Assembly: GCF_016403105.1 (NCBI RefSeq) | Contig: NZ_CP046155.1 | Location: forward strand, 1,860,001 to 1,924,000 | Length of the DNA stretch: 64,000 bases | Reading direction: 5' to 3' | DNA from: Leptolyngbya sp. BL0902 | GTDB lineage: Bacteria; Cyanobacteriota; Cyanobacteriia; Phormidesmidales; Phormidesmidaceae | Shown here: positions 1 through 64,000 of the stretch, one piece after another | How the letters are laid out: each line of letters starts with the position of its first letter | Position numbering within the stretch: the first letter of the stretch is position 1 | Notes under the pieces: generated by a model | Seen by the model: the letters and a program-made list of their open reading frames with translations, nothing else | Told to the model about the DNA's origin: nothing | Database searches by the model: none | Made by a program: the position numbers and the translations under genes

Positions 1-774
1 GGGCGATTGGGCGGATTGGAGGCGACCGACACCGAGGCCGCCGTGGCATTTTTGCACCAAGCGGGGGATGTTCTGCGTCAGCAGGGCTGCACCCTAGCCC
101 TAGGGCCGATGGATGGCACCACCTGGCAAAGCTACCGTTGCGCCCTGACCTGGGACAACGGCCCCCCATTTTTCGGTGAACCCCAGACCGATCCGCGCTG
201 GGTAGACTGGTTCCTCCAAGCCGGATTTACCCCCGTGGCCAAGTACGTATCGCGCCTGTGTCTGGATTTGACGCAGACCCATTCTGCCCAACGACAGCGA
301 CATACTCCGGCCTCGGTACAGATTCAGTCGGCCCAGGGTGTGGCGGTTGAAGCCCTGTTGCCCAACATCTACGCCCTGGTGATGGCCAGCTTTCGACGCC
401 AGCCCCTGTTCCAGCCCTTGCCAGAGCCGCTGTTTATCCAACATCTGCGGCCCCTGCTATCCCAGGTAGATCCGGCCCTGATTCAACTCGCTTGGGATCA
501 CGATCACTTAGTCGGGATTGTCCTCGCTCTACCCGACCTGCTGGCGACGGATTCCCAACGATTCATCATCAAAACCCTGGCAATTTGGCCCAATCGAGCC
601 TATGCCGGACTGGGAACAACGCTACTTGAAGCAGCCCACCGCGCCGGATATCACCAGGGCTATCGGCAGGCCATCCACGCCTTGATGCATTGCCAAAATC
701 CGTCCCTCAGCCTCAGTCGTCGCTATAGCCAGCCTTTCCGAGACTATGTGCTGATGGGCAAAGCACTCGCCTGA
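1..774 (+). CDS. GNAT-like acetyltransferase (5'-truncated by window edge)
   Basis: The reading frame is already open at base 1, so the true start lies outside the window; the first possible internal start is TTG at 7. The C-terminal half resembles the GNAT fold: a segment RAYAGLGTTLLEAAHRAGY (about bases 595-655) sits where GNAT enzymes have the acetyl-CoA-binding loop and helix, followed by a final strand near the C-terminus. Members of this superfamily move an acyl group from CoA to an amine; the substrate cannot be told here. The N-terminal half (ALGPMDGTTWQSYR) looks like a second, degenerate GNAT-like lobe. The family assignment is moderate and the function is unknown. Confidence 0.6.
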   Translation, partial: GRLGGLEATDTEAAVAFLHQAGDVLRQQGCTLALGPMDGTTWQSYRCALTWDNGPPFFGEPQTDPRWVDWFLQAGFTPVAKYVSRLCLDLTQTHSAQRQRHTPASVQIQSAQGVAVEALLPNIYALVMASFRRQPLFQPLPEPLFIQHLRPLLSQVDPALIQLAWDHDHLVGIVLALPDLLATDSQRFIIKTLAIWPNRAYAGLGTTLLEAAHRAGYHQGYRQAIHALMHCQNPSLSLSRRYSQPFRDYVLMGKALA

Positions 775-781
775 AGCCAAC

Positions 782-809
782 AAAAAACCCAGCCGTCCAG
801 AGCTGGGTT
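782..809 (-). terminator. Intrinsic terminator, leftward
   Basis: A perfect 8-bp stem AACCCAGC (786-793) / GCTGGGTT (802-809) with an 8-base loop. The A-run at 782-787 becomes the T-tract on the minus strand. It has the same architecture as the glgP terminator near 3.2 kb. No minus-strand gene lies close to its right; the nearest is the antiporter ending at 1534. It may mark the end of a lost gene, or act to insulate the convergent acetyltransferase. Confidence 0.6.
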
Positions 810-981
810 GGGGGTAAAGGGTGGATTTAAGGGTTGGATTGAAAGATTTGATAAATCGGTTGGATTGATGAGCCTTGTTGGCTTAGTACCGCTGATGTTA
901 GCAAAGAATTCTGGATTGAGTGGCGATTGGGGCGCGGCTGTTAGAGAATCTTGACATTGACGGGCCGAGGAACATCCCAAA

Positions 982-1324
982 CCTCGGATCGTTGTGGCGG
1001 GCATGATGGGGCTAGGGTTAGCCCAACAGCTTCTCAACCTAGGTCGCACGGTCGCCATGATTTATGGTTGATGTCGATCCTCTGGCGTGCCGATTTGCCC
1101 GTGAAAAAATTGGCGTTATGGCCTTTGAGGGCAGCGCAGTCAGCGATAAACTTCGAGTCGGGCCAAGTTGAGGTGCTTAAGCTGCCGATTTCTAATGATG
1201 CCTATGTGGCTGTTCAGACGGTGGCCCAAATTGGCCAAGACTAGGATTTCTCTAAGGGTCCGCTGATTATGGACTACCAGCGCTATCCCCACACTGGGCT
1301 GGAAATTCCGAACGGCAATAAGTA
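982..1324 (+). pseudogene. Decayed TrkA-N/Rossmann-like remnant
   Basis: Three overlapping frames each hold a coding-like piece but none is intact. From about 982 the frame reads VVAGMMGLGLAQQLLNLGR, which resembles a Rossmann glycine-rich loop, and stops. A second frame from about 1062 reads VDVDPLACRFAREKIGVMAF, like the acidic end of strand 2 and helix of an NAD-binding TrkA-N domain, and stops. A third frame near 1170-1324 gives LIMDYQRYPHTGLEIPNG with two stops. At least two frameshifts are needed to join them. I infer a dead gene, possibly an ion-transport regulatory (RCK) protein; the parent is not identified. Confidence 0.5.
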
Positions 1325-1533
1325 AGGGGTTACAATTATGGATAAGACGCATTTCGACTTCCCTCAATGCCCCCACGCAAGGCAGCAGGAGGGTTGAGCG
1401 CAGTCGAAACCCGGAGCCAAACTTAATTTTAATTTAGCCATTCTACTTACTGTTTTGGAGGCGGGATCAACCATTCTCATGGTAACTCGTCCCGATTTAG
1501 TGAAGACTATGATCAACTACCTAGGTATTTACA

Positions 1534-3165
1534 CTAATCATCGTCCAGCGATAGAAGTTTCTCATCCAAATCTTTAACGTAGGAACTGACTAAATCTTCT
1601 GGAACAATGCGTTTTCGGAGTGCATTGCTGACAGCTCCCTTTTCGGCTAACAACAACTGCCGCCGAATGCTATCTAGCTGACTATCGTGACGCTCTGACT
1701 GCCCTGTTCTCGAACGGTTGTAAGCATCTCTCAATACTCGTTCTGAAACGGCGACCTTCGCTTGATAGGATGCCCATAGTTCTTCGTAGACAGCTTTAGA
1801 TAGAACACCTGCTTTTAACAGGTTATCTAACTCATCTTGGGCCGCTTTCGCCGCAATCAATTGAATCTGGAGAGCCCCAATTTCTTGGATTACATTCGAC
1901 ACATGGCTGATATTGAGATTTTTGATCAGCCAAGGCAATGCCAATCCTTGAATAACCAAGGAAAATAACACCGCTCCAAACACGACCTCAACAATGAAAT
2001 CACGCCCTGTCAGTGTCAAAGGAATAGCCACGGTTAAGGCCATAGAAAGCGAACCCTTGATATTCCCAAGCACCAAGACATGCTGCCACGATAGGGGAAT
2101 GGGACGATCAATCCACCGCAACAGGGCTAGAAGTGAGTATACAGAGAAAATACGCCCTAACTGGTAGGCCAAAATAACTAATAAAATTGAGGGTAGAGCC
2201 TGCCATAGGGCTAGCGGATTAATTTCAATGCCAATCAGTAGAAAAATAAATGTGTTGACAATAAAACCTGCATATTGCCAGAAGCTAATCAGCGTGATTC
2301 GATCTGAGGCAGACTCAGTTCTGGGTAGCCCAAAATTGCCGAATACAAGGCCAGCGACCACAACGGCAACGGCCCCTGATACACCCAAAAATTGCCCAAT
2401 CTGAAACGTTCCTAAAGCTAGGGCTACGGTCAATAACAGGCTACTGAGTGGGTCTTGTAGGCGCACAAAAACGGGTAAACAGAGATAGCCCAAAACGCCA
2501 CCGACAATCGCCCCCCCTAAGGCCACCGCCAACACCTCTTGGATACCTTGGGCAACGGTGATACTACCCGTGGTGTAGATGGCGAGGAGCAGGTTAAACG
2601 ACACCAAGGCGGCGGCGTCATTAAAGAGCGTTTCGCCCTCTACGATGGTTGAAAGCCGAGAGGGAACCTGAATTTCTTTAAAGACGGCAATGATGGAAAC
2701 TGTATCGGTATTGGCCAGAATGACCCCGACTAAGAAGGCCGGAATCCACTCTAGCCCTAGCCCAAATTTTACGACGGTAGCAATAATAGCTGAGGAGAGA
2801 ATGGCCCCAGGCCCAGCCAAAATGGCAATGGGTTTGAATGTACTTCGGAGTCGGCTAATATCCGTATTAATTGCCGCATCAAAAATTAGAATAGGCAGAA
2901 AAAGATTGAGGACTAAAGAAGGATCGAGGCCGACTTGGCGAGATAAAAAATTTGTCAGGGGCAAACCCGCCAGTACCAACCCGGTCACGTAGGGAATGCG
3001 CAATTGCTGCGTGACTAGGGCCACCGTTGTTGCCACAAGCAGCAGGGTAATCAGAAGAATAGCGAGTTCAGGAATATCTGTCGCTGTTTGACCATTGACC
3101 GCCGTAGAACTGTCTAAGTTCATCGCTTGCGCTAGTAAGAAACTAATAATCAAGAATTCCTCCAT
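1534..3165 (-). CDS. Na+/H+ antiporter, CPA1/NhaP type
   Basis: A 543-residue integral membrane protein with about 11-12 hydrophobic segments over residues 1-410 and a hydrophilic, helix-rich C-terminal tail of about 120 residues. The CPA1 signature is present as GETLFNDAAALVSF, with the Asn-Asp pair used for Na+/H+ exchange. The family exchanges cytoplasmic Na+ for external H+ and serves salt and pH tolerance. The start at 3165 gives a short hydrophobic head; an internal ATG at 3123 is a plausible alternative because no clear ribosome-binding site precedes either. Codon use is visibly more AT-rich than in glgP next door. The 3' end runs towards the pseudogene region, and no terminator follows closely. 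Confidence 0.88.
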   Translation of the reverse strand: MEEFLIISFLLAQAMNLDSSTAVNGQTATDIPELAILLITLLLVATTVALVTQQLRIPYVTGLVLAGLPLTNFLSRQVGLDPSLVLNLFLPILIFDAAINTDISRLRSTFKPIAILAGPGAILSSAIIATVVKFGLGLEWIPAFLVGVILANTDTVSIIAVFKEIQVPSRLSTIVEGETLFNDAAALVSFNLLLAIYTTGSITVAQGIQEVLAVALGGAIVGGVLGYLCLPVFVRLQDPLSSLLLTVALALGTFQIGQFLGVSGAVAVVVAGLVFGNFGLPRTESASDRITLISFWQYAGFIVNTFIFLLIGIEINPLALWQALPSILLVILAYQLGRIFSVYSLLALLRWIDRPIPLSWQHVLVLGNIKGSLSMALTVAIPLTLTGRDFIVEVVFGAVLFSLVIQGLALPWLIKNLNISHVSNVIQEIGALQIQLIAAKAAQDELDNLLKAGVLSKAVYEELWASYQAKVAVSERVLRDAYNRSRTGQSERHDSQLDSIRRQLLLAEKGAVSNALRKRIVPEDLVSSYVKDLDEKLLSLDDD

Positions 3166-3182
3166 GGATTAGCTTTGTCAAC

Positions 3183-3211
3183 AAAAAACTCAGCCGATTA
3201 GAGCTGAGTTT
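3183..3211 (-). terminator. Intrinsic terminator of glgP
   Basis: A 9-bp stem AAACTCAGC (3186-3194) / GCTGAGTTT (3203-3211) with an 8-base loop, followed on the minus strand by the T-tract made by A-run 3183-3188. It lies about 110 bases beyond the glgP stop and ahead of the antiporter gene, so the two minus-strand genes are probably separate transcripts. Confidence 0.8.
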
Positions 3212-3319
3212 AAAGGTAAAACGTACAATGAGGACTTAGATTTGAAGGCTGGGTTTAGGCGTTTGATCCCTGAGCTTTTGAAGCCTAGGCCTGCCCATGC
3301 TAGCAAAAAATCCCCTATT

Positions 3320-5872
3320 CTACTGAATCCGGCAGGTTAGCTCATTGCCTAGGCCAAAGTCCCCGTCGGCGTATTCCGTGAGGGTGATGGGCAGGGGCGA
3401 GGCTTTCCAGATGCCGTTGCAGTAGTCGCGGACGGAGCGGTCGGAGGAGAACATCCCCATACGAATGGCGTTGAGGATGGCCATGCGTGTCCAGCTATCG
3501 GTGTGGCTGTAGGCCTCGCCCACGGTGTGCTGGCAGTCGAGGTAGGACTGATAATCCGCCAACAGCAGGTAGGGGTCTTGGTAGAGCAGTTTGTCGAGCA
3601 GGGGCTTGAACAAGCCACCGTCCCCCTGGGAAAAGTGGCCGGAGGCAATCAGGTCGATGGCGTCCTTCAGCAGGGGGTTGGCCTGGTAGTAGGCGTAGGG
3701 GTTGTAGCCCTGGGCCTTGAGATCCACCACCTGGTCGGCGGTGAGGCCAAACAGGAAGAAGTTGTCGGCCCCCACGGCATCGCGGATTTCGACGTTGGCC
3801 CCATCCAAAGTGCCGATGGTGAGGGCACCGTTCATGGCGAATTTCATGTTGCCTGTACCGGAAGCTTCGTAGCCAGCGGTGGAAATTTGTTCGGACAAGT
3901 CCGAAGCGGGGTAGATGCGCTGGCTGTTGGTGACGTTGTAGTTGGGCAGAAAGATCACCTTCAGCTTGTTGTGCAGGTCGGGATCTTTGTTCACCATGTC
4001 GCCCACGGCGGTGATCAGCTTGATCATCAGCTTGGCCATCCAATAGCCCGGAGCCGCCTTGCCCGCAAAGATGAAGGTGCGGGGGGTGATCTCCAGATTG
4101 GGGTTTTGCTTGAGCTGGCTGTAGAGGGTGACGATGTGCAGCACGTTGAGGTGCTGGCGCTTATATTCGTGGATGCGCTTCACCTGCACGTCGAACAGGG
4201 AGGCGGGATCGACCAAAATGCCGAACTGATCGTGGATGCGGCTGGACAGATCCCGTTTGACGGCCTGTTTGATGTCGTGCCACTCGTCGCGAAAACCGCT
4301 GTCGTCGGCGAGGGGTTCGATCTGCTTCAGTTCGTCGAGGTGCTTGATCCAGCGGTCGCCAATGCGGCTGGTAATCAGGGTGCTGAGGCGGGGGTTGCTG
4401 AGCACCACCCATCGACGGGGAGTAACGCCGTTGGTGACGTTGCAGAATTTTTCCGGGAACAGTTCGTAGAAATCCCGCAGAACGGTTTGCTTCAGCAATT
4501 CACTATGCAGGGCCGCGACGCCGTTGATGGTATGGCTACTCACGCAGGCCAGGTTCGCCATCCGCACGTAGCGCTCGCCGCTTTCGTCAATCAGCGACAT
4601 CCGCGCCAACCGTCCGGCATCCTTGGGGAACTTCATCCGCACCAGTTCCAAAAAGCGGCGGTTGATTTCGTAGATGATGTCCAAATGGCGGGGCAGCAGC
4701 TTGCCGAAGAGGCTGATCGGCCATTTTTCCAGGGCTTCGGGCAGCAGGGTGTGGTTGGTGTAGGCGAAGGTTTTTTGGGTAATTTCCCAGGCCAGCGTCC
4801 AGTCGAGACCGTGCTCATCCAGCAGCAGGCGCATCAGTTCCGCCGAGGCAATGGCGGGGTGGGTGTCGTTGAGCTGAATGGAGAATTTTTCGTGGAACTT
4901 CTCCACGGGCAAACCCTGCCCCGCCAGGATGCGGAACATATCCTGCAAGGAACAGGAGACAAAGAAAATCTGCTGCTCTAGGCGCAGTTGCTTCCCGGCC
5001 TGGGTTTCGTCGTTGGGGTAGAGCACCTTGGTCAGGTTCTCGGAGGAGACCTTTTTCTCCACCGCGCCGTAGTAGTTGCCCTGGTTAAACACCTCAAAGT
5101 CAAAGGATTCGACGGCCTCGGCCTTCCACAGGCGCAGGGTGTTGGCAGTGTTCACCTGGTAGCCCAGGATCGGCGTGTCGTAGGGAACGCCTAGCACTTC
5201 GCGCTCCGGCACCCAGCGCACCCGATAGCGGCCTTGGTCATCGGTGTAGGTTTCCGTATGTCCGCCAAATTTCACTTCCACCGCCCACTCAGGACGCACC
5301 ACCTCCCAGGGGTTGCCGTTGCGGAGCCATTTGTCGGTGCGCTCCACCTGCCAGCCGTCCTTAATATCCTGGTGAAAAATGCCGAACTCGTAGCGAATCC
5401 CGTAGCCCAGGGACGGAATTTCCAGGGACGCCATGGAATCCAGATAGCAGGCCGCCAGCCGTCCCAAGCCGCCGTTCCCCAGCCCCGGTTCCTCCTCCTG
5501 GGCCAGCAACTCATCAAAATCCAGACCCAGTTCTTCAATCGCCTGCTTCACCTCGTTATAAAGGCCCAGGTTAATCAAGTTATTGCCCAGGTGTGGCCCC
5601 ATCAAAAATTCCGCCGACAGGTAGCACACCGTCCGCGCCCCGGCCTGGGTATAGCGCTCGGCGGTGGTGTTCCATCGGTGCAGCATCCGATCTCGCACCA
5701 GGTAGGCCAGGGCCATGTAGTAATCGTGCTGGGTGGCCAAGGCGACGGGCTTGCCCTGTACAAAAAACAAATTGTTCAAAAACGCCCGCTTAATGCTGTC
5801 AATGCTGGAACCCGTGCGTTCTCCAGCCAGGGCAATGGCGACAGCGGCATCGGTGGTGGCAGTGTTGTCCAT
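3320..5872 (-). CDS. glgP: Glycogen phosphorylase
   Basis: The 850-residue protein matches the usual length of bacterial alpha-glucan phosphorylases. It releases glucose-1-phosphate from glycogen chain ends using phosphate. The pyridoxal-phosphate lysine lies in EASGTGNMKFAMNGALTIGT, and the glycine-rich GNGGLGRLAACYLDS region near the N-terminus is the conserved catalytic/structural segment. Other family motifs such as QLNDTHPAIA and VKRIHEYKRQHLN are intact. The ATG at 5872 gives a normal N-terminus. It is likely monocistronic, with its own terminator about 110 bases downstream. The window also carries glgA and a phosphorylase-kinase-like protein, so both directions of glycogen metabolism are represented. 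Confidence 0.97.
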   Translation of the reverse strand: MDNTATTDAAVAIALAGERTGSSIDSIKRAFLNNLFFVQGKPVALATQHDYYMALAYLVRDRMLHRWNTTAERYTQAGARTVCYLSAEFLMGPHLGNNLINLGLYNEVKQAIEELGLDFDELLAQEEEPGLGNGGLGRLAACYLDSMASLEIPSLGYGIRYEFGIFHQDIKDGWQVERTDKWLRNGNPWEVVRPEWAVEVKFGGHTETYTDDQGRYRVRWVPEREVLGVPYDTPILGYQVNTANTLRLWKAEAVESFDFEVFNQGNYYGAVEKKVSSENLTKVLYPNDETQAGKQLRLEQQIFFVSCSLQDMFRILAGQGLPVEKFHEKFSIQLNDTHPAIASAELMRLLLDEHGLDWTLAWEITQKTFAYTNHTLLPEALEKWPISLFGKLLPRHLDIIYEINRRFLELVRMKFPKDAGRLARMSLIDESGERYVRMANLACVSSHTINGVAALHSELLKQTVLRDFYELFPEKFCNVTNGVTPRRWVVLSNPRLSTLITSRIGDRWIKHLDELKQIEPLADDSGFRDEWHDIKQAVKRDLSSRIHDQFGILVDPASLFDVQVKRIHEYKRQHLNVLHIVTLYSQLKQNPNLEITPRTFIFAGKAAPGYWMAKLMIKLITAVGDMVNKDPDLHNKLKVIFLPNYNVTNSQRIYPASDLSEQISTAGYEASGTGNMKFAMNGALTIGTLDGANVEIRDAVGADNFFLFGLTADQVVDLKAQGYNPYAYYQANPLLKDAIDLIASGHFSQGDGGLFKPLLDKLLYQDPYLLLADYQSYLDCQHTVGEAYSHTDSWTRMAILNAIRMGMFSSDRSVRDYCNGIWKASPLPITLTEYADGDFGLGNELTCRIQ

Positions 5873-6372
5873 GGATGGGTAGACCTTAGGCTCCGAATAA
5901 TTGCAGTAACGGACGGTATGACGTGCCGAGCACGAACGACAAGCGACTATACCCTATCAGATCAAAGTCAGAACGCAAGGATTGTGGCCTAGGGCACGAT
6001 TTAATTTAAGTTTAAGGGGATGGACTCATCTGACCTCGTGGAAGCAGAAACGGCCCAGACTCACCCTGATTGACTGACAAAACTTGCTCAAACCTACATC
6101 TGCTAAAGGGTCAGGAAACCTGTCCCCCACATAAACCCAGGGCTGTAGGGGCGCAGTTTTCGCGCCCGAATCAGAAACTTTTGTCTGTCAACCAGAGCCT
6201 CACCTGCAATCGGGCATTTTCCAAGAGCTAGAACGATGAAAATGCGAGATGATTTTCCTGCGATTTCTTACTGGCCCTAGACCAATCCTTGTAACCTGCT
6301 GGCTGTGCCCAAATAAACCTCTCCTCTCCGCAAAATTGGCTATGGTAATGGGTGCTGTTTTACCCCGTGGCC
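5873..6372. other. Divergent intergenic region, glgP / ion channel
   Basis: About 500 bases separate the divergent glgP and channel genes. The stretch must contain both promoters, but I could not pick out convincing -10/-35 pairs. It is interrupted by a 130-bp mobile element at 6066-6195. Nothing else with coding character was seen. Confidence 0.6.
6066..6195 (+). mobile_element. 130-bp MITE-like element, copy 1
   Basis: A non-coding element with imperfect terminal inverted repeats: the left end CTGATTGACTGACAAAA matches the complement of the right end TTTTGTCTGTCAACCAG at 15 of 17 positions. It is flanked by a 9-bp target duplication with one mismatch, AGACTCACC (6057-6065) and AGCCTCACC (6196-6204). 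Inside are two small hairpins (GGTCAG/CTGTCC-type, and GGGCGC/GCGCCC). A second copy of exactly the same length, inverted, is at 26729-26858; a hand alignment gives 112 of 130 identical. It is too short to encode a transposase, so it must be mobilised in trans by an unidentified enzyme. Confidence 0.85.
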
Positions 6373-7806
6373 ATGACGCCCCCCTCTCTCGCCCCTTCCA
6401 TGCAGCAGCGGGTGGATCGTGCCCTCCACTCGCCCACCATCGAGTTCATGCTGATTGGGCTGATTTTGGCCTCAGTGCTGTTGGTTTTTATTGAGGTAGG
6501 GTTGCCCTTTGGCAGTGGGGGCCACGGGGTAGTCGTAGGGCTTCAACGCTGGCTAACCGGGGCGTTTTGGCTAGAACTAGGACTGCGCGGTTGGGCAGCC
6601 CGGAATAAACAGCGCTTCCTCAAGCATTACTGGTGGGATATTCTGGCGGTAATTCCCTTCCCCACTCAGATTGTGGTGCTACGGCTGTTGCGGCTGCTGC
6701 GGCTGCTGCGGGTGGGCATTTTGCTAAACCGCAACCTAGGCCGAATTTACCCCGCCCTCGCCATTGGTCTGGGAGCGCAGATTGGCCTAGTAGCTATCCT
6801 GGGAGTGCTGCTACTGGGGGGTGGCCTGGGTATTTTTCTGGCTGAAGGGGGCATCAACGACGACATTGAAAACCTGCCCCAAGCCCTGTGGTGGAGCCTG
6901 TTTACCCTTGTTGCCGCCGAGCCGATTGGGGCCGAACCCGTTACTCTGGTGGGGCGCATCCTGACGCTGATGGTGATGCTGGGCGGGCTGACCCTGTTTG
7001 CGGTGATTACAGGGCTAGTGTCAGCGGTGATGGTACAACGACTGCGATCCACCATGGAGTATCGGACGATGGCCCTGGACGAACTGAGAAACCACACGGT
7101 GATCTGCGGCTGGAACCGCAACGGACGCCACATCGTTGAAGAGTTGCTGTTTGACGGCGGCTTGCAGGACAGCCCGATTTTGATCATCGCCGAATTTGAG
7201 GAAACCCCAGAACGGTCGTTGCGTCACCTCAACCTGTCCCACATTTATTTCCATGTGGCCGACTACACCCGCATCGACGTGCTCAAATCCATCAACATTG
7301 CCCAGTCCGCCCGCGCCATCCTATTGGCCGACACCACCCGCCCCCGCAGCGACCAAGACATCGACGCCCGCACCGTCCTCGCTGCCCTCACCATCGAAAA
7401 AATTAACCCCGCCATCTACACCTGCGCCCAACTGCTCGACCGCCGCAACGACGTCCAACTCAAGGCGGCGGGAGTAGATGACGTGATCGTGGCCGACGAA
7501 GTGACCAGCCACATGATCGCCACCTCCGCCCGCACCCAAGGCTCAGTGGAGGTGATGGCCGAACTGCTCACAGTGCAAGTGGGCAATCAGTTCTATAAGG
7601 TGCCCATTCTCCCCTCCTGGGTGGATCTCTCCTTTTGGCAGGCGGTAGATCGCCTCAAACGATCCCACGATGCCTTGCTGGTGGCCGTAGAACTGAGCTA
7701 CCCCAATCGACACACCTTGGTCAATCCCCCCGCCAACTATCGCCTTGGCCCCAAGGATCAACTCATCGTCATCGCCCGCAAACGCCCAGAACTGAGGGAC
7801 TATTGA
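6373..7806 (+). CDS. Ion channel with RCK/TrkA-N domain, atypical filter
   Basis: A 477-residue protein (ATG at 6373 preferred over the GTG at 6352). It has a voltage-sensor-like layout: hydrophobic helices, then an arginine-rich S4-like RLLRLLRLLRVGILL, another helix, a pore loop and a last helix, followed by an NAD-binding TrkA-N (RCK) domain starting HTVICGWNRNGRHIVEELL and a C-terminal TrkA-C-like part. This order is typical of prokaryotic K+ channels gated by cytosolic ligands. The pore loop reads LFTLVAAEPIGAEPVT (about residues 175-190) and has no GYG-type K+ selectivity filter. Ion selectivity is therefore uncertain; the family call rests on the overall architecture. It probably forms a single-gene transcript. 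Confidence 0.75.
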   Translation: MTPPSLAPSMQQRVDRALHSPTIEFMLIGLILASVLLVFIEVGLPFGSGGHGVVVGLQRWLTGAFWLELGLRGWAARNKQRFLKHYWWDILAVIPFPTQIVVLRLLRLLRLLRVGILLNRNLGRIYPALAIGLGAQIGLVAILGVLLLGGGLGIFLAEGGINDDIENLPQALWWSLFTLVAAEPIGAEPVTLVGRILTLMVMLGGLTLFAVITGLVSAVMVQRLRSTMEYRTMALDELRNHTVICGWNRNGRHIVEELLFDGGLQDSPILIIAEFEETPERSLRHLNLSHIYFHVADYTRIDVLKSINIAQSARAILLADTTRPRSDQDIDARTVLAALTIEKINPAIYTCAQLLDRRNDVQLKAAGVDDVIVADEVTSHMIATSARTQGSVEVMAELLTVQVGNQFYKVPILPSWVDLSFWQAVDRLKRSHDALLVAVELSYPNRHTLVNPPANYRLGPKDQLIVIARKRPELRDY

Positions 7807-7934
7807 AGCCTGACCTGGTCAAGACCGTCCTTCATCCACCCGTCGGCAACCTTGGATATCTGTACTAGGATGGCATCAACCCCTCTCTCCCGACCTGACC
7901 ATGCCGTCGTTCTGATTTTCTACACCCCGGCAGA

Positions 7935-8048
7935 ATGAGCCCGATGTGCGGATCTCGCCCCTTTATCCGCCAACTCTTGGCTGAGGGGAAAACACTGTAC
8001 GAGCAAGACCAAACCCTGGGGGTAAAATTCAAACAATTTGACCCATAA
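7935..8048 (+). pseudogene. C-terminal remnant of a nucleotidyltransferase-like gene
   Basis: An ATG-to-TAA frame of 37 codons contains FIRQLLAEGKTLYEQ, which resembles the C-terminal end of minimal nucleotidyltransferase (MNT) proteins of HEPN/MNT-type pairs. The catalytic part is missing and no partner is nearby. I infer a decayed fragment, left just upstream of the ATPase gene at 8057. The similarity is short and the call is tentative. Confidence 0.35.
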
Positions 8049-8056
8049 CCTGCCCT

Positions 8057-9403
8057 ATGACCGCCACCCCACGCCCCAGCGATGAAGAACTGCTGACGGA
8101 AATCTACAGTTCCTTTGAGCCGTTTAAGCCTCCGGTGAAGGAAGCCTACGTGGATTGCCAGGAGGTGCGGGGGCGTTGGGATGTGGTGCGCGAACTGGGC
8201 CGACGCATCACCCGATCTAAGGAACCCACCTGTCAGTTGTATACGGGCCATCGGGGGGTGGGCAAATCCACGGAACTGCTGCGGCTGCGGGAGTTTCTGG
8301 AGGGGCGGGGCTATTTTGTGGTGTACTTTGCCGCCGATAACGAAGACCTGGAACCCCAGGATGCGGAGTATGCCGATATTCTGTTTGCCTGCACCCGCCA
8401 CCTGGTACAAAGCATCCCCATCGACAATCACAACCCCCTAGTGGATTGGCTGCGGGAGCGGTGGGAATCGATGAAGGAACTGGCCCGCTCGGAGGTGCAG
8501 TTTGATGGGCTGAGCCTGGAGGGTCAGATTGCCCAGTTTGGCAGCATTAGCTCCACCCTGCGCACCATCCCCGACAAACGGCGGGAAATTCGCCAAAAGG
8601 TGAACGACTACACCCCTTCCCTAGTGGCGGCGCTGAACGATTTTATTCAGGAAGCCCAGAAAACCCTGCCGGAAACCTGCCCCGGCATTGTGATCATGGC
8701 GGACAACCTGGATCGGATAGTGGAAATCCAGAAAGAAGGACAGCCCAGCAACTACGACGAAATTTACCTCAACCGCAGCGAAATTTTGCGGGGACTAGCC
8801 TGCCATGTGATCTACACCGTGCCGATTTCCATGGTCTATTCCGAACGGGCCACCCGCCTGGAGGACAACTATGACAAGCCCGACGTGTTGCCCATGGTGA
8901 TGGTGCGCTACCCCGATGGCACCCTCAACCCAGAGGGGCTGGCCAAGTTTCGAGAAATTATCCAAAAACGGGTGGCGCTGATTGATGCTGACCTAGCAGA
9001 ACACTTAGATAGCCAACTCTTCGACAGCCCGGAGACCCTAGAACATCTATGCCTGATGAGCGGCGGACACCTGCGAATTTTGATGCAGCTCATTCAGCGG
9101 GCCATCGACTGGACGGATCGCCTGCCGATTACGGCCCAAGCGGTGCAAATTGCCATCGAAGAAGCCCGCGAAACCTACCTCAACACCATCCAGGCCGACC
9201 AATGGAAACTGTTGGCCCAAGTCTGCCAAAACCGCTTTGCCGACAACGATCCCCACTGTCTACGGTTATTGCTAAACCGCTGTCTGCTGGAATATCGCTA
9301 CTATGATCAGCAAGGCAAACTGCACCGCTGGCACAACGTCCACCCCCTCATCGAAGACCTCCCAGCCTTCCAACGCGCCATGACCCAAAACCCCTTCTCC
9401 TAA
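8057..9403 (+). CDS. AAA-like P-loop ATPase, accessory system component
   Basis: A 448-residue soluble protein. Walker A is GHRGVGKST at residues 64-72; a Walker B-like strand GIVIMADNLDRI lies near residues 211-222; a sensor-like strand VIYTVPISMVYS follows; and the C-terminal about 100 residues (LLLNRCLLEYRYYDQQGK) resemble a winged-helix. This order is like AAA/STAND-type ATPases that regulate an attached or neighbouring effector. It is followed after only 6 bases by the TPR gene at 9410, so the two are almost certainly co-translated partners. I do not recognise a named family. Possible roles are defence or signalling, by inference from architecture only. Confidence 0.7.
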   Translation: MTATPRPSDEELLTEIYSSFEPFKPPVKEAYVDCQEVRGRWDVVRELGRRITRSKEPTCQLYTGHRGVGKSTELLRLREFLEGRGYFVVYFAADNEDLEPQDAEYADILFACTRHLVQSIPIDNHNPLVDWLRERWESMKELARSEVQFDGLSLEGQIAQFGSISSTLRTIPDKRREIRQKVNDYTPSLVAALNDFIQEAQKTLPETCPGIVIMADNLDRIVEIQKEGQPSNYDEIYLNRSEILRGLACHVIYTVPISMVYSERATRLEDNYDKPDVLPMVMVRYPDGTLNPEGLAKFREIIQKRVALIDADLAEHLDSQLFDSPETLEHLCLMSGGHLRILMQLIQRAIDWTDRLPITAQAVQIAIEEARETYLNTIQADQWKLLAQVCQNRFADNDPHCLRLLLNRCLLEYRYYDQQGKLHRWHNVHPLIEDLPAFQRAMTQNPFS

Positions 9404-9409
9404 CTCTCC

Positions 9410-10900
9410 ATGACCCTGGCAAAAACGGCCAAACAAATTGCCGCCGACCCCGAAGCCCAATACCAGGCTTTGCGACGGTCTTTGCGCCGCCGAAAAGGGT
9501 TTGGGTTGTTGTTTATCCAAGCCAGCCCCGCCAAGGCCCAGGAACTTTTGCAGCGCCTCCAAACCGACCTGCCCCAGAAAACCATCGGCACCCTCACCCT
9601 CACGGAACCCATCACCAATCTCTACAACCTGGTAGCCGAACGCCCCGACCTGGCCGACCTCAATATCCTCTTCATCCAAGGCATCGAAAAATCCCTAGAA
9701 GCTGATATTAAACCGGGCTATGGCGGCGAAGGCGACTACTACAACCTCGATACCCTGCCGCCCCTGCTTAGCCACCTCAACCAACAACGCGACAACTTCC
9801 GCGACCACTTTGGCCACCTGTGCTTTGTGTTTGTGGTGCCGCCCTTTGCCCTCAAATACTTCCTCCGCCGCGCCGCCGATTTCCTCGACTGGCGATCCGC
9901 CATCTTTACCTTTGCGGATACCCACGCTGAAGAACGCAAGATTCAAGCTCGAATTCAAGTTGCCCAGGGTGAAGAAACTAAAGATAGCAACCTGCAAGCT
10001 TTGATCTATTTTTTGCAAGGCAACGCCCAAAACGAAACTGGTGACTATAAAAAGGCTATCGCAAGCTACGATGCCGCTGCAGCAGTCGCCGTGATACCCG
10101 AATTCCATGGCTTGATTAACAATAACAAAGGGATTGTGCTGGAAATCTTGGGCCAGCATGAGGCCGCGATCAGTTGCTACGACGCCGCTTTGACCATCAA
10201 CCCCAACAATCATGAAGCGCTCAACAATAAGGCGAATACGCTAAGCAACTTAGGTTATTATGAAGCCGCAATAACCACTTACGATGCTGCCTTAGCGATC
10301 AAACCCGACTTGCATGAGGCACTCAACAACAAAGGGATTGCGCTGGAGAAATTAGGGCAGTATGAGGCCGCCATCGCCGCTTATGACCAAGTCCTAGCCA
10401 TCAAACCCGATAAACACAACGCACTCTACAACAAAGGAATTGCGTTGGATCACTTAGGTCAGTACGAGTCCGCTATTGCTGCTTTTGACCAAGCTCTAGC
10501 CATCGAACCCGACGATCATGAAGCGCTCAACAACAAAGGGATTGCGCTGGGGAAATTAGGGCAGCATGAGGCTGCCATCGCTACCTTTGACCAAGCCCTA
10601 GCCATCGAACCCGACTATCATGAAGCTTGGGACAGCAAAGGTTATGCCTTGGCAATGAAGGGGTGCTTTGATGAGGCCATTATTTGTTTCGATAAAGCTA
10701 TTGAGATTAACCCTCAATATGCCAATGCTATTTACAATAAAGCGTTTACTGTAAGTAGAACGTGCAACTTAGATGAGGCATTAGAGTTACTTCGGTGGGC
10801 CATTGCCCTAGACCCCAAGTATCGCACCATGGCCAAAACCGACACCGACTTTGACCCCATCCGCCACGACGACCGCTTTCGGGCCTTGGTGGAGGGTTAA
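9410..10900 (+). CDS. TPR protein with degenerate NTPase-like N-terminal domain
   Basis: A 496-residue protein in two parts. Residues 1-180 look like a P-loop fold without a P-loop: LLFIQASPAKAQELLQRL sits where Walker A would be, then LNILFIQGIEKSLE (Walker B-like strand) and HLCFVFVVPPFALKYFL. Residues from about 195 to 475 are roughly eight tetratricopeptide repeats of 34 residues (for example GQYEAAIAAYDQVLAIKP), several nearly identical to each other, which suggests recent repeat amplification. The C-terminal cap is DTDFDPIRHDDRFRALVEG. TPRs bind other proteins. The preceding ATPase gene is 6 bases upstream; I infer that this protein is its scaffold or sensor. The function is not known. 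Confidence 0.72.
   Translation: MTLAKTAKQIAADPEAQYQALRRSLRRRKGFGLLFIQASPAKAQELLQRLQTDLPQKTIGTLTLTEPITNLYNLVAERPDLADLNILFIQGIEKSLEADIKPGYGGEGDYYNLDTLPPLLSHLNQQRDNFRDHFGHLCFVFVVPPFALKYFLRRAADFLDWRSAIFTFADTHAEERKIQARIQVAQGEETKDSNLQALIYFLQGNAQNETGDYKKAIASYDAAAAVAVIPEFHGLINNNKGIVLEILGQHEAAISCYDAALTINPNNHEALNNKANTLSNLGYYEAAITTYDAALAIKPDLHEALNNKGIALEKLGQYEAAIAAYDQVLAIKPDKHNALYNKGIALDHLGQYESAIAAFDQALAIEPDDHEALNNKGIALGKLGQHEAAIATFDQALAIEPDYHEAWDSKGYALAMKGCFDEAIICFDKAIEINPQYANAIYNKAFTVSRTCNLDEALELLRWAIALDPKYRTMAKTDTDFDPIRHDDRFRALVEG
10855..10896 (+). repeat. 42-bp direct repeat, left copy
   Basis: This is the 3' coding end of the TPR gene. It recurs at 11582-11623 with 39 of 42 positions identical (hand alignment). 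The VapBC-like pair lies exactly between the copies. Confidence 0.85.
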
Positions 10901-10948
10901 TAATGGGGAGATGAGTGGGCGAACAGATTAGGAATTGAGAATAACGAT

Positions 10949-11173
10949 ATGAATCAAACACTTTCTATGGCATCTGTTACCGTATCAGCAGATTTGCAAA
11001 TCACTATCCCAGCGGCGGTGGGCCAGTCCCTAGGGCTTTCTGAAGGGCAGCGCTTCCAGGTTGTGCGGTATCAAGACCGAATAGAACTGATTCCCATTCG
11101 CCCAGTGCGATCCCTCAGGGGTTTTCTTAAAGGAATGGAAACCACCCTAGACCGAGATACCGACCGACTATGA
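10949..11173 (+). CDS. AbrB/MazE-type antitoxin
   Basis: A 74-residue protein with the swapped-hairpin AbrB pattern: VSADLQITIPAAVGQSLGL followed by GQRFQVVRYQDRIELIPI. In such antitoxins the N-terminal half binds operator DNA and the C-terminal tail (here RSLRGFLKGMETT) neutralises the toxin. Its stop overlaps the start of the PIN gene by 4 bases (ATGA), the normal arrangement of a VapBC-like operon with autoregulation. Confidence 0.85.
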   Translation: MNQTLSMASVTVSADLQITIPAAVGQSLGLSEGQRFQVVRYQDRIELIPIRPVRSLRGFLKGMETTLDRDTDRL

Positions 11174-11547
11174 AGAACGTGGTTGACTCCTCTGGTTGGC
11201 TGGCCTATTTTGCCGACGAACCCAGTGCAGACTTTTTTGCCCCTGCGATTGAAGATATCAGCGGCTTAATTGTGCCTACAATTAGCTTGTATGAGGTCTT
11301 TAAGCACATCCTGGTTCGACGCAGCGAAGATGAAGCGATGCGGGCTGTGGGGGCTATGCTGCAAGGCCAAGTGATTGATTTAGATCGTGAATTAGCGCTC
11401 AACGCTGCTAAGCTTTCCGTAGAAAACAAGTTGCCAATGGCAGACAGCATCATTCTTGCCACAGCCTATAAGTTCGATGCCATTGTTTGGACTCAAGATA
11501 ACGACTTTGAGGGATTGCATAACGTTCGCTACTTGGCCAAGACATAG
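11170..11547 (+). CDS. PIN-domain toxin, VapC-like
   Basis: A 125-residue PIN ribonuclease. The acidic residues of the active site are visible: Asp in VVDSSGWLAYF, Glu in ISLYEVFKHIL, Asp in MADSIILATA and Asp in WTQDNDFEGL. VapC toxins cleave tRNA or rRNA and are blocked by the adjacent antitoxin, here the AbrB-type gene that overlaps it by 4 bases. All key residues are present, so it is probably active. The pair sits between two copies of a 42-bp repeat derived from the TPR gene. Confidence 0.87.
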   Translation: MKNVVDSSGWLAYFADEPSADFFAPAIEDISGLIVPTISLYEVFKHILVRRSEDEAMRAVGAMLQGQVIDLDRELALNAAKLSVENKLPMADSIILATAYKFDAIVWTQDNDFEGLHNVRYLAKT

Positions 11548-11581
11548 GTAGGCTCTAGTTTTTGCCTACGCCGAACGTTGC

Positions 11582-11623
11582 CCCCATCCGCCACAACGAA
11601 CGCTTTCGGGCCTTGGTAGAGGG
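11582..11623 (+). repeat. 42-bp direct repeat, right copy
   Basis: A copy of the last 42 coding bases of the TPR gene (10855-10896), 39 of 42 identical, with a stop codon just after it but no open reading frame in front. I read it as the leftover tail of a second TPR gene, or as the downstream half of a duplication that now brackets the toxin-antitoxin pair. The rest of 11548-11906 holds no recognisable gene. Confidence 0.8.
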
Positions 11624-11906
11624 ATGTTAACAGGATCAAGAAGATCGCCATATCAGTGAAATGTGGCCGTACGTTCAATTGATCCAGAAATGCAACTGAC
11701 TGCGCTGCTCTTTCCTCTGACGCCTTCTATGGCAGTGTTGCCTCACAAAGAGACTGGCAGGACTTTTGAGTGAAAATCTTAAGGAGGACAGCGGATTTGC
11801 TGCCGCTGGCGGTGCCTTTGCGATAGAGTTTGCCCAGGGAGCGATCCCGCCACGTCATCAATGGTTAGGACGGTTATCTATGGGCAAGCAGCGCCGGGGA
11901 GCCAGC

Positions 11907-13562
11907 ATGATCTCCCGCCTCACGTCAGGGGCTCGTTCTCGCCAGGGGCGGCGTGGATCGGCTTGGGGCAAAATCGGGCTGGGAGCGCTGGGTGGCCTCG
12001 GTCTGTTGGCCCAGCCGGGATGGGCGCTGTTGACCTCGGTGGGGGCAGAGGGCATTGATGCCCGACGGCTCCATGGCGCACCCTACCACCTCACCGGGGA
12101 AAAAATTGCCATTGGCCAGGTAGAAATTGGCCGTCCGGGGCAGTTTGGGCTAGATAAGCGGACGCTCATGAACTCCCCTGTGGCGGTTTGGCGGGTGTTG
12201 CAGCTAGATCGGTGGGCCACCGCCAACGAATTTGTGGATGGCCATGCGGCTAACGTCGCCAGCGTTATGATTAGCCAGGACAAGACCCTCACCGGGGTGG
12301 CCCCAGAGGCGCTGCTCTACGCCGGGGCGGTGGGCAGTATGGACAATAGCCGCAGTGCCCAGCCAGAGCAATGCGTGGTTTCCCAGGCGGTAGCCGAACA
12401 AAACGGCGGCGATGTGCGGGCCTTGAACTACAGCTTTGGCGAACCCCTCAGCCGTGATCCTCGCGCTAATCCGGTGCTGGATGGCAATGCGCTGCTGACC
12501 CAGTGCATTGATTGGCTATCGCGACGGCATGGGGCGCTCTATGTGATTGCGGGCAACCAGGGCCGAGGGGGGATTCCCATTCCCACAGACAACTTCAATG
12601 GCCTCAACATTGCCTACTCCCGCCGCGATGTTAATGGCCGCTTCACCCGGTTGGATCCGGCTAACCTGGGCAGCGAACCCACGGTACGATCTCCTCGCTC
12701 TCCCAACCCTGAAACTAATGTGGGGGCGAGGCGATCCATCAGCCTTGTGGCTCCCGGCAGCGAGATTGAAATGTTTGACCCCGACGGACGACAACGGATC
12801 TCCAGCGGCACCAGCTTTGCGGCTCCCCATGTGGTGGGCACCATTGCCCTGATGCAGCAGTTGGTGGATCGCCAGATTCGCGCCGGACTCGATAACTGGT
12901 CGGTCAACGGACGGCACCCCATGGTGATGAAGGCGGCCCTGCTGAACTCCACTGACAAGCTGGAGGACAGCGGCGATGGCCTCCGCCTGGGTATGGCCCG
13001 CACCTTGGTAGACAACAACAACCGCCCCTGGACTGACTCTGATGCCTACCGCGACCCCAAAATTCCCCTCCACCGCGACCTTGGCACCGGGCACCTGAAT
13101 GCCTACCGCGCCTACCAGCAGCTTTTGCCCGGATCCTTTGGGCCAGGAGACCGCATTCCCACTGTGGGCTGGAACTTAGGTGAAGTGGATCAGGCGAATG
13201 CCCAAGCCCACGACTATGTGTTTGCCGAATTGCTCCAGGGCGGCAGCTACCTGTCGGCCACCTTGGCCTGGGAGCGGGTGGTGGATTTGGTAGACAGTAA
13301 CCGCAATGGCCGCTACGACCTGGGAGAAAGCTTCCAAGATCGGGGCCTGAATGACCTCGACCTTTACCTCCTACCCGCCGACAGTGACGACCTCAGTGCC
13401 AGCCTGTGGTCATCGGAAAGCGATGTAGACAGCGTAGAGCACCTGTTTTACCAAATTCCTGAAACCGGATACTACAAGCTGAGGGTGGTCTACCAGCGCC
13501 AAGTCCATGCTCAACCTGCCCAGCCCTATGGCCTCGCTTGGTGGGCCGTACCAGCTCCCTGA
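11907..13562 (+). CDS. Exported subtilisin-like (S8) protein, altered Asp
   Basis: The start at 11907 is chosen because GGGGAG lies 6 bases upstream and because the protein then opens with an arginine-rich head and a hydrophobic stretch (GLGALGGLGLLAQPGWA), a signal peptide of about 40 residues; ATG 11880 is the alternative. The peptidase S8 fold shows the His motif as DGHAANVAS and the Ser motif as GTSFAAPHVVG. The Asp motif, normally D-T/S-G, reads IGQVEIGRPG, so the catalytic Asp is replaced by Glu. The C-terminal part after about residue 400 looks like a beta-rich P-domain-type extension. It is secreted or cell-surface by inference; the protease may be weak or inactive. Confidence 0.75.
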   Translation: MISRLTSGARSRQGRRGSAWGKIGLGALGGLGLLAQPGWALLTSVGAEGIDARRLHGAPYHLTGEKIAIGQVEIGRPGQFGLDKRTLMNSPVAVWRVLQLDRWATANEFVDGHAANVASVMISQDKTLTGVAPEALLYAGAVGSMDNSRSAQPEQCVVSQAVAEQNGGDVRALNYSFGEPLSRDPRANPVLDGNALLTQCIDWLSRRHGALYVIAGNQGRGGIPIPTDNFNGLNIAYSRRDVNGRFTRLDPANLGSEPTVRSPRSPNPETNVGARRSISLVAPGSEIEMFDPDGRQRISSGTSFAAPHVVGTIALMQQLVDRQIRAGLDNWSVNGRHPMVMKAALLNSTDKLEDSGDGLRLGMARTLVDNNNRPWTDSDAYRDPKIPLHRDLGTGHLNAYRAYQQLLPGSFGPGDRIPTVGWNLGEVDQANAQAHDYVFAELLQGGSYLSATLAWERVVDLVDSNRNGRYDLGESFQDRGLNDLDLYLLPADSDDLSASLWSSESDVDSVEHLFYQIPETGYYKLRVVYQRQVHAQPAQPYGLAWWAVPAP

Positions 13563-13629
13563 GTTGGCCCATGAGATCAGGCCCTAAAATCGGCATGTTA
13601 GATTTGCCCCTACGTTAGGAGTCCGCCCC

Positions 13630-14382
13630 ATGGTTGACTATGCCTTGGCTCTCACCTGTGCCCGTCTGTGCGAGGAAATCTACCGCGACTTTAGCGGGCT
13701 GCGCTTTTCCGCCTATCCCGATGTGGAACCCACCTTCATCCAAAGCCAGGATCAAGGCTTTACCGATACCCAGGCGGCGGTCTTGAATAAGCTCAACAGC
13801 GACCGGGTGTACCTCATCTTTCGCGGCACCGACAAATCCATCGACTGGATGAACAACGTCCAATTCCGCCAGCAAATCTACCCCTACGGCGACGGTAACA
13901 CCGACGTTAGGTTTCACCAGGGTTTTATGACTGCCTACTTTGCCGTGCGCGATCAGGTGCTAGACACCCTCGCCACCTTCACCGGGCAGGAAGTGGTCAT
14001 CACCGGGCACAGCCTTGGCGGTGCATTGGCCACCATCGCGGCCCTCGATCTTCAATACAACTTTGGCCGCGCCAACGACCTCCGGTTCATCGTTAACGCC
14101 TTTGGCGCACCCCGCGTTGGCAACCAGGCCCAGGTAGAGTCCTATAATCGCCGGGTGCCCAACAGCCAGCGGTTCATCTACGGCTGGGATATTGTCACCC
14201 GTGTGCCCCGCGAATGGCAGGGGTTTACCCATGTAGATACGGCCATCCAGCTTGGATCGCGACTCACCTGGCGCATCCTCAGCCGCCGCTTCAGCGACCA
14301 CGCCATTGCCGCCTACGTCGCCGCCCTCGAAGCCGACTCCCCCCTCACCGCCCCCGAAACCCTCACCCAAGCCCTGCAATAA
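13630..14382 (+). CDS. Class-3 lipase family protein
   Basis: A 250-residue alpha/beta hydrolase. The nucleophile elbow is ITGHSLGGALATIAAL, with the catalytic Ser in GHSLG; the oxyanion-side segment VYLIFRGTDKSIDWMNN is typical of fungal-type lipase 3 domains. Asp in WDIVTRVPREWQG and a His in the FTHVDTAI or DHAIAAY region are candidates for the rest of the triad. No signal peptide is visible, so it is probably cytoplasmic or membrane-associated. Family members hydrolyse acylglycerols or galactolipids; the substrate is unknown. Confidence 0.82.
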   Translation: MVDYALALTCARLCEEIYRDFSGLRFSAYPDVEPTFIQSQDQGFTDTQAAVLNKLNSDRVYLIFRGTDKSIDWMNNVQFRQQIYPYGDGNTDVRFHQGFMTAYFAVRDQVLDTLATFTGQEVVITGHSLGGALATIAALDLQYNFGRANDLRFIVNAFGAPRVGNQAQVESYNRRVPNSQRFIYGWDIVTRVPREWQGFTHVDTAIQLGSRLTWRILSRRFSDHAIAAYVAALEADSPLTAPETLTQALQ

Positions 14383-14394
14383 CCGTTCTCAATT

Positions 14395-14429
14395 CCCGAC
14401 TCCCGACTCCCGACTCCCGACTCCCGACT
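14395..14429 (+). repeat. Heptamer tandem array (CCCGACT)x5
   Basis: Five perfect head-to-tail copies of CCCGACT lie between the lipase stop and the ATG of the next gene. A second array of the same heptamer occurs inside mfd (30965-30999). Short tandem heptamers (STRR type) are known in cyanobacteria. The array occupies the place where a ribosome-binding site for the gene at 14435 would be. Confidence 0.9.
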
Positions 14430-14434
14430 CCGCC

Positions 14435-15028
14435 ATGTCCGCCCCCGATCAACCCTCCCTCCTCTCCCAATCCGACCTCCGGGCCGCAGATGTCTCCTGG
14501 GCCTACAACCGGGAGTCGGGCACACCCATGTCTCCCGCAGAATTGCAGCAGTGGAAGCAACGGGTGGCGGACTACCAGCGGTCGGTGCAGCAGGCTCCAG
14601 CGGAAAAACAGGGCTGTTTGTTTGAGATCGATCCCCCCATGGCCGAAACCATCGACCCCTTCACGCTGCTGCCTCAGAATGCCGAATTTTGGCGCGGTCA
14701 GTTCCAGGAGGCGGGCGTTCCGGCCCTGTATTTTGTGGTGGATCATGAGGTGCCGCTGCTGCTGTATGTGGGGGAAACGGTGAAATCGAACCAGCGCTGG
14801 CAGGGTGTCCACGACTGCAAACGCTACATTCTGAGCTACGTCTCTGCCCACCGCATCCACGACCTGCCCGTGGCGGTCAACATTGGCTTTTGGCCCCACG
14901 CCGAGGCCGACCGCAGAGCCCGCCAGCGCCTCGAAAGCGATCTTATCCGTCGCTGGCGATCCCCCTTCAACAAAGAAAACTGGACGATCTGGAGCACTCC
15001 CTTTGTGGGGGGCAAGCTAGAGGGCTAG
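14435..15028 (+). CDS. GIY-YIG nuclease-like protein
   Basis: A 197-residue protein, started at ATG 14435; longer starts would run back into the lipase gene. The central part resembles the GIY-YIG fold: [19 protein letters not shown] supplies the paired strands ending in YVG, and a Arg/Glu-bearing helix follows ([19 protein letters not shown]). The first Tyr of GIY appears as LYF. The N-terminal 80 residues are not recognised. If active it would nick DNA; whether it is catalytic is uncertain. No Shine-Dalgarno sequence is visible because a heptamer array precedes the start. Confidence 0.6.
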
Positions 15029-15303
15029 GTCGCTGTCGGGGTTCCCATGGCCTCGCTACCCCCAATGGGCGAGGTCTTTGGCTTGCCACGGCGAAAATTG
15101 TCCCTACTCTATGTCAAATCCCATGTAAGCCATGGTTACGGTTGCCGAAGGGGCCAGGATTTCGGGGTATGATGATGGTTTGCGGAAGCTGCCCAACCCT
15201 GTCTATCCCTACAGCCAGTTGGGTCAGAGCCAAGCCTCGATGGCTTCCCCCGTCCATCGCCAGTTTTCCAATCTCAACCCTAGCGAATTCCCTTCCCTGT
15301 CCT

Positions 15304-15873
15304 ATGGTGAACACTGCCGCTCTCCCCGTCACCGCCCCCGCTGCCCCCCAGGCCATCAAGCACACCCTCTCTGTGCTGGTGGAAGATGAGGCGGGCGTTC
15401 TCACCCGCATTGCGGGGCTGTTTGCCCGTCGAGGCTTCAACATCGAAAGTCTGGCGGTTGGCCCAGCGGAAAAGTCTGGCGTGTCCCGCATCACCATGGT
15501 GGTGCCGGGGGATGAGCAGGTGATTGAGCAACTCACCAAACAGCTCTACAAGCTGATCAACGTGATCAAGGTCAACGACATCACCTACACCCCCTGCGTC
15601 GAGCGCGAACTGGTGCTGCTGAAGGTGAGCGCCACCAGCGCCAACCGCTCCGAAGTAATTGACCTAGCGCAGATTTTCCGGGCCAGGGTGGTGGATGTTT
15701 CCGAAGACACCCTCACCCTAGAAGTGGTGGGCGATCCGGGCAAAATTGTGGCCATCCTGCAAATGCTCAACCGCTTTGGTCTGCGCGAAATTGCCCGCAC
15801 CGGAAAAATTGCCCTCCCCCGCGAATCCGGCGTTAACACCGAATACCTCAAATCTCTGGCCGACAAAATCTAA
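15304..15873 (+). CDS. ilvN: Acetolactate synthase small subunit
   Basis: A 189-residue regulatory subunit of acetohydroxyacid synthase, first step of valine, leucine and isoleucine synthesis. The N-terminal ACT domain starts [20 protein letters not shown] and continues [12 protein letters not shown]; the C-terminal half ([11 protein letters not shown] and [18 protein letters not shown]) is the second conserved domain. It binds the catalytic subunit and confers valine feedback. ATG 15304 is chosen because it gives the standard N-terminus; the frame is open far upstream without coding character. dapB follows after 6 bases, suggesting co-transcription. Confidence 0.95.
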
Positions 15874-15879
15874 ACCCCT

Positions 15880-16704
15880 ATGACAACCCCAACCACAATT
15901 CCCGTTGTTGTCAACGGAGCCTGCGGCAAAATGGGCCGCGAGGTGATTAAAGCGGTGGCCCAAGCCGAGGATATGACCCTGGTGGGGGCCATCGACAAAA
16001 AGCCCGACATCCTTGGCCAAGACATTGGCGAGGTGATTGGCTTTCGGCCCCTAGAAGTGCCCGTCATGAACGACTTGGAGGCCACCCTAGTCGCCGCCCA
16101 AAGCGAAGGGCAGGCGGTCATGGTGGACTTCACCCATCCTGATACCGTGTATGAGTCGGTGCGGGCAGCGATTGCCTACGGGGTGCGCCCCGTGGTGGGC
16201 ACAACGGGGCTCAGCCCCGCGCAAATCCGCGATCTAGCCGAGTTTGCCGACAAGGCCAGCACCGGATGTTTGATCATCCCCAACTTCTCCATTGGTGTGG
16301 TGTTGATGCAGCAGGCGGCGCAGCAGGCGGCGCAATACTTCGACCATGTGGAAATCATTGAACTGCACCACAACCAAAAGGCTGACGCCCCTAGCGGCAC
16401 CGCAGTACAAACGGCCCAAATGCTGGCCGAAGCCCAAAAGTCCTTCAATGCGCCCCTGGTGAAGGAAACCGAAACCCTGCCCGGTTCGAGGGGCGGGGCC
16501 ACCCCGGAGGGTATCCACATCCACAGCGTGCGGCTCCCCGGCCTGATTGCCCACCAAGAAATCCTCTTTGGCGCACCGGGCCAACTCTACACCCTCCGCC
16601 ACGACACCAGCGACCGGGCCAGCTTTATGCCGGGGGTGCTGCTCTGCATCCGCCGAGTGATGCCCCTCAAATCGCTGATCTACGGCATGGACAAGATCCT
16701 CTAG
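15880..16704 (+). CDS. dapB: 4-hydroxy-tetrahydrodipicolinate reductase
   Basis: A 274-residue enzyme of the lysine/diaminopimelate pathway that reduces hydroxy-tetrahydrodipicolinate with NAD(P)H. The dinucleotide loop is [16 protein letters not shown] at the N-terminus, and the catalytic signature [15 protein letters not shown] is intact. Length is normal. It begins 6 bases after ilvN, so both amino-acid genes likely share a transcript; a strong hairpin follows at 16731. Confidence 0.96.
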
Positions 16705-16730
16705 GGTTGCGCCATTCCAAGGCATCCTAC

Positions 16731-16760
16731 CCCCATCTGATTTTTGGACATCAGATGGGG
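16731..16760. terminator. Terminator-like hairpin between dapB and sigG
   Basis: A perfect 11-bp stem CCCCATCTGAT (16731-16741) / ATCAGATGGGG (16750-16760) with an 8-base loop, 26 bases after the dapB stop and in a convergent gap. There is no T-run, so it may be a factor-assisted terminator or mRNA end-stabiliser. Confidence 0.55.
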
Positions 16761-16921
16761 CACTCTAATTAGGGGCGGCGGGCTTTTAGCGCCCTGAAAC
16801 AAGGGCCAGTCTGCGGCGATATCGCAGATGGCCTAGTCTGCTACTTAGGGCTACTTGGGCTGGTAGGCGCAGAGATTGAACAGGCCGTGGCGGTTGGAGT
16901 AAAGCCTAGCCCGCTCAGTTC

Positions 16922-17566
16922 TTACTCGCTACCAAGGTAGGGCTGCAAGTCTACCTGAAGGCGCTGACGGGCACGGGCAATACGAGACTTGACGGTGCCG
17001 AGGGAAACGTTGGTAATCTCCGCAATTTCCTCGTAGGCCAAGCCCTGGATTTCCCGGAGCACAATGGCGGTACGGAAGACTTCGGGCAGATCGGCGATGG
17101 CCTGGTGAAGCTGGGTGTAAAACTCTTGGGTCATCAGGGTATCTACCGGGCCGGGGTCGGCAGCGGGAACATCCCACTCCACGGATCCATCCTCTAGGTT
17201 GAGGGGGGCATCCAGGGATAGGGTGCCGCGAGAACGCTTGCGGCGGCGCAGCTCGTCGTAGAACAGGTTGGTGGTGATGCGGCCTAGCCAGCCCTTAAAC
17301 TTGGCGGGTTCGTTCAGCCGTCTAATGTTGCGGTAGACCCGAATCCAAACCTCCTGGGAGAGGTCGGCCCGGTCGGCCCAGTCGGGGGCAAGGTGGTAGA
17401 GCAGCTTGTCCACATGGCCCTGGTAGCGGCGCAGCAGTTCGGCAAAGGCCACCCGGTCAGGACGGAGGCGCTGCTGACAAAGGGCCACCAGTTCTGAGTT
17501 GGTTAGCTCGCTGGGGCTAACCGCTGGCTTGGAAGTTCTGAGGGGGACAGACCAAGTAGAGAACAT
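16922..17566 (-). CDS. sigG: ECF RNA polymerase sigma factor, SigG-like
   Basis: A 214-residue sigma-70 family protein with only regions 2 and 4. Region 2 contains DLSQEVWIRVYRNIRRL and FKGWLGRITTNLFYDELRRR; region 4 contains LPEVFRTAIVLREIQG and the helix-turn-helix YEEIAEITNVSLGTVKSRIA. ECF factors direct polymerase to stress promoters. Length and the N-terminal ELVALCQQRLRPDRVAFAEL fit the cyanobacterial SigG group; the gene symbol is inferred from this. No anti-sigma gene lies next to it. About 380 bases upstream end the cta operon, so it has its own promoter. Confidence 0.88.
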   Translation of the reverse strand: MFSTWSVPLRTSKPAVSPSELTNSELVALCQQRLRPDRVAFAELLRRYQGHVDKLLYHLAPDWADRADLSQEVWIRVYRNIRRLNEPAKFKGWLGRITTNLFYDELRRRKRSRGTLSLDAPLNLEDGSVEWDVPAADPGPVDTLMTQEFYTQLHQAIADLPEVFRTAIVLREIQGLAYEEIAEITNVSLGTVKSRIARARQRLQVDLQPYLGSE

Positions 17567-17943
17567 AGGATGACTTATTCTTTCTACAATGACGCCGTTC
17601 TATCGTGGCGCTACGAGCACCGTTCACAAACAGCACAGCGCGATTGGATCTAGACCCGATCTCGCCATGGCTGTAACTCCTCTCACCAAACCCCGTGGGG
17701 CTTGTCCGTATTTTGCACGGGGGTGGAAGACCGAACATCCCCCCTTGTGCCTGTAGCTAGGTTGGCACACCGCCCCCTAGTCACCGCCCAAAATCTGCAC
17801 CATACCCATTCATTCCATAAAAAACTGTCCCGGTCGATAGATCTTCCAGGACAGCGTCGCTATCTCAGGCATTCCCGCTCAGGCTCCATGGGCCATGCCA
17901 TGGACGGGATGCCAGATTTTCCTCAGCTTGCAACCCTTGCCAG
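17567..17943. other. Intergenic region upstream of sigG
   Basis: About 380 bases without a gene. It holds the cta operon terminator (17818-17854) and, nearer sigG, the probable sigG promoter; I could not assign the promoter boxes with confidence. Confidence 0.5.
17818..17854 (-). terminator. Intrinsic terminator of the cta operon
   Basis: On the minus strand the stem CTGTCC-T-GG / CC-G-GGACAG (bases 17825-17833 with 17846-17854, one mismatch) is followed by a run of Ts from the A-run at 17818-17824. It lies about 90 bases past the ctaE stop. Confidence 0.75.
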
Positions 17944-18540
17944 TTACACCAGCGTTAGCAGGTAGATCAGGGTGAACAGCACAATCCACACCACATCCAC
18001 AAAGTGCCAGTAGATTTCCGCCATTTCCGGCCCGGTGTGGGTCACGTCGCTGTAGTGCCCAGCCCGCCGAGACCGCCACAGAACGCCCAAGATCAGCAGT
18101 AACCCAATGAACACATGGACTCCGTGAAAGCCCGTCATCAGGTAGAAGCAGTTGCTAAATAGATTGGTTTTGAGGCCATAGCCCAGGGTCATATATTCAT
18201 AGACCTGACCTACTAAAAAGACGGCTCCCATCGCTGCCGTGACGCCAAACCAGAGCCGCATTTTGGCCAGGTCATTTTTCTTAATAGCCTTGGTACCGAG
18301 GTTAATCACCAAACTACTGGACACCAGAATGAAGGTGTTCACCGCAGGCAATAGCAGTTCCACCTCGGTTTCTTTGGGGGGCCATTCCGCGATGGAGCTG
18401 CGGAACACCAGAAACACCGCAAAGAATCCGGCAAACATGAGAAATTCTGAGGCCAGAAAGGTCAGTAATCCCAGAACCCGAAGATCTTGGTGCTCCTCAT
18501 GGGCAACGGCGGGCGTGGCTGAATCGATAGTGCCTTGCAT
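17944..18540 (-). CDS. ctaE: Cytochrome c oxidase subunit III
   Basis: A 198-residue membrane protein, with five hydrophobic helices, as is usual for the short bacterial subunit III. ATG 18540 (MQGTIDSATPAVAHEEHQD) is preferred because the longer frame adds a hydrophilic segment foreign to the family. Conserved Glu in the second helix region (LASEFLMFAGFF) and FHGVHVFIGLLLILG with EIYWHFVDVVWIVLF near the end are family hallmarks. It is the last gene of ctaC-ctaD-ctaE and acts in the thylakoid or cytoplasmic membrane as part of the aa3-type terminal oxidase. Confidence 0.95.
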   Translation of the reverse strand: MQGTIDSATPAVAHEEHQDLRVLGLLTFLASEFLMFAGFFAVFLVFRSSIAEWPPKETEVELLLPAVNTFILVSSSLVINLGTKAIKKNDLAKMRLWFGVTAAMGAVFLVGQVYEYMTLGYGLKTNLFSNCFYLMTGFHGVHVFIGLLLILGVLWRSRRAGHYSDVTHTGPEMAEIYWHFVDVVWIVLFTLIYLLTLV

Positions 18541-18598
18541 AGGAAATTGGGTGAAAAAGGGACAGGAAAAGGTGGGCATTGCCCACCCTACGTTTACG

Positions 18599-20242
18599 CT
18601 AAGAGGCTGTTTCTAATTCCTTTTCAGGTTCGTGGCCATACTCGTAGGGGCCGTGGGTGACAACGGGTAGCACTTCCCAATTTTCGATGATCGGGGGTGA
18701 AGCGGTTGTCCATTCCAAGGTCAGCGCGTTCCAAGGATTATCGCCAGCTTCTTCGCCTTTATTCCAACTCCACAGCACATTGCTGTAGAAGGGAATTACC
18801 GACACCGCAAGGATATAAGCGCCTACCGTAACGAGCTGATTCAGGTCGGTGAATTGGGCGTCATACATGGCCACTCGGCGGGGCATTCCCTGCATTCCCA
18901 AGGCGTGCATGGGGGTGAAGGTGAGGATGGTGCCGATGAAGGTGAGGACAAAGTGAACTTGGCCCAGTTTTTCGTTCAGCATTCGTCCGGTAATTTTGGG
19001 GAACCAGTGGTAGACCGCTGAGTAAATCCCAAACACCGAACCGCCAAAGAGCACGTAGTGAAAATGGCCAACCACGTAGTAGGTATCGTGGACATGGATA
19101 TCAAAGGGAGCGGTGCCGAGGGTGACGCCGCTGAGGCCCCCAAACACGAACATCGACAACAGACCAACGGCGAATAGCATGGCCGTGGTGTAGCGAATTT
19201 TTCCGCCCCAAAGGGTGGCAACCCAGCTAAAGATTTTGATGCCTGTGGGTACGGCCACAATCAGCGTGGAAATGGTGAAGAAAATCCGCATCCAGGGGGG
19301 CGTACCGCTGGTAAACATGTGGTGAACCCACACAAACAGGCCCACAAAGCAGATGGTGAGCGAGGAATAGGCAATCGCCTTATACCCAAAAATCGGCTTA
19401 CGGGCATGGACGGGAATCACCTCCGACATGATGCCGAAGATGGGCAGAATCATCAGATAAACCGCCGGGTGAGAATAGAACCAGAAGAGGTGCTGATACA
19501 CCACCACATCGCCGCCCGCATCGGGTTTGAAGAAGGAGGTGCCAAAGTTGATATCAAACAGCAGCAGAATCAGCCCAGCGGCGAGGACGGGGGTGGAAAA
19601 CAGGGCCAAAATAGACGTCGCCACCATGGCCCAGCAGAATAGGGGAATTTGATCCCACTTCATGCTGGGGACGCGCATTTTCCAGATGGTAATCAAGAAG
19701 TTGACGGAACCCAAAATAGAGGAAGTTCCCACCAGCACAATCGCCAAAATCCACAGGGTTTGGGCGGCGTTGGCGGTAATTTCGCTCAGGGGCGGGTAGG
19801 ATGTCCAGCCTGCCTGGGCACCGCCGAAGTAGAAGCTGCCTAATAACAGCGCCCCAGCGGGAGGATTCAGCCAAAAGGCGATGGCGTTCAGTTTCGGGAA
19901 AGCCATATCCCGCGCCCCAATCATCAGGGGAATTAAGTAATTGCCAAATCCCCCAATGGCGGCGGGCACAATCCACAGAAAGATCATGATGGTGCCGTGG
20001 TTGGTCAAAAAGGCGTTGTAGAGTTCGGGGCTGAGGAAATCTGAATCCGGCGTGGCCAATTCTGTCCGCAGCATGACGGCCATAAAGCCGCCGACCAAAT
20101 AAAACAAAAAGGAGGTGACGAGGTACTGAATCCCAATTACCTTGTGATCCACATTAAAGGTGAAGTAGTGGTACCACTTCCACTTATCGGGATGTCCGTG
20201 GGGAGCCACAGGACTGTTAAAGGAAAGGTCTGCTTGCGCCAT
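18599..20242 (-). CDS. ctaD: Cytochrome c oxidase subunit I
   Basis: A 547-residue catalytic subunit of the respiratory terminal oxidase, which reduces oxygen to water with electrons from cytochrome c6 or plastocyanin. Twelve membrane helices are expected. Heme and CuB ligands are visible: His in NHGTIMIFLW, the His-Tyr pair in FYSHPAVYLMILP, the double His in VWVHHMFTSG, and HVHDTYYVVGHFHYVLFGG. Length is normal. It sits between ctaC and ctaE on the same strand, with a 58-base gap to ctaE and a 142-base gap to ctaC. Confidence 0.97.
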   Translation of the reverse strand: MAQADLSFNSPVAPHGHPDKWKWYHYFTFNVDHKVIGIQYLVTSFLFYLVGGFMAVMLRTELATPDSDFLSPELYNAFLTNHGTIMIFLWIVPAAIGGFGNYLIPLMIGARDMAFPKLNAIAFWLNPPAGALLLGSFYFGGAQAGWTSYPPLSEITANAAQTLWILAIVLVGTSSILGSVNFLITIWKMRVPSMKWDQIPLFCWAMVATSILALFSTPVLAAGLILLLFDINFGTSFFKPDAGGDVVVYQHLFWFYSHPAVYLMILPIFGIMSEVIPVHARKPIFGYKAIAYSSLTICFVGLFVWVHHMFTSGTPPWMRIFFTISTLIVAVPTGIKIFSWVATLWGGKIRYTTAMLFAVGLLSMFVFGGLSGVTLGTAPFDIHVHDTYYVVGHFHYVLFGGSVFGIYSAVYHWFPKITGRMLNEKLGQVHFVLTFIGTILTFTPMHALGMQGMPRRVAMYDAQFTDLNQLVTVGAYILAVSVIPFYSNVLWSWNKGEEAGDNPWNALTLEWTTASPPIIENWEVLPVVTHGPYEYGHEPEKELETAS

Positions 20243-20338
20243 AAAGGGGGTTGGTTAAAAACGTCTTTGGAAGGTTGGGTTGGTTAGATTGAGTGAAGTT
20301 TCTGAGTGGTGTCTTGCTTTAGTGCCTTGCTTTAGCGG

Positions 20339-20390
20339 TGCCTTGCGCCGCGTTGGCGTTAGCCTCGCCTGGGCGTTATGCACCCTACGG
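20339..20390 (+). repeat. 52-bp dispersed repeat, copy A
   Basis: A 52-base sequence in the ctaC-ctaD gap, ending GCGTTATGCACCCTACGG. It recurs at 53789-53840 in the same orientation with 44 of 52 positions identical by hand alignment. It has imperfect inverted parts (GGCGTTAGCC) but no open reading frame. Probably one of the short interspersed repeats of this genome. Confidence 0.8.
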
Positions 20391-21377
20391 TTTGAGGGTT
20401 GGGGCTAGTTGGGCGATTTGGGCCGCTTCGATGGGGATGTCTTGGGCGATTTGGGCCAGGTATTCGGCATCGGTGCGAGGGGCAGAGTTGAAGGCCACCG
20501 TTTCGGCAGAACCAGGCAGGGCGGCGACGCGACTGGCTTCCCAAGCAGCGTAGTCTTCGAGGGAATGGACGATCACCTGGGTTCTCATGCCGCCGTGGTA
20601 GGCTCCACAGAGTTCGGCGCAGACGACGGGATAGGTGCCTTCTTTGGTGGCCACAAAGCGCAGTTCAGCGGGCTGACCGGGCAGGGCATCCTGCTTGAGA
20701 CGGAATTGGGGCACCCAGAAGGAATGGATCACATCCTGGGCTTCGATGAGCAGTTGCACATCCTGGCCAATGGGAACATGGAGTTCACCGTCCACAATGC
20801 CCGTGTCGGGGTAGCGGAAAATCCAGGCGTACTGCATTCCGGTCACATTCACCGTCAGGTCAGGGATATTGCCCTCCACCATAGGCGATGCCCCAAAGCC
20901 GTAGACCTGGCGGGTTTTGCCCTCTTCTGCCTGGGCCAGCATGGGCGAACCCACATCGGCCATTTCGTGCTGGGGCGCTTGGGCCATCATCATGCCGCCG
21001 TGGTGATGGCCACCGGGGGCAAAGCCGCCCATATCTTGAAACACCACCACGCTATAGAGCCCCAACCCCACCACAATGATGGCGGGAATAGCCGTCCAAA
21101 AGGCTTCTAGGGGCAGGTTGCCCTCAATGGGAAGGCCGTCGGTGTCGTCCCCTTTGCGGCGGCGAAAGCGAATGAGCGAATAGATAATGGCACCCTGCAC
21201 CACAATGAACAGGGCCGTGCCGATAGTGACCATGACGTTAAAAAAGTCATCCACTAGGGGCGCTTGTTCTGAAGCTTGAACGGGTAGAAGGTGATTATTT
21301 TGCCCATACCAAAGGCTGATTAGGGTCACTACTACCCCAATCACGAGAGTCCAAAAGGGGGCCGGAATTTGTTGCAT
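20385..21377 (-). CDS. ctaC: Cytochrome c oxidase subunit II
   Basis: A 330-residue protein, started at ATG 21377 so that it opens with the first membrane helix (LVIGVVVTLISLWYG); a longer start is unlikely. The second helix is VMVTIGTALFIVVQGAIIYS. The periplasmic/lumenal cupredoxin domain carries the CuA ligands in VIHSFWVPQF and CAELCGAYHGGM. Between helix 2 and the CuA domain is a His- and Met-rich stretch (GGHHHGGMMMAQAPQHEM) of about 40 residues. It accepts electrons from cytochrome c6/plastocyanin. It is first in the cta operon. The 420-base gap upstream holds its promoter. Confidence 0.94.
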   Translation of the reverse strand: MQQIPAPFWTLVIGVVVTLISLWYGQNNHLLPVQASEQAPLVDDFFNVMVTIGTALFIVVQGAIIYSLIRFRRRKGDDTDGLPIEGNLPLEAFWTAIPAIIVVGLGLYSVVVFQDMGGFAPGGHHHGGMMMAQAPQHEMADVGSPMLAQAEEGKTRQVYGFGASPMVEGNIPDLTVNVTGMQYAWIFRYPDTGIVDGELHVPIGQDVQLLIEAQDVIHSFWVPQFRLKQDALPGQPAELRFVATKEGTYPVVCAELCGAYHGGMRTQVIVHSLEDYAAWEASRVAALPGSAETVAFNSAPRTDAEYLAQIAQDIPIEAAQIAQLAPTLKP

Positions 21378-21796
21378 AGCCGATCTCCGCAGGGGAGGCG
21401 CAGGATGGGAAACGGAATTTAACGCGACTACTAAAAAATAGGGTCGCCGTCTATGGCATCCTAAAACCCAAGTCTTTGGAGAGCGGTAAAACTTTGGATT
21501 TGCTTTAGAGTGTCCCAGCTCAGTGCTTATCAAAAATCCATAAACATTTCACAATCCAGCACTGACTCAAGAATCCAGCGTCAGCGGATCGCCAACGGGC
21601 TCTATTCATCTGGTCTTGGCCCTTATCTGAGCTGAGGTTCTACTAAACCCTACGTTGAAACCCCTAATTCTCCTGGGGGGCATTGCGGCGAACCGAGTGG
21701 ATTAGGGGGTTCCTATGTGGGGTTGTCGCCGCGTAGGCGGGCCGCGCCCTACAGTCCCATTCTTTGGGAAGCGGGGCTATGGCTTCGGATTTGGCA
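21378..21796. other. Intergenic region upstream of ctaC
   Basis: About 420 bases with no gene. It holds the ctaC promoter and the 3' flank of the lipoprotein gene. A near-perfect inverted repeat, ACCCCTAAT near 21658 against ATTAGGGGGT near 21702, could be a weak terminator. Nothing else is supported. Confidence 0.45.
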
Positions 21797-23731
21797 TTAG
21801 ATGTAGGGCCGTTTCCGCAGGTCGGGTTGGGGGCGATCAGCGGGTTCGGAATCGGCGGGGGCTTCCCCCCGGTCAGAGGGGCTGGATTCGCCCATGTCTT
21901 CTGGTTCTAAGGGCTGGAAATCGAGACGCGGCTCGGTCATGTAGGGCTGGGTGAGGTAGGGCTCAATGAGCTCTGGCATCACCATGCGCTGTTCATCGGC
22001 TCCGTTGGGGTCGGCTTCGCTAGGATCCGCTTCCTCTGCGGGTGCTGGCGACATATCCGTTGTAGCAGGCACCTCATACACCGGAATGGGGGGCGGATCT
22101 GGGGTAACTGCTGGCTGATCGTCACCAAATCCGGGTAGGGTCTGCTGTTGAGCCCAATTTTTCCAGCGCTTCATCATTCCCTTGCCCCGCTCCATGGGCG
22201 ATGCTGGGGGCATCGTCATCTGAGATGGGGAGGCCTGGGTTTGCGTTTGGGTGGGTGAGGTCTGCCCTTGGGAATCTTCCGAAGCAAACGGATCCAATGC
22301 TGGGACGGGTTCGCTATTAGGGGGTATCTCCGTATCGGGTTGAGGATCCGCTTTCGGGGTGGGCTGGCTAGCGTTAACGTTGCCCCCTCGATCTTCGACC
22401 TCTGGGGCAGGGGCGAAAATGGGAGACTCCTCGGTTTTTACCTCTGCCTCGGACGCTTTAAGGTTAGCTTCGTCTGGGCTGGAGGTTTCGAGATCCGTGG
22501 TTTCGATATCAGTAGTTTTGAGATCAGTAGCTTCGAGATCGGTCTTGTCACGATCCTCCGATCCTAGGCCAGGTTCACTGATCTCAGGGGCGTTGAGGGC
22601 AGATTCATCCGGGTCAGCCGCGTCTAAGGCGGAGTCGCTAGGATCCGTTGGCGCTGGGGTGGGTTGGTCTTGGGCCTTGGTCTTGCTGGCAGGGGCGGCA
22701 ATCGTTGGCGCTGGGGACGTTGGCGGCACAGTAGAAGCAGGCGCATCAGCTTCATTCATGGCCTCATCAATGGGCTCCGGCGCGGGCGGCGTGTAGGTGG
22801 GGTCGATAATGCTGGCGACGGCCTTGAAGTCTAGCTCGCCGCGCACCAGGCGAGACAGGGTATCGGTGCCGCCGGGCTGGTAGTCGATAATGCGGACAGT
22901 GTTGTTGAAGCGATTGTCAATGGGGCGTCCGGTTTCGTCAATTAGTTCTAGCTGCACCCAGTTTTGACCGGGCTGGAAGCCTTTCAGGTAAATGGGCTGC
23001 CATTGGTCAAACACAAAGCTTTGGCCGTTGACGGTGCAGCGAATCCGCCAGTCGTGAATATCGTCCTTGGAATCGGCCTGGGCGCTGAGGTGCAGGGGGG
23101 CATTGGTAAGGTAGAAGTCCAGCATGATTGGCTCGGCCCCGTAGGTGCCCTGGGGGCGGCTGTAGGTCAGCAGGGGGGCGCTGGCGTTGACTTCGTTTTG
23201 AGGAGTGGGGGCAAAGATGTGGAAGGTGCGCTGGTCAAAGGCTCCTTCATTTTTAAAGCTTTCGTGCCAGGGGCGAGAGGCAAAGACGCGCAGGGTGTGG
23301 GTGCCGGGAGCTAGGTCTTCCAGGATCAAGGCTTCCGAGGCATCGTAGACGGCTTGGTAAGGCTGGTCGTCTAGGAATACGTGGAGGTGGGGGCCAAGCT
23401 GCCAGGTTTTGTCTTTAAACAGAGGCAAGCCGCGCACCTGAAACCGCACCGACACCGTGGCATTCTCCACCACTTCCCCCGGTCGGGGGCTGAGGATCCG
23501 TACCTGGGGGGTGTAGGCATCAATGATTTGCTTGAGGGTGTCTAGGGTTTCCGGTGGCGACACCTCGGCAATGGGGCCTGCCAGCAGGTGCGGCGCTTCC
23601 GTGGGTTCCGCCAGCAACGCCGTGGGCTCCGTGGGTTTGGCACAGCCCACCACGGCCCAGGTCAAGACAATCATTGCTAACAACGCCACTATCCGCTGCC
23701 CGCGATGGATAACTCCCTGTGCGTTCGCCAT
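21797..23731 (-). CDS. Lipoprotein of unknown function, low-complexity tail
   Basis: A 644-residue protein with a signal peptide ending in a lipobox, AVVGC at about residues 26-30, so it is predicted to be lipid-anchored. Residues 60-260 contain two beta-rich Ig-like segments (SPRPGEVVENATVSVRFQV and HLHVFLDDQPYQAVYD). After residue 320 the protein turns into a Pro/Glu/Asp/Thr-rich linker with degenerate TDLE-type repeats (LEATDLKTTDIETTDLETS) and no folded domain. No enzyme motif was seen. The first half may belong to a conserved cyanobacterial surface-protein family. The gene stands alone on the minus strand, 90 bases from spkB. Confidence 0.7.
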   Translation of the reverse strand: MANAQGVIHRGQRIVALLAMIVLTWAVVGCAKPTEPTALLAEPTEAPHLLAGPIAEVSPPETLDTLKQIIDAYTPQVRILSPRPGEVVENATVSVRFQVRGLPLFKDKTWQLGPHLHVFLDDQPYQAVYDASEALILEDLAPGTHTLRVFASRPWHESFKNEGAFDQRTFHIFAPTPQNEVNASAPLLTYSRPQGTYGAEPIMLDFYLTNAPLHLSAQADSKDDIHDWRIRCTVNGQSFVFDQWQPIYLKGFQPGQNWVQLELIDETGRPIDNRFNNTVRIIDYQPGGTDTLSRLVRGELDFKAVASIIDPTYTPPAPEPIDEAMNEADAPASTVPPTSPAPTIAAPASKTKAQDQPTPAPTDPSDSALDAADPDESALNAPEISEPGLGSEDRDKTDLEATDLKTTDIETTDLETSSPDEANLKASEAEVKTEESPIFAPAPEVEDRGGNVNASQPTPKADPQPDTEIPPNSEPVPALDPFASEDSQGQTSPTQTQTQASPSQMTMPPASPMERGKGMMKRWKNWAQQQTLPGFGDDQPAVTPDPPPIPVYEVPATTDMSPAPAEEADPSEADPNGADEQRMVMPELIEPYLTQPYMTEPRLDFQPLEPEDMGESSPSDRGEAPADSEPADRPQPDLRKRPYI

Positions 23732-23821
23732 GGCCCTTGCACTACCCTAAGTCTGCCTTATTACCATAGGGCACTTTCGGGCCTTTAATACCACCGACCG
23801 GGTGCCTCGACCATCGGATCT

Positions 23822-25471
23822 CTAGAGGATCCCCCGACGGCCATTGGGCAGCACTGTAGACCAGTTGGTGCGGGCGGTGGCGAGTTGCTCATCGGTGATC
23901 AGGGCTCCCGTGAGATCAGCTCCACAGAGGTTAACCCCTCGTAGATTGGCATTCGATAGGCAAGCCTGGGCCAGGTTAGCCCCCCGCAAATCGGATCCCT
24001 CCAAGTTGGCGTTGTGAAAGTAAGCTTTGACGAGCTTAGCGTTACGAAGGTTGGCCTTGGGCAAGCTGGCTCGGCCAAAGTTGGCGTTGCTGAGGTCAGC
24101 CCCCTGAAAGTTGGCGTTAATCAACTTAGCTTGGTTGAAGTTGATATCAGTCAAAGCTGCCCGCTGCACATCCAGAGCGCGGAAGGTTTGGGAGGAAAAA
24201 TCACGCCGCCCCTTGGCATACTTTTGCTTCACCTCCTCTGAGGTCATTTGCAGGCGGGCTGGACGGGCCGCTGAGGATGGCCCCCGGTCAGCGGCAGATC
24301 GCGAGGCGGCAGACCGGGAAGCGGTATATCCGCCATAGCTGCTGTTGCCAGCGGAGGGCGCATCAGCCTGACTGCTACTGGCCCGTTCTCGGCGGGCGCG
24401 AATGGCCGCGGCAAGGCGGGCCGCTGAAGAGGCGGGGGAGTTGTGGTCGTAGCTCGAGGGGGTCGGCTCTGGAGATTTAGCCCCTAGTCGTCCATTGTGG
24501 CCACCCGTAACATCCTTGTTGACGTCCTTCGGTTGGGTGGGGGTAGCCATATTTTGAGCGAGGCTCATCAGGTAGGGCTCTAGATCCAGATCCCGCAGCA
24601 CCGCCTCCGCCGATTGGTAGCGGTGGCGCACAGAAATCTCCAGCATTTTCTCCAGCACCTTAGCAAAGTGGTCGCTGACGTGGACTTTGTCGCGCCAGAG
24701 CAGTTCCCCCGTCATCGGGTCATAGTTGAGATCCTTGGGGGCTTTGCCGGAGAGCAGATAAATGCAGGTGACGCCCAGGGCGTAGATATCGCTGGCATAG
24801 ACCGGGCGCATGGCCATTTGTTCGGGCGGGGCATAGCCCGGAGTGCCGATGGCATAGGCGGTGAGGGCCGTTTGCTCGGAGCTAGCGGCCTGCACAGGGT
24901 TGACCTTATCTTTGACGGCTCCAAAGTCAATCAGCACCAGCTTTTTGTCTTGGTCGCGGCGAATGATGTTGGCAGGTTTGATGTCTCGGTGGATGACGTG
25001 GTTGGAATGGACAAACTGAATCATCCCCAAAATTTCGCTGAGGAACTGCTTGACCCCGGCCTCAGTGAAGGGGCCACCCCGCTTAACTTCCTGCTGGAGA
25101 GTGGCCCCATTGATAAATTCTTGCACCAGGAAAAATTCCTGATCCATTTCAAAATAATCGAGCAGGCGGGGCAGTTGGGGGTGGCTACCAATTTTGCCAA
25201 GAATTTTGGCCTCCCGCTGAAACAGATCCCGCGCCATATCAATGAGCTGCTGGGAGTCGGTGGCGGGGCGCAGTTGCTTAATGACGCAGGGGGGTTTGCC
25301 CGGTAGCATTTCGTCCCGCGCCAGGAAGGTAGCCCCAAAACCGCCGCGCCCCAAGGCCCGCAGCACCCGATAGCGACTACGCAGCAGCAACGATGCCCCA
25401 CAGGCTTGACATTGCACCTGGGTGGGCGGGTTTTTGGGCTGAGGACAATCGGGATTGATACAGTAGCTCAT
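23822..25471 (-). CDS. spkB: Ser/Thr protein kinase with zinc-finger-like head and pentapeptide tail
   Basis: A 549-residue protein in four parts. Residues 1-27 hold a Cys cluster (CINPDCPQP then QCQACGA). Residues 33-300 are a Hanks-type kinase: GRGGFG loop, Lys in VIKQLRPA, HRDIKPANI catalytic loop, DFGAVKD, and PPEQMAM near the APE position. Residues 310-420 are a Ser/Ala-rich linker, and the end is pentapeptide repeats (ANFGRASLPKANLRNAKLVK). This combination is that of cyanobacterial SpkB, a cytoplasmic kinase linked to motility and stress in Synechocystis; symbol by similarity of architecture. Confidence 0.85.
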   Translation of the reverse strand: MSYCINPDCPQPKNPPTQVQCQACGASLLLRSRYRVLRALGRGGFGATFLARDEMLPGKPPCVIKQLRPATDSQQLIDMARDLFQREAKILGKIGSHPQLPRLLDYFEMDQEFFLVQEFINGATLQQEVKRGGPFTEAGVKQFLSEILGMIQFVHSNHVIHRDIKPANIIRRDQDKKLVLIDFGAVKDKVNPVQAASSEQTALTAYAIGTPGYAPPEQMAMRPVYASDIYALGVTCIYLLSGKAPKDLNYDPMTGELLWRDKVHVSDHFAKVLEKMLEISVRHRYQSAEAVLRDLDLEPYLMSLAQNMATPTQPKDVNKDVTGGHNGRLGAKSPEPTPSSYDHNSPASSAARLAAAIRARRERASSSQADAPSAGNSSYGGYTASRSAASRSAADRGPSSAARPARLQMTSEEVKQKYAKGRRDFSSQTFRALDVQRAALTDINFNQAKLINANFQGADLSNANFGRASLPKANLRNAKLVKAYFHNANLEGSDLRGANLAQACLSNANLRGVNLCGADLTGALITDEQLATARTNWSTVLPNGRRGIL

Positions 25472-25647
25472 TCGACCCAGTGACTCTATCGTGGGGGGCC
25501 AAGGCGGGCGGCTAGTGCCACCTTAACTTAATTATTCCCCGTTTCGGAGAGGGGTTATAGCATTCATCGCTAGGGAAATATACTTCTGGAGGAATTAGGT
25601 GAGCCACTGTGAAAACTTGGTAAACCTTCACGGGAGACAATGGGCAG

Positions 25648-26628
25648 GTGGCGATTAACATTGGCATGGTAGGAACGGGCTTCGTTGCTCAGCGGCGGGC
25701 AGAAGCCTTGGCGGTGGATGGACGGGGGCGACTGGTCGCGGTGACAGGGCACCATCCAGAGGATACCCAGACCTTTGCCCAAACTCACAGGGCTACCGCC
25801 GTGGCAGACTGGCCCAGCCTCATCTCCTGGCCAGATCTGGAGGTGATTATAGTCAGCCACGTGAATTGCGACCACGGGATGGTGGTGCGCGCAGCCCTGG
25901 AGGCAGGGCGACATGTGGTGGTAGAGTATCCCCTCGCCCTAGACTGGCGTGAGGCCGAACGCTTAGTAACCCTGGCCCAACAGCAACAGCGCCTGCTCCA
26001 TGTGGAGCACATCGAGGTTTTAAGCGGCAATCATCAAGCCCTCAAGGCCAACCTATCCGCCCTTGGTATCCCGCTCCATGTCCGCTACGTCACCCTTTCG
26101 CCCCAGCGTCCCGCCCCAGATCGGTGGACCTATCAACCCGATTTGTTTGGGTTTCCCCTGGTGGGTGCCCTCTCCCGTGTCCATCGCCTGGTGGATGCCT
26201 TTGGCCCTGTAGCCCAGGTATCGGGTCAAAACCAATATGACGGCTGGTCAGAGAATCCTGACACCTTACCCCGCTATCGCACCAACCTCTGTGCGGCGCA
26301 AATCACCTTTCAATCGGGCGTTCAAGGGGAACTGCTCTACGGCAAAGGAGAAGCCATTTGGCAGGCGACGCGACGGCTGGAGGTCATCGGCACCCAGGGC
26401 CAAATCCACATCGACGGCGACACAGGTCAGGTGATCACCGCTGAGGGCACCACACCTCTCGAAATTGGGTCTCGCCGAGGTTTGTTAGCCGCCGATACCC
26501 GCGCCGTGTTAGATCACCTCTGCCAAGGCACCCCTCTATATCTCACCCCTGCAGAAAGCGTTTACAGCCTGCGAGTGGCCAATGCCATCGCCACCGCCGC
26601 CCAAACCGGGCAAGTGGTCAAACTCTAG
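25648..26628 (+). CDS. bvdR: Biliverdin reductase
   Basis: A 326-residue Gfo/Idh/MocA-fold oxidoreductase. The nucleotide loop is MVGTGFVAQRRAEAL. Features recalled from the cyanobacterial biliverdin reductase are present: VVVEYPLALDW, LLHVEHIEVLSG, RWTYQPDLFGFPLVGALSR and SRRGLLAADTRAVLDH. The enzyme reduces biliverdin to bilirubin and affects phycobiliprotein levels. The start is GTG at 25648, the first codon giving the full Rossmann strand. It is divergent from spkB with a 176-base gap that holds both promoters. Confidence 0.85.
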   Translation: MAINIGMVGTGFVAQRRAEALAVDGRGRLVAVTGHHPEDTQTFAQTHRATAVADWPSLISWPDLEVIIVSHVNCDHGMVVRAALEAGRHVVVEYPLALDWREAERLVTLAQQQQRLLHVEHIEVLSGNHQALKANLSALGIPLHVRYVTLSPQRPAPDRWTYQPDLFGFPLVGALSRVHRLVDAFGPVAQVSGQNQYDGWSENPDTLPRYRTNLCAAQITFQSGVQGELLYGKGEAIWQATRRLEVIGTQGQIHIDGDTGQVITAEGTTPLEIGSRRGLLAADTRAVLDHLCQGTPLYLTPAESVYSLRVANAIATAAQTGQVVKL

Positions 26629-26914
26629 CTCGACAGGACATAACGAGGGCACTTTGACCTGTGATGTGGGGCAGAGGTCGTTATGGATGCCCTCAGACTT
26701 CAATGAAGTCCTACTCAGTCTTGGCTGGCTGGTTGACTGACAAAAGATTCTGCTTCGGGCGCGAAAACCGCGCCCCTACCGCATTGGATTCATGTAGGGG
26801 TCAGGTTTTCTGACCCTTTGACGAATGTAGGTTTTCGCAAGTTTTGTCAGTCAATCAGCTTGGCTGGGGCGAGGGCGGGGGATGACGTGATATCGATGTT
26901 CTGCATCTGGTTGT
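26629..26914. other. Intergenic region with MITE inserted in a duplicated fragment
   Basis: The gap after bvdR holds no gene. Bases 26700-26728 and 26868-26907 together match the region 28032-28100, the 5' end of the 89-residue gene at 27833-28102; the match is split by the 130-bp element at 26729-26858. So this is a partial duplicate of a neighbouring gene start that was later hit by the element. Confidence 0.8.
26729..26858 (-). mobile_element. 130-bp MITE-like element, copy 2
   Basis: The same length as copy 1 and in the opposite orientation. Terminal repeats are CTGGTTGACTGACAAAA and TTTTGTCAGTCAATCAG (16 of 17 positions pair). It is flanked by a perfect 9-bp duplication CTTGGCTGG (26720-26728 and 26859-26867). 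The paralogous sequence at 28032-28100 has a single CTTGGCTGG (28052-28060) and no insertion, so the pre-insertion state is directly visible. Confidence 0.93.
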
Positions 26915-27142
26915 CTATTGTGGTTGTGGCATCGCTTCAATCAACGCCCTAAGCGCTTTGTTAACGGCTTTAGGAGTCGTAAATACCTGGGCTACATCAT
27001 CATCTAAAACAACAACCTTGAGCTTTTCTACAGAATTTCCAACAGCAAAACGATTAGGCTTTGCTTTTTGATAGTCAAAGCGATACTCTGGCTGCAAATT
27101 ATTGTCACAAATCGGCATGGGGTTAGAAGGTGTTTCATCCAT
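26915..27142 (-). CDS. Small hypothetical protein, antitoxin-like
   Basis: A 75-residue protein. It reads like a family of small cyanobacterial proteins near PIN genes: YRFDYQKAKPNRFAVG then VVVLDDDVAQVFTTPKAVNK, ending ALRALIEAMPQ. The pattern resembles ribbon-helix-helix-type antitoxins of the BrnA class, but no clear DNA-binding motif is certain. It lies 42 bases downstream of the PIN gene on the same strand. Function unproven. Confidence 0.55.
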   Translation of the reverse strand: MDETPSNPMPICDNNLQPEYRFDYQKAKPNRFAVGNSVEKLKVVVLDDDVAQVFTTPKAVNKALRALIEAMPQPQ

Positions 27143-27184
27143 ACTTCCAACGCACTGGTGAGTAGGCCGAAAGAAAATTTGATT

Positions 27185-27595
27185 TTAGCCAGACCATAGA
27201 CGTTCTTCGTAGGCCGCAAATTCCGCAGGCGAAAGGATGTCAACCGATTGAAAAGGGTTGAGCGACAACAGATCCTTATCGCCAGTAACAATACAAACAG
27301 CATTACCAGCAATTGCTGTTCCTAAAACGTTGTCATCATCAGCGTCTCGACAGATCTGAGAGGTGAAGGGAATCGGTTTAACGATCTGGACTCTATTTTG
27401 TAAAAGTATTCTAATAGATTGGGAGTCTTCATCAGAGAGGTTGAACTTTTGCGTCAAATTTCTATGCAGCTCTTGAAGAATGAAATCAGATGCGATCACC
27501 TGATGAGAACGTAGACAATGCTCGACTAGGCGATGACAAACACCTTTGGCGATGAACGCAGCGATCAAGACATTTGTGTCAATTACCAGCTTCAT
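27185..27595 (-). CDS. PIN-domain toxin (COG1569-like)
   Basis: A 136-residue PIN ribonuclease. Acidic active-site residues are visible in MKLVIDTNVLIAAFI, FILQELHRNL, RDADDDNVLGTAI and IVTGDKDLLSL. Such toxins cut RNA unless held by an antitoxin. The start overlaps the stop of the upstream 70-residue gene by 4 bases (ATGA), the usual antitoxin-toxin order. Codon use is more AT-rich than in the flanking bvdR and mfd genes. Confidence 0.87.
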   Translation of the reverse strand: MKLVIDTNVLIAAFIAKGVCHRLVEHCLRSHQVIASDFILQELHRNLTQKFNLSDEDSQSIRILLQNRVQIVKPIPFTSQICRDADDDNVLGTAIAGNAVCIVTGDKDLLSLNPFQSVDILSPAEFAAYEERLWSG

Positions 27596-27804
27596 GACAC
27601 CAGTTCAAAAATGTCGTCATCTGTATATTCTGTTTGAGCTTTTTGCAGCAGTTGGGAACGTAGCGATCTGAATTGATGGATGAACAGATAGTCGCGAATA
27701 GCCGATTGAGCCACGCTTTCTGGGGAAAGCCCCTCAGCTTGCGTCATCGTAACTAGCATGGCTTGGATGTCTGGGGGCAGTGTAATGGTTAGCGTATCGT
27801 TCAT
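27592..27804 (-). CDS. Ribbon-helix-helix-like antitoxin
   Basis: A 70-residue protein that fits an N-terminal strand (TLTITLPPDIQAML) followed by two helices (AEGLSPESVAQSAIRDYLF) as in CopG/RHH antitoxins; the C-terminal tail ends DDDIFELVS. Its last codons overlap the PIN start by 4 bases. It would repress its own promoter and neutralise the toxin. Confidence 0.78.
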   Translation of the reverse strand: MNDTLTITLPPDIQAMLVTMTQAEGLSPESVAQSAIRDYLFIHQFRSLRSQLLQKAQTEYTDDDIFELVS

Positions 27805-27832
27805 AGATTTAGCCCAACACGAGATACAACAA

Positions 27833-28102
27833 CTATATCTCTGATTCAGTTAACCGCCCCTCAACAGGTTCGTACTCATCTTCTAACAGCCAGGTTTGGG
27901 CTTCGTCGTAGGTAGCGCTGCTAAAGACAACCTTGTAGCCATCAGCGGGATCATGGATGCGACAACTGCCAGAAGGTTCACCCATCAACAACAAAAGGTA
28001 AGGTGGGGACAGCAATGGGTCGATCCATACCTCAACAAAGTCCCACTCAGTCTTGGCTGGGGCGAGTGCGGGGGATGACGTGGTATCGATTTTCTGCATC
28101 AA
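27833..28102 (-). CDS. Hypothetical protein, partner of the 28047 gene
   Basis: An 89-residue acidic protein beginning MMQKIDTTSSPALAPAKTEW and continuing DFVEVWIDPLLSPPYLLLLM; no named domain was recognised. Its start lies inside the upstream gene: the two coding sequences overlap by 56 bases in different frames, so translation is probably coupled. Its 5' end has been partly duplicated 1.2 kb away (26700-26907). It might be an immunity or antitoxin partner, by inference from gene pairing only. Confidence 0.6.
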   Translation of the reverse strand: MMQKIDTTSSPALAPAKTEWDFVEVWIDPLLSPPYLLLLMGEPSGSCRIHDPADGYKVVFSSATYDEAQTWLLEDEYEPVEGRLTESEI

Positions 28103-28388
28103 TTTTCACCTCTCCATAGAATAACGGAGTACTTGAACCATCGTTGGGGCTGATGCGATAACCAATGGCTTCCGTAAAAAATAAGCCATAGCGCTCATAC
28201 CCTCGAATGTTTCCTGTGAACTCACCTCTGGCCTTGATGGCTTCGGCTACGCTTTCCATTGTGGCTGCATTCTTAAAAATGTGGGCAGCCCTGCCTCGGC
28301 GTAGCAACCGCTGCACCTGGGGCGTGTCCGGCAAGTGCTTGGCGATGTGCCTGGTATCGAGGGTAATCTGACGTTCAATACCACTCAT
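28047..28388 (-). CDS. Hypothetical small protein (DUF6972-like)
   Basis: A 113-residue protein. The line RDGRAAHIF-like helix (LLRRGRAAHIFKNAATMESV), then FTGNIRGYERYGLFFTEAIG and FYGEVKIDAENRYHVIPR match my memory of the cyanobacterial family DUF6972. It ends with a conserved HVIPRTRPS motif. Molecular role unknown. It overlaps the next gene by 56 bases and heads a five-gene minus-strand run of small accessory genes. Confidence 0.6.
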   Translation of the reverse strand: MSGIERQITLDTRHIAKHLPDTPQVQRLLRRGRAAHIFKNAATMESVAEAIKARGEFTGNIRGYERYGLFFTEAIGYRISPNDGSSTPLFYGEVKIDAENRYHVIPRTRPSQD

Positions 28389-28419
28389 GACTTAGCTCAT
28401 GGGACGAATTCCAACGGCT

Positions 28420-31400
28420 TTAACTCGCCAGTGGCTCTGGTATTGCCTCCTGCAAAAGCCCCAGCCATTCGGTCAGGCTTTCGAGTTGTTTTTCGGGTTT
28501 GAGGGCACCCAAACCGCGCACGACGATTTTGCCGCTGCCGTAGACGAAGCGAGATTGGAGGTGGCTGGGCAGGTTTTCGCTGAGCTTTTTCCAGGCGGGG
28601 CCTTCCATGGGGGTTTCTAGGATGACGTGCTGTTTGCCTTCGGGTTTGATGCGGGCGATGCCAGCGGCCTTGGCGACCAGTTTAAGTTCCAGCATTCGCA
28701 CCAGTTGTTCGGTGGCGTGGGGGATGGGGCCATAGCGGTCGCTGAGGTCGGCGGCGATTTGCATCAGTTCTACCTTGCTGTTGGCGGCGGCGAGGCTGCG
28801 GTAGGCGCTCATCTTTTGTTCGAGGTCGGGGATGTAGTTGTTGGGGACAAAGGCGGTGACGTTGAGATCGACCTGGGTGTCTTCGACTTGGGGGATGTCC
28901 TGGCCGCGAATTTCGGCGATGGCTTCCTCCAGCATGTCCATGTAGAGGTCGAAGCCGATGGCATCCATCTGGCCGGATTGTTCCACGCCCAGCAGGTTGC
29001 CGACGCCGCGAATTTCCATATCCCGCATGGCCAGTTGGTAGCCGGAGCCGAGTTGGGTGAATTCTTGGATGGCGCGGAGCCGCTGGCGGGCTTTGTCGGA
29101 GAGGGCTTTTTTGGGGTAGAACAACCAGGCGTGGGCTTGGATTCCGGCCCGTCCCACTCGTCCGCGCAGTTGGTAGAGCTGGGAGAGGCCGAAGCGGTGG
29201 GCATCTTCCACCAGGATGGTGTTGACGCGGGGAATATCGAGGCCGGATTCGATGATGGTGGTGCAGAGCAGGATTTCCGCGTCGCCGTTGCTGAAGGTGA
29301 GCATGGTGGATTCCAGTTCGCCTTCGTCCATTTGGCCGTGGGCGACGGCAATGCGGGCAGCGGGCACCATTTCGCGAATTTTGGCGGACACATCCTCGAT
29401 GCCTTCCACCCTGGGCACCACGTAGAACACCTGGCCACCCCGGTCTAGCTCCTGGCGAATGGCAGTGCGGATGGCTTCGGGATCGAGGGGAGAAAGGTGA
29501 GTTTTGATCGGGCGACGGGACGGGGGCGGCGTGGTGATCAGGCTCATTTCGCGCACGCCGGAGAGGGCCATGTAGAGGGTGCGCGGGATGGGGGTGGCGC
29601 TGAGGGTGAGCACATCCACCTGGGTTTTGAGGGATTTGATTCGCTCTTTTTGGTTCACCCCAAACCGCTGTTCTTCATCGACGACGAGCAGGCCCAGGCT
29701 CTTGAAATCGATGCCCTTGCCCAGCAGTTGGTGGGTGCCGACGACGATATCCAGTTCCCCGGTTTTCAGCCGTTGCAGGATGTCTTTTTTCTCGGACTGG
29801 GTGCGGAAACGGTTGAGCAGGCCCACCTGGATCGGGTAGGGGGCGAAGCGTTCCTTCAGGGTGTGGTAGTGTTGTTGGGTAAGGATGGTGGTGGGAGCCA
29901 GCAGAGCCACCTGTTTGCCAGCGGTGACGGCCTTGAAAATGGCGCGGAGGGCCACCTCGGTTTTGCCAAAGCCCACATCGCCGCAGACGAGGCGATCCAT
30001 GGGACGGTCGCTTTCCATGTCGCGCTTCACGTCCTGCACCGCCTTGAGTTGGTCGGGCGTGGCCTGGTAAGGGAAAGAGTCCTCCAATTCCTGCTGCCAG
30101 GGCATATCCGCCGGAAAGGAAAAGCCCTCCTGCTTGGCCCGCTGAGCGTAGAGTTGGAGCAGATCCACCGCCACCTTTTGGATCGCCTTTTTGGCCTTGC
30201 CCTTGGTTTTCTCCCAGGCGGAACTGGTCATTTTGTTGAGCACCGGAGCCTGCCCCGTCGCTGCCCGATAGCGAGACAGGGAACCCACGGAATCCGCCGC
30301 CACCCGCAGCAGCCCATCGGCGTACTGGATCACCAGGTAATCGCGGGTTTCGTGGTTGAGGGTGAGGCTTTCTAGCTTGATGAACTTGCCGATGCCGTGG
30401 CTGCGATGCACCACAAAATCCCCCGGCTTCATCTTGTTGGGGTCTACCTGCTTGGAGGCCGCCCGCCGCCGCTTGCGCACATAGCCGCCCGTAGCCAGAG
30501 TATGCTGCCCAAAAAATTCCCGGTCGGTCACAACGGCAATGCGGAAGGTGGGCAACACAAAGCCCTCTAGCTCCGCGAGGCCAGAATACTTCACCGCCAC
30601 GGGCACCCGCTGCCCCTGGAGCTTGTCGATGGCGTTGTAGTCCCTGGGGTTGGGGATAAACTGCGCCGGACAATCGTGCTCCTGCAACAACGCCACCGAC
30701 CGCGAGGGCTGCGCCGACACCAGCCACACCGCATGCTTGCGGTCGCACTCCTGCCGAATCGTCTCCGCCAGCTTGCCAAACTGGTGCGGAATCGCTGGCA
30801 CCGGACGACTGGCCAAATTCAGCCCACCGTGGTTCACCTCCGTCAGCTCCGACAAAAACAGACGAGGGAAGACTTCCGCATCCGCCAGAGTATCCCCAAA
30901 AGCCCGATGAATCTTCGGCAAACTTTGAACTTTGCCTTTTGAACTTTGAATTTCCTCTAACTCCGACTCCCGACTCCCGACTCCCGACTCCCGACTCCCC
31001 ACCTCCTGCCAATGCTCCTCCACATGCTCCACCCACCGATCACCGTGGGCTTGGCACTGATCCACTTCATCGATGGCGAGGAGGGTGTTTTCGGGTAAGT
31101 AGTTCAGCAGCGAGGCCGGACTGTCAAAGGCCAACCCCAGCCAGCGGCGGGTGCCTTCGGGAACGATGCCGTCGTTGAGTCCTTCGAGGGCAGCGGCGGA
31201 AAAAAGCCCCTCCAAGTGGCCCTGTTCCCGTAGGGCTTCCAAAATCACCGGGCCATACTGGGTGGGGGTGAGGACGAGATAATCAATGGCATCGAGGGAG
31301 CGCTGGCTGGCGGGGTCAAATTCCCGCATCCGTTCCAACTCATCGCCAAATAGTTCCAAGCGCACGGGCAGTTCCGCCGCCACGGGATAGACATCAATAA

Positions 31401-31956
31401 TGTCCCCCCGCTGCGCCCACTGGCCCTCGGTTTCCACCACCTGGACTCGCTCGTAGCCCAGTTTGGCGAGTTGCTGGCCTAGAGCTTTGAAGTTGACTTC
31501 CTGACCCAGTTGCAGCCGCAGACAGTAGGGTTCCAGCGCATCAACAGGGGGTAGGTGAGGCTGAAGGGCGCGTTCTGTCGCCACGATGGCAATGCGGCGG
31601 GCGGTGTCCTCTCCCCGCAGGGCCAGCAGATCGGCGAGGACTTGCAACTGCCCCCAGGTCATTTCCGATTCCTGGTCAAAGGGGTCGTAGGGGGAAGCCT
31701 CCGAGGTGGGGTAGAAATGCACCGTGTCCCAGCCCATCGCCTCCAGTTGGGTGGCCCAGCGTCCGGCTTCCTCCAGGGTGGCAGTGATCACCAGCAGGGG
31801 CCGATCCTTGGCCTGGGCTAGGGCCGAAGACACCAATCCCTTGGGCAACCGCGCCGCCCCGTTGAGGTGCAAACTGCCCTGCTGATCCAGCTTGCCCAGC
31901 AGTTCTGTGGTGAGGGTAGAACGTTGCAGCGCACGGGTGACGGAGGAAAAGGCCAT
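28420..31956 (-). CDS. mfd: Transcription-repair coupling factor
   Basis: A 1178-residue protein, started at ATG 31956 ([13 protein letters not shown]). Mfd displaces RNA polymerase stalled at DNA damage and recruits UvrA. The helicase part has Walker A in [15 protein letters not shown], the DEEQRFG Walker B box, and the motif-III line TATPIP-type [16 protein letters not shown]. The translocase TRG-motif region and the C-terminal UvrA-inhibiting domain are present. An odd insertion lies near residues 315-350: [16 protein letters not shown], encoded by a heptamer array plus AT-rich repeat DNA, an unusual low-complexity patch inside the N-terminal UvrB-like half. The frame is intact. Confidence 0.96.
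30965..30999 (-). repeat. Heptamer tandem array inside mfd
   Basis: Five copies of the 7-mer GACTCCC (plus strand), the same unit as the array at 14395-14429. On the minus strand it encodes a Ser-Arg-Glu-Ser-Gly-Val-Gly pattern in frame with mfd. Just 3' in the gene, bases 30915-30957 are rich in TTTGAACTTTG-type direct repeats typical of intergenic DNA. Confidence 0.9.
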
Positions 31957-32336
31957 AGGGCTACGGGTAGGGTTAGGGATGGGGGAGTAGGGGAAACGGC
32001 ACACAGAACATCCCCCTAGTGCCTTGACTAAGGGAAACCGAGAGCCCAGTGGGATGGGATACCTCTCGTTTAATGATCTTAATTTTACCTATCTTAATAC
32101 GGTGCCACGGGGGCGGTTTGAGCGGGTGTTTTGGCGAGATGACAACCGGGGGATAGCTTTCGGGCCGTGGCGGGGGCAGAGAGGGGCGCATGGCCCAAAA
32201 ATCGCCCAAGGTTGGTGCTAGGGGGTGAAGATATGCTGATTTTATCGGGCTGGAGGATAGCGCAGGTTTACCATAGTAAGCGAACCTATCTTACCTATCC
32301 TAGGCGGGGGTAGGGTGGCAGCATCGGGAGTATGGC
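31957..32336. other. Divergent intergenic region, mfd / KaiC-like operon
   Basis: About 380 bases holding both promoters. The 10-mer ACCTATCTTA occurs twice in direct orientation (32087-32096 and 32284-32293), the second just upstream of the KaiC-like start; it could be an operator, but this is unproven. Confidence 0.5.
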
Positions 32337-33803
32337 ATGACCAATCATGGCGTGATTCGCCAGTCTACGGGCATTGATGGGCTAGACGAAATTTTGGACG
32401 GAGGTCTAGTACCTAACCGTACTTACTTGGTGCGGGGTGGCCCTGGCACGGGCAAAACTACCATCGGCCTCCACTTTTTGGCGGCGGGGGCCAAGGCTGG
32501 AGAGCGCACCTTTATGATTACCCTGGGCCAACCGGAGGATCAAATTCGTCAGGATGCCCAGTCGATGGGGCTGGACTTATCGACGGTGCAGGTGCTGGAT
32601 CTCAGCCCCAGCAAGGATTTCTTCATGGCGGATGAATCCTATGATATCTTTTCCCCCGCTGAGGTGGAGCGCGTGCCCACCACCCAAACCATCATTCAGG
32701 CCATTGAAGCCCACCGCCCCCAGCGGATTATGGTGGATGCCATTACCCAACTGCGCTATCTCAGTGCCGACGCCTTTCAGTTCCATAAGCAAGCCCTGTC
32801 CTTCCTGCGATTTCTGACCCAGGGCAACGACCAACCCGCCACGGTGATGTTCACCTCCGAGGCCAGCCCCGAAGCCCCCGATGACGACCTGCGGTTTATG
32901 TGCGATGCCGTCATTAACCTAGAGTTCAACCAGCATGAACGGACGCTCCAGGTGTCGAAATATCGGGGCAGCGAGTTTCAAAACGGCGTGCATTCCCTGC
33001 GGTTGAGCAGCCGAGGGGCGGAGGTGTTTCCCCTGTTGCGGCCCCGTGCCCATAGTCGCAAGGTTTTGGTCGAATCCCTATCCTCTGGCGTGCCCGAACT
33101 GGATGAACTGCTCCACGGCGGTCTAGAACGCGGCACCGTCACCATCATCACCGGGCCAACGGGGGTGGGTAAATCCACCCTGGGGATGCAGTTCATTAAA
33201 GAAGCCGCAGGCCGAGGGGAGCGCTCTGTCATTTACTCCTTTGAGGAAGAGCAGGAAAATTTGCTGCTTCGCTGCGATAAGGTGAATCTGCCCGCCCGCC
33301 GCATGATGGAACGGGGCACCCTCTCGGTGGTAAAGGTGGATCCGCTTCAGCTTACCCCCAACGAATTTAGCCGGATCGTGCGCCAAGAGGTGGAAACTCA
33401 GCAGGCCACCATGGTGATGATTGACAGCACCATGGGCTACCGCCAGTCCTTCCGCACCGCCGACGAAAAGCACATGAGCGGCGAGATTTTGGCCCTCTCC
33501 CGCTACCTGTCGAACATGGGCGTGACTACGCTGCTGTCTAACGAGGTGGAATACGTCACCGGAGACTTTCGCCCCACGGAGGTCGGCATTAGCTTTTTGG
33601 CAGACAATATTATCTTCATGCGCTACTTGGAAATGGACGGCCAGATGCAGCGGGTGATTGGGGTGCTAAAAAAACGCCTGAGCGACTTTGAAAAAACGCT
33701 GCGGCCCTTTGCCATCACCCTTTATGGCATCAAAGTTGGGCCGCCCATGGTCGATCTGCGCGGTATTTTGACAGGCAATCCCCACCTCAAGGCCGACTCC
33801 TAA
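32337..33803 (+). CDS. KaiC-family double RecA-like ATPase
   Basis: A 488-residue protein with two KaiC domains. Walker A motifs are GGPGTGKTT (residues 34-42) and GPTGVGKST (near residue 275). Family lines GIDGLDEILDGGL and GVPELDELLHGGL open the two domains. In the first domain the glutamate pair that follows the TF strand in KaiC (TFEE) is replaced by TLGQ (residues 62-65), while the second keeps FEEE. Where KaiC has the autophosphorylation motif, this protein reads GISFLAD. It is therefore a KaiC paralogue, not the circadian clock KaiC, and no kaiA or kaiB lies nearby. A response regulator follows after 24 bases. Confidence 0.82.
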   Translation: MTNHGVIRQSTGIDGLDEILDGGLVPNRTYLVRGGPGTGKTTIGLHFLAAGAKAGERTFMITLGQPEDQIRQDAQSMGLDLSTVQVLDLSPSKDFFMADESYDIFSPAEVERVPTTQTIIQAIEAHRPQRIMVDAITQLRYLSADAFQFHKQALSFLRFLTQGNDQPATVMFTSEASPEAPDDDLRFMCDAVINLEFNQHERTLQVSKYRGSEFQNGVHSLRLSSRGAEVFPLLRPRAHSRKVLVESLSSGVPELDELLHGGLERGTVTIITGPTGVGKSTLGMQFIKEAAGRGERSVIYSFEEEQENLLLRCDKVNLPARRMMERGTLSVVKVDPLQLTPNEFSRIVRQEVETQQATMVMIDSTMGYRQSFRTADEKHMSGEILALSRYLSNMGVTTLLSNEVEYVTGDFRPTEVGISFLADNIIFMRYLEMDGQMQRVIGVLKKRLSDFEKTLRPFAITLYGIKVGPPMVDLRGILTGNPHLKADS

Positions 33804-33827
33804 GCCCTTTGTCGAGGACTCCTTGCC

Positions 33828-34232
33828 ATGCCCCCACCCACCCCCACAGCCCCCACCGGGGATGGAACGCAACCCGCATCCTACGTGGTGGTGCTATCGA
33901 GCCTGCCCCGCAATACCGAACTGCTGGTGGAGTTTATTCAACGGCAGGGCTATCCGGCCCAAGGGGCCACCGACCTCGACGATTTAGACGGCTTACTGGA
34001 CGATGGAGCCGCCGTCAGTCTGGCCTTGTTGGATATTGCGGGCCTCAATGCCGGATTATGGAGCCGCTGCGAACGGCTGCAAGCGCTGGGCATTCCGTTT
34101 TTAATTATTTCGCCCCGCCAAAGTGTCGTGGTAGAACGGGAAAGTATGGCCCACGGGGCACGGGGCACCCTAACCAAACCCCTGGTGATGCGCGAGCTCG
34201 CCGCCCTCATCAACGCATTACTGAAAGACTAA
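33828..34232 (+). CDS. Atypical receiver-domain protein
   Basis: A 134-residue single-domain protein. A receiver-like fold is suggested by strand SYVVVLSSLPRNTE, the Asp-containing LALLDIAGLN (putative phosphoacceptor) and GTLTKPLVMRELA (Lys of the receiver). The acidic pair normally near the N-terminus (DD) is missing: the strand is VVLSS, so Mg2+ binding and phosphorylation are doubtful. It lies between the KaiC-like ATPase and the GGDEF/EAL gene in one operon (gaps of 24 and 17 bases), and may act as a protein-protein switch. Confidence 0.72.
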   Translation: MPPPTPTAPTGDGTQPASYVVVLSSLPRNTELLVEFIQRQGYPAQGATDLDDLDGLLDDGAAVSLALLDIAGLNAGLWSRCERLQALGIPFLIISPRQSVVVERESMAHGARGTLTKPLVMRELAALINALLKD

Positions 34233-34249
34233 GCGGGGAGTAGCCGGGA

Positions 34250-36358
34250 ATGACCCAGTTTCAGCCGAATGTAACTAATTCCTTGGAAACCGTTGATCCC
34301 CCGCCCCTGGAGCGATCCAACGAGATGATTTTGATCGCCGTTACGGGGGCACAAGACAGCAAACTGCTGAGCCAACAGCTCAGCCCCTACTACCAGGTGT
34401 GCAGCCTAGAGCCGGGTACTGAGGCGCTAGAGCAAAGACTACAATCCAGCGAGTTTGACCTCGCCATTCTGGACGGCATTGCTCTAGATCGCCATTGGCA
34501 AACCCTGGGGCAGCGTAAGGCCACGCACGAGCCCATCTTGCTACCGTTGTTGCTGGTGTCCTCTCGGCAAAACCTGGGCTATGTCACCCGCAACCTGTGG
34601 CAAATCGTCGATGAAATTATCATCACCCCCATCGAGCGGCGGGAACTGGTGGCCCGCATTAACATCCTGCTGCGGGCGCGGCGCTACTCCCAGGAGTGGC
34701 AGTCTCGCTACTTCATGCTGGCCGATGCTGCTGCCATTGGCATTGCCCTGGTGCAAGAGGGCACCATTGCTTGGGCCAACCGCACCCTCACCGACTGGCT
34801 TCAGCAACCCTTAACGGCCCTGCTGGGGCATCCGCTGCTAAAGCTGGTCTGCCCGGAGGATCGCCCACGGGTCGATCAGGCTATCCAAAATTCGACGGGG
34901 TGGCTAGGGGCCGTCACCTGCGACGAAGTCTATCTCGATCTGCCCCAGAAATGTGCCGTCGAGTTGCGCTTTCAGAGTTTGAGCTATGGGGATCGGCCCG
35001 CCATTTTGGCCCTGTTGACGGATATTACCGAGCGGGTGAACTATCACAAGCACCTCATCTGGCAGACCCAATTCGATGCCCTGACCGGGCTGGCCAACCG
35101 CCATCGCCTAATCACGCGCCTCGAACAGGCCATCGGCTATGCCCAGCAGCAGCACCATCAGATCATTCTGCTACGCATTGATCTCAACCGCTTCAAAGAC
35201 TTCAACGACGCCTGGGGCCAAACCGCCGGGGATGTGCTGCTCCGCAACATCGCCCAACGCCTAGCCGAGGACTTTACCGAACCCCACACCGTCGCCTACT
35301 GGGGGGCCGGAGAATTTGTGATTGCCCTGGCCGATCCCTCAGCGGATCTCGATTGGCTGGCCTGGGTGGATCACATTATCCAGCGCATTTCCGCTCCCTG
35401 CGGCATTGAGGAGGATCGCGAGGTCAGTATCTCCTGTCGGGTTGGCATCAGCCGCTATCCCCAAGACAGCCACGAAGCCGAAAGCCTAGTCCGTAAAGCG
35501 GGGGTGGCCCTTTCTGCGGCCAAGCAACAGGGGCTGAGCCATGCCCTCTATACCCCCGGTTTGATGACCGATTTATCCCAGCGGGTGGCCCTAGAAGAAG
35601 CCCTGCGCCACGCCCTAGAGCGAAACGAACTCTATCTGCTGTATCAACCCAAACTCAATCTTTCCACCGGACGCATTGACGGAGCCGAAGCCCTGCTGCG
35701 GTGGCGCAATCCCGCTTGGGGAGAGGTCTCACCCGGACAGTTCATCCCCCTCGCCGAAGCCACGGGGCTGATCTACGACATTGGGGCCTGGGTGCTGCGG
35801 GAGGTGTGTTGCCAAATTCACCAGTGGAGCGAGGAAGGGCTGTGTTTGGGCCGCATTGCCGTTAACCTCAGTGGTCTGCAAATTCAGCGGGGGGATTTAG
35901 TTGAAGTTGTGCGCCATACCATGGCCGACTTCGGCATCCATCCGGCTCAGATTGAGCTAGAGGTGACGGAATCCTTTTTTCTGCACTACAACGACCACAT
36001 CGACACCACCCTCCGTACCCTCATGGATCTGGGTATTACCCTTGCTATTGACGACTTTGGCACGGGCTACGCCTCCTTGGCCTACCTCAAGCACCTTCCT
36101 TTTAATGTGATCAAAATCGACAAGTCCTTTGTGGATGGTTTGCCCGACCATCAGGGCGATTTGGCCATTGTGCGCGCCATTATCGCCATGGCCAAAAGCC
36201 TAGGCTTAAAGACCGTGGTCGAAGGGGTTGAAACCGAAGACCAATACGCCTGCCTCGCCCACGAAGAGGTCACTTGGTTCCAGGGGTTTTGGTACAGTCG
36301 CCCCATTTCCCCGGCGGTGTTGGGCGATCTGGTGCGACAACAGATGGCTCCACCGTAG
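34250..36358 (+). CDS. c-di-GMP phosphodiesterase with receiver-like and PAS domains, degenerate GGDEF
   Basis: A 702-residue protein. Order: a degenerate receiver-like head (residues 20-140), a PAS-type domain (about 145-255), a GGDEF domain and an EAL domain. The GGDEF signature is degenerate (YWGAGEFVIAL), so cyclase activity is unlikely, although it may bind GTP. The EAL domain keeps its core: DGAEALLRWRNPAWGE, IELEVTESFF, IDDFGTGYASLAYLKHL, KIDKSFVDGL and VVEGVETED. It should hydrolyse c-di-GMP to pGpG. It is the third gene of the operon with the KaiC-like ATPase and the receiver-like protein. Confidence 0.9.
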   Translation: MTQFQPNVTNSLETVDPPPLERSNEMILIAVTGAQDSKLLSQQLSPYYQVCSLEPGTEALEQRLQSSEFDLAILDGIALDRHWQTLGQRKATHEPILLPLLLVSSRQNLGYVTRNLWQIVDEIIITPIERRELVARINILLRARRYSQEWQSRYFMLADAAAIGIALVQEGTIAWANRTLTDWLQQPLTALLGHPLLKLVCPEDRPRVDQAIQNSTGWLGAVTCDEVYLDLPQKCAVELRFQSLSYGDRPAILALLTDITERVNYHKHLIWQTQFDALTGLANRHRLITRLEQAIGYAQQQHHQIILLRIDLNRFKDFNDAWGQTAGDVLLRNIAQRLAEDFTEPHTVAYWGAGEFVIALADPSADLDWLAWVDHIIQRISAPCGIEEDREVSISCRVGISRYPQDSHEAESLVRKAGVALSAAKQQGLSHALYTPGLMTDLSQRVALEEALRHALERNELYLLYQPKLNLSTGRIDGAEALLRWRNPAWGEVSPGQFIPLAEATGLIYDIGAWVLREVCCQIHQWSEEGLCLGRIAVNLSGLQIQRGDLVEVVRHTMADFGIHPAQIELEVTESFFLHYNDHIDTTLRTLMDLGITLAIDDFGTGYASLAYLKHLPFNVIKIDKSFVDGLPDHQGDLAIVRAIIAMAKSLGLKTVVEGVETEDQYACLAHEEVTWFQGFWYSRPISPAVLGDLVRQQMAPP

Positions 36359-36495
36359 ACCATGCTTCTCGGTACCGCCGCCGAATCTTTTGTCAGCCAG
36401 TCAGACCCCATGGTCTTTGATCGCAGCCTCGTTGACCCTAGAGGCAGCATCGCCAAAGTTTAGGTATTATCTATCAACGCGCATCCTCAATACCT

Positions 36496-37206
36496 ATGGC
36501 CCAATTGCTGAAGCCTACGATCCTTCGCTATATCATCACTGTGATCTTAGTAACGGCCATGGTGTTGCTGGCTCGATTGGTCATTACCTGGGCCGCAGAA
36601 ATTTTTCTGCACCCCATACCCATTGCCGGGGGATGGATTAAAAGCCTCGAACTGATTGAACTCAGCGTGATTGTGCTGTTTGCGCTGTTGGGTTTTGGGC
36701 TGGGAGCGGCTGCCATGCACTTGCCCGCCAAAACCTCGCTAGGCTGGAAAGCCTTGGCCTTGGTGGTGATTTTCCCGCTGGTCTTTTTCAGTAGCTATTG
36801 GCTGAGGTATCAACTGTGGCTAAATCAGGTGACGGCCCAATCGGATCTCCCCCGCCAGCAGGTTGTAGAGACCGCCAACGTTGCCCTGGAGCGAGAGAGC
36901 GGCAGTGGCGGATTTTGGGGCTACTATCGCACCACCGTTCGGATGCCCCTCCTCCCGGCCACGGGAGAAGAACTCCAGCGCATGACCGAAGATCAGCGCT
37001 GGTTTCGCGCCGAACTGACCCGATTCAGCGGCATTGAACCGGGCGTCTTTTCCATGATTTTTGACGGCGCAGGCTGGGGCATTCGGGCCTTCTATCTGCT
37101 CCTGGCGGTAGGTACTAGCCTCATCTACTTCCTGAAGGGCGTAGCCTGGGCCGACACGCAACACCTCCGCCGCCTCACAAAAATCAAGCCTCAGGTATCG
37201 CCCTAG
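36496..37206 (+). CDS. Conserved hypothetical membrane protein
   Basis: A 236-residue protein with three N-terminal hydrophobic helices (IITVILVTAMVLLARLVITW; LIELSVIVLFALLGFGLGA; ALALVVIFPLVFFSSYWL), a soluble region of about 100 residues, and a C-terminal helix (FYLLLAVGTSLIYFL). I do not recognise the family. It is 137 bases after the EAL gene on the same strand; it could be a separate unit. Confidence 0.65.
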   Translation: MAQLLKPTILRYIITVILVTAMVLLARLVITWAAEIFLHPIPIAGGWIKSLELIELSVIVLFALLGFGLGAAAMHLPAKTSLGWKALALVVIFPLVFFSSYWLRYQLWLNQVTAQSDLPRQQVVETANVALERESGSGGFWGYYRTTVRMPLLPATGEELQRMTEDQRWFRAELTRFSGIEPGVFSMIFDGAGWGIRAFYLLLAVGTSLIYFLKGVAWADTQHLRRLTKIKPQVSP

Positions 37207-37474
37207 AAGATGCCCAAGCCCTCTGGATTTCCCTGGCCCCTTAGATCTCCTCTCTGGGGGCCGCGCACCCATCCTAGGGAATCATTCCTGCGGCGTAATG
37301 CGCTGCCCTAGGGCGGCAAAGTGTTCTCCATTAACCCCGCCTTAAAACAGATTTGCTAGGGTACAGGGGCCTGCACTGGGCCTTCTGGAGTGGTCTTCTC
37401 AGCCCTCTAGCCTAATGGGCCATGCCGCGATTCATCGCGTGGGCTCGATTTGCTCTCTCAAATTTGGCAGACCT

Positions 37475-39874
37475 ATGGTAGCAACGTTCTCTCCTCCATC
37501 TCAAGGGTTAACCGACGACGAACTTTACAAAATCCATGCCTACTGGCGCGCCTGTAACTATCTGGCGGTGGGCATGATCTATCTCAAAGACAACCCGCTG
37601 CTGAAGGAACCCCTGAAGCCAGAGCATGTGAAGCATCGCCTGCTGGGTCACTGGGGCGCATCACCCGCCCTGAGCTTCACCTACGTCCACTGCAATCGGC
37701 TGATTAAAAAGTACGACCTGGATATGATCTTCGTGGCTGGCCCTGGCCACGGTGCCCCCGGCGTCCTCGGCCCGGTGTATTTAGAAGGTACCTACTCGGA
37801 GATCTATCCCGATAAGAGCGAAGACTACGAGGGGATGCAGCGCTTCTTCAAACAATTTTCCTTCCCGGGCCACATCGGCAGCCACGTCACCCCCGAAACC
37901 CCCGGTTCGATTCATGAGGGCGGCGAACTGGGCTACAGCATTTCCCACGCCTACGGGGCGGTGCTGGATAATCCCGACCTGATCGTCACCTGCGTGGCCG
38001 GAGATGGCGAGGCGGAAACCGGGCCACTGGCGACGGCGTGGCACTCCAACAAGTTCATCAACCCGGCCCGCGATGGGGCGGTGCTGCCGATCCTCAACCT
38101 AAACGGCTATAAAATAGCCAACCCCAGCATTCTCTCCCGCATTTCCCACGACGAACTCAACGCCCTGTTCTACGGCTATGGCTACACCCCCTACTTTGTG
38201 GAGGGCAGCGACCCCACCGAAATGCACCAGAAAATGGCGGCGGTGATGGAGGAATGCGTCCTCAAAATTAAGGAAATTCAGCGAGACGCTCGCATCAACG
38301 GCAATGTGGAGCGCCCCCGCTGGCCGATGATTGTGCTGCGGTCGCCCAAGGGCTGGACGGGGCCAGACTATGTGGACGGCCACAAGGTAGAGGGCTTTTG
38401 GCGAGCGCACCAGGTGCCCATGGGCGGTATGCACAGCAACCCCGAACACCTGCACGACCTGGAAACCTGGATGCGGAGCTACGGGCCAGAGGAACTGTTT
38501 GACGAAAACGGCACCCTGCGGGCGGACATTAAAGCTATGGCCCCCGCTGGCCCCCGCCGCATGAGTGCCAACCCCCACGCCAACGGTGGACTCCTCCGCA
38601 AGGCGCTGAAAATGCCGGACTTCCGGGACTACGAAATTCCGGTGCCCCATCCCGGCAGCGTGGAGTTTGAAAACACCAAGGCCCTGGGCATCTTCATGCG
38701 CGACATCATGCGCGACAACGTCAAAAACTTCCGGCTGATGGGGCCGGACGAAACTCACTCCAACCGTCTGCACCCGGTCTATGAAGTCACCAAAAAGGCG
38801 TGGATGGCTGACTTTTTGCCGGAGGACATGGACGGCAGCGAACTCTCCCGCGATGGTCGGGTGATGGAAATGCTGAGCGAACATACCCTGCAAGGCTGGC
38901 TGGAGGGCTACCTGCTGACCGGACGCCACGGTCTGTTCCACACCTACGAAGCCTTTGCCCATGTGGTCAGCTCCATGTTCAATCAGCACGCCAAGTGGTT
39001 GGACATCTGCAAAAACCATGTGCCCTGGCGGCGGTCGGTGTCGTCCCTGAATATTCTGCTGTCCTCCCTGGTGTGGCGGCAGGATCACAACGGCTTTAGC
39101 CACCAAGATCCCGGTTACGTGGACTTGGCCACCAACAAAAGCCCCGAAGTAGTGCGGGTTTACTTCCCCCCCGATGCCAACTGCCTGCTCTCCGTGGCCG
39201 ACCACTGCTTCCGCAGCGTGGACTACATCAACGTGATCGTGTCCGACAAGCAGAACCACCTGCAATACCTGACCATGGATCAGGCCGTCCAGCACTGCAC
39301 CAAGGGCATCGGCATTTGGGACTGGGCCAGCAACGACGACTGCGGCACCGAGCCAGACATTCCCGATGTGATCATGGCCTGCTGCGGCGACATCACCACC
39401 AAGGAATCCCTGGCCGCCACCGCCATCCTGCGGGAGGAGTTCCCCTACCTGAAGGTGCGATTTATCAACGTGGTAGACCTATTCAAGCTGGTCTCGGAAG
39501 GGGAGCACCCCCACGGCTTGAGCGACCGGGATTTTGATTCCCTGTTCACCCCCGACAAGCCCGTGATCTTCAACTTCCACGGCTACCCCTGGCTGATCCA
39601 CAAGCTGGTCTACCGCCGCTCCAACCAAGACCGCATCCATGTGCGCGGCTATAAAGAGCAGGGCAACATCAACACCCCGCTGGAGCTGGCGATCAACAAC
39701 CAGATCGACCGCTTTAACCTGGTGATCGACGTCATCGACCGGGTGCCCAAGCTCGGTTCCGCCGCCGCCCACGTGAAGGAAAAGATGAAAAACAAAATCA
39801 TCGAATGCCTCACCTACGCCCACACCGAAGGCAAAGACCAGGACGAAATCACCCACTGGAAATGGCCCTACTAG
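37475..39874 (+). CDS. xpkA: Phosphoketolase (Xfp/XpkA)
   Basis: A 799-residue thiamine-diphosphate enzyme; ATG 37475 gives the standard N-terminus. It splits xylulose-5-phosphate (and often fructose-6-phosphate) with phosphate to acetyl-phosphate and an aldose phosphate. The family lines [37 protein letters not shown] and the TPP/metal-binding [18 protein letters not shown] are intact. In cyanobacteria this route supplies acetyl-CoA with less carbon loss and is active in darkness or mixotrophy. It is probably monocistronic; a strong palindromic structure lies about 40 bases downstream. Confidence 0.95.
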
Positions 39875-40182
39875 GCCGTTGCTCTAACCCGCAGGGTATC
39901 TTCCCGACCGGAGGATCTTCGTCGTTCTCGCTCTAGATGCGCGCGCTCTCGCCCGACGGGAGGGCAAGGCTAGAGCGGGTCTCCCCCGAAGATCCAACCA
40001 TAGGCGATTCAGGGCAGCCCCAATGACGCTGACTAGGCTGGTCAGCGAGGTTTTACCGTATAGTTAAGGTCTAATTAAGGGCGGTCTAGGCTGTAGCTTA
40101 GGGGTGGATCTGGCCTTGTCGGTGGCCGTTGCGTTGATCCATTTCCCAACCCGTCTTTCAACCCCGTTGTGCGTTCCTATCT
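39875..40182. other. Intergenic region with palindromic structure
   Basis: About 310 bases. The 5' part holds the 39913-39995 hairpin. The 3' part is AT-richer near 40060-40080 (GTTAAGGTCTAATTAAGGG) and probably holds the promoter of the gene at 40183; the boxes are not assigned. Confidence 0.5.
39913..39995 (+). ncRNA. Candidate structured RNA or terminator after xpkA
   Basis: Nested inverted repeats: outer stem GGATCTTCG (39913-39921) / CGAAGATCC (39987-39995), inner stem CGCTCTAG (39929-39936) / CTAGAGCG (39970-39977), and a possible apical stem GCCC (39951-39954) / GGGC (39962-39965). There is no T-run. It could be an mRNA 3' structure or an independent RNA; no known family was recognised. 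Confidence 0.45.
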
Positions 40183-43100
40183 ATGTTTTTAGTTCATCTC
40201 CAAGAGCAGTTAGACCGTTACTACCAGCAGGTAAAGACGGGGATTCTGTCGCGGCAGCATCCCGTTAGCGGCCTCATGCCTGCCAGTACGGCGGTGAACA
40301 GCCACGGCAACTACACCGATGCCTGGGTGCGGGATAACGTCTACAGCATTTTGGCGGTGTGGGGATTGGCCTTGGCCTATCGGCAACTGGATGACGACCA
40401 GGGCCGCACCGTGGAGCTAGAGCAAAGCGTGATTAAGCTGATGCGGGGGCTGCTGGTGGCGATGCTGCGGCAGGCCCACAAGGTAGAGCGGTTTAAGGAA
40501 CGCCAAGACCCCCTGGAAGCACTCCACGCCAAGTACGATACGGCCAGCGGCACCCCCGTGGTGGGCGATGACGAATGGGGCCATTTGCAGATTGACGCCA
40601 CCTCAGTCTTTTTGCTGATGCTGGCCCAGATGACGGCCTCCGGGTTGCAGATCGTCTACACCCTAGACGAAGTGAACTTTGTGCAAAACCTGGTCTACTA
40701 CATTGGCCGCGCCTACCGCACGCCGGACTACGGCATTTGGGAGCGGGGCAACAAAATTAACCACGGCAAGCCGGAACTGAACGCCAGCTCCGTGGGCATG
40801 GCCAAGGCGGCATTGGAGGCGATGCGGGGCATTAACCTGTTTGGGATGCGCGGTGGTCAGGCGTCAATTATCCATGTGCTGACGGACGAAATTGCCCGCG
40901 CCCGGATTACCCTGGAATCCCTGCTGCCAAGGGAATCGGGCTCTAAGGAAGTAGACGCGGCCCTGCTGAGCGTGATTAGTTTTCCGGCCTTTGCGGTGGA
41001 GGATGCGGCCCTCGTCCGCAAAACCCGCCAGAAAATTGTCGATAAGCTGCAAGGAAACTACGGCTGCAAGCGCTTCCTGCGGGACGGCCACCAGACCGTG
41101 ATCGAAGACACCACCCGCCTCCACTACGAACCGGAGGAACTGCGCCAGTTTGAGCACATCGAATGCGAGTGGCCGCTGTTTTTTACCTACCTGTGGCTCG
41201 ATAGCCTGTTTGCTGGGGATCAAGAACAGATCGCCTTCTACCAAGAGCGTTTAGCAGCGCTAGAGGTGCAGCGGGACGGGGTAGGCTTGCTGCCGGAACT
41301 GTATTACGTCCCCGAAGCCAAGCTGGATTTGGAGCGGGAAAAGCCGGGGAGCCAAACCCGCGAACCCAACGACAACCTGCCCCTAGTGTGGGCACAGAGC
41401 CTTTACCTGCTGGGCCAACTGGTGCGGGATGGGTTGCTGAAACCGGGGGATCTGGATCCACTAGGACGGCATTTGAAAGTGGGCGAACAGCGCTATCCCC
41501 TGGTGCAAATTGCCCTGCTGGCGGAGGATAAGGCGCTTCAGGCGGAACTCAGCACCTGCGGCCTTGACACCCAAACCCTAGAGGAAATTGACCCCGTGCT
41601 GGTTTTTCCGGCAGCGGAACTGTCGGCCATCTACGCCGAAATTGGTAAGAATGAGACGCTGGCCATTAGCGGGCGTCCGGTGCGGCGGCTACGCAGCCTG
41701 ACTACCTCCCGCGTGTTTCGCATCCAGGGCCAGCCAGCGGTGTTTTTGCCCTCGTTTTTGGATCAGCAGCGGTTTTACCTCACCCTGGACTACCACTTTT
41801 TGGTGGCCCAAATTCGCAGCGAACTGGCCTACATCTACGACCACTGGCGCGAACCGGGTCGCCCCACCGTCACGCTGCTGCTCACCCACGCCATGTTCCA
41901 ACTGGGGCACAAACCCATCCACCAATCGCCCCTGCTGGCCCTGATGCAGGAAATCAGCACCGGGCGCTGCGACCATGTGCCCGTCCGCCTTGGCCCTCTG
42001 CATCAGCTCATGATGACCGCTAGCCTAGAACGGGTTGATAACGTCAACAACTACCAGTTGGGTAGTGGTGCGGTGGGCTATAACCCGCTGTGGACAGGCT
42101 ATCTGGGCTTTGAGCCGGGACGGGATGGCCCGCTGTCGTTGCTGGAGGAATTTGACCTTGAGCAGGAAACCAACCTAGAGCGCATCCTCAGCCACCTACG
42201 GGAGTCGAGCAATGTCTACGAGCAGATTGAACTCCTCAGCACCCTCAGACACCTGAAGGGACTGAGCTTTGATACCGGACTGGGTGGCCCCAACCGCGCC
42301 GTGACCGTAGGAAACCTGCTGGACGAAATCTATGCCAAGGCCAGCCAGCTCGAACAGTGGGACATTCTGCGGCGGGCAGCGGGCTTGCTAGAAAAGGCCG
42401 ACATCACCCTCTCCGATGCGGTGACGGAACTGCTGGTGCGACAAAAGCAAATTTCCGTCGGCAAATCCTACAGCGAAGATTCCCTGATCACCGAACCCAT
42501 GGCCCACGGGGAAATCGTCGAAAAAATCCGCACCTTCTGCGGCGACGACGTGCGCGACCATGTTCTTACCCAAGAGGTGCTGATCGATCTGAGTATTTTG
42601 ATTAAGGCGGAACCCACTTTATTTAACGGCCTGCTGACCCTGCGGGTCGGCTACCTGCTGCTGTTGCTCACCAGCGAACTGGCCCGCGAACGCGACCTCC
42701 CCCAAGACGAAGCCTACGGTCAATTGCTGGCCCTCAGCCCCCACGAGTTGAAAAAACGCCTGCGCCAGGTTCTTGCCGGATTCAGCGGCCTCAACCAGTC
42801 CATCTTCCAGCGAGAATCCCTGCATGTTAAACCCCATAGCGCCATCAACTGGCAGGTCATCCCCGACGAACTGGAAGCACTCCCCGAAACCGAAGCCCCC
42901 ACCCCCCAAGACTGGTGGCGAATGCGCGTCATCGACGGCGAAATCGCCCGCATTCCCCAGGAGTTTTATAGCCAGGTGTGGGAGGTGTTGCGCCACTCCA
43001 AGGGCATCGTCATTGGCAACAAGCTCGACCGCAAAAACCGCCTTGACAGCGCCCATATTCTCTCGGAGATGACCCCCGGTGAGCAAAACTTCGAGCGCTG

Positions 43101-43437
43101 CATCACCCACCTGCTCAGCAAAATCCAAGCGCCGGAGTATCGCCACGTCAACCTCGAAGCCCTGCGGGAAATGGGGGAAATCTTCAAGGTCAACCCCGAC
43201 CTGTACTTTGAGGACTACATCTATCTGGATGTCCTCATCGGCCACGCCGTCCGCCTTGGCTGGCTCGATCAACAGCCCGAACGCTTCGCTACCTACGAAT
43301 CGGACAAAGCCCAGGCATGGCATTCCTTCTACCAACTGCCCCCGGCCCAGTGCGCCACCTACATCGCCATGGCCCTCCAGTTCCTCACCGTATTGGGCGA
43401 GGCCGAGGCGCAACCAGAGTCGGAGCCCGTCGTCTAA
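40183..43437 (+). CDS. GH15 / phosphorylase-kinase alpha-beta-like protein
   Basis: A 1084-residue cytoplasmic protein. The N-terminus matches GH15-type (alpha/alpha)6-barrel regulatory subunits of eukaryotic phosphorylase kinase: HPVSGLMPASTAVNSHGNY then DAWVRDNVYSILAVWGLALA, and HLQIDATSVFLLMLAQM. The C-terminal about 350 residues resemble the extra domains of PhK alpha/beta subunits (WRMRVIDGEIARIPQEFY). It carries no kinase catalytic domain. Members occur in cyanobacteria, and a role in glycogen or glucan control is plausible but unproven; glgA lies 1.4 kb downstream on the other strand. The start at ATG 40183 is clear. Confidence 0.85.
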   Translation: MFLVHLQEQLDRYYQQVKTGILSRQHPVSGLMPASTAVNSHGNYTDAWVRDNVYSILAVWGLALAYRQLDDDQGRTVELEQSVIKLMRGLLVAMLRQAHKVERFKERQDPLEALHAKYDTASGTPVVGDDEWGHLQIDATSVFLLMLAQMTASGLQIVYTLDEVNFVQNLVYYIGRAYRTPDYGIWERGNKINHGKPELNASSVGMAKAALEAMRGINLFGMRGGQASIIHVLTDEIARARITLESLLPRESGSKEVDAALLSVISFPAFAVEDAALVRKTRQKIVDKLQGNYGCKRFLRDGHQTVIEDTTRLHYEPEELRQFEHIECEWPLFFTYLWLDSLFAGDQEQIAFYQERLAALEVQRDGVGLLPELYYVPEAKLDLEREKPGSQTREPNDNLPLVWAQSLYLLGQLVRDGLLKPGDLDPLGRHLKVGEQRYPLVQIALLAEDKALQAELSTCGLDTQTLEEIDPVLVFPAAELSAIYAEIGKNETLAISGRPVRRLRSLTTSRVFRIQGQPAVFLPSFLDQQRFYLTLDYHFLVAQIRSELAYIYDHWREPGRPTVTLLLTHAMFQLGHKPIHQSPLLALMQEISTGRCDHVPVRLGPLHQLMMTASLERVDNVNNYQLGSGAVGYNPLWTGYLGFEPGRDGPLSLLEEFDLEQETNLERILSHLRESSNVYEQIELLSTLRHLKGLSFDTGLGGPNRAVTVGNLLDEIYAKASQLEQWDILRRAAGLLEKADITLSDAVTELLVRQKQISVGKSYSEDSLITEPMAHGEIVEKIRTFCGDDVRDHVLTQEVLIDLSILIKAEPTLFNGLLTLRVGYLLLLLTSELARERDLPQDEAYGQLLALSPHELKKRLRQVLAGFSGLNQSIFQRESLHVKPHSAINWQVIPDELEALPETEAPTPQDWWRMRVIDGEIARIPQEFYSQVWEVLRHSKGIVIGNKLDRKNRLDSAHILSEMTPGEQNFERCITHLLSKIQAPEYRHVNLEALREMGEIFKVNPDLYFEDYIYLDVLIGHAVRLGWLDQQPERFATYESDKAQAWHSFYQLPPAQCATYIAMALQFLTVLGEAEAQPESEPVV

Positions 43438-43501
43438 GGCCACAGCCATCACCCAGGTTCAGGGGCGTTAGTCCGCATGGCGTATTCCCTTGTAAAAAAT
43501 A

Positions 43502-43531
43502 CTACGCTATGATGCTTGATACGTAGCGTAG
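43502..43531. promoter_or_regulatory. Inverted repeat upstream of response regulator
   Basis: A 7-bp inverted repeat CTACGCT (43502-43508) / AGCGTAG (43525-43531), 28 bases before the GTG of the OmpR-type regulator. It could be an autoregulatory operator or a leader hairpin. Unproven. Confidence 0.35.
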
Positions 43532-43558
43532 CCGACTGTCTTACTGCGGAGGAGCGCC

Positions 43559-44761
43559 GTGAAAGTTTTAGTGATTGAAGATGATCCCATCGTTGCGGCA
43601 TCACTTCATCATCTGCTGGGCCAGTACCGCTACTCCGTAGACATTGCGAGCAGTGCCGAGGTGGGCCTAGAAATGGTCGCCGCCTACGCCTATGACCTGC
43701 TGGTGCTAGACCGTGGATTGCCTGGAATGGATGGCGTGAGCCTATGCCAGCGGTTGCGGGCCGAGCGTCAAGACATGCCTATTCTGCTGCTCACGGGGCA
43801 GGGGGGAGAGGGCCACTACCAGGCCGAAGCCCTGAATGCTGGGGCTGATGACTACGTGGCGAAGCCCTTTGATGCCGAGGAGTTGGTGGCCCGAGTACAG
43901 GCGCTTTTGCGGCGCAGCCACGGTATTGCGCACCCCATTCTCACTTGGGGTGGTCTTGCGTTAAATCCGAGCTGTCGTCAGGTCAGCTATGGTGATACGC
44001 CTCTGTCGCTCACCCCGAAGGAATACAGCATCCTAGAACTCCTGCTGCGCCATCCCACCATGGTGTTTAGCGCCCAATCCATCCTTGACCGCGCCTGGGA
44101 CTCCACGGATGCGCCAGGGGAAGAGGTGGTGCGATACCACATCAAAGAATTGCGCCACAAGCTTTCTGTGGCCGCTGCGCCCAAAATGCTCATTGAAACA
44201 GTGCACCGAGTCGGCTATCGGCTCAACCCACTGTATGCTTCTCCGCAGAGCACCCAGGGCGAACCCATCCCTGCCGAACCGCCACCGTCTGTCCTACCCC
44301 AAGAGACTGACCTCACCACCCGAAACCATCAGTTGCAGACGGCCCTGGAGATTTTGCAGACATCTCAGGCCAATTTACGCCAGCATCTAGCCGATCTCCA
44401 GGCAATCCAAGCCGCCCTCACAACGGAGCGCGATTACTATCGAGACCTGTTTCAGTGGGCTCCAGAGAGCTACTTGGTTAGCGATCTCCAAGGCACCATT
44501 CAGGCGGCGAACCAAGCGGCGGGTGCCCTGTTGGGGACAGCCCCTCAGGCCCTTATCCACCAGTCCCTAGCCCAGTTTGTGGCCGGGTCAGATCGCCCAG
44601 CCTTCCAAGCTAGCCTCCGCCAGCAACGTTGGCCCTATCCCTGGAGAATTCACCTACAAACCGCCCAGGGCAATGGGGTACCCGCCCTGATATCCGCCAC
44701 GCCCATCGTGGATGTTCAACATCAGTGGATAGGGCTACGCTGGCTGATTCGGAAAGAATAA
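43559..44761 (+). CDS. OmpR-type response regulator with C-terminal PAS
   Basis: A 400-residue protein. Residues 1-120 form a receiver (IEDDPIVAASL; phospho-Asp in LVLDRGLPGMDG; Lys in YVAKPFDAEELVARV). Residues 125-220 form a winged-helix DNA-binding domain (PLSLTPKEYSILELLLRHP; KMLIETVHRVGYRL). Then comes a coiled-coil linker (LQTALEILQTSQANLRQHLA) and a PAS domain at the C-terminus. The start is GTG, with a perfect GGAGGAG ribosome-binding site at 43548-43554, 4 bases upstream. No kinase is adjacent, so the sensor is unknown. Confidence 0.87.
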   Translation: MKVLVIEDDPIVAASLHHLLGQYRYSVDIASSAEVGLEMVAAYAYDLLVLDRGLPGMDGVSLCQRLRAERQDMPILLLTGQGGEGHYQAEALNAGADDYVAKPFDAEELVARVQALLRRSHGIAHPILTWGGLALNPSCRQVSYGDTPLSLTPKEYSILELLLRHPTMVFSAQSILDRAWDSTDAPGEEVVRYHIKELRHKLSVAAAPKMLIETVHRVGYRLNPLYASPQSTQGEPIPAEPPPSVLPQETDLTTRNHQLQTALEILQTSQANLRQHLADLQAIQAALTTERDYYRDLFQWAPESYLVSDLQGTIQAANQAAGALLGTAPQALIHQSLAQFVAGSDRPAFQASLRQQRWPYPWRIHLQTAQGNGVPALISATPIVDVQHQWIGLRWLIRKE

Positions 44762-44817
44762 GCCCACCCCGCACGGGGGATCTCGCAGGGGCCGTTGATG
44801 GACGCTGGAGCCGCGAC

Positions 44818-46308
44818 CTAGATCGTGGTCTTTGCTTCAGGGCTGAGGGGTGCAGCCTCGGCAGCATTGGCGGATCCGTCGGCGCTGGCGACGTTTACCA
44901 GAGGAGCAACCTTGGGTGCTAATTGCTCCCGATAGTCGAGCCCTAGGACTTCGCTGTAGAGCTTGATGTATTCCACCGCCGACTTGTCCCAGCTAAAGTC
45001 TTGGCCCATGGCCCGCTGCTGGAGTTCGCGCCACGCATCCTTGTAGCGGTACCCTTCCCAAGCCCGAATCAGGCAGGTGAACAGGTCGAGGGGTTCGTAG
45101 CGGTCGAAGCAGTAGCCCGTTCCGGCGTGGTTAGCGGGGTCGTGGTGCTGCACGGTATCCACCAGGCCGCCTGTGCGCCGCACGATGGGAATACAGCCGT
45201 AGCGCATGGCGATCATCTGGCTGATGCCGCAGGGCTCAAACCGGGAGGGCATCAGGAAGGCGTCGGATCCGGCGTAGATGCGGCGACCAATGCCTTCGCT
45301 GTAGAGCAGGTAGGTGGCCATGCGCCCCCGGTAGCGGCTGGCCATTTGCCAGAGCTGGGTTTCGTAGTAGCGATCCCCGGTGCCCAGCACAATGATTTGG
45401 GAATCGGTGTAGGACAGGAACCGATCCAGAATTTGCAAGATCAGGTCAATCCCTTTTTGCTCCACCAGACGTCCGACGAGGCCGATCAGAAATGCTTGGG
45501 AATTGACCTCTAGGCCCAGTTCTTCCTGGATGGTGATTTTGTTGATGCGCCGCTGATCGAGGGTGTCGGCGGTGAAGTTTTTGGCAATGTAGCGGTCGTT
45601 GGCGGGATCAAAGGATTCGGTATCAATGCCGTTGAGTAAGCCGCTGAGTTTGCCCTGTTCGTAGGACAGCAGCCCGTCGAGCTGTTCACCGTATTCGGGG
45701 GTTTGGATTTGGTAGGCGTAGGTGGGTGATACGGTGTTGACCCGGTTGGCAAACTGAATCGCCGCCGCCATGGTGTTGTGGCTTTGCATGTACCAGGGGC
45801 ACCAGGTCATTTGCTCGAGCTGCCAGCGCCAGGGGCCTTGATAGGCCAGGTTGTGGATGGTGAAGACGGTTTGGATGTGGGGGGTTTCGTGCATCCAAAC
45901 CGGAATCATGCCCGTGTGCCAGTCGTGGCAGTGGATGATGTCGGGGCTCCAGTAGTTCCAGGCGAACTCAGCGGCTCCATTGGAGAAGAAGGTGAACCGC
46001 CAAAATTCGTCATCGCCAAAGTACACCCGGCGGGGATCAAAGGCGGGATGGCCAAACAGGTAGAGGGGAACGTCCGAATCGGGGAAGGTGGTTTCGTAGA
46101 CCTCGAAGTCGTTGAACATGGCGGTGCCTTTCCAGATGGACTGCTTGGGGATGTCCACCTTGTCGGGCATGAAGCCGTAGTAGGGCATAAAGATCCGCAC
46201 ATCGTGCCCCATCTTGCGGAGCACCTTGGGGAGGGAACCCACCACATCTCCCATGCCGCCAACCTTCGCCAGGGGCGCTGCTTCTGCTGCCACAAAAAGA
46301 ATCTTCAT
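44818..46308 (-). CDS. glgA: Glycogen synthase (ADP-glucose), GlgA1 type
   Basis: A 496-residue GT5 glycosyltransferase that adds glucose from ADP-glucose to glycogen. The N-terminal [16 protein letters not shown] is the ADP-glucose-binding loop; [13 protein letters not shown] and [14 protein letters not shown] follow; the second Rossmann lobe has [17 protein letters not shown] and RRTGGLVDT. Sequence details match the cyanobacterial GlgA1 rather than the GlgA2 type. The start at 46308 ([18 protein letters not shown]) is canonical. It is convergent with the response-regulator gene (57-base gap). Confidence 0.96.
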
Positions 46309-46423
46309 ATCGCCCCGCTTTTGCCGAAATCACTGCACAAATCCTAGGTTCCAGTCTACGGGGGTGTGGCGGTTATGCCTAGACGTTGGGGCTGATTTCC
46401 GTGTCTCTGGGAGGTATCTATAA

Positions 46424-46765
46424 TTTCGCTTACCCAATGGGGCCGAACGCTCCCCCGATGTGGCCTGGGTGCGGCTAGAACGCTGGCAACGGCTGACCCC
46501 GGCAGAACAGGATTCCTTCCCGCCCCTCTGCCCCGACTTTGTGATTGAATTACGGTCTAAAACCGACCGCCTTGCCCCTTTACAGGCCAAACTGCGGGAA
46601 TATCAAGCCAACGGTTGCCAACTGGGCTGGTTAATCAATGGGCAAGATCGCCAGGTGGAGGTGTATCGGGCCGAGCAGCCGCCGGAGATACTGGATGCGC
46701 CGCTGACCCTATCTGGGGAAGCCCTCTTGCCGGGGTTGATCGTGAATACACTGGAACTTTGGTAG
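46424..46765 (+). pseudogene. Truncated Uma2-family nuclease
   Basis: The frame reads FRLPNGAERSPDVAWVRLER and continues PDFVIELRSKTD to PLTLSGEALLPGLIVN, the C-terminal half of a Uma2 (PD-(D/E)xK-fold) protein. A TAA stop lies immediately before the first codon (46421-46423), and the N-terminal half is absent. The remaining frame is 114 codons. It keeps the catalytic-like ELRSK core but lacks the first helices, so I treat it as a remnant rather than a working gene. Confidence 0.75.
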
Positions 46766-47118
46766 GCTTTGCCCTCCCAAATCTGTAATTAGAGGGATTC
46801 GCGATTGGAGGGATTTTGGTGGATCGGAAAAGGGCGTTAACGTTAAGAATCTCATCGGGTTTAGATCACCCCGGCCCCCTTGTCTAGGGCGATACCTAGG
46901 AAAAATCCTCGCTAAGTCCTCAATCTCCTGTTAAGAGTCGTTGAAGGGGTGACGAGAATTACGCACGCTATCCTGGGTAAACCCTTATAGTGCCCCTATA
47001 GGTTTTGGTTAAAACTGGGAATCCTAACCTTCAAGGGATCTTCGCTCCTTCACATCTATAGAAGGAGGCTGGCCCCGACCTTAACCGTTCTGCGACTTGA
47101 TCTCTGAAGGACGCCGCT
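46766..47118. other. Intergenic region upstream of STAS-sugar transferase
   Basis: About 350 bases without a gene. It contains the inverted motif GCGTTAACGTTAAG near 46834 and is otherwise featureless; the promoter for the gene at 47119 must be here. Confidence 0.4.
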
Positions 47119-48138
47119 ATGACCTCACCCTTTGCCGCTAACCAGGATGCCACCAACCCCACCCCCCAAGTGGACACTACTGCACCCTCCAGCGTCGTGT
47201 CTGTGCCGCCCACCCTCACCGTAGTAGAAGCCGTGGAGTTTGAGCGCCAGGTGCGGGCCGTCTGCCAACAGGATCCCCCGCCCCACACCGTGGTCATCGA
47301 CTTTAGCGCCACCACCTTTATGGACAGTAGCGGCATTGGGGCACTGATGCTCTCCTACCGGGCCTGCCAAGGGCGGCAAATCCCCATGGTGCTGCGCGGG
47401 GTGCGAGAGCAGGTGCAGATGGTGCTGAGTATGACCGACCTCGACCAAGTCTTTACCATAGAGCCCGGAAACTCCGATGAGGCCACCCCCGTCAGCCCTG
47501 CGCCAGCGGCCCTCACGGCCATCACCACCCATCCCTCTGTGACCTCTCGCGGTAAGCGGGCCATGGATATTGTGGGGGCCGTGGTGGGGTTGGGCATTAC
47601 CGCAGTGCTGTCGGTGCCCATTGTGATTGCCATCAAACTAGAGGACGGTGGGCCAATTCTCTTTCGGCAGGTGCGCTGCTCGTGGATGGGCAAGCGGTTC
47701 TACATCTGGAAGTTTCGATCCATGGTGAGAAACGCCGAAGCCCTCAAGGCCAAGGTACAAAACGAAGTCGAGGGGCCGCTGTTCAAAAACGAAAACGATC
47801 CGCGTATCACCAAGGTGGGCCGATTCCTGCGCCGCACCAGCCTGGATGAACTGCCCCAGTTTTGGAACGTGCTGATGGGCGACATGAGCCTAGTAGGCAC
47901 CCGCCCCCCCACGCCCGACGAAATTGAACAGTACAAAATCCCCGAATGGCAGCGGCTGGACGTAAAACCCGGCATGACCGGAGAATGGCAGGTGAACGGG
48001 CGATCCACCGTGAAAAAGTTTGAGGACGTGATCCGCATGGACTTGAACTACCAGGAAAACTGGAGCCTGATGTACGACATGAAGCTGATCGTTAAGACCA
48101 TCCTGGTGCTCTTTTCCAAGAAATCGGGAGCCTCCTAA
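47119..48138 (+). CDS. STAS domain fused to a bacterial sugar transferase
   Basis: A 339-residue protein in two parts. Residues 25-120 form a STAS domain of the anti-sigma-antagonist type, with the phosphoserine-loop line IDFSATTFMDSSGIGALML. Residues 145-339 form an undecaprenyl-phosphate sugar phosphotransferase (PF02397): a membrane helix VVGLGITAVLSVPIVIAIKL, WKFRSMVRNAEALK, and the signature DELPQFWNVLMGDMSLVGTR. The transferase part would load the first sugar onto the lipid carrier for exopolysaccharide. A STAS module on the same chain suggests partner-switch control of that step. Both domains are complete. No kinase gene is adjacent. Confidence 0.9.
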   Translation: MTSPFAANQDATNPTPQVDTTAPSSVVSVPPTLTVVEAVEFERQVRAVCQQDPPPHTVVIDFSATTFMDSSGIGALMLSYRACQGRQIPMVLRGVREQVQMVLSMTDLDQVFTIEPGNSDEATPVSPAPAALTAITTHPSVTSRGKRAMDIVGAVVGLGITAVLSVPIVIAIKLEDGGPILFRQVRCSWMGKRFYIWKFRSMVRNAEALKAKVQNEVEGPLFKNENDPRITKVGRFLRRTSLDELPQFWNVLMGDMSLVGTRPPTPDEIEQYKIPEWQRLDVKPGMTGEWQVNGRSTVKKFEDVIRMDLNYQENWSLMYDMKLIVKTILVLFSKKSGAS

Positions 48139-48196
48139 AGCCATCGCCAGACCTGCGATAGAGTGGGGTGGATGTGATGGATAACGAGTACAGGAC

Positions 48197-49498
48197 ATGG
48201 TGGCACAACTCTTGTCCGGGGCATTGGCCGGGATTGTGGGACTGGGCAGCGTTGCCCTTTACCTAGCGGCTTTTTTCTTCCCAGAGGTACACCGCCGCCA
48301 CGACTTTTTTTGGAGCGGGGTGGGCTGCTTCTATGCCCTCATTCTGTGGCTCGATGCAGGGCAAATCACCCCCACCGAACTGTTGGGGCACCTGGCCAGC
48401 ATTAGCCTGATGGGCTGGCTGGGCTGGCAAACCCTCACCCTGCGCCGCAAACGCACCCCTATTTCTCAACAAACCCCCTACACCGCCGATTCCTGGCCCA
48501 CCTTTCGCCGAGAAATGACCGCCCTGGGCCTGGATGCCCTGCGCCAAACGCCCCTGCGCCGCTGGTTGCCCGATCCCAATCCGGCAGAACCCTCTGGCAT
48601 CAAGGGCATTCGGGTCTCGGCGCTGAAGGATGTGGGCTATGAATTTGTAGACTCCGTTGAGCCCCCCGAACCTGCTGCGGTGGCTAAGGTGAGGGCACTC
48701 CCACGCAGGGTTAGGGACAAACTCGTCCAAGACGAACCTGTTCAAGCTAACCCTGTTCAAGTCCAGCCCGTCCAGGATGAACCTGTCCAAGATAAACCCG
48801 TTCCAAGTGAACCTGCGCAAGACAAGGCCACCCAAGACGAAAGTGAGACCCTAACCCGCGATGCCGTCATCAGTGATCCCATAGCAGGGGAACCCTCCAA
48901 GGCGGCTGCCATTCCAGGTGATGCCGCTCCAGCCACTCCAGACCCAGAATCGCCTCCGAAAGATAGTTCTCGGCAAGATGCTTCTCAGCCAGCGTCCCGT
49001 GAGCAGGTCGAGCAAAGGGTAAGGGTTTCTCGCCCAACCGTCCCCCCCCCATCGCCCCAGCGTCAGCCATCCCTGAAGCAACCTTTAGCACGATCTTCGC
49101 CAACTCCATCGCCAGCCGCCAGCCGTTCCGGTGGAAAATCGTCCACAGCCTCCCCACGCGGCACGATGACCTTGGGCCAGCGTGTCCAGGGCTTAACGAC
49201 CTGGGTGCAAGACCTGGTGCGGGCCAAAACCGCTCCCAAGCCGAAACGAGCGGTGATTGAGATTCCACCCCGGCCCTCCTCTTTGGCGAAACGACCCGAT
49301 GCTGTCCGCAACCCAGAAACGTCGTCTTCCACGGCCTCTTCGTCGCCGGATTCGTCTGTTGCCACTCCCAAGACCAGGGTTCCGTCAGAACCCGCCATCT
49401 CATCAGCCCAGCCATCTCAATCCCCGGCACCGCCTCGGACAGACTATCCTGCCCCAGAAAGCAGCAATTGGGATGACGACGATGAGGACTGGGTTTAA
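48197..49498 (+). CDS. Ycf66-family protein with repetitive tail
   Basis: A 433-residue protein. The N-terminal 90 residues carry two to three hydrophobic helices and the Ycf66 line ALYLAAFFFPEVHRRHDFFW, then ILWLDAGQITPTELLGHLAS. The middle has a short degenerate repeat VQDEPVQ/VQDKPV (bases about 48716-48835), and the rest is Ser/Pro-rich. Ycf66 is a cyanobacterial/plastid family of uncertain function. The long low-complexity tail is unusual. It lies 58 bases after the sugar-transferase gene and may be co-transcribed. Confidence 0.72.
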   Translation: MVAQLLSGALAGIVGLGSVALYLAAFFFPEVHRRHDFFWSGVGCFYALILWLDAGQITPTELLGHLASISLMGWLGWQTLTLRRKRTPISQQTPYTADSWPTFRREMTALGLDALRQTPLRRWLPDPNPAEPSGIKGIRVSALKDVGYEFVDSVEPPEPAAVAKVRALPRRVRDKLVQDEPVQANPVQVQPVQDEPVQDKPVPSEPAQDKATQDESETLTRDAVISDPIAGEPSKAAAIPGDAAPATPDPESPPKDSSRQDASQPASREQVEQRVRVSRPTVPPPSPQRQPSLKQPLARSSPTPSPAASRSGGKSSTASPRGTMTLGQRVQGLTTWVQDLVRAKTAPKPKRAVIEIPPRPSSLAKRPDAVRNPETSSSTASSSPDSSVATPKTRVPSEPAISSAQPSQSPAPPRTDYPAPESSNWDDDDEDWV

Positions 49499-49664
49499 CG
49501 TCAGTCGCGCATGAAATTAGCTTCTTCAGACCAGTTCTAGAGGACGGCGGCAGAAAACCCAGCAGACACGGGGCCTAGGCTTGGATTTCATCCCCCCACA
49601 GGCGAAAATAAAGCCATAGGCATTTTGCCAATGGAATTAATTGATAAGGACTAGCTAAAAACCC

Positions 49665-50654
49665 TTGGATACTTCCGCCTCAAATTCCCCTTCCCCAGGG
49701 TCTGTACGGGTCTTTATGACCGGGGCCAGCGGCTGCATTGGGCACTACATTCTAGAACTGCTGATGCAGGCAGAGCGCTACGACATTTATCTACTGCTGA
49801 GAAACCCCGATAAGCTGCGATTACCCGTGGCCAATCACCCCAGGGTGCATATTCTCGAAGGTGGTCTGGCGGATATTGATCGATACGCTGACCTGATCCC
49901 GACGATGAACCTGGCCATTCTCACCGCTGCCGCCTGGGGTGGCGATGATGACTATGTGTTTGGCACCAACGTCCACCACAACCTGCGGCTGATGTCCATG
50001 CTGGATCCAGATCGCTGCCAGCAGGTGATTTACTTTTCCACCGCCAGCATTCTAGATCGCAGTGGCAAACCTCTCCCAGAGGCAGGCACCCTCGGCACCG
50101 ACTACATTCGCAGCAAGTACAAGTGCCACCAGCGACTACCGGAACTCGCCCTCTACCCTAAGATCACCACGGTGTTTCCTACCCTGGTCTTTGGGGGAGA
50201 TAAGGACAAGCCCTACTCCTTCATCTCTGCCGGGTTGCAAGACGTCACTCGCTGGGTGGGGCTGGCGCGGTTCCTTCAGGCCGATGCCGGGTTTCACTTT
50301 GCCCACGCCCAAGACATTGCGACGGTGGTGGCCCATCTGCTAGAACACCCGTCGGACAAGGGCTACCGGGAATTTGTAATTGGCAACCCGGCGCTTTCGG
50401 CCAACCAAGCCATCGAAGAAATTAGCGACTATTTTGGTCAACGCATCTGGTTTCGGGTGCCCCTGTCCATTGGGTTAGCCAATCTGCTGATCAAGGTCTT
50501 CCGGGTGCAAATGGCCCCCTGGGACTACTTTTGCCTGCAATATCGCCACTTTGTCTACCAGGGCGCGATTAACCCGGCCAGCTTTGGTATGGATCCCTAC
50601 TGTGCCACCCTGGCAGATTTGCTGCGGGTTCACGGCATTGCTCGTCGCTCCTAA
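49665..50654 (+). CDS. NAD-dependent epimerase/dehydratase family (extended SDR)
   Basis: A 329-residue Rossmann protein. The nucleotide loop is VFMTGASGCIGHYILELL and the catalytic Tyr-x3-Lys appears in YIRSKYKCHQ; Ser in IYFSTASILDRSGK is the likely third residue. It has the length of extended SDRs, which act on nucleotide sugars or related substrates. The start is TTG at 49665, inferred because upstream ATGs are absent in frame; AAGGA at 49646 is a weak ribosome-binding site. Convergent with sppA (8-base gap). The substrate is not assigned. Confidence 0.75.
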   Translation: MDTSASNSPSPGSVRVFMTGASGCIGHYILELLMQAERYDIYLLLRNPDKLRLPVANHPRVHILEGGLADIDRYADLIPTMNLAILTAAAWGGDDDYVFGTNVHHNLRLMSMLDPDRCQQVIYFSTASILDRSGKPLPEAGTLGTDYIRSKYKCHQRLPELALYPKITTVFPTLVFGGDKDKPYSFISAGLQDVTRWVGLARFLQADAGFHFAHAQDIATVVAHLLEHPSDKGYREFVIGNPALSANQAIEEISDYFGQRIWFRVPLSIGLANLLIKVFRVQMAPWDYFCLQYRHFVYQGAINPASFGMDPYCATLADLLRVHGIARRS

Positions 50655-50662
50655 GCCCGTCC

Positions 50663-52543
50663 CTAGTCTAGTCTGAGGGTATAGGGTAGGCGCATGTAGA
50701 GCCCACGGGGGTCGTTGAGGGTGGCAATCAGGGCAAGGCTGTCTCCGAGGAAACGCTCTCCCTGGGCCGTGAGGGTATCGGTCGCCAGGGGGGAAACGGC
50801 AAAGGGCTGGGTAACTAGGGGTCTGCGGCCACGGGCCTGACCTTGAGCACCCAGAAATGTGACCCAAAACTGCTGCCAATCACTGGGTTTGGGATAGCTT
50901 TCTATACGCCAGTCTTCGCTGAGTTCCGCCAGGTTAGCGGCGGTTTCAATGGCCTGCTGAAGCCCCCCCAGTTCATCTACCAGTCCTAGGCTTTGGCCCG
51001 CTTGGCCCGACCACACCCGCCCTTGGGCTAGGTTGGCCACTTCGGCGCGGGGCAACTGACGACCGCCCTCCACCCGATCTAAAAAGGCGTTGTAGAGGGT
51101 ATCGACGGTGCCTTGGAGAATGCCCAGTTCCTGCTCGGTTTTGGGGCGCGAAACGGAGAAAATGTCGGCCAATTCAGCGGTTTTTACCCCCTCCCAATTG
51201 AGGCCCACACGATTGCTGAGGTCTTCTAGGTTTAGAAATAGGCTGAATACCCCAATGGAGCCCGTAATGGTGCCCGGTTGCGCCACAATGGCGTCGGCAC
51301 TAGCGGCAATCCAGTAGCCCCCGGAGGCCGCTACATCCCCCATCGACACCACCACCGGGATGCCCTTGGCCTGGATCAGCTGCACTTCCCGCAGAATGAC
51401 CTCCGAAGCCAGGGCACTCCCCCCCGGACTGTTCACCCGCAGCACCACCGCCTTCACCTCGTCATTTTGGCGCAGTTGGCGCAGTTGGCGGGCTAGGGTG
51501 TCTCCGGCAATCACCCCGGTGCCTAGGCCATCAGATCCGCTATCGCCGTAGACAATCGGGCCTTCGGCGTAGACCACTGCCACCTCGGCACTGGCGGAAC
51601 GGGTGGCCCACTCGTCTTCTACGGTGGCGGCGTAGGTTGGGAGGTCAATCTGCCGAAACTCGGCTGCGTTGTCTCCGTCGTCGTCGGATTCTCCGGTCAA
51701 CTCCCGTAGCGCGGCAACTACCTCATCTTCGTAGGCTAGGTCATCTACCAAGCCCGCCGTCTTCGCCGCTTCGCCAAACAGCAGCCCTTGGGTATTGGCA
51801 ATCGCCTGAAGCTGCTGGGGCGTGAGAGATCGGGGCTGGGCCATGGCCGTCAGCAGCCCTTGCCAAATCTCTTGCAGCAACCGCTGGGTTTGCTCCCGTT
51901 CCTGGGGGCTCATGGCGTTGTTGGTGAAGGGCTCCACCGCCGACTTATAGGCTCCGGTGCGCGTCACCTGCACCCCAATGCCCAGCTTTTCTAGGGCGTC
52001 GGCCTGGTAGAGAGTTTCGCTGTAGAGGCCGTTCATTTCCAGGTCGCCAAAGGGATGGAGGTAAACGGTATCCGCCAGGGCCACCAGGGCATATTCCCGC
52101 TCCGACCAAGAGACATCGTAGGCCAGGATGGGTTTGCCGGATGCCTGAAACCGGGTCAACACCTGGGTGATCTCCTGTTGATTAGCCAGCCCCATCCCCA
52201 CGGTAGAGCTGCCCTTGAGGTACAGGGCCACGATTCGATCATCCTCGGCGGCGGCCTCTAGGGCCAAAACCACCTGCCGTAGGGCCACCTGGGGCGACAT
52301 CCGGCCATTCACCACAAAATCCCCTGGAGCCTGAACCATGGGCGTATCAGGTACCAGGGTGCCTAGGTCGTACACTAGCACCGAATCCTTCTCGACGGTG
52401 GGGCTACCGCCGCCCCTGGCCAATCCGGCAATCAGAGCCCCCGTCAGCCCCACGGCCCCTAGGGCCAACAACCCACCCGCCACCAGAAAAAACAAAACTG
52501 ACCCAGTGAAACTGGCCAAGGTGTACTTCAAAAACTGCCGCAT
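50663..52543 (-). CDS. sppA: Signal peptide peptidase SppA, 67-kDa type
   Basis: A 626-residue S49 peptidase anchored by one N-terminal membrane helix (YTLASFTGSVLFFLVAGGLL). It degrades leftover signal peptides, and in cyanobacteria it is linked to photosynthetic acclimation. The two tandem S49 repeats are present. The catalytic Lys is in TRTGAYKSAVEPFT of the first repeat, and the nucleophile Ser is in MGDVAASGGYWIAASADA of the second; LRVNSPGGSALASEV precedes it. Length and motif spacing are normal. It is convergent with the SDR gene and 71 bases before the GT2 gene. Confidence 0.92.
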   Translation of the reverse strand: MRQFLKYTLASFTGSVLFFLVAGGLLALGAVGLTGALIAGLARGGGSPTVEKDSVLVYDLGTLVPDTPMVQAPGDFVVNGRMSPQVALRQVVLALEAAAEDDRIVALYLKGSSTVGMGLANQQEITQVLTRFQASGKPILAYDVSWSEREYALVALADTVYLHPFGDLEMNGLYSETLYQADALEKLGIGVQVTRTGAYKSAVEPFTNNAMSPQEREQTQRLLQEIWQGLLTAMAQPRSLTPQQLQAIANTQGLLFGEAAKTAGLVDDLAYEDEVVAALRELTGESDDDGDNAAEFRQIDLPTYAATVEDEWATRSASAEVAVVYAEGPIVYGDSGSDGLGTGVIAGDTLARQLRQLRQNDEVKAVVLRVNSPGGSALASEVILREVQLIQAKGIPVVVSMGDVAASGGYWIAASADAIVAQPGTITGSIGVFSLFLNLEDLSNRVGLNWEGVKTAELADIFSVSRPKTEQELGILQGTVDTLYNAFLDRVEGGRQLPRAEVANLAQGRVWSGQAGQSLGLVDELGGLQQAIETAANLAELSEDWRIESYPKPSDWQQFWVTFLGAQGQARGRRPLVTQPFAVSPLATDTLTAQGERFLGDSLALIATLNDPRGLYMRLPYTLRLD

Positions 52544-52614
52544 GGCGGAGGGCTCGCGTGAGGAGGATGCTTACCAATGTACCGTAGTGCCCCCCTGGCC
52601 GCACTGGGGCGTCC

Positions 52615-53556
52615 TCACCCCCCCTGCTGCTGCATTTCGGCGTAGGCGGCGTAGACCCCCTGCACGTTGTACCAGTTGAGAAAAACCCGCGCCACCTCTA
52701 GGGCCAGTTGGGGTTTGCCCTGGGCAATCAGCCAGCGCAGCAGGGGGGCCAGGGTGTGTTCGTTCAGCCGTCCGCCCAGGGAGAGCGCACCCCACAAAAT
52801 CCGGTGCAGCCCGGTCATTTGAATCATCATCCGCACTTCACGGGTGGGGTGTTTTTGGTAAAACAGCACCCCCATGCGGCCCCGCTGAATTTCCTTGTCG
52901 ATCAGCGAGGGTACATCTTCTAGGGCAAAGGGCGGGTGCCAGTGGTAGCCTACCGCTTCGGGCACTTTAATCAGGGACAGCCCCAGGTTTTTCAGCCGCA
53001 CCCCCAGCTCCAAATCTTCCCAGCCGTAGAGGGTGAACTGGGTATCAAACAGGCCCGCCTCCATCAGCCAGCGCTTGGCAATGGCGACGTTGCCCGTAGC
53101 AAAAAAGGCTTGGGAATAGTCGGTGATTTTGTAGGGTTCGCTGGTGGGGTTGTCGAAATTGGCCGTATTTACCACCCGTCCGTAGGTGAAGAAGCGGTCG
53201 TGGCCTGCCTTGGCCTGGGCTGCTTGCAGGGCGGCGGCGTGGGACTGCAAAAAGCCTTCCAGCACCACCAAATCGCTGTCGATGAAAATAATGGTGTCGC
53301 CCTGGGCTTTTTCAACACCGAGGTTGCGGGCGGCGGCGGGGCCTTTATGATCTTGCTCAAACAGCACCACATGGGGCAGTTCTGCCTGGTGCTGTCGCAG
53401 CCAAGCCACGGTGCCATCGGTGGAGCCATCATCGACCACCACCACCTCGTAGCCTGCGATCAGGGTGGCTTCGTAGGTTTGTTGTTCCAGCGCCCGCAGA
53501 CATTTCTCTAAAATCGGCAGGCGGTTGTAGGTGGGAATGACAACGCTAAAAAACAC
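52615..53556 (-). CDS. GT2 family glycosyltransferase
   Basis: A 313-residue GT-A enzyme. The nucleotide-sugar site is VVVVDDGSTDGTVAWL and the metal-binding acidic pair is FIDSDLVVLEG; GWEDLELGVRLKNLGLSL is the acceptor/catalytic C-terminal motif typical of galactosyltransferase-like GT2s. Likely role: exopolysaccharide or glycan synthesis. It is upstream of sppA on the minus strand with no obvious terminator between them. Confidence 0.88.
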   Translation of the reverse strand: MFFSVVIPTYNRLPILEKCLRALEQQTYEATLIAGYEVVVVDDGSTDGTVAWLRQHQAELPHVVLFEQDHKGPAAARNLGVEKAQGDTIIFIDSDLVVLEGFLQSHAAALQAAQAKAGHDRFFTYGRVVNTANFDNPTSEPYKITDYSQAFFATGNVAIAKRWLMEAGLFDTQFTLYGWEDLELGVRLKNLGLSLIKVPEAVGYHWHPPFALEDVPSLIDKEIQRGRMGVLFYQKHPTREVRMMIQMTGLHRILWGALSLGGRLNEHTLAPLLRWLIAQGKPQLALEVARVFLNWYNVQGVYAAYAEMQQQGG

Positions 53557-53661
53557 AAATCGCCTCCATACGGCTTCCCTATCCTAGCCCTTTCGCTACC
53601 AATCTCTAAGGCGAGTATGCCGAACCTAGGGGTGGCCTGCGACCCAAGACATCCTCACAAC

Positions 53662-53693
53662 AAAAACGCTGGGGAATTGCTCTCCAGCGTTTT
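53662..53693 (-). terminator. Intrinsic terminator, downstream of DUF4327 gene
   Basis: A 10-bp stem AAAACGCTGG (53663-53672) / CCAGCGTTTT (53684-53693), loop of 11 bases, with A-runs giving Ts on the minus strand. It lies about 190 bases past the DUF4327 gene stop and precedes the GT2 gene start, so it separates the two transcripts. Confidence 0.75.
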
Positions 53694-53788
53694 GCGTCTG
53701 CCCAATGGGATCGAGTGAGATCCTAATCTGGCAATGTGTCTACGCTAATTGATGATTAGATTTCGGTCGGGGTTGAGTTTCTTGATGG

Positions 53789-53840
53789 TGCATTGCTGCG
53801 CGTTGGCGATAGCCTCGCTTTAGCGTTATGCACCCGACGG
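53789..53840 (+). repeat. 52-bp dispersed repeat, copy B
   Basis: Matches 20339-20390 at 44 of 52 positions, same orientation. Both copies lie in intergenic DNA close to the 3' end of a minus-strand gene (ctaC, DUF4327). Confidence 0.8.
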
Positions 53841-53878
53841 AATCTTCGCCCTGACGGCGTGAGCATTGGACGTGCAGA

Positions 53879-54115
53879 CTAATCTTCTTCCCAGGTTTGG
53901 ACGGCTAGGAGGTCGGCGATGGGATCTTGGGTGGAAAAGTCAAACTCTTCGAGTTCTTTCTTCCAATGGGCCCAATCGTCGCCAAACAGCAAAGCAATTT
54001 TCCAAATGGGGTCGCTGGGCTTCACCATTTTGGATTTTTTCACCAAAGACTCGACTTGTCGCTGAAATTTCACCATGGGGTGGACGACAGCTACGTCGGC
54101 AGTTAGTTCAACCAT
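53879..54115 (-). CDS. DUF4327 family protein
   Basis: A 78-residue acidic protein. It follows the DUF4327 pattern recalled from cyanobacteria: VKFQRQVESLVKKSKMVKPS, then WKKELEEFDFSTQDPIADLL and a Trp-Glu-Glu-Asp end. The family's biochemical role is unknown. It has its own terminator (53662-53693). The divergent thrS gene begins 426 bases upstream. Confidence 0.75.
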   Translation of the reverse strand: MVELTADVAVVHPMVKFQRQVESLVKKSKMVKPSDPIWKIALLFGDDWAHWKKELEEFDFSTQDPIADLLAVQTWEED

Positions 54116-54541
54116 ATTTTCTGTTAAAAAAGCTCTTCGATATTGCGGTGGAAACGCTAGCCCGCACAGACTTGAAACTGGCGCTAAGACTAACTTTGCA
54201 CTTCAGGGAGTCAGGATAACACAAGACTATGGAAAACAGTCAAACGTTATTAGAATAACGAAAACTTTTTCCCTGGACTATCCTGCCTTAGGGCAAGGAC
54301 GGGGAGCGGGATCGCTCACTCGTGGCTCCATTCACACTGTACTCACTAAATTGCCCTTTGCCTAGGGGGTAGTGGCGTACAACTTCACGATAGCGCATTT
54401 CAGGCCCGATGGAGCCGAACGAATCGGTTTTGGGGCAGGGATATCCGTACTTTGGCCCCAAGAACATCGGGCCGAAGGATAATCGCTCAACATTAGTCGC
54501 TAAACTAGGTCTAGTCTTTTTGTCTTTCAACCCGTTGACCC
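54116..54541. other. Divergent intergenic region with thrS leader
   Basis: About 425 bases. The right part carries the folded element 54403-54473; promoter boxes for both flanking genes are expected but not assigned. No open reading frame here looks real. Confidence 0.5.
54403..54473 (+). promoter_or_regulatory. Structured 5' leader candidate of thrS
   Basis: Nested perfect stems: outer GGCCCGATG (54403-54411) / CATCGGGCC (54465-54473), 9 bp, and inner TTGGGGC (54430-54436) / GCCCCAA (54455-54461), 7 bp, with an 18-base apical loop. It ends 68 bases before the thrS ATG. No known riboswitch was recognised; an autoregulatory operator such as that of E. coli thrS is one possibility. Confidence 0.5.
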
Positions 54542-56353
54542 ATGGCTTCCTCCGCCCCCTCTGTTTCTGCCGATAGTCAGCCCATGGTGCTGCCCCGCAC
54601 CAGCGAATCTGAGGCGCTGAAGCGGATCCGTCACACCTTTTCCCATGTGATGGCGATGGCGGTGCAGCGGCTTTTTCCCAAGGCGCAAGTCACTATCGGC
54701 CCCTGGATCGACTATGGCTTTTACTACGACTTCGACAGCCCGGAACCCTTCACCGAGGCGGATCTGAAGGCGATTAAGAAGGAGATGATCAAGATCATCA
54801 ACAAAAAGCTGCCCGTGGTTCAAGAAACCGTGACACGGGAGGAGGCCCAGCGGCGCATCGAAGCCCTGGGGGAACCCTACAAGCTGGAAATTTTGCAAGA
54901 CCTTCAGGAGCCCATTACCCTGTACCACCTGGGCGAGGAATGGTGGGATCTCTGCGCGGGGCCGCACGTTGTCAGCACGGCTGACCTCAACCCCAAAGCC
55001 TTTGATTTGGAGAGCGTGGCCGGGGCCTACTGGCGCGGCGATGAGAAGCGGGCACAACTTCAGCGCATCTACGGCACCGCCTGGGAAACCCCGGAACAAC
55101 TCCAGGAATACCAGCGGCGACGGGAGGAAGCCAAACGGCGGGATCACCGCAAGCTGGGGAAAGAACTGGGCCTGTTTATTTTTGCCGATGATGTGGGGCC
55201 GGGGTTGCCCCTGTGGACCCCCAAGGGCACGGTGCTGCGGGAAACCCTGGAAAACTTTCTGAAGCAAGAGCAGGTAAAGCGGGGCTATCTGCCCGTGGTA
55301 ACGCCCCACATTGGCCGGGTGGATTTGTTCAAAACCTCGGGCCACTGGCAAAAGTATAAGGACGACCTGTTCCCGATGATGGGCGAAAACGAGGACGAGG
55401 GCTTTGTCCTCAAGGCGATGAACTGCCCCTTCCACGTACAACTCTACAAGTCTTCCCTGCGCTCCTATCGGGAACTGCCCCTGCGTTTGGCGGAATTTGG
55501 CACCGTCTACCGCTACGAGCAATCCGGTGAGCTGGGTGGCCTGACGCGGGTGCGGGGCTTTACCCAGGACGACGCCCACCTATTTGTCACCCCCGACCAG
55601 TTGGACGACGAATTTCTCAAGGTGGTAGATCTGATCCAGTCCACCCTGCGGGCGCTGAAGTTAGACACGTCTTTCCGGGCGCGGCTGAGCTTCCGGGATC
55701 CCGCCTCCGACAAATATATCGGCTCCGAGGATGCCTGGAACAAGGCCGAAAACGCGATTCGCCGCGCCGTGGAAACCCTGGGAATGCAGCACTTTGAGGG
55801 CATTGGTGAAGCGGCCTTCTACGGCCCCAAGCTCGACTTCATCGTGCGGGATGCCCTAGATCGGGAATGGCAACTGGGCACCGTGCAGGTGGACTACAAC
55901 CTGCCGGAACGCTTCGACCTGGAATACGTGGCTGAGGATGGCTCCCGTCAGCGTCCGGTGATGATCCACCGCGCCCCCTTTGGCTCTCTGGAACGGCTGA
56001 TCGGCATTTTGATCGAAGAATACGCCGGAGACTTCCCCCTGTGGCTGGCCCCGGAACAGATGCGGCTGCTGCCCGTCACCGAGGAGCAAGCCAGCTTTGC
56101 CCAGGCCGTAGCCGACCAATTCCTGGCCCAAGGGGTGCGGGTGGTGGTGGATGCCAGCGGGGATCGCCTCGGCAAGATGGTACGCAACGCCGAAAAAGCC
56201 AAGGTGCCGATCATGGCGGTGATTGGGGCCAAGGAAGTGAAAACCAACGCCCTCAGTATCCGCACCCGTGCCCAGGGCGAACTGGGGGCTACTCCGGTCT
56301 CTGAGGTCGTTGAGCGCGTCACCCAAGCCATCCGCGAACGGGAAGACTTTTAG
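54542..56353 (+). CDS. thrS: Threonyl-tRNA synthetase (no TGS domain)
   Basis: A 603-residue class II aminoacyl-tRNA synthetase. The editing domain is present at the N-terminus (HTFSHVMAMAVQRLFPK; WWDLCAGPHVV). Zinc ligand region MNCPFHVQLYKSS, motif 2 RYEQSGELGGLTRVRGFTQD and motif 3 HRAPFGSLERLIGILIEEYA are intact, and the anticodon-binding C-terminus ends in TQAIREREDF. The usual N-terminal TGS domain of bacterial enzymes is missing, which I recall as common in cyanobacteria. ATG 54542 is the first plausible start. A structured leader lies 68 bases upstream. Confidence 0.96.
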   Translation: MASSAPSVSADSQPMVLPRTSESEALKRIRHTFSHVMAMAVQRLFPKAQVTIGPWIDYGFYYDFDSPEPFTEADLKAIKKEMIKIINKKLPVVQETVTREEAQRRIEALGEPYKLEILQDLQEPITLYHLGEEWWDLCAGPHVVSTADLNPKAFDLESVAGAYWRGDEKRAQLQRIYGTAWETPEQLQEYQRRREEAKRRDHRKLGKELGLFIFADDVGPGLPLWTPKGTVLRETLENFLKQEQVKRGYLPVVTPHIGRVDLFKTSGHWQKYKDDLFPMMGENEDEGFVLKAMNCPFHVQLYKSSLRSYRELPLRLAEFGTVYRYEQSGELGGLTRVRGFTQDDAHLFVTPDQLDDEFLKVVDLIQSTLRALKLDTSFRARLSFRDPASDKYIGSEDAWNKAENAIRRAVETLGMQHFEGIGEAAFYGPKLDFIVRDALDREWQLGTVQVDYNLPERFDLEYVAEDGSRQRPVMIHRAPFGSLERLIGILIEEYAGDFPLWLAPEQMRLLPVTEEQASFAQAVADQFLAQGVRVVVDASGDRLGKMVRNAEKAKVPIMAVIGAKEVKTNALSIRTRAQGELGATPVSEVVERVTQAIREREDF

Positions 56354-56534
56354 GGGCAGGAACAGATCCTTGGGAGAAGCCCGGTTGCTTAGCATACCTG
56401 GGCTTCTGGGTGGATCATTCAGGGGAATAGAGGGGCTGGGAAGCCCAGTGCTATCCTAGACGGGACTTGCTGCAAGGAATTTTCGGGCCGTCCAAGGGAG
56501 ATTCCCTTGGGCTGGTTCACCGCTAGAGAGAGCT

Positions 56535-58481
56535 ATGGACAACGCCTTCGAGCTAACGCTGCAAATGGTGCTGACGGTTTTAGCCGGGGTGACGGCTCAG
56601 GTGGTGGGCGAGTTCGCACGGGTGCCCAGCATCATCTTTTTGCTGATCTTTGGCATCGGTCTAGGGCCAGATGGCCTGGGGCTGATTCATCCCCAATCCC
56701 TGGGGGTGGGGTTGGAGGTGATGGTCTCCCTGAGTGTGGCGCTGATTTTGTTTGAGGGGGGCCTCAGCCTGGAGCTGAGCGAACTGGGCCAGGTGTCTAG
56801 CAGTTTGCGGAACCTCGTCACCATTGGCGTGTTTGTCACCCTGATTGGTGGCGGCGTGGCGGCCCACTGGCTGGGGGAATTTCCCTGGTCGTTGGCGTTC
56901 CTCTATGCCTCGCTGGTGGTGGTGACTGGCCCCACGGTGATTACGCCCCTGCTGCGCCAGGTGCAGGTAGACCGCAAGGTGTCTACCCTGCTGGAGGGGG
57001 AAGGGGTGTTGATCGACCCAGTGGGGGCGGTGCTGGCCGTGGTGGTGCTGGGGATCATCCTCAATGGCGATGCCGATGTGGGGTCGGTGGTGGGTGGCCT
57101 CACCCTGCGCCTGGGCATTGGCACGGTGATTGGGGCCATCGGCGGCGGGTTGATCGGCTGGTTTCTGAAGAAAGCCAGTTTCGTCAGCGATGACCTGCGG
57201 AACCTGGTGGTGCTGGCGGGGCTGTGGGGCATTTTTGGTCTGGCCCAAAGCGTCCGCAGCGAATCGGGCCTGATGGCGACGGTGGTGGCAGGCCTGCTGG
57301 TGCGCTCCCTTTCGGTACCCGATGAACGGCTGCTGCTGCGGTTTAAGGGGCAGCTTACGGTGCTGGCGGTGTCGGTGTTGTTCATCCTGCTGGCGGCGGA
57401 TTTGTCCATTGCCAGTGTGGTGGCCCTGGGCTGGGGGGCGGTGGGCACGGTGCTGGTGCTAATGCTGCTGGTGCGGCCCGTGAGTATTTGGCTGTGTACC
57501 CAGGGCAGCGGCATGAACTGGCGGCAAAAGGCGTTTCTAAGCTGGATTGCCCCGCGCGGCATTGTGTCGGCTTCGGTGGCGTCCCTGTTTGCGATTTTGC
57601 TGACGGAACAGGGCATTAGCGGCGGCGATGCCATTAAAGCCCTGGTCTTTCTCACCATTATTATGACGGTGCTGGTGCAGGGGCTGACGGCCCGCTGGGT
57701 GGCCCAGGGGCTTGGCATTGCTAAGGCCAATGCGGTGGGGGCGGTGATTGTGGGCTGCAACCCCCTCAGTGTGCTGATTGCCCGCTTGATTAAGGACTAC
57801 GGCGATCCCGTGGTGCTGATTGACACCAACGAAGCCGCCCAAGAGGATGCCGCCAAGGAGGGGCTTGACCTCCTCATTAGCAGCGCCCTCGATCATGGGG
57901 TGCTAGAACAGGCGGGGCTGGCCAAGGCCGGAACCTTTCTGGCTATCACCAAAAACGGCGAAGTCAACGCCGTGGTGGCCCAGCGTGCCCTAGAGGAATT
58001 TCAGCCCCCGCGTGTCATCGCCGTTATGCCCACGGATAAAGACCTTGGGGAAGTGCCCAACCAGGGCAAGCTGAAGGAAGCCCAAACCCCCAGCCTCTCG
58101 TTGAAAAAGTGGAACCGCTACCTCACGGATGGGGAAGTACGCCTAGGGGAAACCCGCCTGCGATCCGATGCCACCGAACTGCAACAGGCTCACCTGTCAG
58201 CCCTGGTGCGCGGCGGCGAGATGATCCCTCTGCTGGTGGAGCGGGACGGTGCCCTCCAGATCGCCCTCGGCCAAGATGCCTGGAAAGTGGGGGATCGCCT
58301 CATTTACCTGCTCCATGACGCCACCCCCAAACTCCTCAAGCGCCTTGGGGGCAGCACCCAACCCGTCAAGCTAACCCCCGAACCCTTGCCCACCGTGGAA
58401 GATGTGCCCCTAGCCCCCCCGGAACCAACGCCCGCCCTAGAAGATCCACTGAACCCACTGCCCACCGTCCCAGACTCCTGA
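56535..58481 (+). CDS. Cation:proton antiporter with TrkA-N/RCK domain
   Basis: A 648-residue protein. Residues 1-400 hold about 12 membrane helices of the CPA superfamily, with VVVTGPTVITPLL and GEGVLIDPVGAVLAVVV in the ion-binding region; the motif has IDP where NhaP-type proteins have ND. Then follows a TrkA-N-like NAD-binding domain (AVGAVIVGCNPLSVLIARLI) and a TrkA-C-like end, after which a Pro-rich tail closes the protein. Cytosolic-ligand control of ion flux is inferred. It differs from the CPA1 gene at 1534 in having the RCK module. Confidence 0.85.
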   Translation: MDNAFELTLQMVLTVLAGVTAQVVGEFARVPSIIFLLIFGIGLGPDGLGLIHPQSLGVGLEVMVSLSVALILFEGGLSLELSELGQVSSSLRNLVTIGVFVTLIGGGVAAHWLGEFPWSLAFLYASLVVVTGPTVITPLLRQVQVDRKVSTLLEGEGVLIDPVGAVLAVVVLGIILNGDADVGSVVGGLTLRLGIGTVIGAIGGGLIGWFLKKASFVSDDLRNLVVLAGLWGIFGLAQSVRSESGLMATVVAGLLVRSLSVPDERLLLRFKGQLTVLAVSVLFILLAADLSIASVVALGWGAVGTVLVLMLLVRPVSIWLCTQGSGMNWRQKAFLSWIAPRGIVSASVASLFAILLTEQGISGGDAIKALVFLTIIMTVLVQGLTARWVAQGLGIAKANAVGAVIVGCNPLSVLIARLIKDYGDPVVLIDTNEAAQEDAAKEGLDLLISSALDHGVLEQAGLAKAGTFLAITKNGEVNAVVAQRALEEFQPPRVIAVMPTDKDLGEVPNQGKLKEAQTPSLSLKKWNRYLTDGEVRLGETRLRSDATELQQAHLSALVRGGEMIPLLVERDGALQIALGQDAWKVGDRLIYLLHDATPKLLKRLGGSTQPVKLTPEPLPTVEDVPLAPPEPTPALEDPLNPLPTVPDS

Positions 58482-58667
58482 GTTACGAGTGGGGGGGCAG
58501 GGGCCAGACAGCCTGTAACAAATGATGACGTCCAGGGACTCACACGCCAGGAAAGGAGAAGTTTTCCTGAAGAATGTTCCGGCGGTAAAAAATGTCCTCT
58601 TTACTGGGAAGAGGTACTGAAGATCTGGACTCACGATCTTGTGTATCCGCTGCCGTCAGGGGCACGT

Positions 58668-60755
58668 ATGAGCACACCGAGTTTGCCTACCCTACCCGAC
58701 CGCGTCTTTGCCGAAGCCGTGGTGCGTTCTGCCAGTGGCGCGTCGTTGCTAGACAGCCCAGAGGCCGTCACCAGCGAGACGGTGGATCAATTTTTGGCCA
58801 GCGCTGACACGGTGCAAGCCGCTGCCCAAGAATTGCGCTCCGCCGGGTTTGACGTTATCGACATCGGCAGTATTTCTATCACCGTAGCGGCTCCCCCAGT
58901 CATCTACGAACGCGCCCTCTCTACCCAGCTTCAGGCGGTGGATCGGCCCGTGATCAAAGAACTGGGCCAAGCCACCACCTCCACCTTCATCAACGCCGCC
59001 GACACCAAACCCTTTGGCGAAGTGGATGTCTCCTGCACCCCCTTTAGCCAATTGCTGGATGGCGTTGCCCTCAGCGAACCGCTCTATTATTTTGGGTGCG
59101 ATACCCCCTCACCCACCCCGCCCCTCACCGCCGAAGACTACCTAACCGTGCCCGATGGCGTGGCCGAAGGACTCAACGCCCAACCCGCCCATCGGCAAGG
59201 CATCACGGGCAAGGGCATCAAGGTAGTGATGGTGGATAGCGGCTGGTATGCCCATCCCTACTTCGCCAAGCACAACTACAACGTCAAGGTCGTCCTCGCC
59301 CCCGGTTCTACAAACAGCGACACCGATGGCCTTGGCCACGGCACCGGAGAATCCGCCAACCTGCTGGCCATCGCCCCCGACATCGAACTCACCATGGTAA
59401 AGGCCGATGTGGCGATTTCTGGCGCATCTAAGCACGTCAATGCCGTCAGTGCCCTCCGCAAAGCCATTGAACTGCGGCCCGATATCATCTCCTGTAGCTG
59501 GGGTTCCGACCAACGGCGGCGGATCATTTCCCCTTACAACCGCGTCATGGGGGCGGTGATTGCCGATGCGGTGCGGCGCGGCATTACGGTGGTGTTTTCC
59601 GCTGGCAACGGCCAATACGGCTTCCCCGGCCAACACCCCGATGTGATCTCGGCGGGTGGCGTCTATCGCTACATCAGCGGCCCCCTCAAGGGCACCCTAG
59701 AGGCCAGCAACTACGCCAGCAGCTTTGTCAGCCCCATGTATCCGAAACGCAATGTGCCGGATGTGTGCGGCCTGGTGGGCAAACTGCCCTACGGCAGCTA
59801 CCTGATGCTGCCCATCCCTCCGGGCTGTGAAATCGACCGTCGCCTCTCCGCCCTCAACGATGGCACTAAGGTGTCCGATGGCTGGGCGGCGTTCAGCGGT
59901 ACCTCCGCCGCTGCCCCCCAAGTCGCCGGAGTTTGCGCCCTACTGAAACAACTTAACCGCGACCTTTCCCCCGCCCAAATTAAAGCCATCCTGCGAGACA
60001 CCGCCATTGATGTCGCCGAGGGCTACAGCAATCCCTCCAGCAGCGGAGCCGCCGCCAGGGCAGGCCCAGATTTGGCCACGGGCTACGGGCTGGTGGATAC
60101 AGAAAAAGCGATCAATTCTGTTCCTAAATTCCCTAAAGCCCCCAAAGACGCTTGTTGTGAACCCTGTGCGTCTCAGTCAGATTTCCAATCAGACCCCCAA
60201 CGTTTACCCTCATTACCTACCCGGAGCACCACCATGAGCAGCGAATTCCCAAAACTTCAGAAGCATTTGGACGAGATCAGAATCAAGATTGATAAAATGC
60301 TGAAGGATGAGTTTATTAAAAATGAACTTATTGAAGAAGTCGAATTAGAGATTAAGCCTGAATTCTTTGTTTCCCGATCTTTCCAAGCTGATGTTGTACT
60401 CAAACTTCAAGAGATACTCGCTAAATTGCCTACAACGGGTTCTGGAAATTCAAAAAAAATCGATGCCAGCAAGATTCAGAAACAACATATTTTTGCAGCA
60501 CAAAGTCTATTGCAGATGTCTCGCTGTGAAAAATTAGCCATTGGAGTTCTGGTCTCAGGTCTAGAAAGTAGCTCAGAGGAAGTTCCTGAACTTGCTTCAA
60601 AGGCACTAGGAGAAATAAAAAAATACTTAGCTAACAATAGCATTGATTCTTTTGCCAATAATGGTTTAAGATCTTTGCCTGGCAGACCACTAAGTCTACC
60701 GGAATGTGAGAATCTTGGACTTGATTACCCATGTGGATATAAGCCTTTTAGTTGA
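58668..60755 (+). CDS. Cytoplasmic subtilisin-like (S8) protease with AT-rich C-terminal extension
   Basis: A 695-residue protein without a signal peptide; ATG 58668 is preferred over GTG 58641. The catalytic triad is intact: Asp in VVMVDSGWYAHPYF, His in GLGHGTGESANLL, Ser in FSGTSAAAPQVAGVCALL; the oxyanion Asn is in FSAGNGQYG. The region before residue 180 is an unknown N-terminal domain. After about residue 522 the DNA becomes AT-rich and the protein is helical and lysine-rich (IRIKIDKMLKDEFIKNELIE), a foreign-looking tail. It faces a STAND NTPase gene tail to tail (70-base gap). It may be an intracellular effector, but that is inference. Confidence 0.8.
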   Translation: MSTPSLPTLPDRVFAEAVVRSASGASLLDSPEAVTSETVDQFLASADTVQAAAQELRSAGFDVIDIGSISITVAAPPVIYERALSTQLQAVDRPVIKELGQATTSTFINAADTKPFGEVDVSCTPFSQLLDGVALSEPLYYFGCDTPSPTPPLTAEDYLTVPDGVAEGLNAQPAHRQGITGKGIKVVMVDSGWYAHPYFAKHNYNVKVVLAPGSTNSDTDGLGHGTGESANLLAIAPDIELTMVKADVAISGASKHVNAVSALRKAIELRPDIISCSWGSDQRRRIISPYNRVMGAVIADAVRRGITVVFSAGNGQYGFPGQHPDVISAGGVYRYISGPLKGTLEASNYASSFVSPMYPKRNVPDVCGLVGKLPYGSYLMLPIPPGCEIDRRLSALNDGTKVSDGWAAFSGTSAAAPQVAGVCALLKQLNRDLSPAQIKAILRDTAIDVAEGYSNPSSSGAAARAGPDLATGYGLVDTEKAINSVPKFPKAPKDACCEPCASQSDFQSDPQRLPSLPTRSTTMSSEFPKLQKHLDEIRIKIDKMLKDEFIKNELIEEVELEIKPEFFVSRSFQADVVLKLQEILAKLPTTGSGNSKKIDASKIQKQHIFAAQSLLQMSRCEKLAIGVLVSGLESSSEEVPELASKALGEIKKYLANNSIDSFANNGLRSLPGRPLSLPECENLGLDYPCGYKPFS

Positions 60756-60825
60756 TTTAAGCTGTTACACGAAATTCGCTTAATCAACCACAGTATGTGC
60801 CTAGAATAGGCAATATCTCAATTCA

Positions 60826-63099
60826 TCAATGCTGTGTTGTGCGTTCATATTCGTAGAATATGCCGCCTTCAAGCATGATCTTTCGTATGAGTTCGCAATC
60901 TCTGTCTGGATCCAATTCCATATTGCTAGGCAATCGAGTTTTACAGATAAATGATTCATTCAACTGATCTTCTGTTAAACCTATACTATTTTCTAGATTG
61001 GCCATAAAGAAATAACTATTTTTTAAGTTGGCATTCTTTAGAGAGGCATTGTGAAAATCAGCATTCATGAGATCAGTGCCTTGAAAATCTGCCTCGTCTA
61101 GATATGCATTTCTAAAGCTGGAATTTGCCATAACAGCTCGCCTAAAATCACCTCTCCATGCAAATGAATCATGTAGACTAATTCCAAGAAGATTCTCATT
61201 GCATAATTTGACTTCATCCAGATTCCCTCGTTGTCCAGAGAGGAGTAAGTAACGCAGAAGGAAAACTGCTTGTGGATTTTGAGTGCATGAATCGTCCAGA
61301 AAAAGAACTGAGTGGGCGATTTTCAGGACGAAAAAATGAGTGACTAACAAAGAACCTAAAATTGGAAATATTGATATTGCCAAAATATTTTTAGCTATTC
61401 TATTTCTTTGAAAATCAGAAGATTTTTGGATGAAATCGCAGGTGTTTTTTGAGATTTTGGCTTCAAAGGTTTCATGGTCTAATGAGACAAAGAATCTCGC
61501 ATTATACAAGGCTTTACCCTGCAATAAATACTCATTGTCTCTCTGATGATTTTCCCACTCTTGAGCAGCCTGTTCAATTTTGTCGCGTTTGCGTAGAAGT
61601 TCCCATTGGTCAGCAAGCCAGTCCCGCAATTCAGACCAGTTGTGGATAAGGGCCTCATGGGCGACTTCTACCATTTCAATTTGTTCTTCGTTGGCAAAGG
61701 TGATTAAAATCCATACACCAGGGCGGGTAAACTGGTCAATAATGGCTTTAACTTGAGCCGCATCTTGGTCTTTAGTAGCCAGTTCTGAGAGAGGAACACG
61801 GCGGCGGGTCGCGGTTTTGTCGTCGTTGACTTTGATTAGGCGCAGGAAGATGGATCGGGCGATCTTTTGGTCGGCTTCTGAGAGGTTTTCGTAGATTTTT
61901 TTGGCTTCATTGGCGAGGGCACCGCCGATGCCGCCTACACGGTTGTAGGTTTCGATGGGTTCGATGCCTTGGCGCATTTCTTCCCAAATTTGGGTCAGCA
62001 AAAATTGCAGCAGGGGCAAGGCTCCCTCTTGGCCCATGGCATCTTTAACGAGGATTTGCACCAGGGATTTATTCAGGAGCAGATTGACGCGATCTCTCGT
62101 ATTGCGGTCGAGTTTGGCGAGGGCCAGTTTGGCGGGTTGGGTGATGGCTTGTTCCAGTTCTGCGGGCTGCATCACGGGGATGAGGCGACCGGGATCGGCG
62201 AAGAGTTGGTTAAATTGGGGATGCTGTTGGGTGGCGCTCAAAAAGTCGCTACGCATGGTGAGGATAACGGCGACGCGCTGGCTGGGGTCGATGGCGGCAC
62301 CGCGCAGGTTGCAGATAAAGGCGTGGCGTTCCTGGGCGTCTTCGCAGAGGGTGTAGATTTCCTCGAATTGGTCGATTAGAAGAATCAGGTAGGCTTTAGG
62401 GCTGTTTTCGAGCAGGCGGTCGGCGATGAAGCGGAGGCCATCGAAGGCTTGTTTGCTGTCGGAACGCAGCAGTTCGTCCTGAAATTCGCGGATTTTAGCG
62501 ATGGAGAGGTCGCCTGGGGTGGCAAGGCGGGCCAGGGCGGTGGCGAGCACTTCCAGGGGATGGTTGCCCGGTTTGAGGGTGAGGATGTGGGGGCTATCTT
62601 TGCCGGGGAGGGGGTGTTTGCGGAGGGCGGGAATCAGTCCGGCCCTGGCGAGGGAGGATTTGCCGGATCCCGATGGGCCATAGATGGGCAGCACCCGAAT
62701 GGTGTGTGGGTCGGCGTAGCGTTTTTCAAAGCGTTGGCGCAGGTCTTCCACCAGTTGGTCGCGGCCAAAGAAGCGGTCTTGGTCTTCCTCCTCAAAGGCG
62801 CGGAGGCCTTGGTAGGGGTTTGGCCCTAGCTCTAGGGGGGTGGGGTCGGTGGGGGCTGGAAGCGGAGGAGGTTCCGGTAGGGTATCTAGATCCTCCAGCA
62901 GTGCCGAAATTTCCTCTAACCCTCGGCCTGTCGGGCTTTCGACCCATTCCAGCAGTGCCATCACTCGACTGGCCTGGGGGGCGCTGGGGCCAGGAACCAA
63001 CCCAGATGGGGGCCAGATGGCAAAGAGTAGTTTCTCAAAGTCGGGAGTGGCGAGACGGTTGAGAGCGTTGGCAAGCTGAAGACGGCTGAGACCAGACAT
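60826..63099 (-). CDS. STAND NTPase (nSTAND1-like) with EAD, TM and pentapeptide repeats
   Basis: A 757-residue protein, started at ATG 63099 (MSGLSRLQLANALNRLATPD). Residues 1-75 resemble an effector-associated domain (FEKLLFAIWPPSGLVPG; SRVMALLEWVES). A Pro linker follows, then the nSTAND NTPase with Walker A GPSGSGKSS (141-149) and Walker B LILLIDQFEEIYTL. A short membrane helix (ILAISIFPILGSLLVTHFFV) and C-terminal pentapeptide repeats (ANLKNSYFFMANLENS) end it. STAND NTPases sense and then switch effectors; here the effector would be recruited through the N-terminal domain. The C-terminal half is AT-rich. Confidence 0.82.
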   Translation of the reverse strand: MSGLSRLQLANALNRLATPDFEKLLFAIWPPSGLVPGPSAPQASRVMALLEWVESPTGRGLEEISALLEDLDTLPEPPPLPAPTDPTPLELGPNPYQGLRAFEEEDQDRFFGRDQLVEDLRQRFEKRYADPHTIRVLPIYGPSGSGKSSLARAGLIPALRKHPLPGKDSPHILTLKPGNHPLEVLATALARLATPGDLSIAKIREFQDELLRSDSKQAFDGLRFIADRLLENSPKAYLILLIDQFEEIYTLCEDAQERHAFICNLRGAAIDPSQRVAVILTMRSDFLSATQQHPQFNQLFADPGRLIPVMQPAELEQAITQPAKLALAKLDRNTRDRVNLLLNKSLVQILVKDAMGQEGALPLLQFLLTQIWEEMRQGIEPIETYNRVGGIGGALANEAKKIYENLSEADQKIARSIFLRLIKVNDDKTATRRRVPLSELATKDQDAAQVKAIIDQFTRPGVWILITFANEEQIEMVEVAHEALIHNWSELRDWLADQWELLRKRDKIEQAAQEWENHQRDNEYLLQGKALYNARFFVSLDHETFEAKISKNTCDFIQKSSDFQRNRIAKNILAISIFPILGSLLVTHFFVLKIAHSVLFLDDSCTQNPQAVFLLRYLLLSGQRGNLDEVKLCNENLLGISLHDSFAWRGDFRRAVMANSSFRNAYLDEADFQGTDLMNADFHNASLKNANLKNSYFFMANLENSIGLTEDQLNESFICKTRLPSNMELDPDRDCELIRKIMLEGGIFYEYERTTQH

Positions 63100-63466
63100 G
63101 GCGAAGGTGTAGCGCACTTGTGCTTAGGATACCCATCCCTCTGGAGAAGCAGCGGGTTATCTCGGAGGCTTTACAAACTGTTGAAGTTGGGTGGCGACGC
63201 CAGGAGAAAACTGAATCAATACCTTAAATCGTTCTAGCTCGTCGGGCCTGGGCGACAGAATGAGGGGATAGGGCTGGGATGCGTGGGACAATCGCGGCGA
63301 CACGTTATGGCTTATGGAAGTTTTAGGTAGTTTTGCTTAAATTTAAGGAACGGTGACATTCCGCTCCTTGGCCCTCTCCATCGGCCCTGACGGTTTCAAG
63401 ATGAGCAATCGGATTCCGCCGTTAGCCCTTAGAATAGGTTGGATTTTCTCACCACCCCTCCTGCTT
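63100..63466. other. Divergent intergenic region, STAND NTPase / carB
   Basis: About 370 bases holding the promoters of both genes. On the minus strand a stretch ending at 63157 reads LERFKVLIQFSPGVATQLQQ without a start codon; it may be a decayed coding fragment. Nothing else is supported. Confidence 0.4.
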
Positions 63467-64000
63467 ATGCCTCGCCGCGACGACATCAAAAAAATTCTGC
63501 TGATTGGCTCTGGCCCCATTGTGATTGGCCAAGCCTGCGAGTTTGACTACTCCGGCACCCAAGCCTGCAAAGCCTTGCGGGAGGAGGGCTATGAGGTGGT
63601 GTTGATCAACTCCAACCCGGCCACGATTATGACCGACCCGGAAACGGCGGATCGCACCTACATCGAGCCGCTGACGCCGGAAATTGTGGAGCGGGTGATT
63701 GAGCGGGAGCGGCCCGACGTAATGCTGCCGACCATGGGCGGACAGACGGCGCTGAACATTGCCGTGGCGCTCTCCAAGAACGGGGTGCTAGAGCGCTACG
63801 GGGTGGAACTGATTGGGGCGAAGCTGGAAGCCATTGAGATGGCGGAGGATCGCAAGCTGTTTAAAGAAGCCATGGAGCGGATTGGGGTGGGGGTATGCCC
63901 CTCTGGTTTGGCGGAAACCATGGATGAAGCGCACCAGATTGCTAAGCAAATCGGCAGTTTCCCGCTGATTATTCGGCCTGCGTTCACCATGGGCGGCACC
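63467..64000 (+). CDS. carB: Carbamoyl-phosphate synthase large subunit (3'-truncated by window edge)
   Basis: The first 178 codons of carB; the gene runs off the right edge. The N-terminal ATP-grasp opening is diagnostic: [20 protein letters not shown] and [20 protein letters not shown], then [19 protein letters not shown]. The enzyme makes carbamoyl phosphate for arginine and pyrimidine synthesis with CarA. ATG 63467 is the standard start (MPRRDDIKK). Confidence 0.95.

Follow-up and report, generated by a model that had tools for sequence, protein, structure and literature searches.

We conclude with high confidence that the 130-bp element occurring twice in the window, a stretch of 64,000 nucleotides of the Leptolyngbya sp. 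BL0902 genome, is an IS-derived MITE that has the ends of a 1.32-kb IS10-like IS, carries between them a REP-like dimer, probably a captured one, and is probably stranded in this genome. The earlier note on this DNA had described two 130-bp copies with terminal inverted repeats of 17 bp, 9-bp target duplications and two conserved internal hairpins, and direct reading bore out its coordinates and counts (Table 1). The two copies are identical at 112 of 130 bases. Their 17-bp ends, CTGRTTGACTGACAAAA, agree at 15 of 17 positions in copy 1 (CTGATTGACTGACAAAA and CTGGTTGACAGACAAAA) and at 16 of 17 in copy 2 (CTGGTTGACTGACAAAA and CTGATTGACTGACAAAA); the duplication has one mismatch at copy 1 and is perfect at copy 2. 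Both hairpins are present, and their sequence is conserved without compensatory change. The window holds just these two copies at E < 1, and consensus scans revealed neither a promoter nor a terminator at the MITE copies. Elsewhere in the window, a lone end, CTGACTGGCTGACAAAA, lies at 36388-36404 (-); it resembles the right end of the older MITE subfamily and has no detectable core. The PIN-domain-like ORF adjoining copy 2 is possibly a member of a toxin-antitoxin pair.

Table 1. Features of the two MITE copies, in positions of the window. Names of neighbouring genes were read by eye from the translations.
Feature	Position	Strand	Details
MITE copy 1 (younger subfamily)	6066..6195	+	130 bp
Site of copy 1			intergenic, flanked by two divergent genes, one glycogen-phosphorylase-like (3320-5872, -) and one ion-channel-like (6352-7806, +)
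Copy 1, left terminal inverted repeat	6066..6082	+	CTGATTGACTGACAAAA
Copy 1, right terminal inverted repeat	6179..6195	-	CTGGTTGACAGACAAAA
Copy 1, left 9-bp target duplication	6057..6065	no strand	AGACTCACC
Copy 1, right 9-bp target duplication	6196..6204	no strand	AGCCTCACC (8/9)
Copy 1, REP-like unit 1	6108..6130	-	tag GTGG here, GTAG in most copies; 8-bp stem, 3-nt loop
Copy 1, REP-like unit 2	6145..6167	+	GTAG, 8-bp stem, 3-nt loop
MITE copy 2	26729..26858	-	130 bp, orientation opposite to copy 1
Site of copy 2			intergenic, flanked by an oxidoreductase-like gene (25648-26628, +) on one side and a PIN-domain-like ORF (27185-27595, -) on the other
Copy 2, terminal inverted repeat, element's right end	26729..26745	+	CTGGTTGACTGACAAAA
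Copy 2, terminal inverted repeat, element's left end	26842..26858	-	CTGATTGACTGACAAAA
Copy 2, target duplication	26720..26728	no strand	CTTGGCTGG
Copy 2, target duplication	26859..26867	no strand	CTTGGCTGG (9/9)
Copy 2, REP-like unit 1	26794..26816	+	GTAGGGGTCAGGTTTTCTGACCC
Copy 2, REP-like unit 2	26757..26779	-	GTAGGGGCGCGGTTTTCGCGCCC

The element belongs to a dispersed family. BLAST located 22 copies in the 4.71-Mb genome (six contigs; E values from 1e-62 to 8e-8), and a covariance model built from these 22 copies returned 25 matches spanning all 130 positions (E <= 1.6e-12); the model's table held 12 more rows, which had lower scores, covered part of the element or repeated a listed copy on the opposite strand, and these were not counted. 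Of the 22 BLAST copies, 14 could be assigned a pair of ends and eight could not. Among the 14, the target duplication agrees at 9/9 positions in seven, at 8/9 in three and at 7/9 or fewer in four, and an additional copy at C1:2005375 has a 9/9 duplication; agreement at 8/9 or better is expected by chance about 1.4e-4 times per site. Position 9 of the duplication is G or C at 10 of 10 MITE sites (p 0.004), which suggests a target preference for G/C at the duplication edge. The absence of an open reading frame, also stated in the earlier note, holds for frames of at least 200 aa at 21 of the 22 BLAST copies, and one such frame overlaps the degraded edge of a single copy (L015). Mean identity is 84% among copies L001-L009, which include both window copies, and 68% among the other 13, and in several older copies the right end is shifted toward CTGACTGGCTGAC. 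The family is not a young one. Searches of plasmids with copy 1 and of phages with copy 2 as the query gave no match to the MITE. Under strict filters, the REP-type MITE was found in seven of 388 genomes, four of them in the genus of the window and three in other families, one of the latter (G035) being a weak match. The intergenic region of G002 that corresponds to the copy 1 site has no such end, but does not align with it base for base, and a clean empty site for copy 1 was not obtained.

Two other origins for such a set of copies were considered, namely segmental duplication and a structured RNA gene family, and we attach a negligible probability to either. Copy 2 folds strongly as RNA (z -7.2; copy 1 as DNA, z -2.8), as a structured RNA would have it. 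However, none of five measures of pairing or covariation within the MITE copies exceeded shuffles and Rfam gave no match at its gathering scores, which both count against a structured RNA. Segmental duplication is ruled out by the unmatched flanks: among the 44 MITE flanks of 300 bp, no similarity was found at E <= 1e-3. The presence of target duplications likewise speaks against both. The reading as a non-autonomous MITE proposed in the earlier note is supported: the element is multicopy, has inverted ends and 9-bp duplications, lacks a transposase ORF and shares no flanking sequence between copies.

A partner that would supply the transposase was found in other genomes. It is a 1.32-kb IS10-like IS that has the same ends, CTGRTTGACTGACAAAA, makes 9-bp duplications and occurs in Nodosilinea, Leptolyngbya, Oscillatoria and Pleurocapsa. 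The earlier note had advised searching the genome for further copies and other sequences for an IS with matching ends and 9-bp duplications, and had named a lack of both, together with duplication of a larger segment, as what would overturn its reading; all three objections fail. Allowing one mismatch, we found the 20-bp end in 153 of 388 sampled class genomes, compared to 0 in the rows of the reversed-pattern control. Through a pair of ends about 1.32 kb apart, we found in G109 an IS of 1323 bp with a 9/9 duplication and a 408-aa transposase. A degraded IS of 1317 bp in G302 and a 1325-bp end pair in G286 are without duplication. When 57 relatives were searched with the transposase protein, 41 had a match, although many of these matches were weak or concerned transposases that are more distant. 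In four genomes of the window's genus the match was nearly full-length, at 74-83% identity (that in G009 has a stop); the elements of these four are 1321-1323 bp long, share the ends at 0-2 mismatches and have 9/9 duplications. Across both searches, elements of 1321-1323 bp with 0-2 mismatches per end and 9/9 duplications have an open gene in G109, G025, G016 and G022, and those of the same type in G009 and G027 have one stop in the transposase match, also with 9/9 duplications.

A scan of named genomes yielded 55 loci, among them loci in Nodosilinea nodulosa PCC 7104, Nodosilinea sp. LEGE 07298, Leptolyngbya sp. PCC 7375, Oscillatoria sp. CS-180, Pleurocapsa sp. CCALA 161 and Moorena bouillonii. 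At 26 of the 55, the two ends, neither with more than one mismatch, lie at a distance of 1316-1361 bp; nine of these 26 have 9/9 duplications and four are interrupted by a contig end. IS lengths are mostly 1316-1330 bp, with some of 1287 or 1353-1361 bp, and the ends are CTG. In total, 9/9 duplications were seen at 11 distinct IS insertions, while many loci show none; at three loci (L243, L249 and L305) the duplication appears by eye to be shifted by one base. Position 9 is G or C in 9 of 11 cognate-IS sites (p 0.08). In two Pleurocapsa loci (L229 and L237), AAAAGAT at the 5' end of the IS and AAAACTT at its 3' end match the right and left ends of the MITE, an asymmetry that agrees only in part, as other IS copies differ. 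Copies with these ends also lie on Acaryochloris and Synechocystis plasmids. The one on pSYSM (NC_005229.1) of Synechocystis PCC 6803 (L304) is a 1321-bp IS with 0 and 1 end mismatches, no duplication and a gene annotated as two ORFs. Two further candidates were rejected: an end pair 1820 bp apart in G053 proved to be two separate MITEs, and solitary 20-bp ends in G038 and G051 were traced to short elements of other kinds or to relics, none leading to a transposase. G053 and G141 each have 136 end matches at up to one mismatch (63+73 and 73+63), which amounts to very high element loads.

For the transposase, NF033591 ('IS4 family transposase') was the best NCBIfam model (E 1e-33 to 1e-39), with scores of 117-135 bits that lie below its cut-off of 152. 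Pfam assigned no family to L108 and PF01609 to L107. Residues D118, D181 and E285, which form a putative DDE triad, do not vary among the 13 transposases aligned, which are of both the cognate and the sister type. In a scan of 26 rows for YREK or YREQ, four of them without motif, YREQ was present in 17 of the 18 cognate-type rows with a readable motif and YREK in the remaining one (L140), two pairs of rows being the same element. Carriers of YREQ among the cognate-type transposases include L108, L130, L131 and L223. The sister IS described below has YREK, and so, by eye, does L107. A profile search of PDB sequences returned no transposase, including none of the Tn5 type, at the sequence level. 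In a tree of the 13 transposases with a long open frame, the ten with cognate ends were separated with full support from the three with ends CTGACTGCCTGACA or near to it. According to De Palmenaer et al. (2008, PMC2266710), members of the IS10-like subgroup of the IS4 family have lengths of 1200-1350, end in CT and make 9-bp duplications, and the partner IS resembles the subgroup as described there in its length of about 1.32 kb, in ends that start with CT, in its 9-bp duplications and in its DDE transposase. It differs from the subgroup and the IS4 family in the NF033591 score below cut-off and in YREQ replacing YREK. The partner IS would work like an IS10-type IS4 element, and we leave strict membership open.

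The ends of the MITE enclose two hairpins that both fit GTAGGGGnnnGGTYTYCnnnCCC and stand tail to tail, 14 bp apart; outward from the centre, GTAG or a near form precedes each. With up to three mismatches allowed, unit 2 matches the genome at 29 places (0 in the control), of which 18 fall within MITE copies and 11 outside them. At C1:3916999-3917057, two units stand tail to tail with no IS ends around them. A looser REP scan showed no excess (19 compared to 16 in the reversed control; 464 kb). Units within and beyond the MITE have this frame in common, and we aligned 55 of 57 of them, omitting two with length changes; an earlier version of 31 units had been hand-picked as fairly intact. In the stem of these 55 units, 53 both-sided changes were counted, a number reached by 0 of 500 shuffles, and the covariation score was far above that of slid pairings, whereas the five covarying pairs were reached by 86 of 500 shuffles and are not unusual. 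These counts may reflect few independent events, because much of the signal arises where unit 1, unit 2 and the solitary units differ from one another. In the 10 copies whose duplications agree at 8/9 or better, conservation of the REP cores did not differ from that of the ends (0.92 vs 0.89, p 0.45) and exceeded that of the rest of the element (0.92 vs 0.81, p 0.001). Across all 22 copies the core is the best conserved part, these copies having been found partly through the core. With its tag, GC-rich stem, short loop and dispersed copies, the filling can be classed as GTAG-tagged and REP-like on form and dispersal, no linkage to a RAYT having been found.

Precedents exist for such units. GTAG-tagged REPs are described with a GTAG tag, a stem of 6-13 bp, a short loop and tail-to-tail dimers, to all of which the MITE hairpins are similar, and in Anabaena variabilis GTAG-15 dimers lie inside long palindromes (Di Nocera et al. 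2013, PMC3733652). The available text of that report describes no IS link for the Anabaena palindromes, unlike the MITE here. Our comparison with these REPs, which are grouped there into 24 families, is by description. The core also resembles REPINs, described as an inverted REP pair that forms one dispersed unit (Bertels and Rainey 2011, PMC3116915), but differs from them as presented there by its frame of IS ends and 9-bp duplications and by the lack of any RAYT linkage found.

It is highly improbable that a RAYT (a tyrosine transposase) moves the element as what would in essence be a REPIN, with IS-like ends that are incidental. The two GTAG-tagged hairpins in inverted order are compatible with such an origin, a single full-length RAYT-like protein is encoded in the genome (C1:3431227-3432021; 73.8 bits with NF047646, whose cut-off is 80), and GTAG/GTGG-tagged REPs reportedly flank the cyanobacterial RAYTs of subclasses 2.7 and 2.8 (PMC6006769). 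However, the MITE copies start and stop at the IS ends and have 9-bp duplications, and the RAYT locus of this genome is without such a REP. RAYT/IS200-type enzymes are not known to make 9-bp duplications. Among 30 RAYT-like loci, a script that demanded exact GTAGGG found one GTAGGG hairpin, GTAGGGGC in L279, which has another stem. Another hairpin, GTAGGGTGCATYCGCG, occurs at three of the 30 loci (L285, L295 and L300) and GTAGGGTGGGCATTGCCCACC at a fourth (L280); these two are perhaps the REPs paired with the RAYTs there.

We favour capture of a REP-like pair by the IS-derived MITE. In this model, two ends of the 1.32-kb IS10-like IS enclose 96 bp of non-coding DNA. The DDE transposase of the IS would bind the 17-20-bp MITE ends in trans, and the MITE would be cut out and pasted into a staggered cut to give the 9-bp duplication, a cut-and-paste mode expected from the family and an anatomy read from the copies themselves. 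The tail-to-tail, GTAG-tagged pair, dispersed in the genome, would have been caught between the IS ends and would then have multiplied together with them. The opposite direction, in which the core was not captured and the solitary units are fragments shed by old MITE copies, seems rather unlikely to us. One solitary unit (C1:1014028) does have MITE-like neighbouring bases, CTACCTGAATCC, by eye, but the flanks of most of the 11 solitary units differ by eye from the MITE, and the stem pairing CGA/TCG, seen in six of these 11, occurs in none of the 42 aligned MITE units.

The IS-derived part of this MITE is ordinary. Nezha, which Zhou and co-workers reportedly described in 2008, is a MITE of cyanobacteria as well. 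MITEs in general are well known in cyanobacteria (review, PMC10969869), and REPs are known targets of IS insertion (PMC1525189; in Planktothrix, PMC4766695). The filling by a REP-like dimer has a partial precedent in the GTAG dimers of the Anabaena palindromes. We found no description of these end sequences in the literature searched, nor did titles or listings point to a REP dimer within an IS10-type MITE; the scope of that search did not extend to ISfinder or to most subscription papers. Overall, our results name the transposase type for a previously unnamed MITE whose 20-bp end is present in about four in ten of the sampled class genomes, and therefore a large number of intergenic repeats that lack annotation could be classified in one step. 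They also suggest a way, open to testing, in which a DDE transposase could carry REP-like palindromes, the dispersal of which is usually credited to RAYTs.

The same ends also enclose other palindromes. In G053 they surround a CCCTCACCC...GGGTGAGGG palindrome in forms of 110 bp and 153-155 bp, with 8/9 or 9/9 duplications in nine of 12 elements found in 288 kb, about half of the stretches having been picked for holding end matches. In G291, for which we listed distinct elements with duplications of at least 6/9, a GTAGGTTGGGTT...AACCCAACC palindrome forms an element of 141 bp with a 9/9 duplication. The genome of the window has truncated elements that by eye resemble the CCCTCACCC type (C1:762038 and C1:1293925). 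We only tentatively consider that one cyanobacterial IS type might be a general carrier of host palindromic repeats and that its elements favour palindromic cargo. If true, a DDE transposase would have spread REP-type repeats, either in place of RAYTs or alongside them.

No intact cognate IS was found in the genome of the window, just fragments: apart from nine copies of a sister IS at 38-39%, the matches comprise a piece of 27 residues at 74% identity, which is the clearest, some 60 residues at 46% interrupted by stops, and two incomplete matches at 39% and 29%. Therefore, the MITE copies are probably stranded here, or at best served by the resident sister IS, should its transposase accept their ends. 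The nine copies of this sister IS are 1313-1314 bp long, with ends CTGACTGCCTGACA, which are related to the cognate ones but not the same, and 9/9 duplications in eight of the nine. Its transposase is 36-39% identical to the cognate one, and the one copy included in the tree was placed in the sister clade. That the sister IS now moves the MITE, which would then not be stranded, is a minority possibility. The sister IS looks recent, judging by its perfect duplications; it makes 9-bp duplications as the MITE does, and G or C stands at position 9, and indeed at both duplication edges, in eight of eight sister-IS sites. The duplications of the MITE, the sister IS and the cognate IS all tend to G/C at their edges, and the bias at position 9 is significant for the first two. 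Furthermore, five older MITE copies (L010, L011, L013, L016 and L171), all with 8/9 or 9/9 duplications, have a right end that tends toward CTGACTGGCTGAC and is as near or nearer to the sister ends than to the cognate ones. In contrast, copies L001-L009, including those of the window, keep cognate ends, with 0-2 mismatches at 17 of 18 ends compared to 3-6 from the sister ends.
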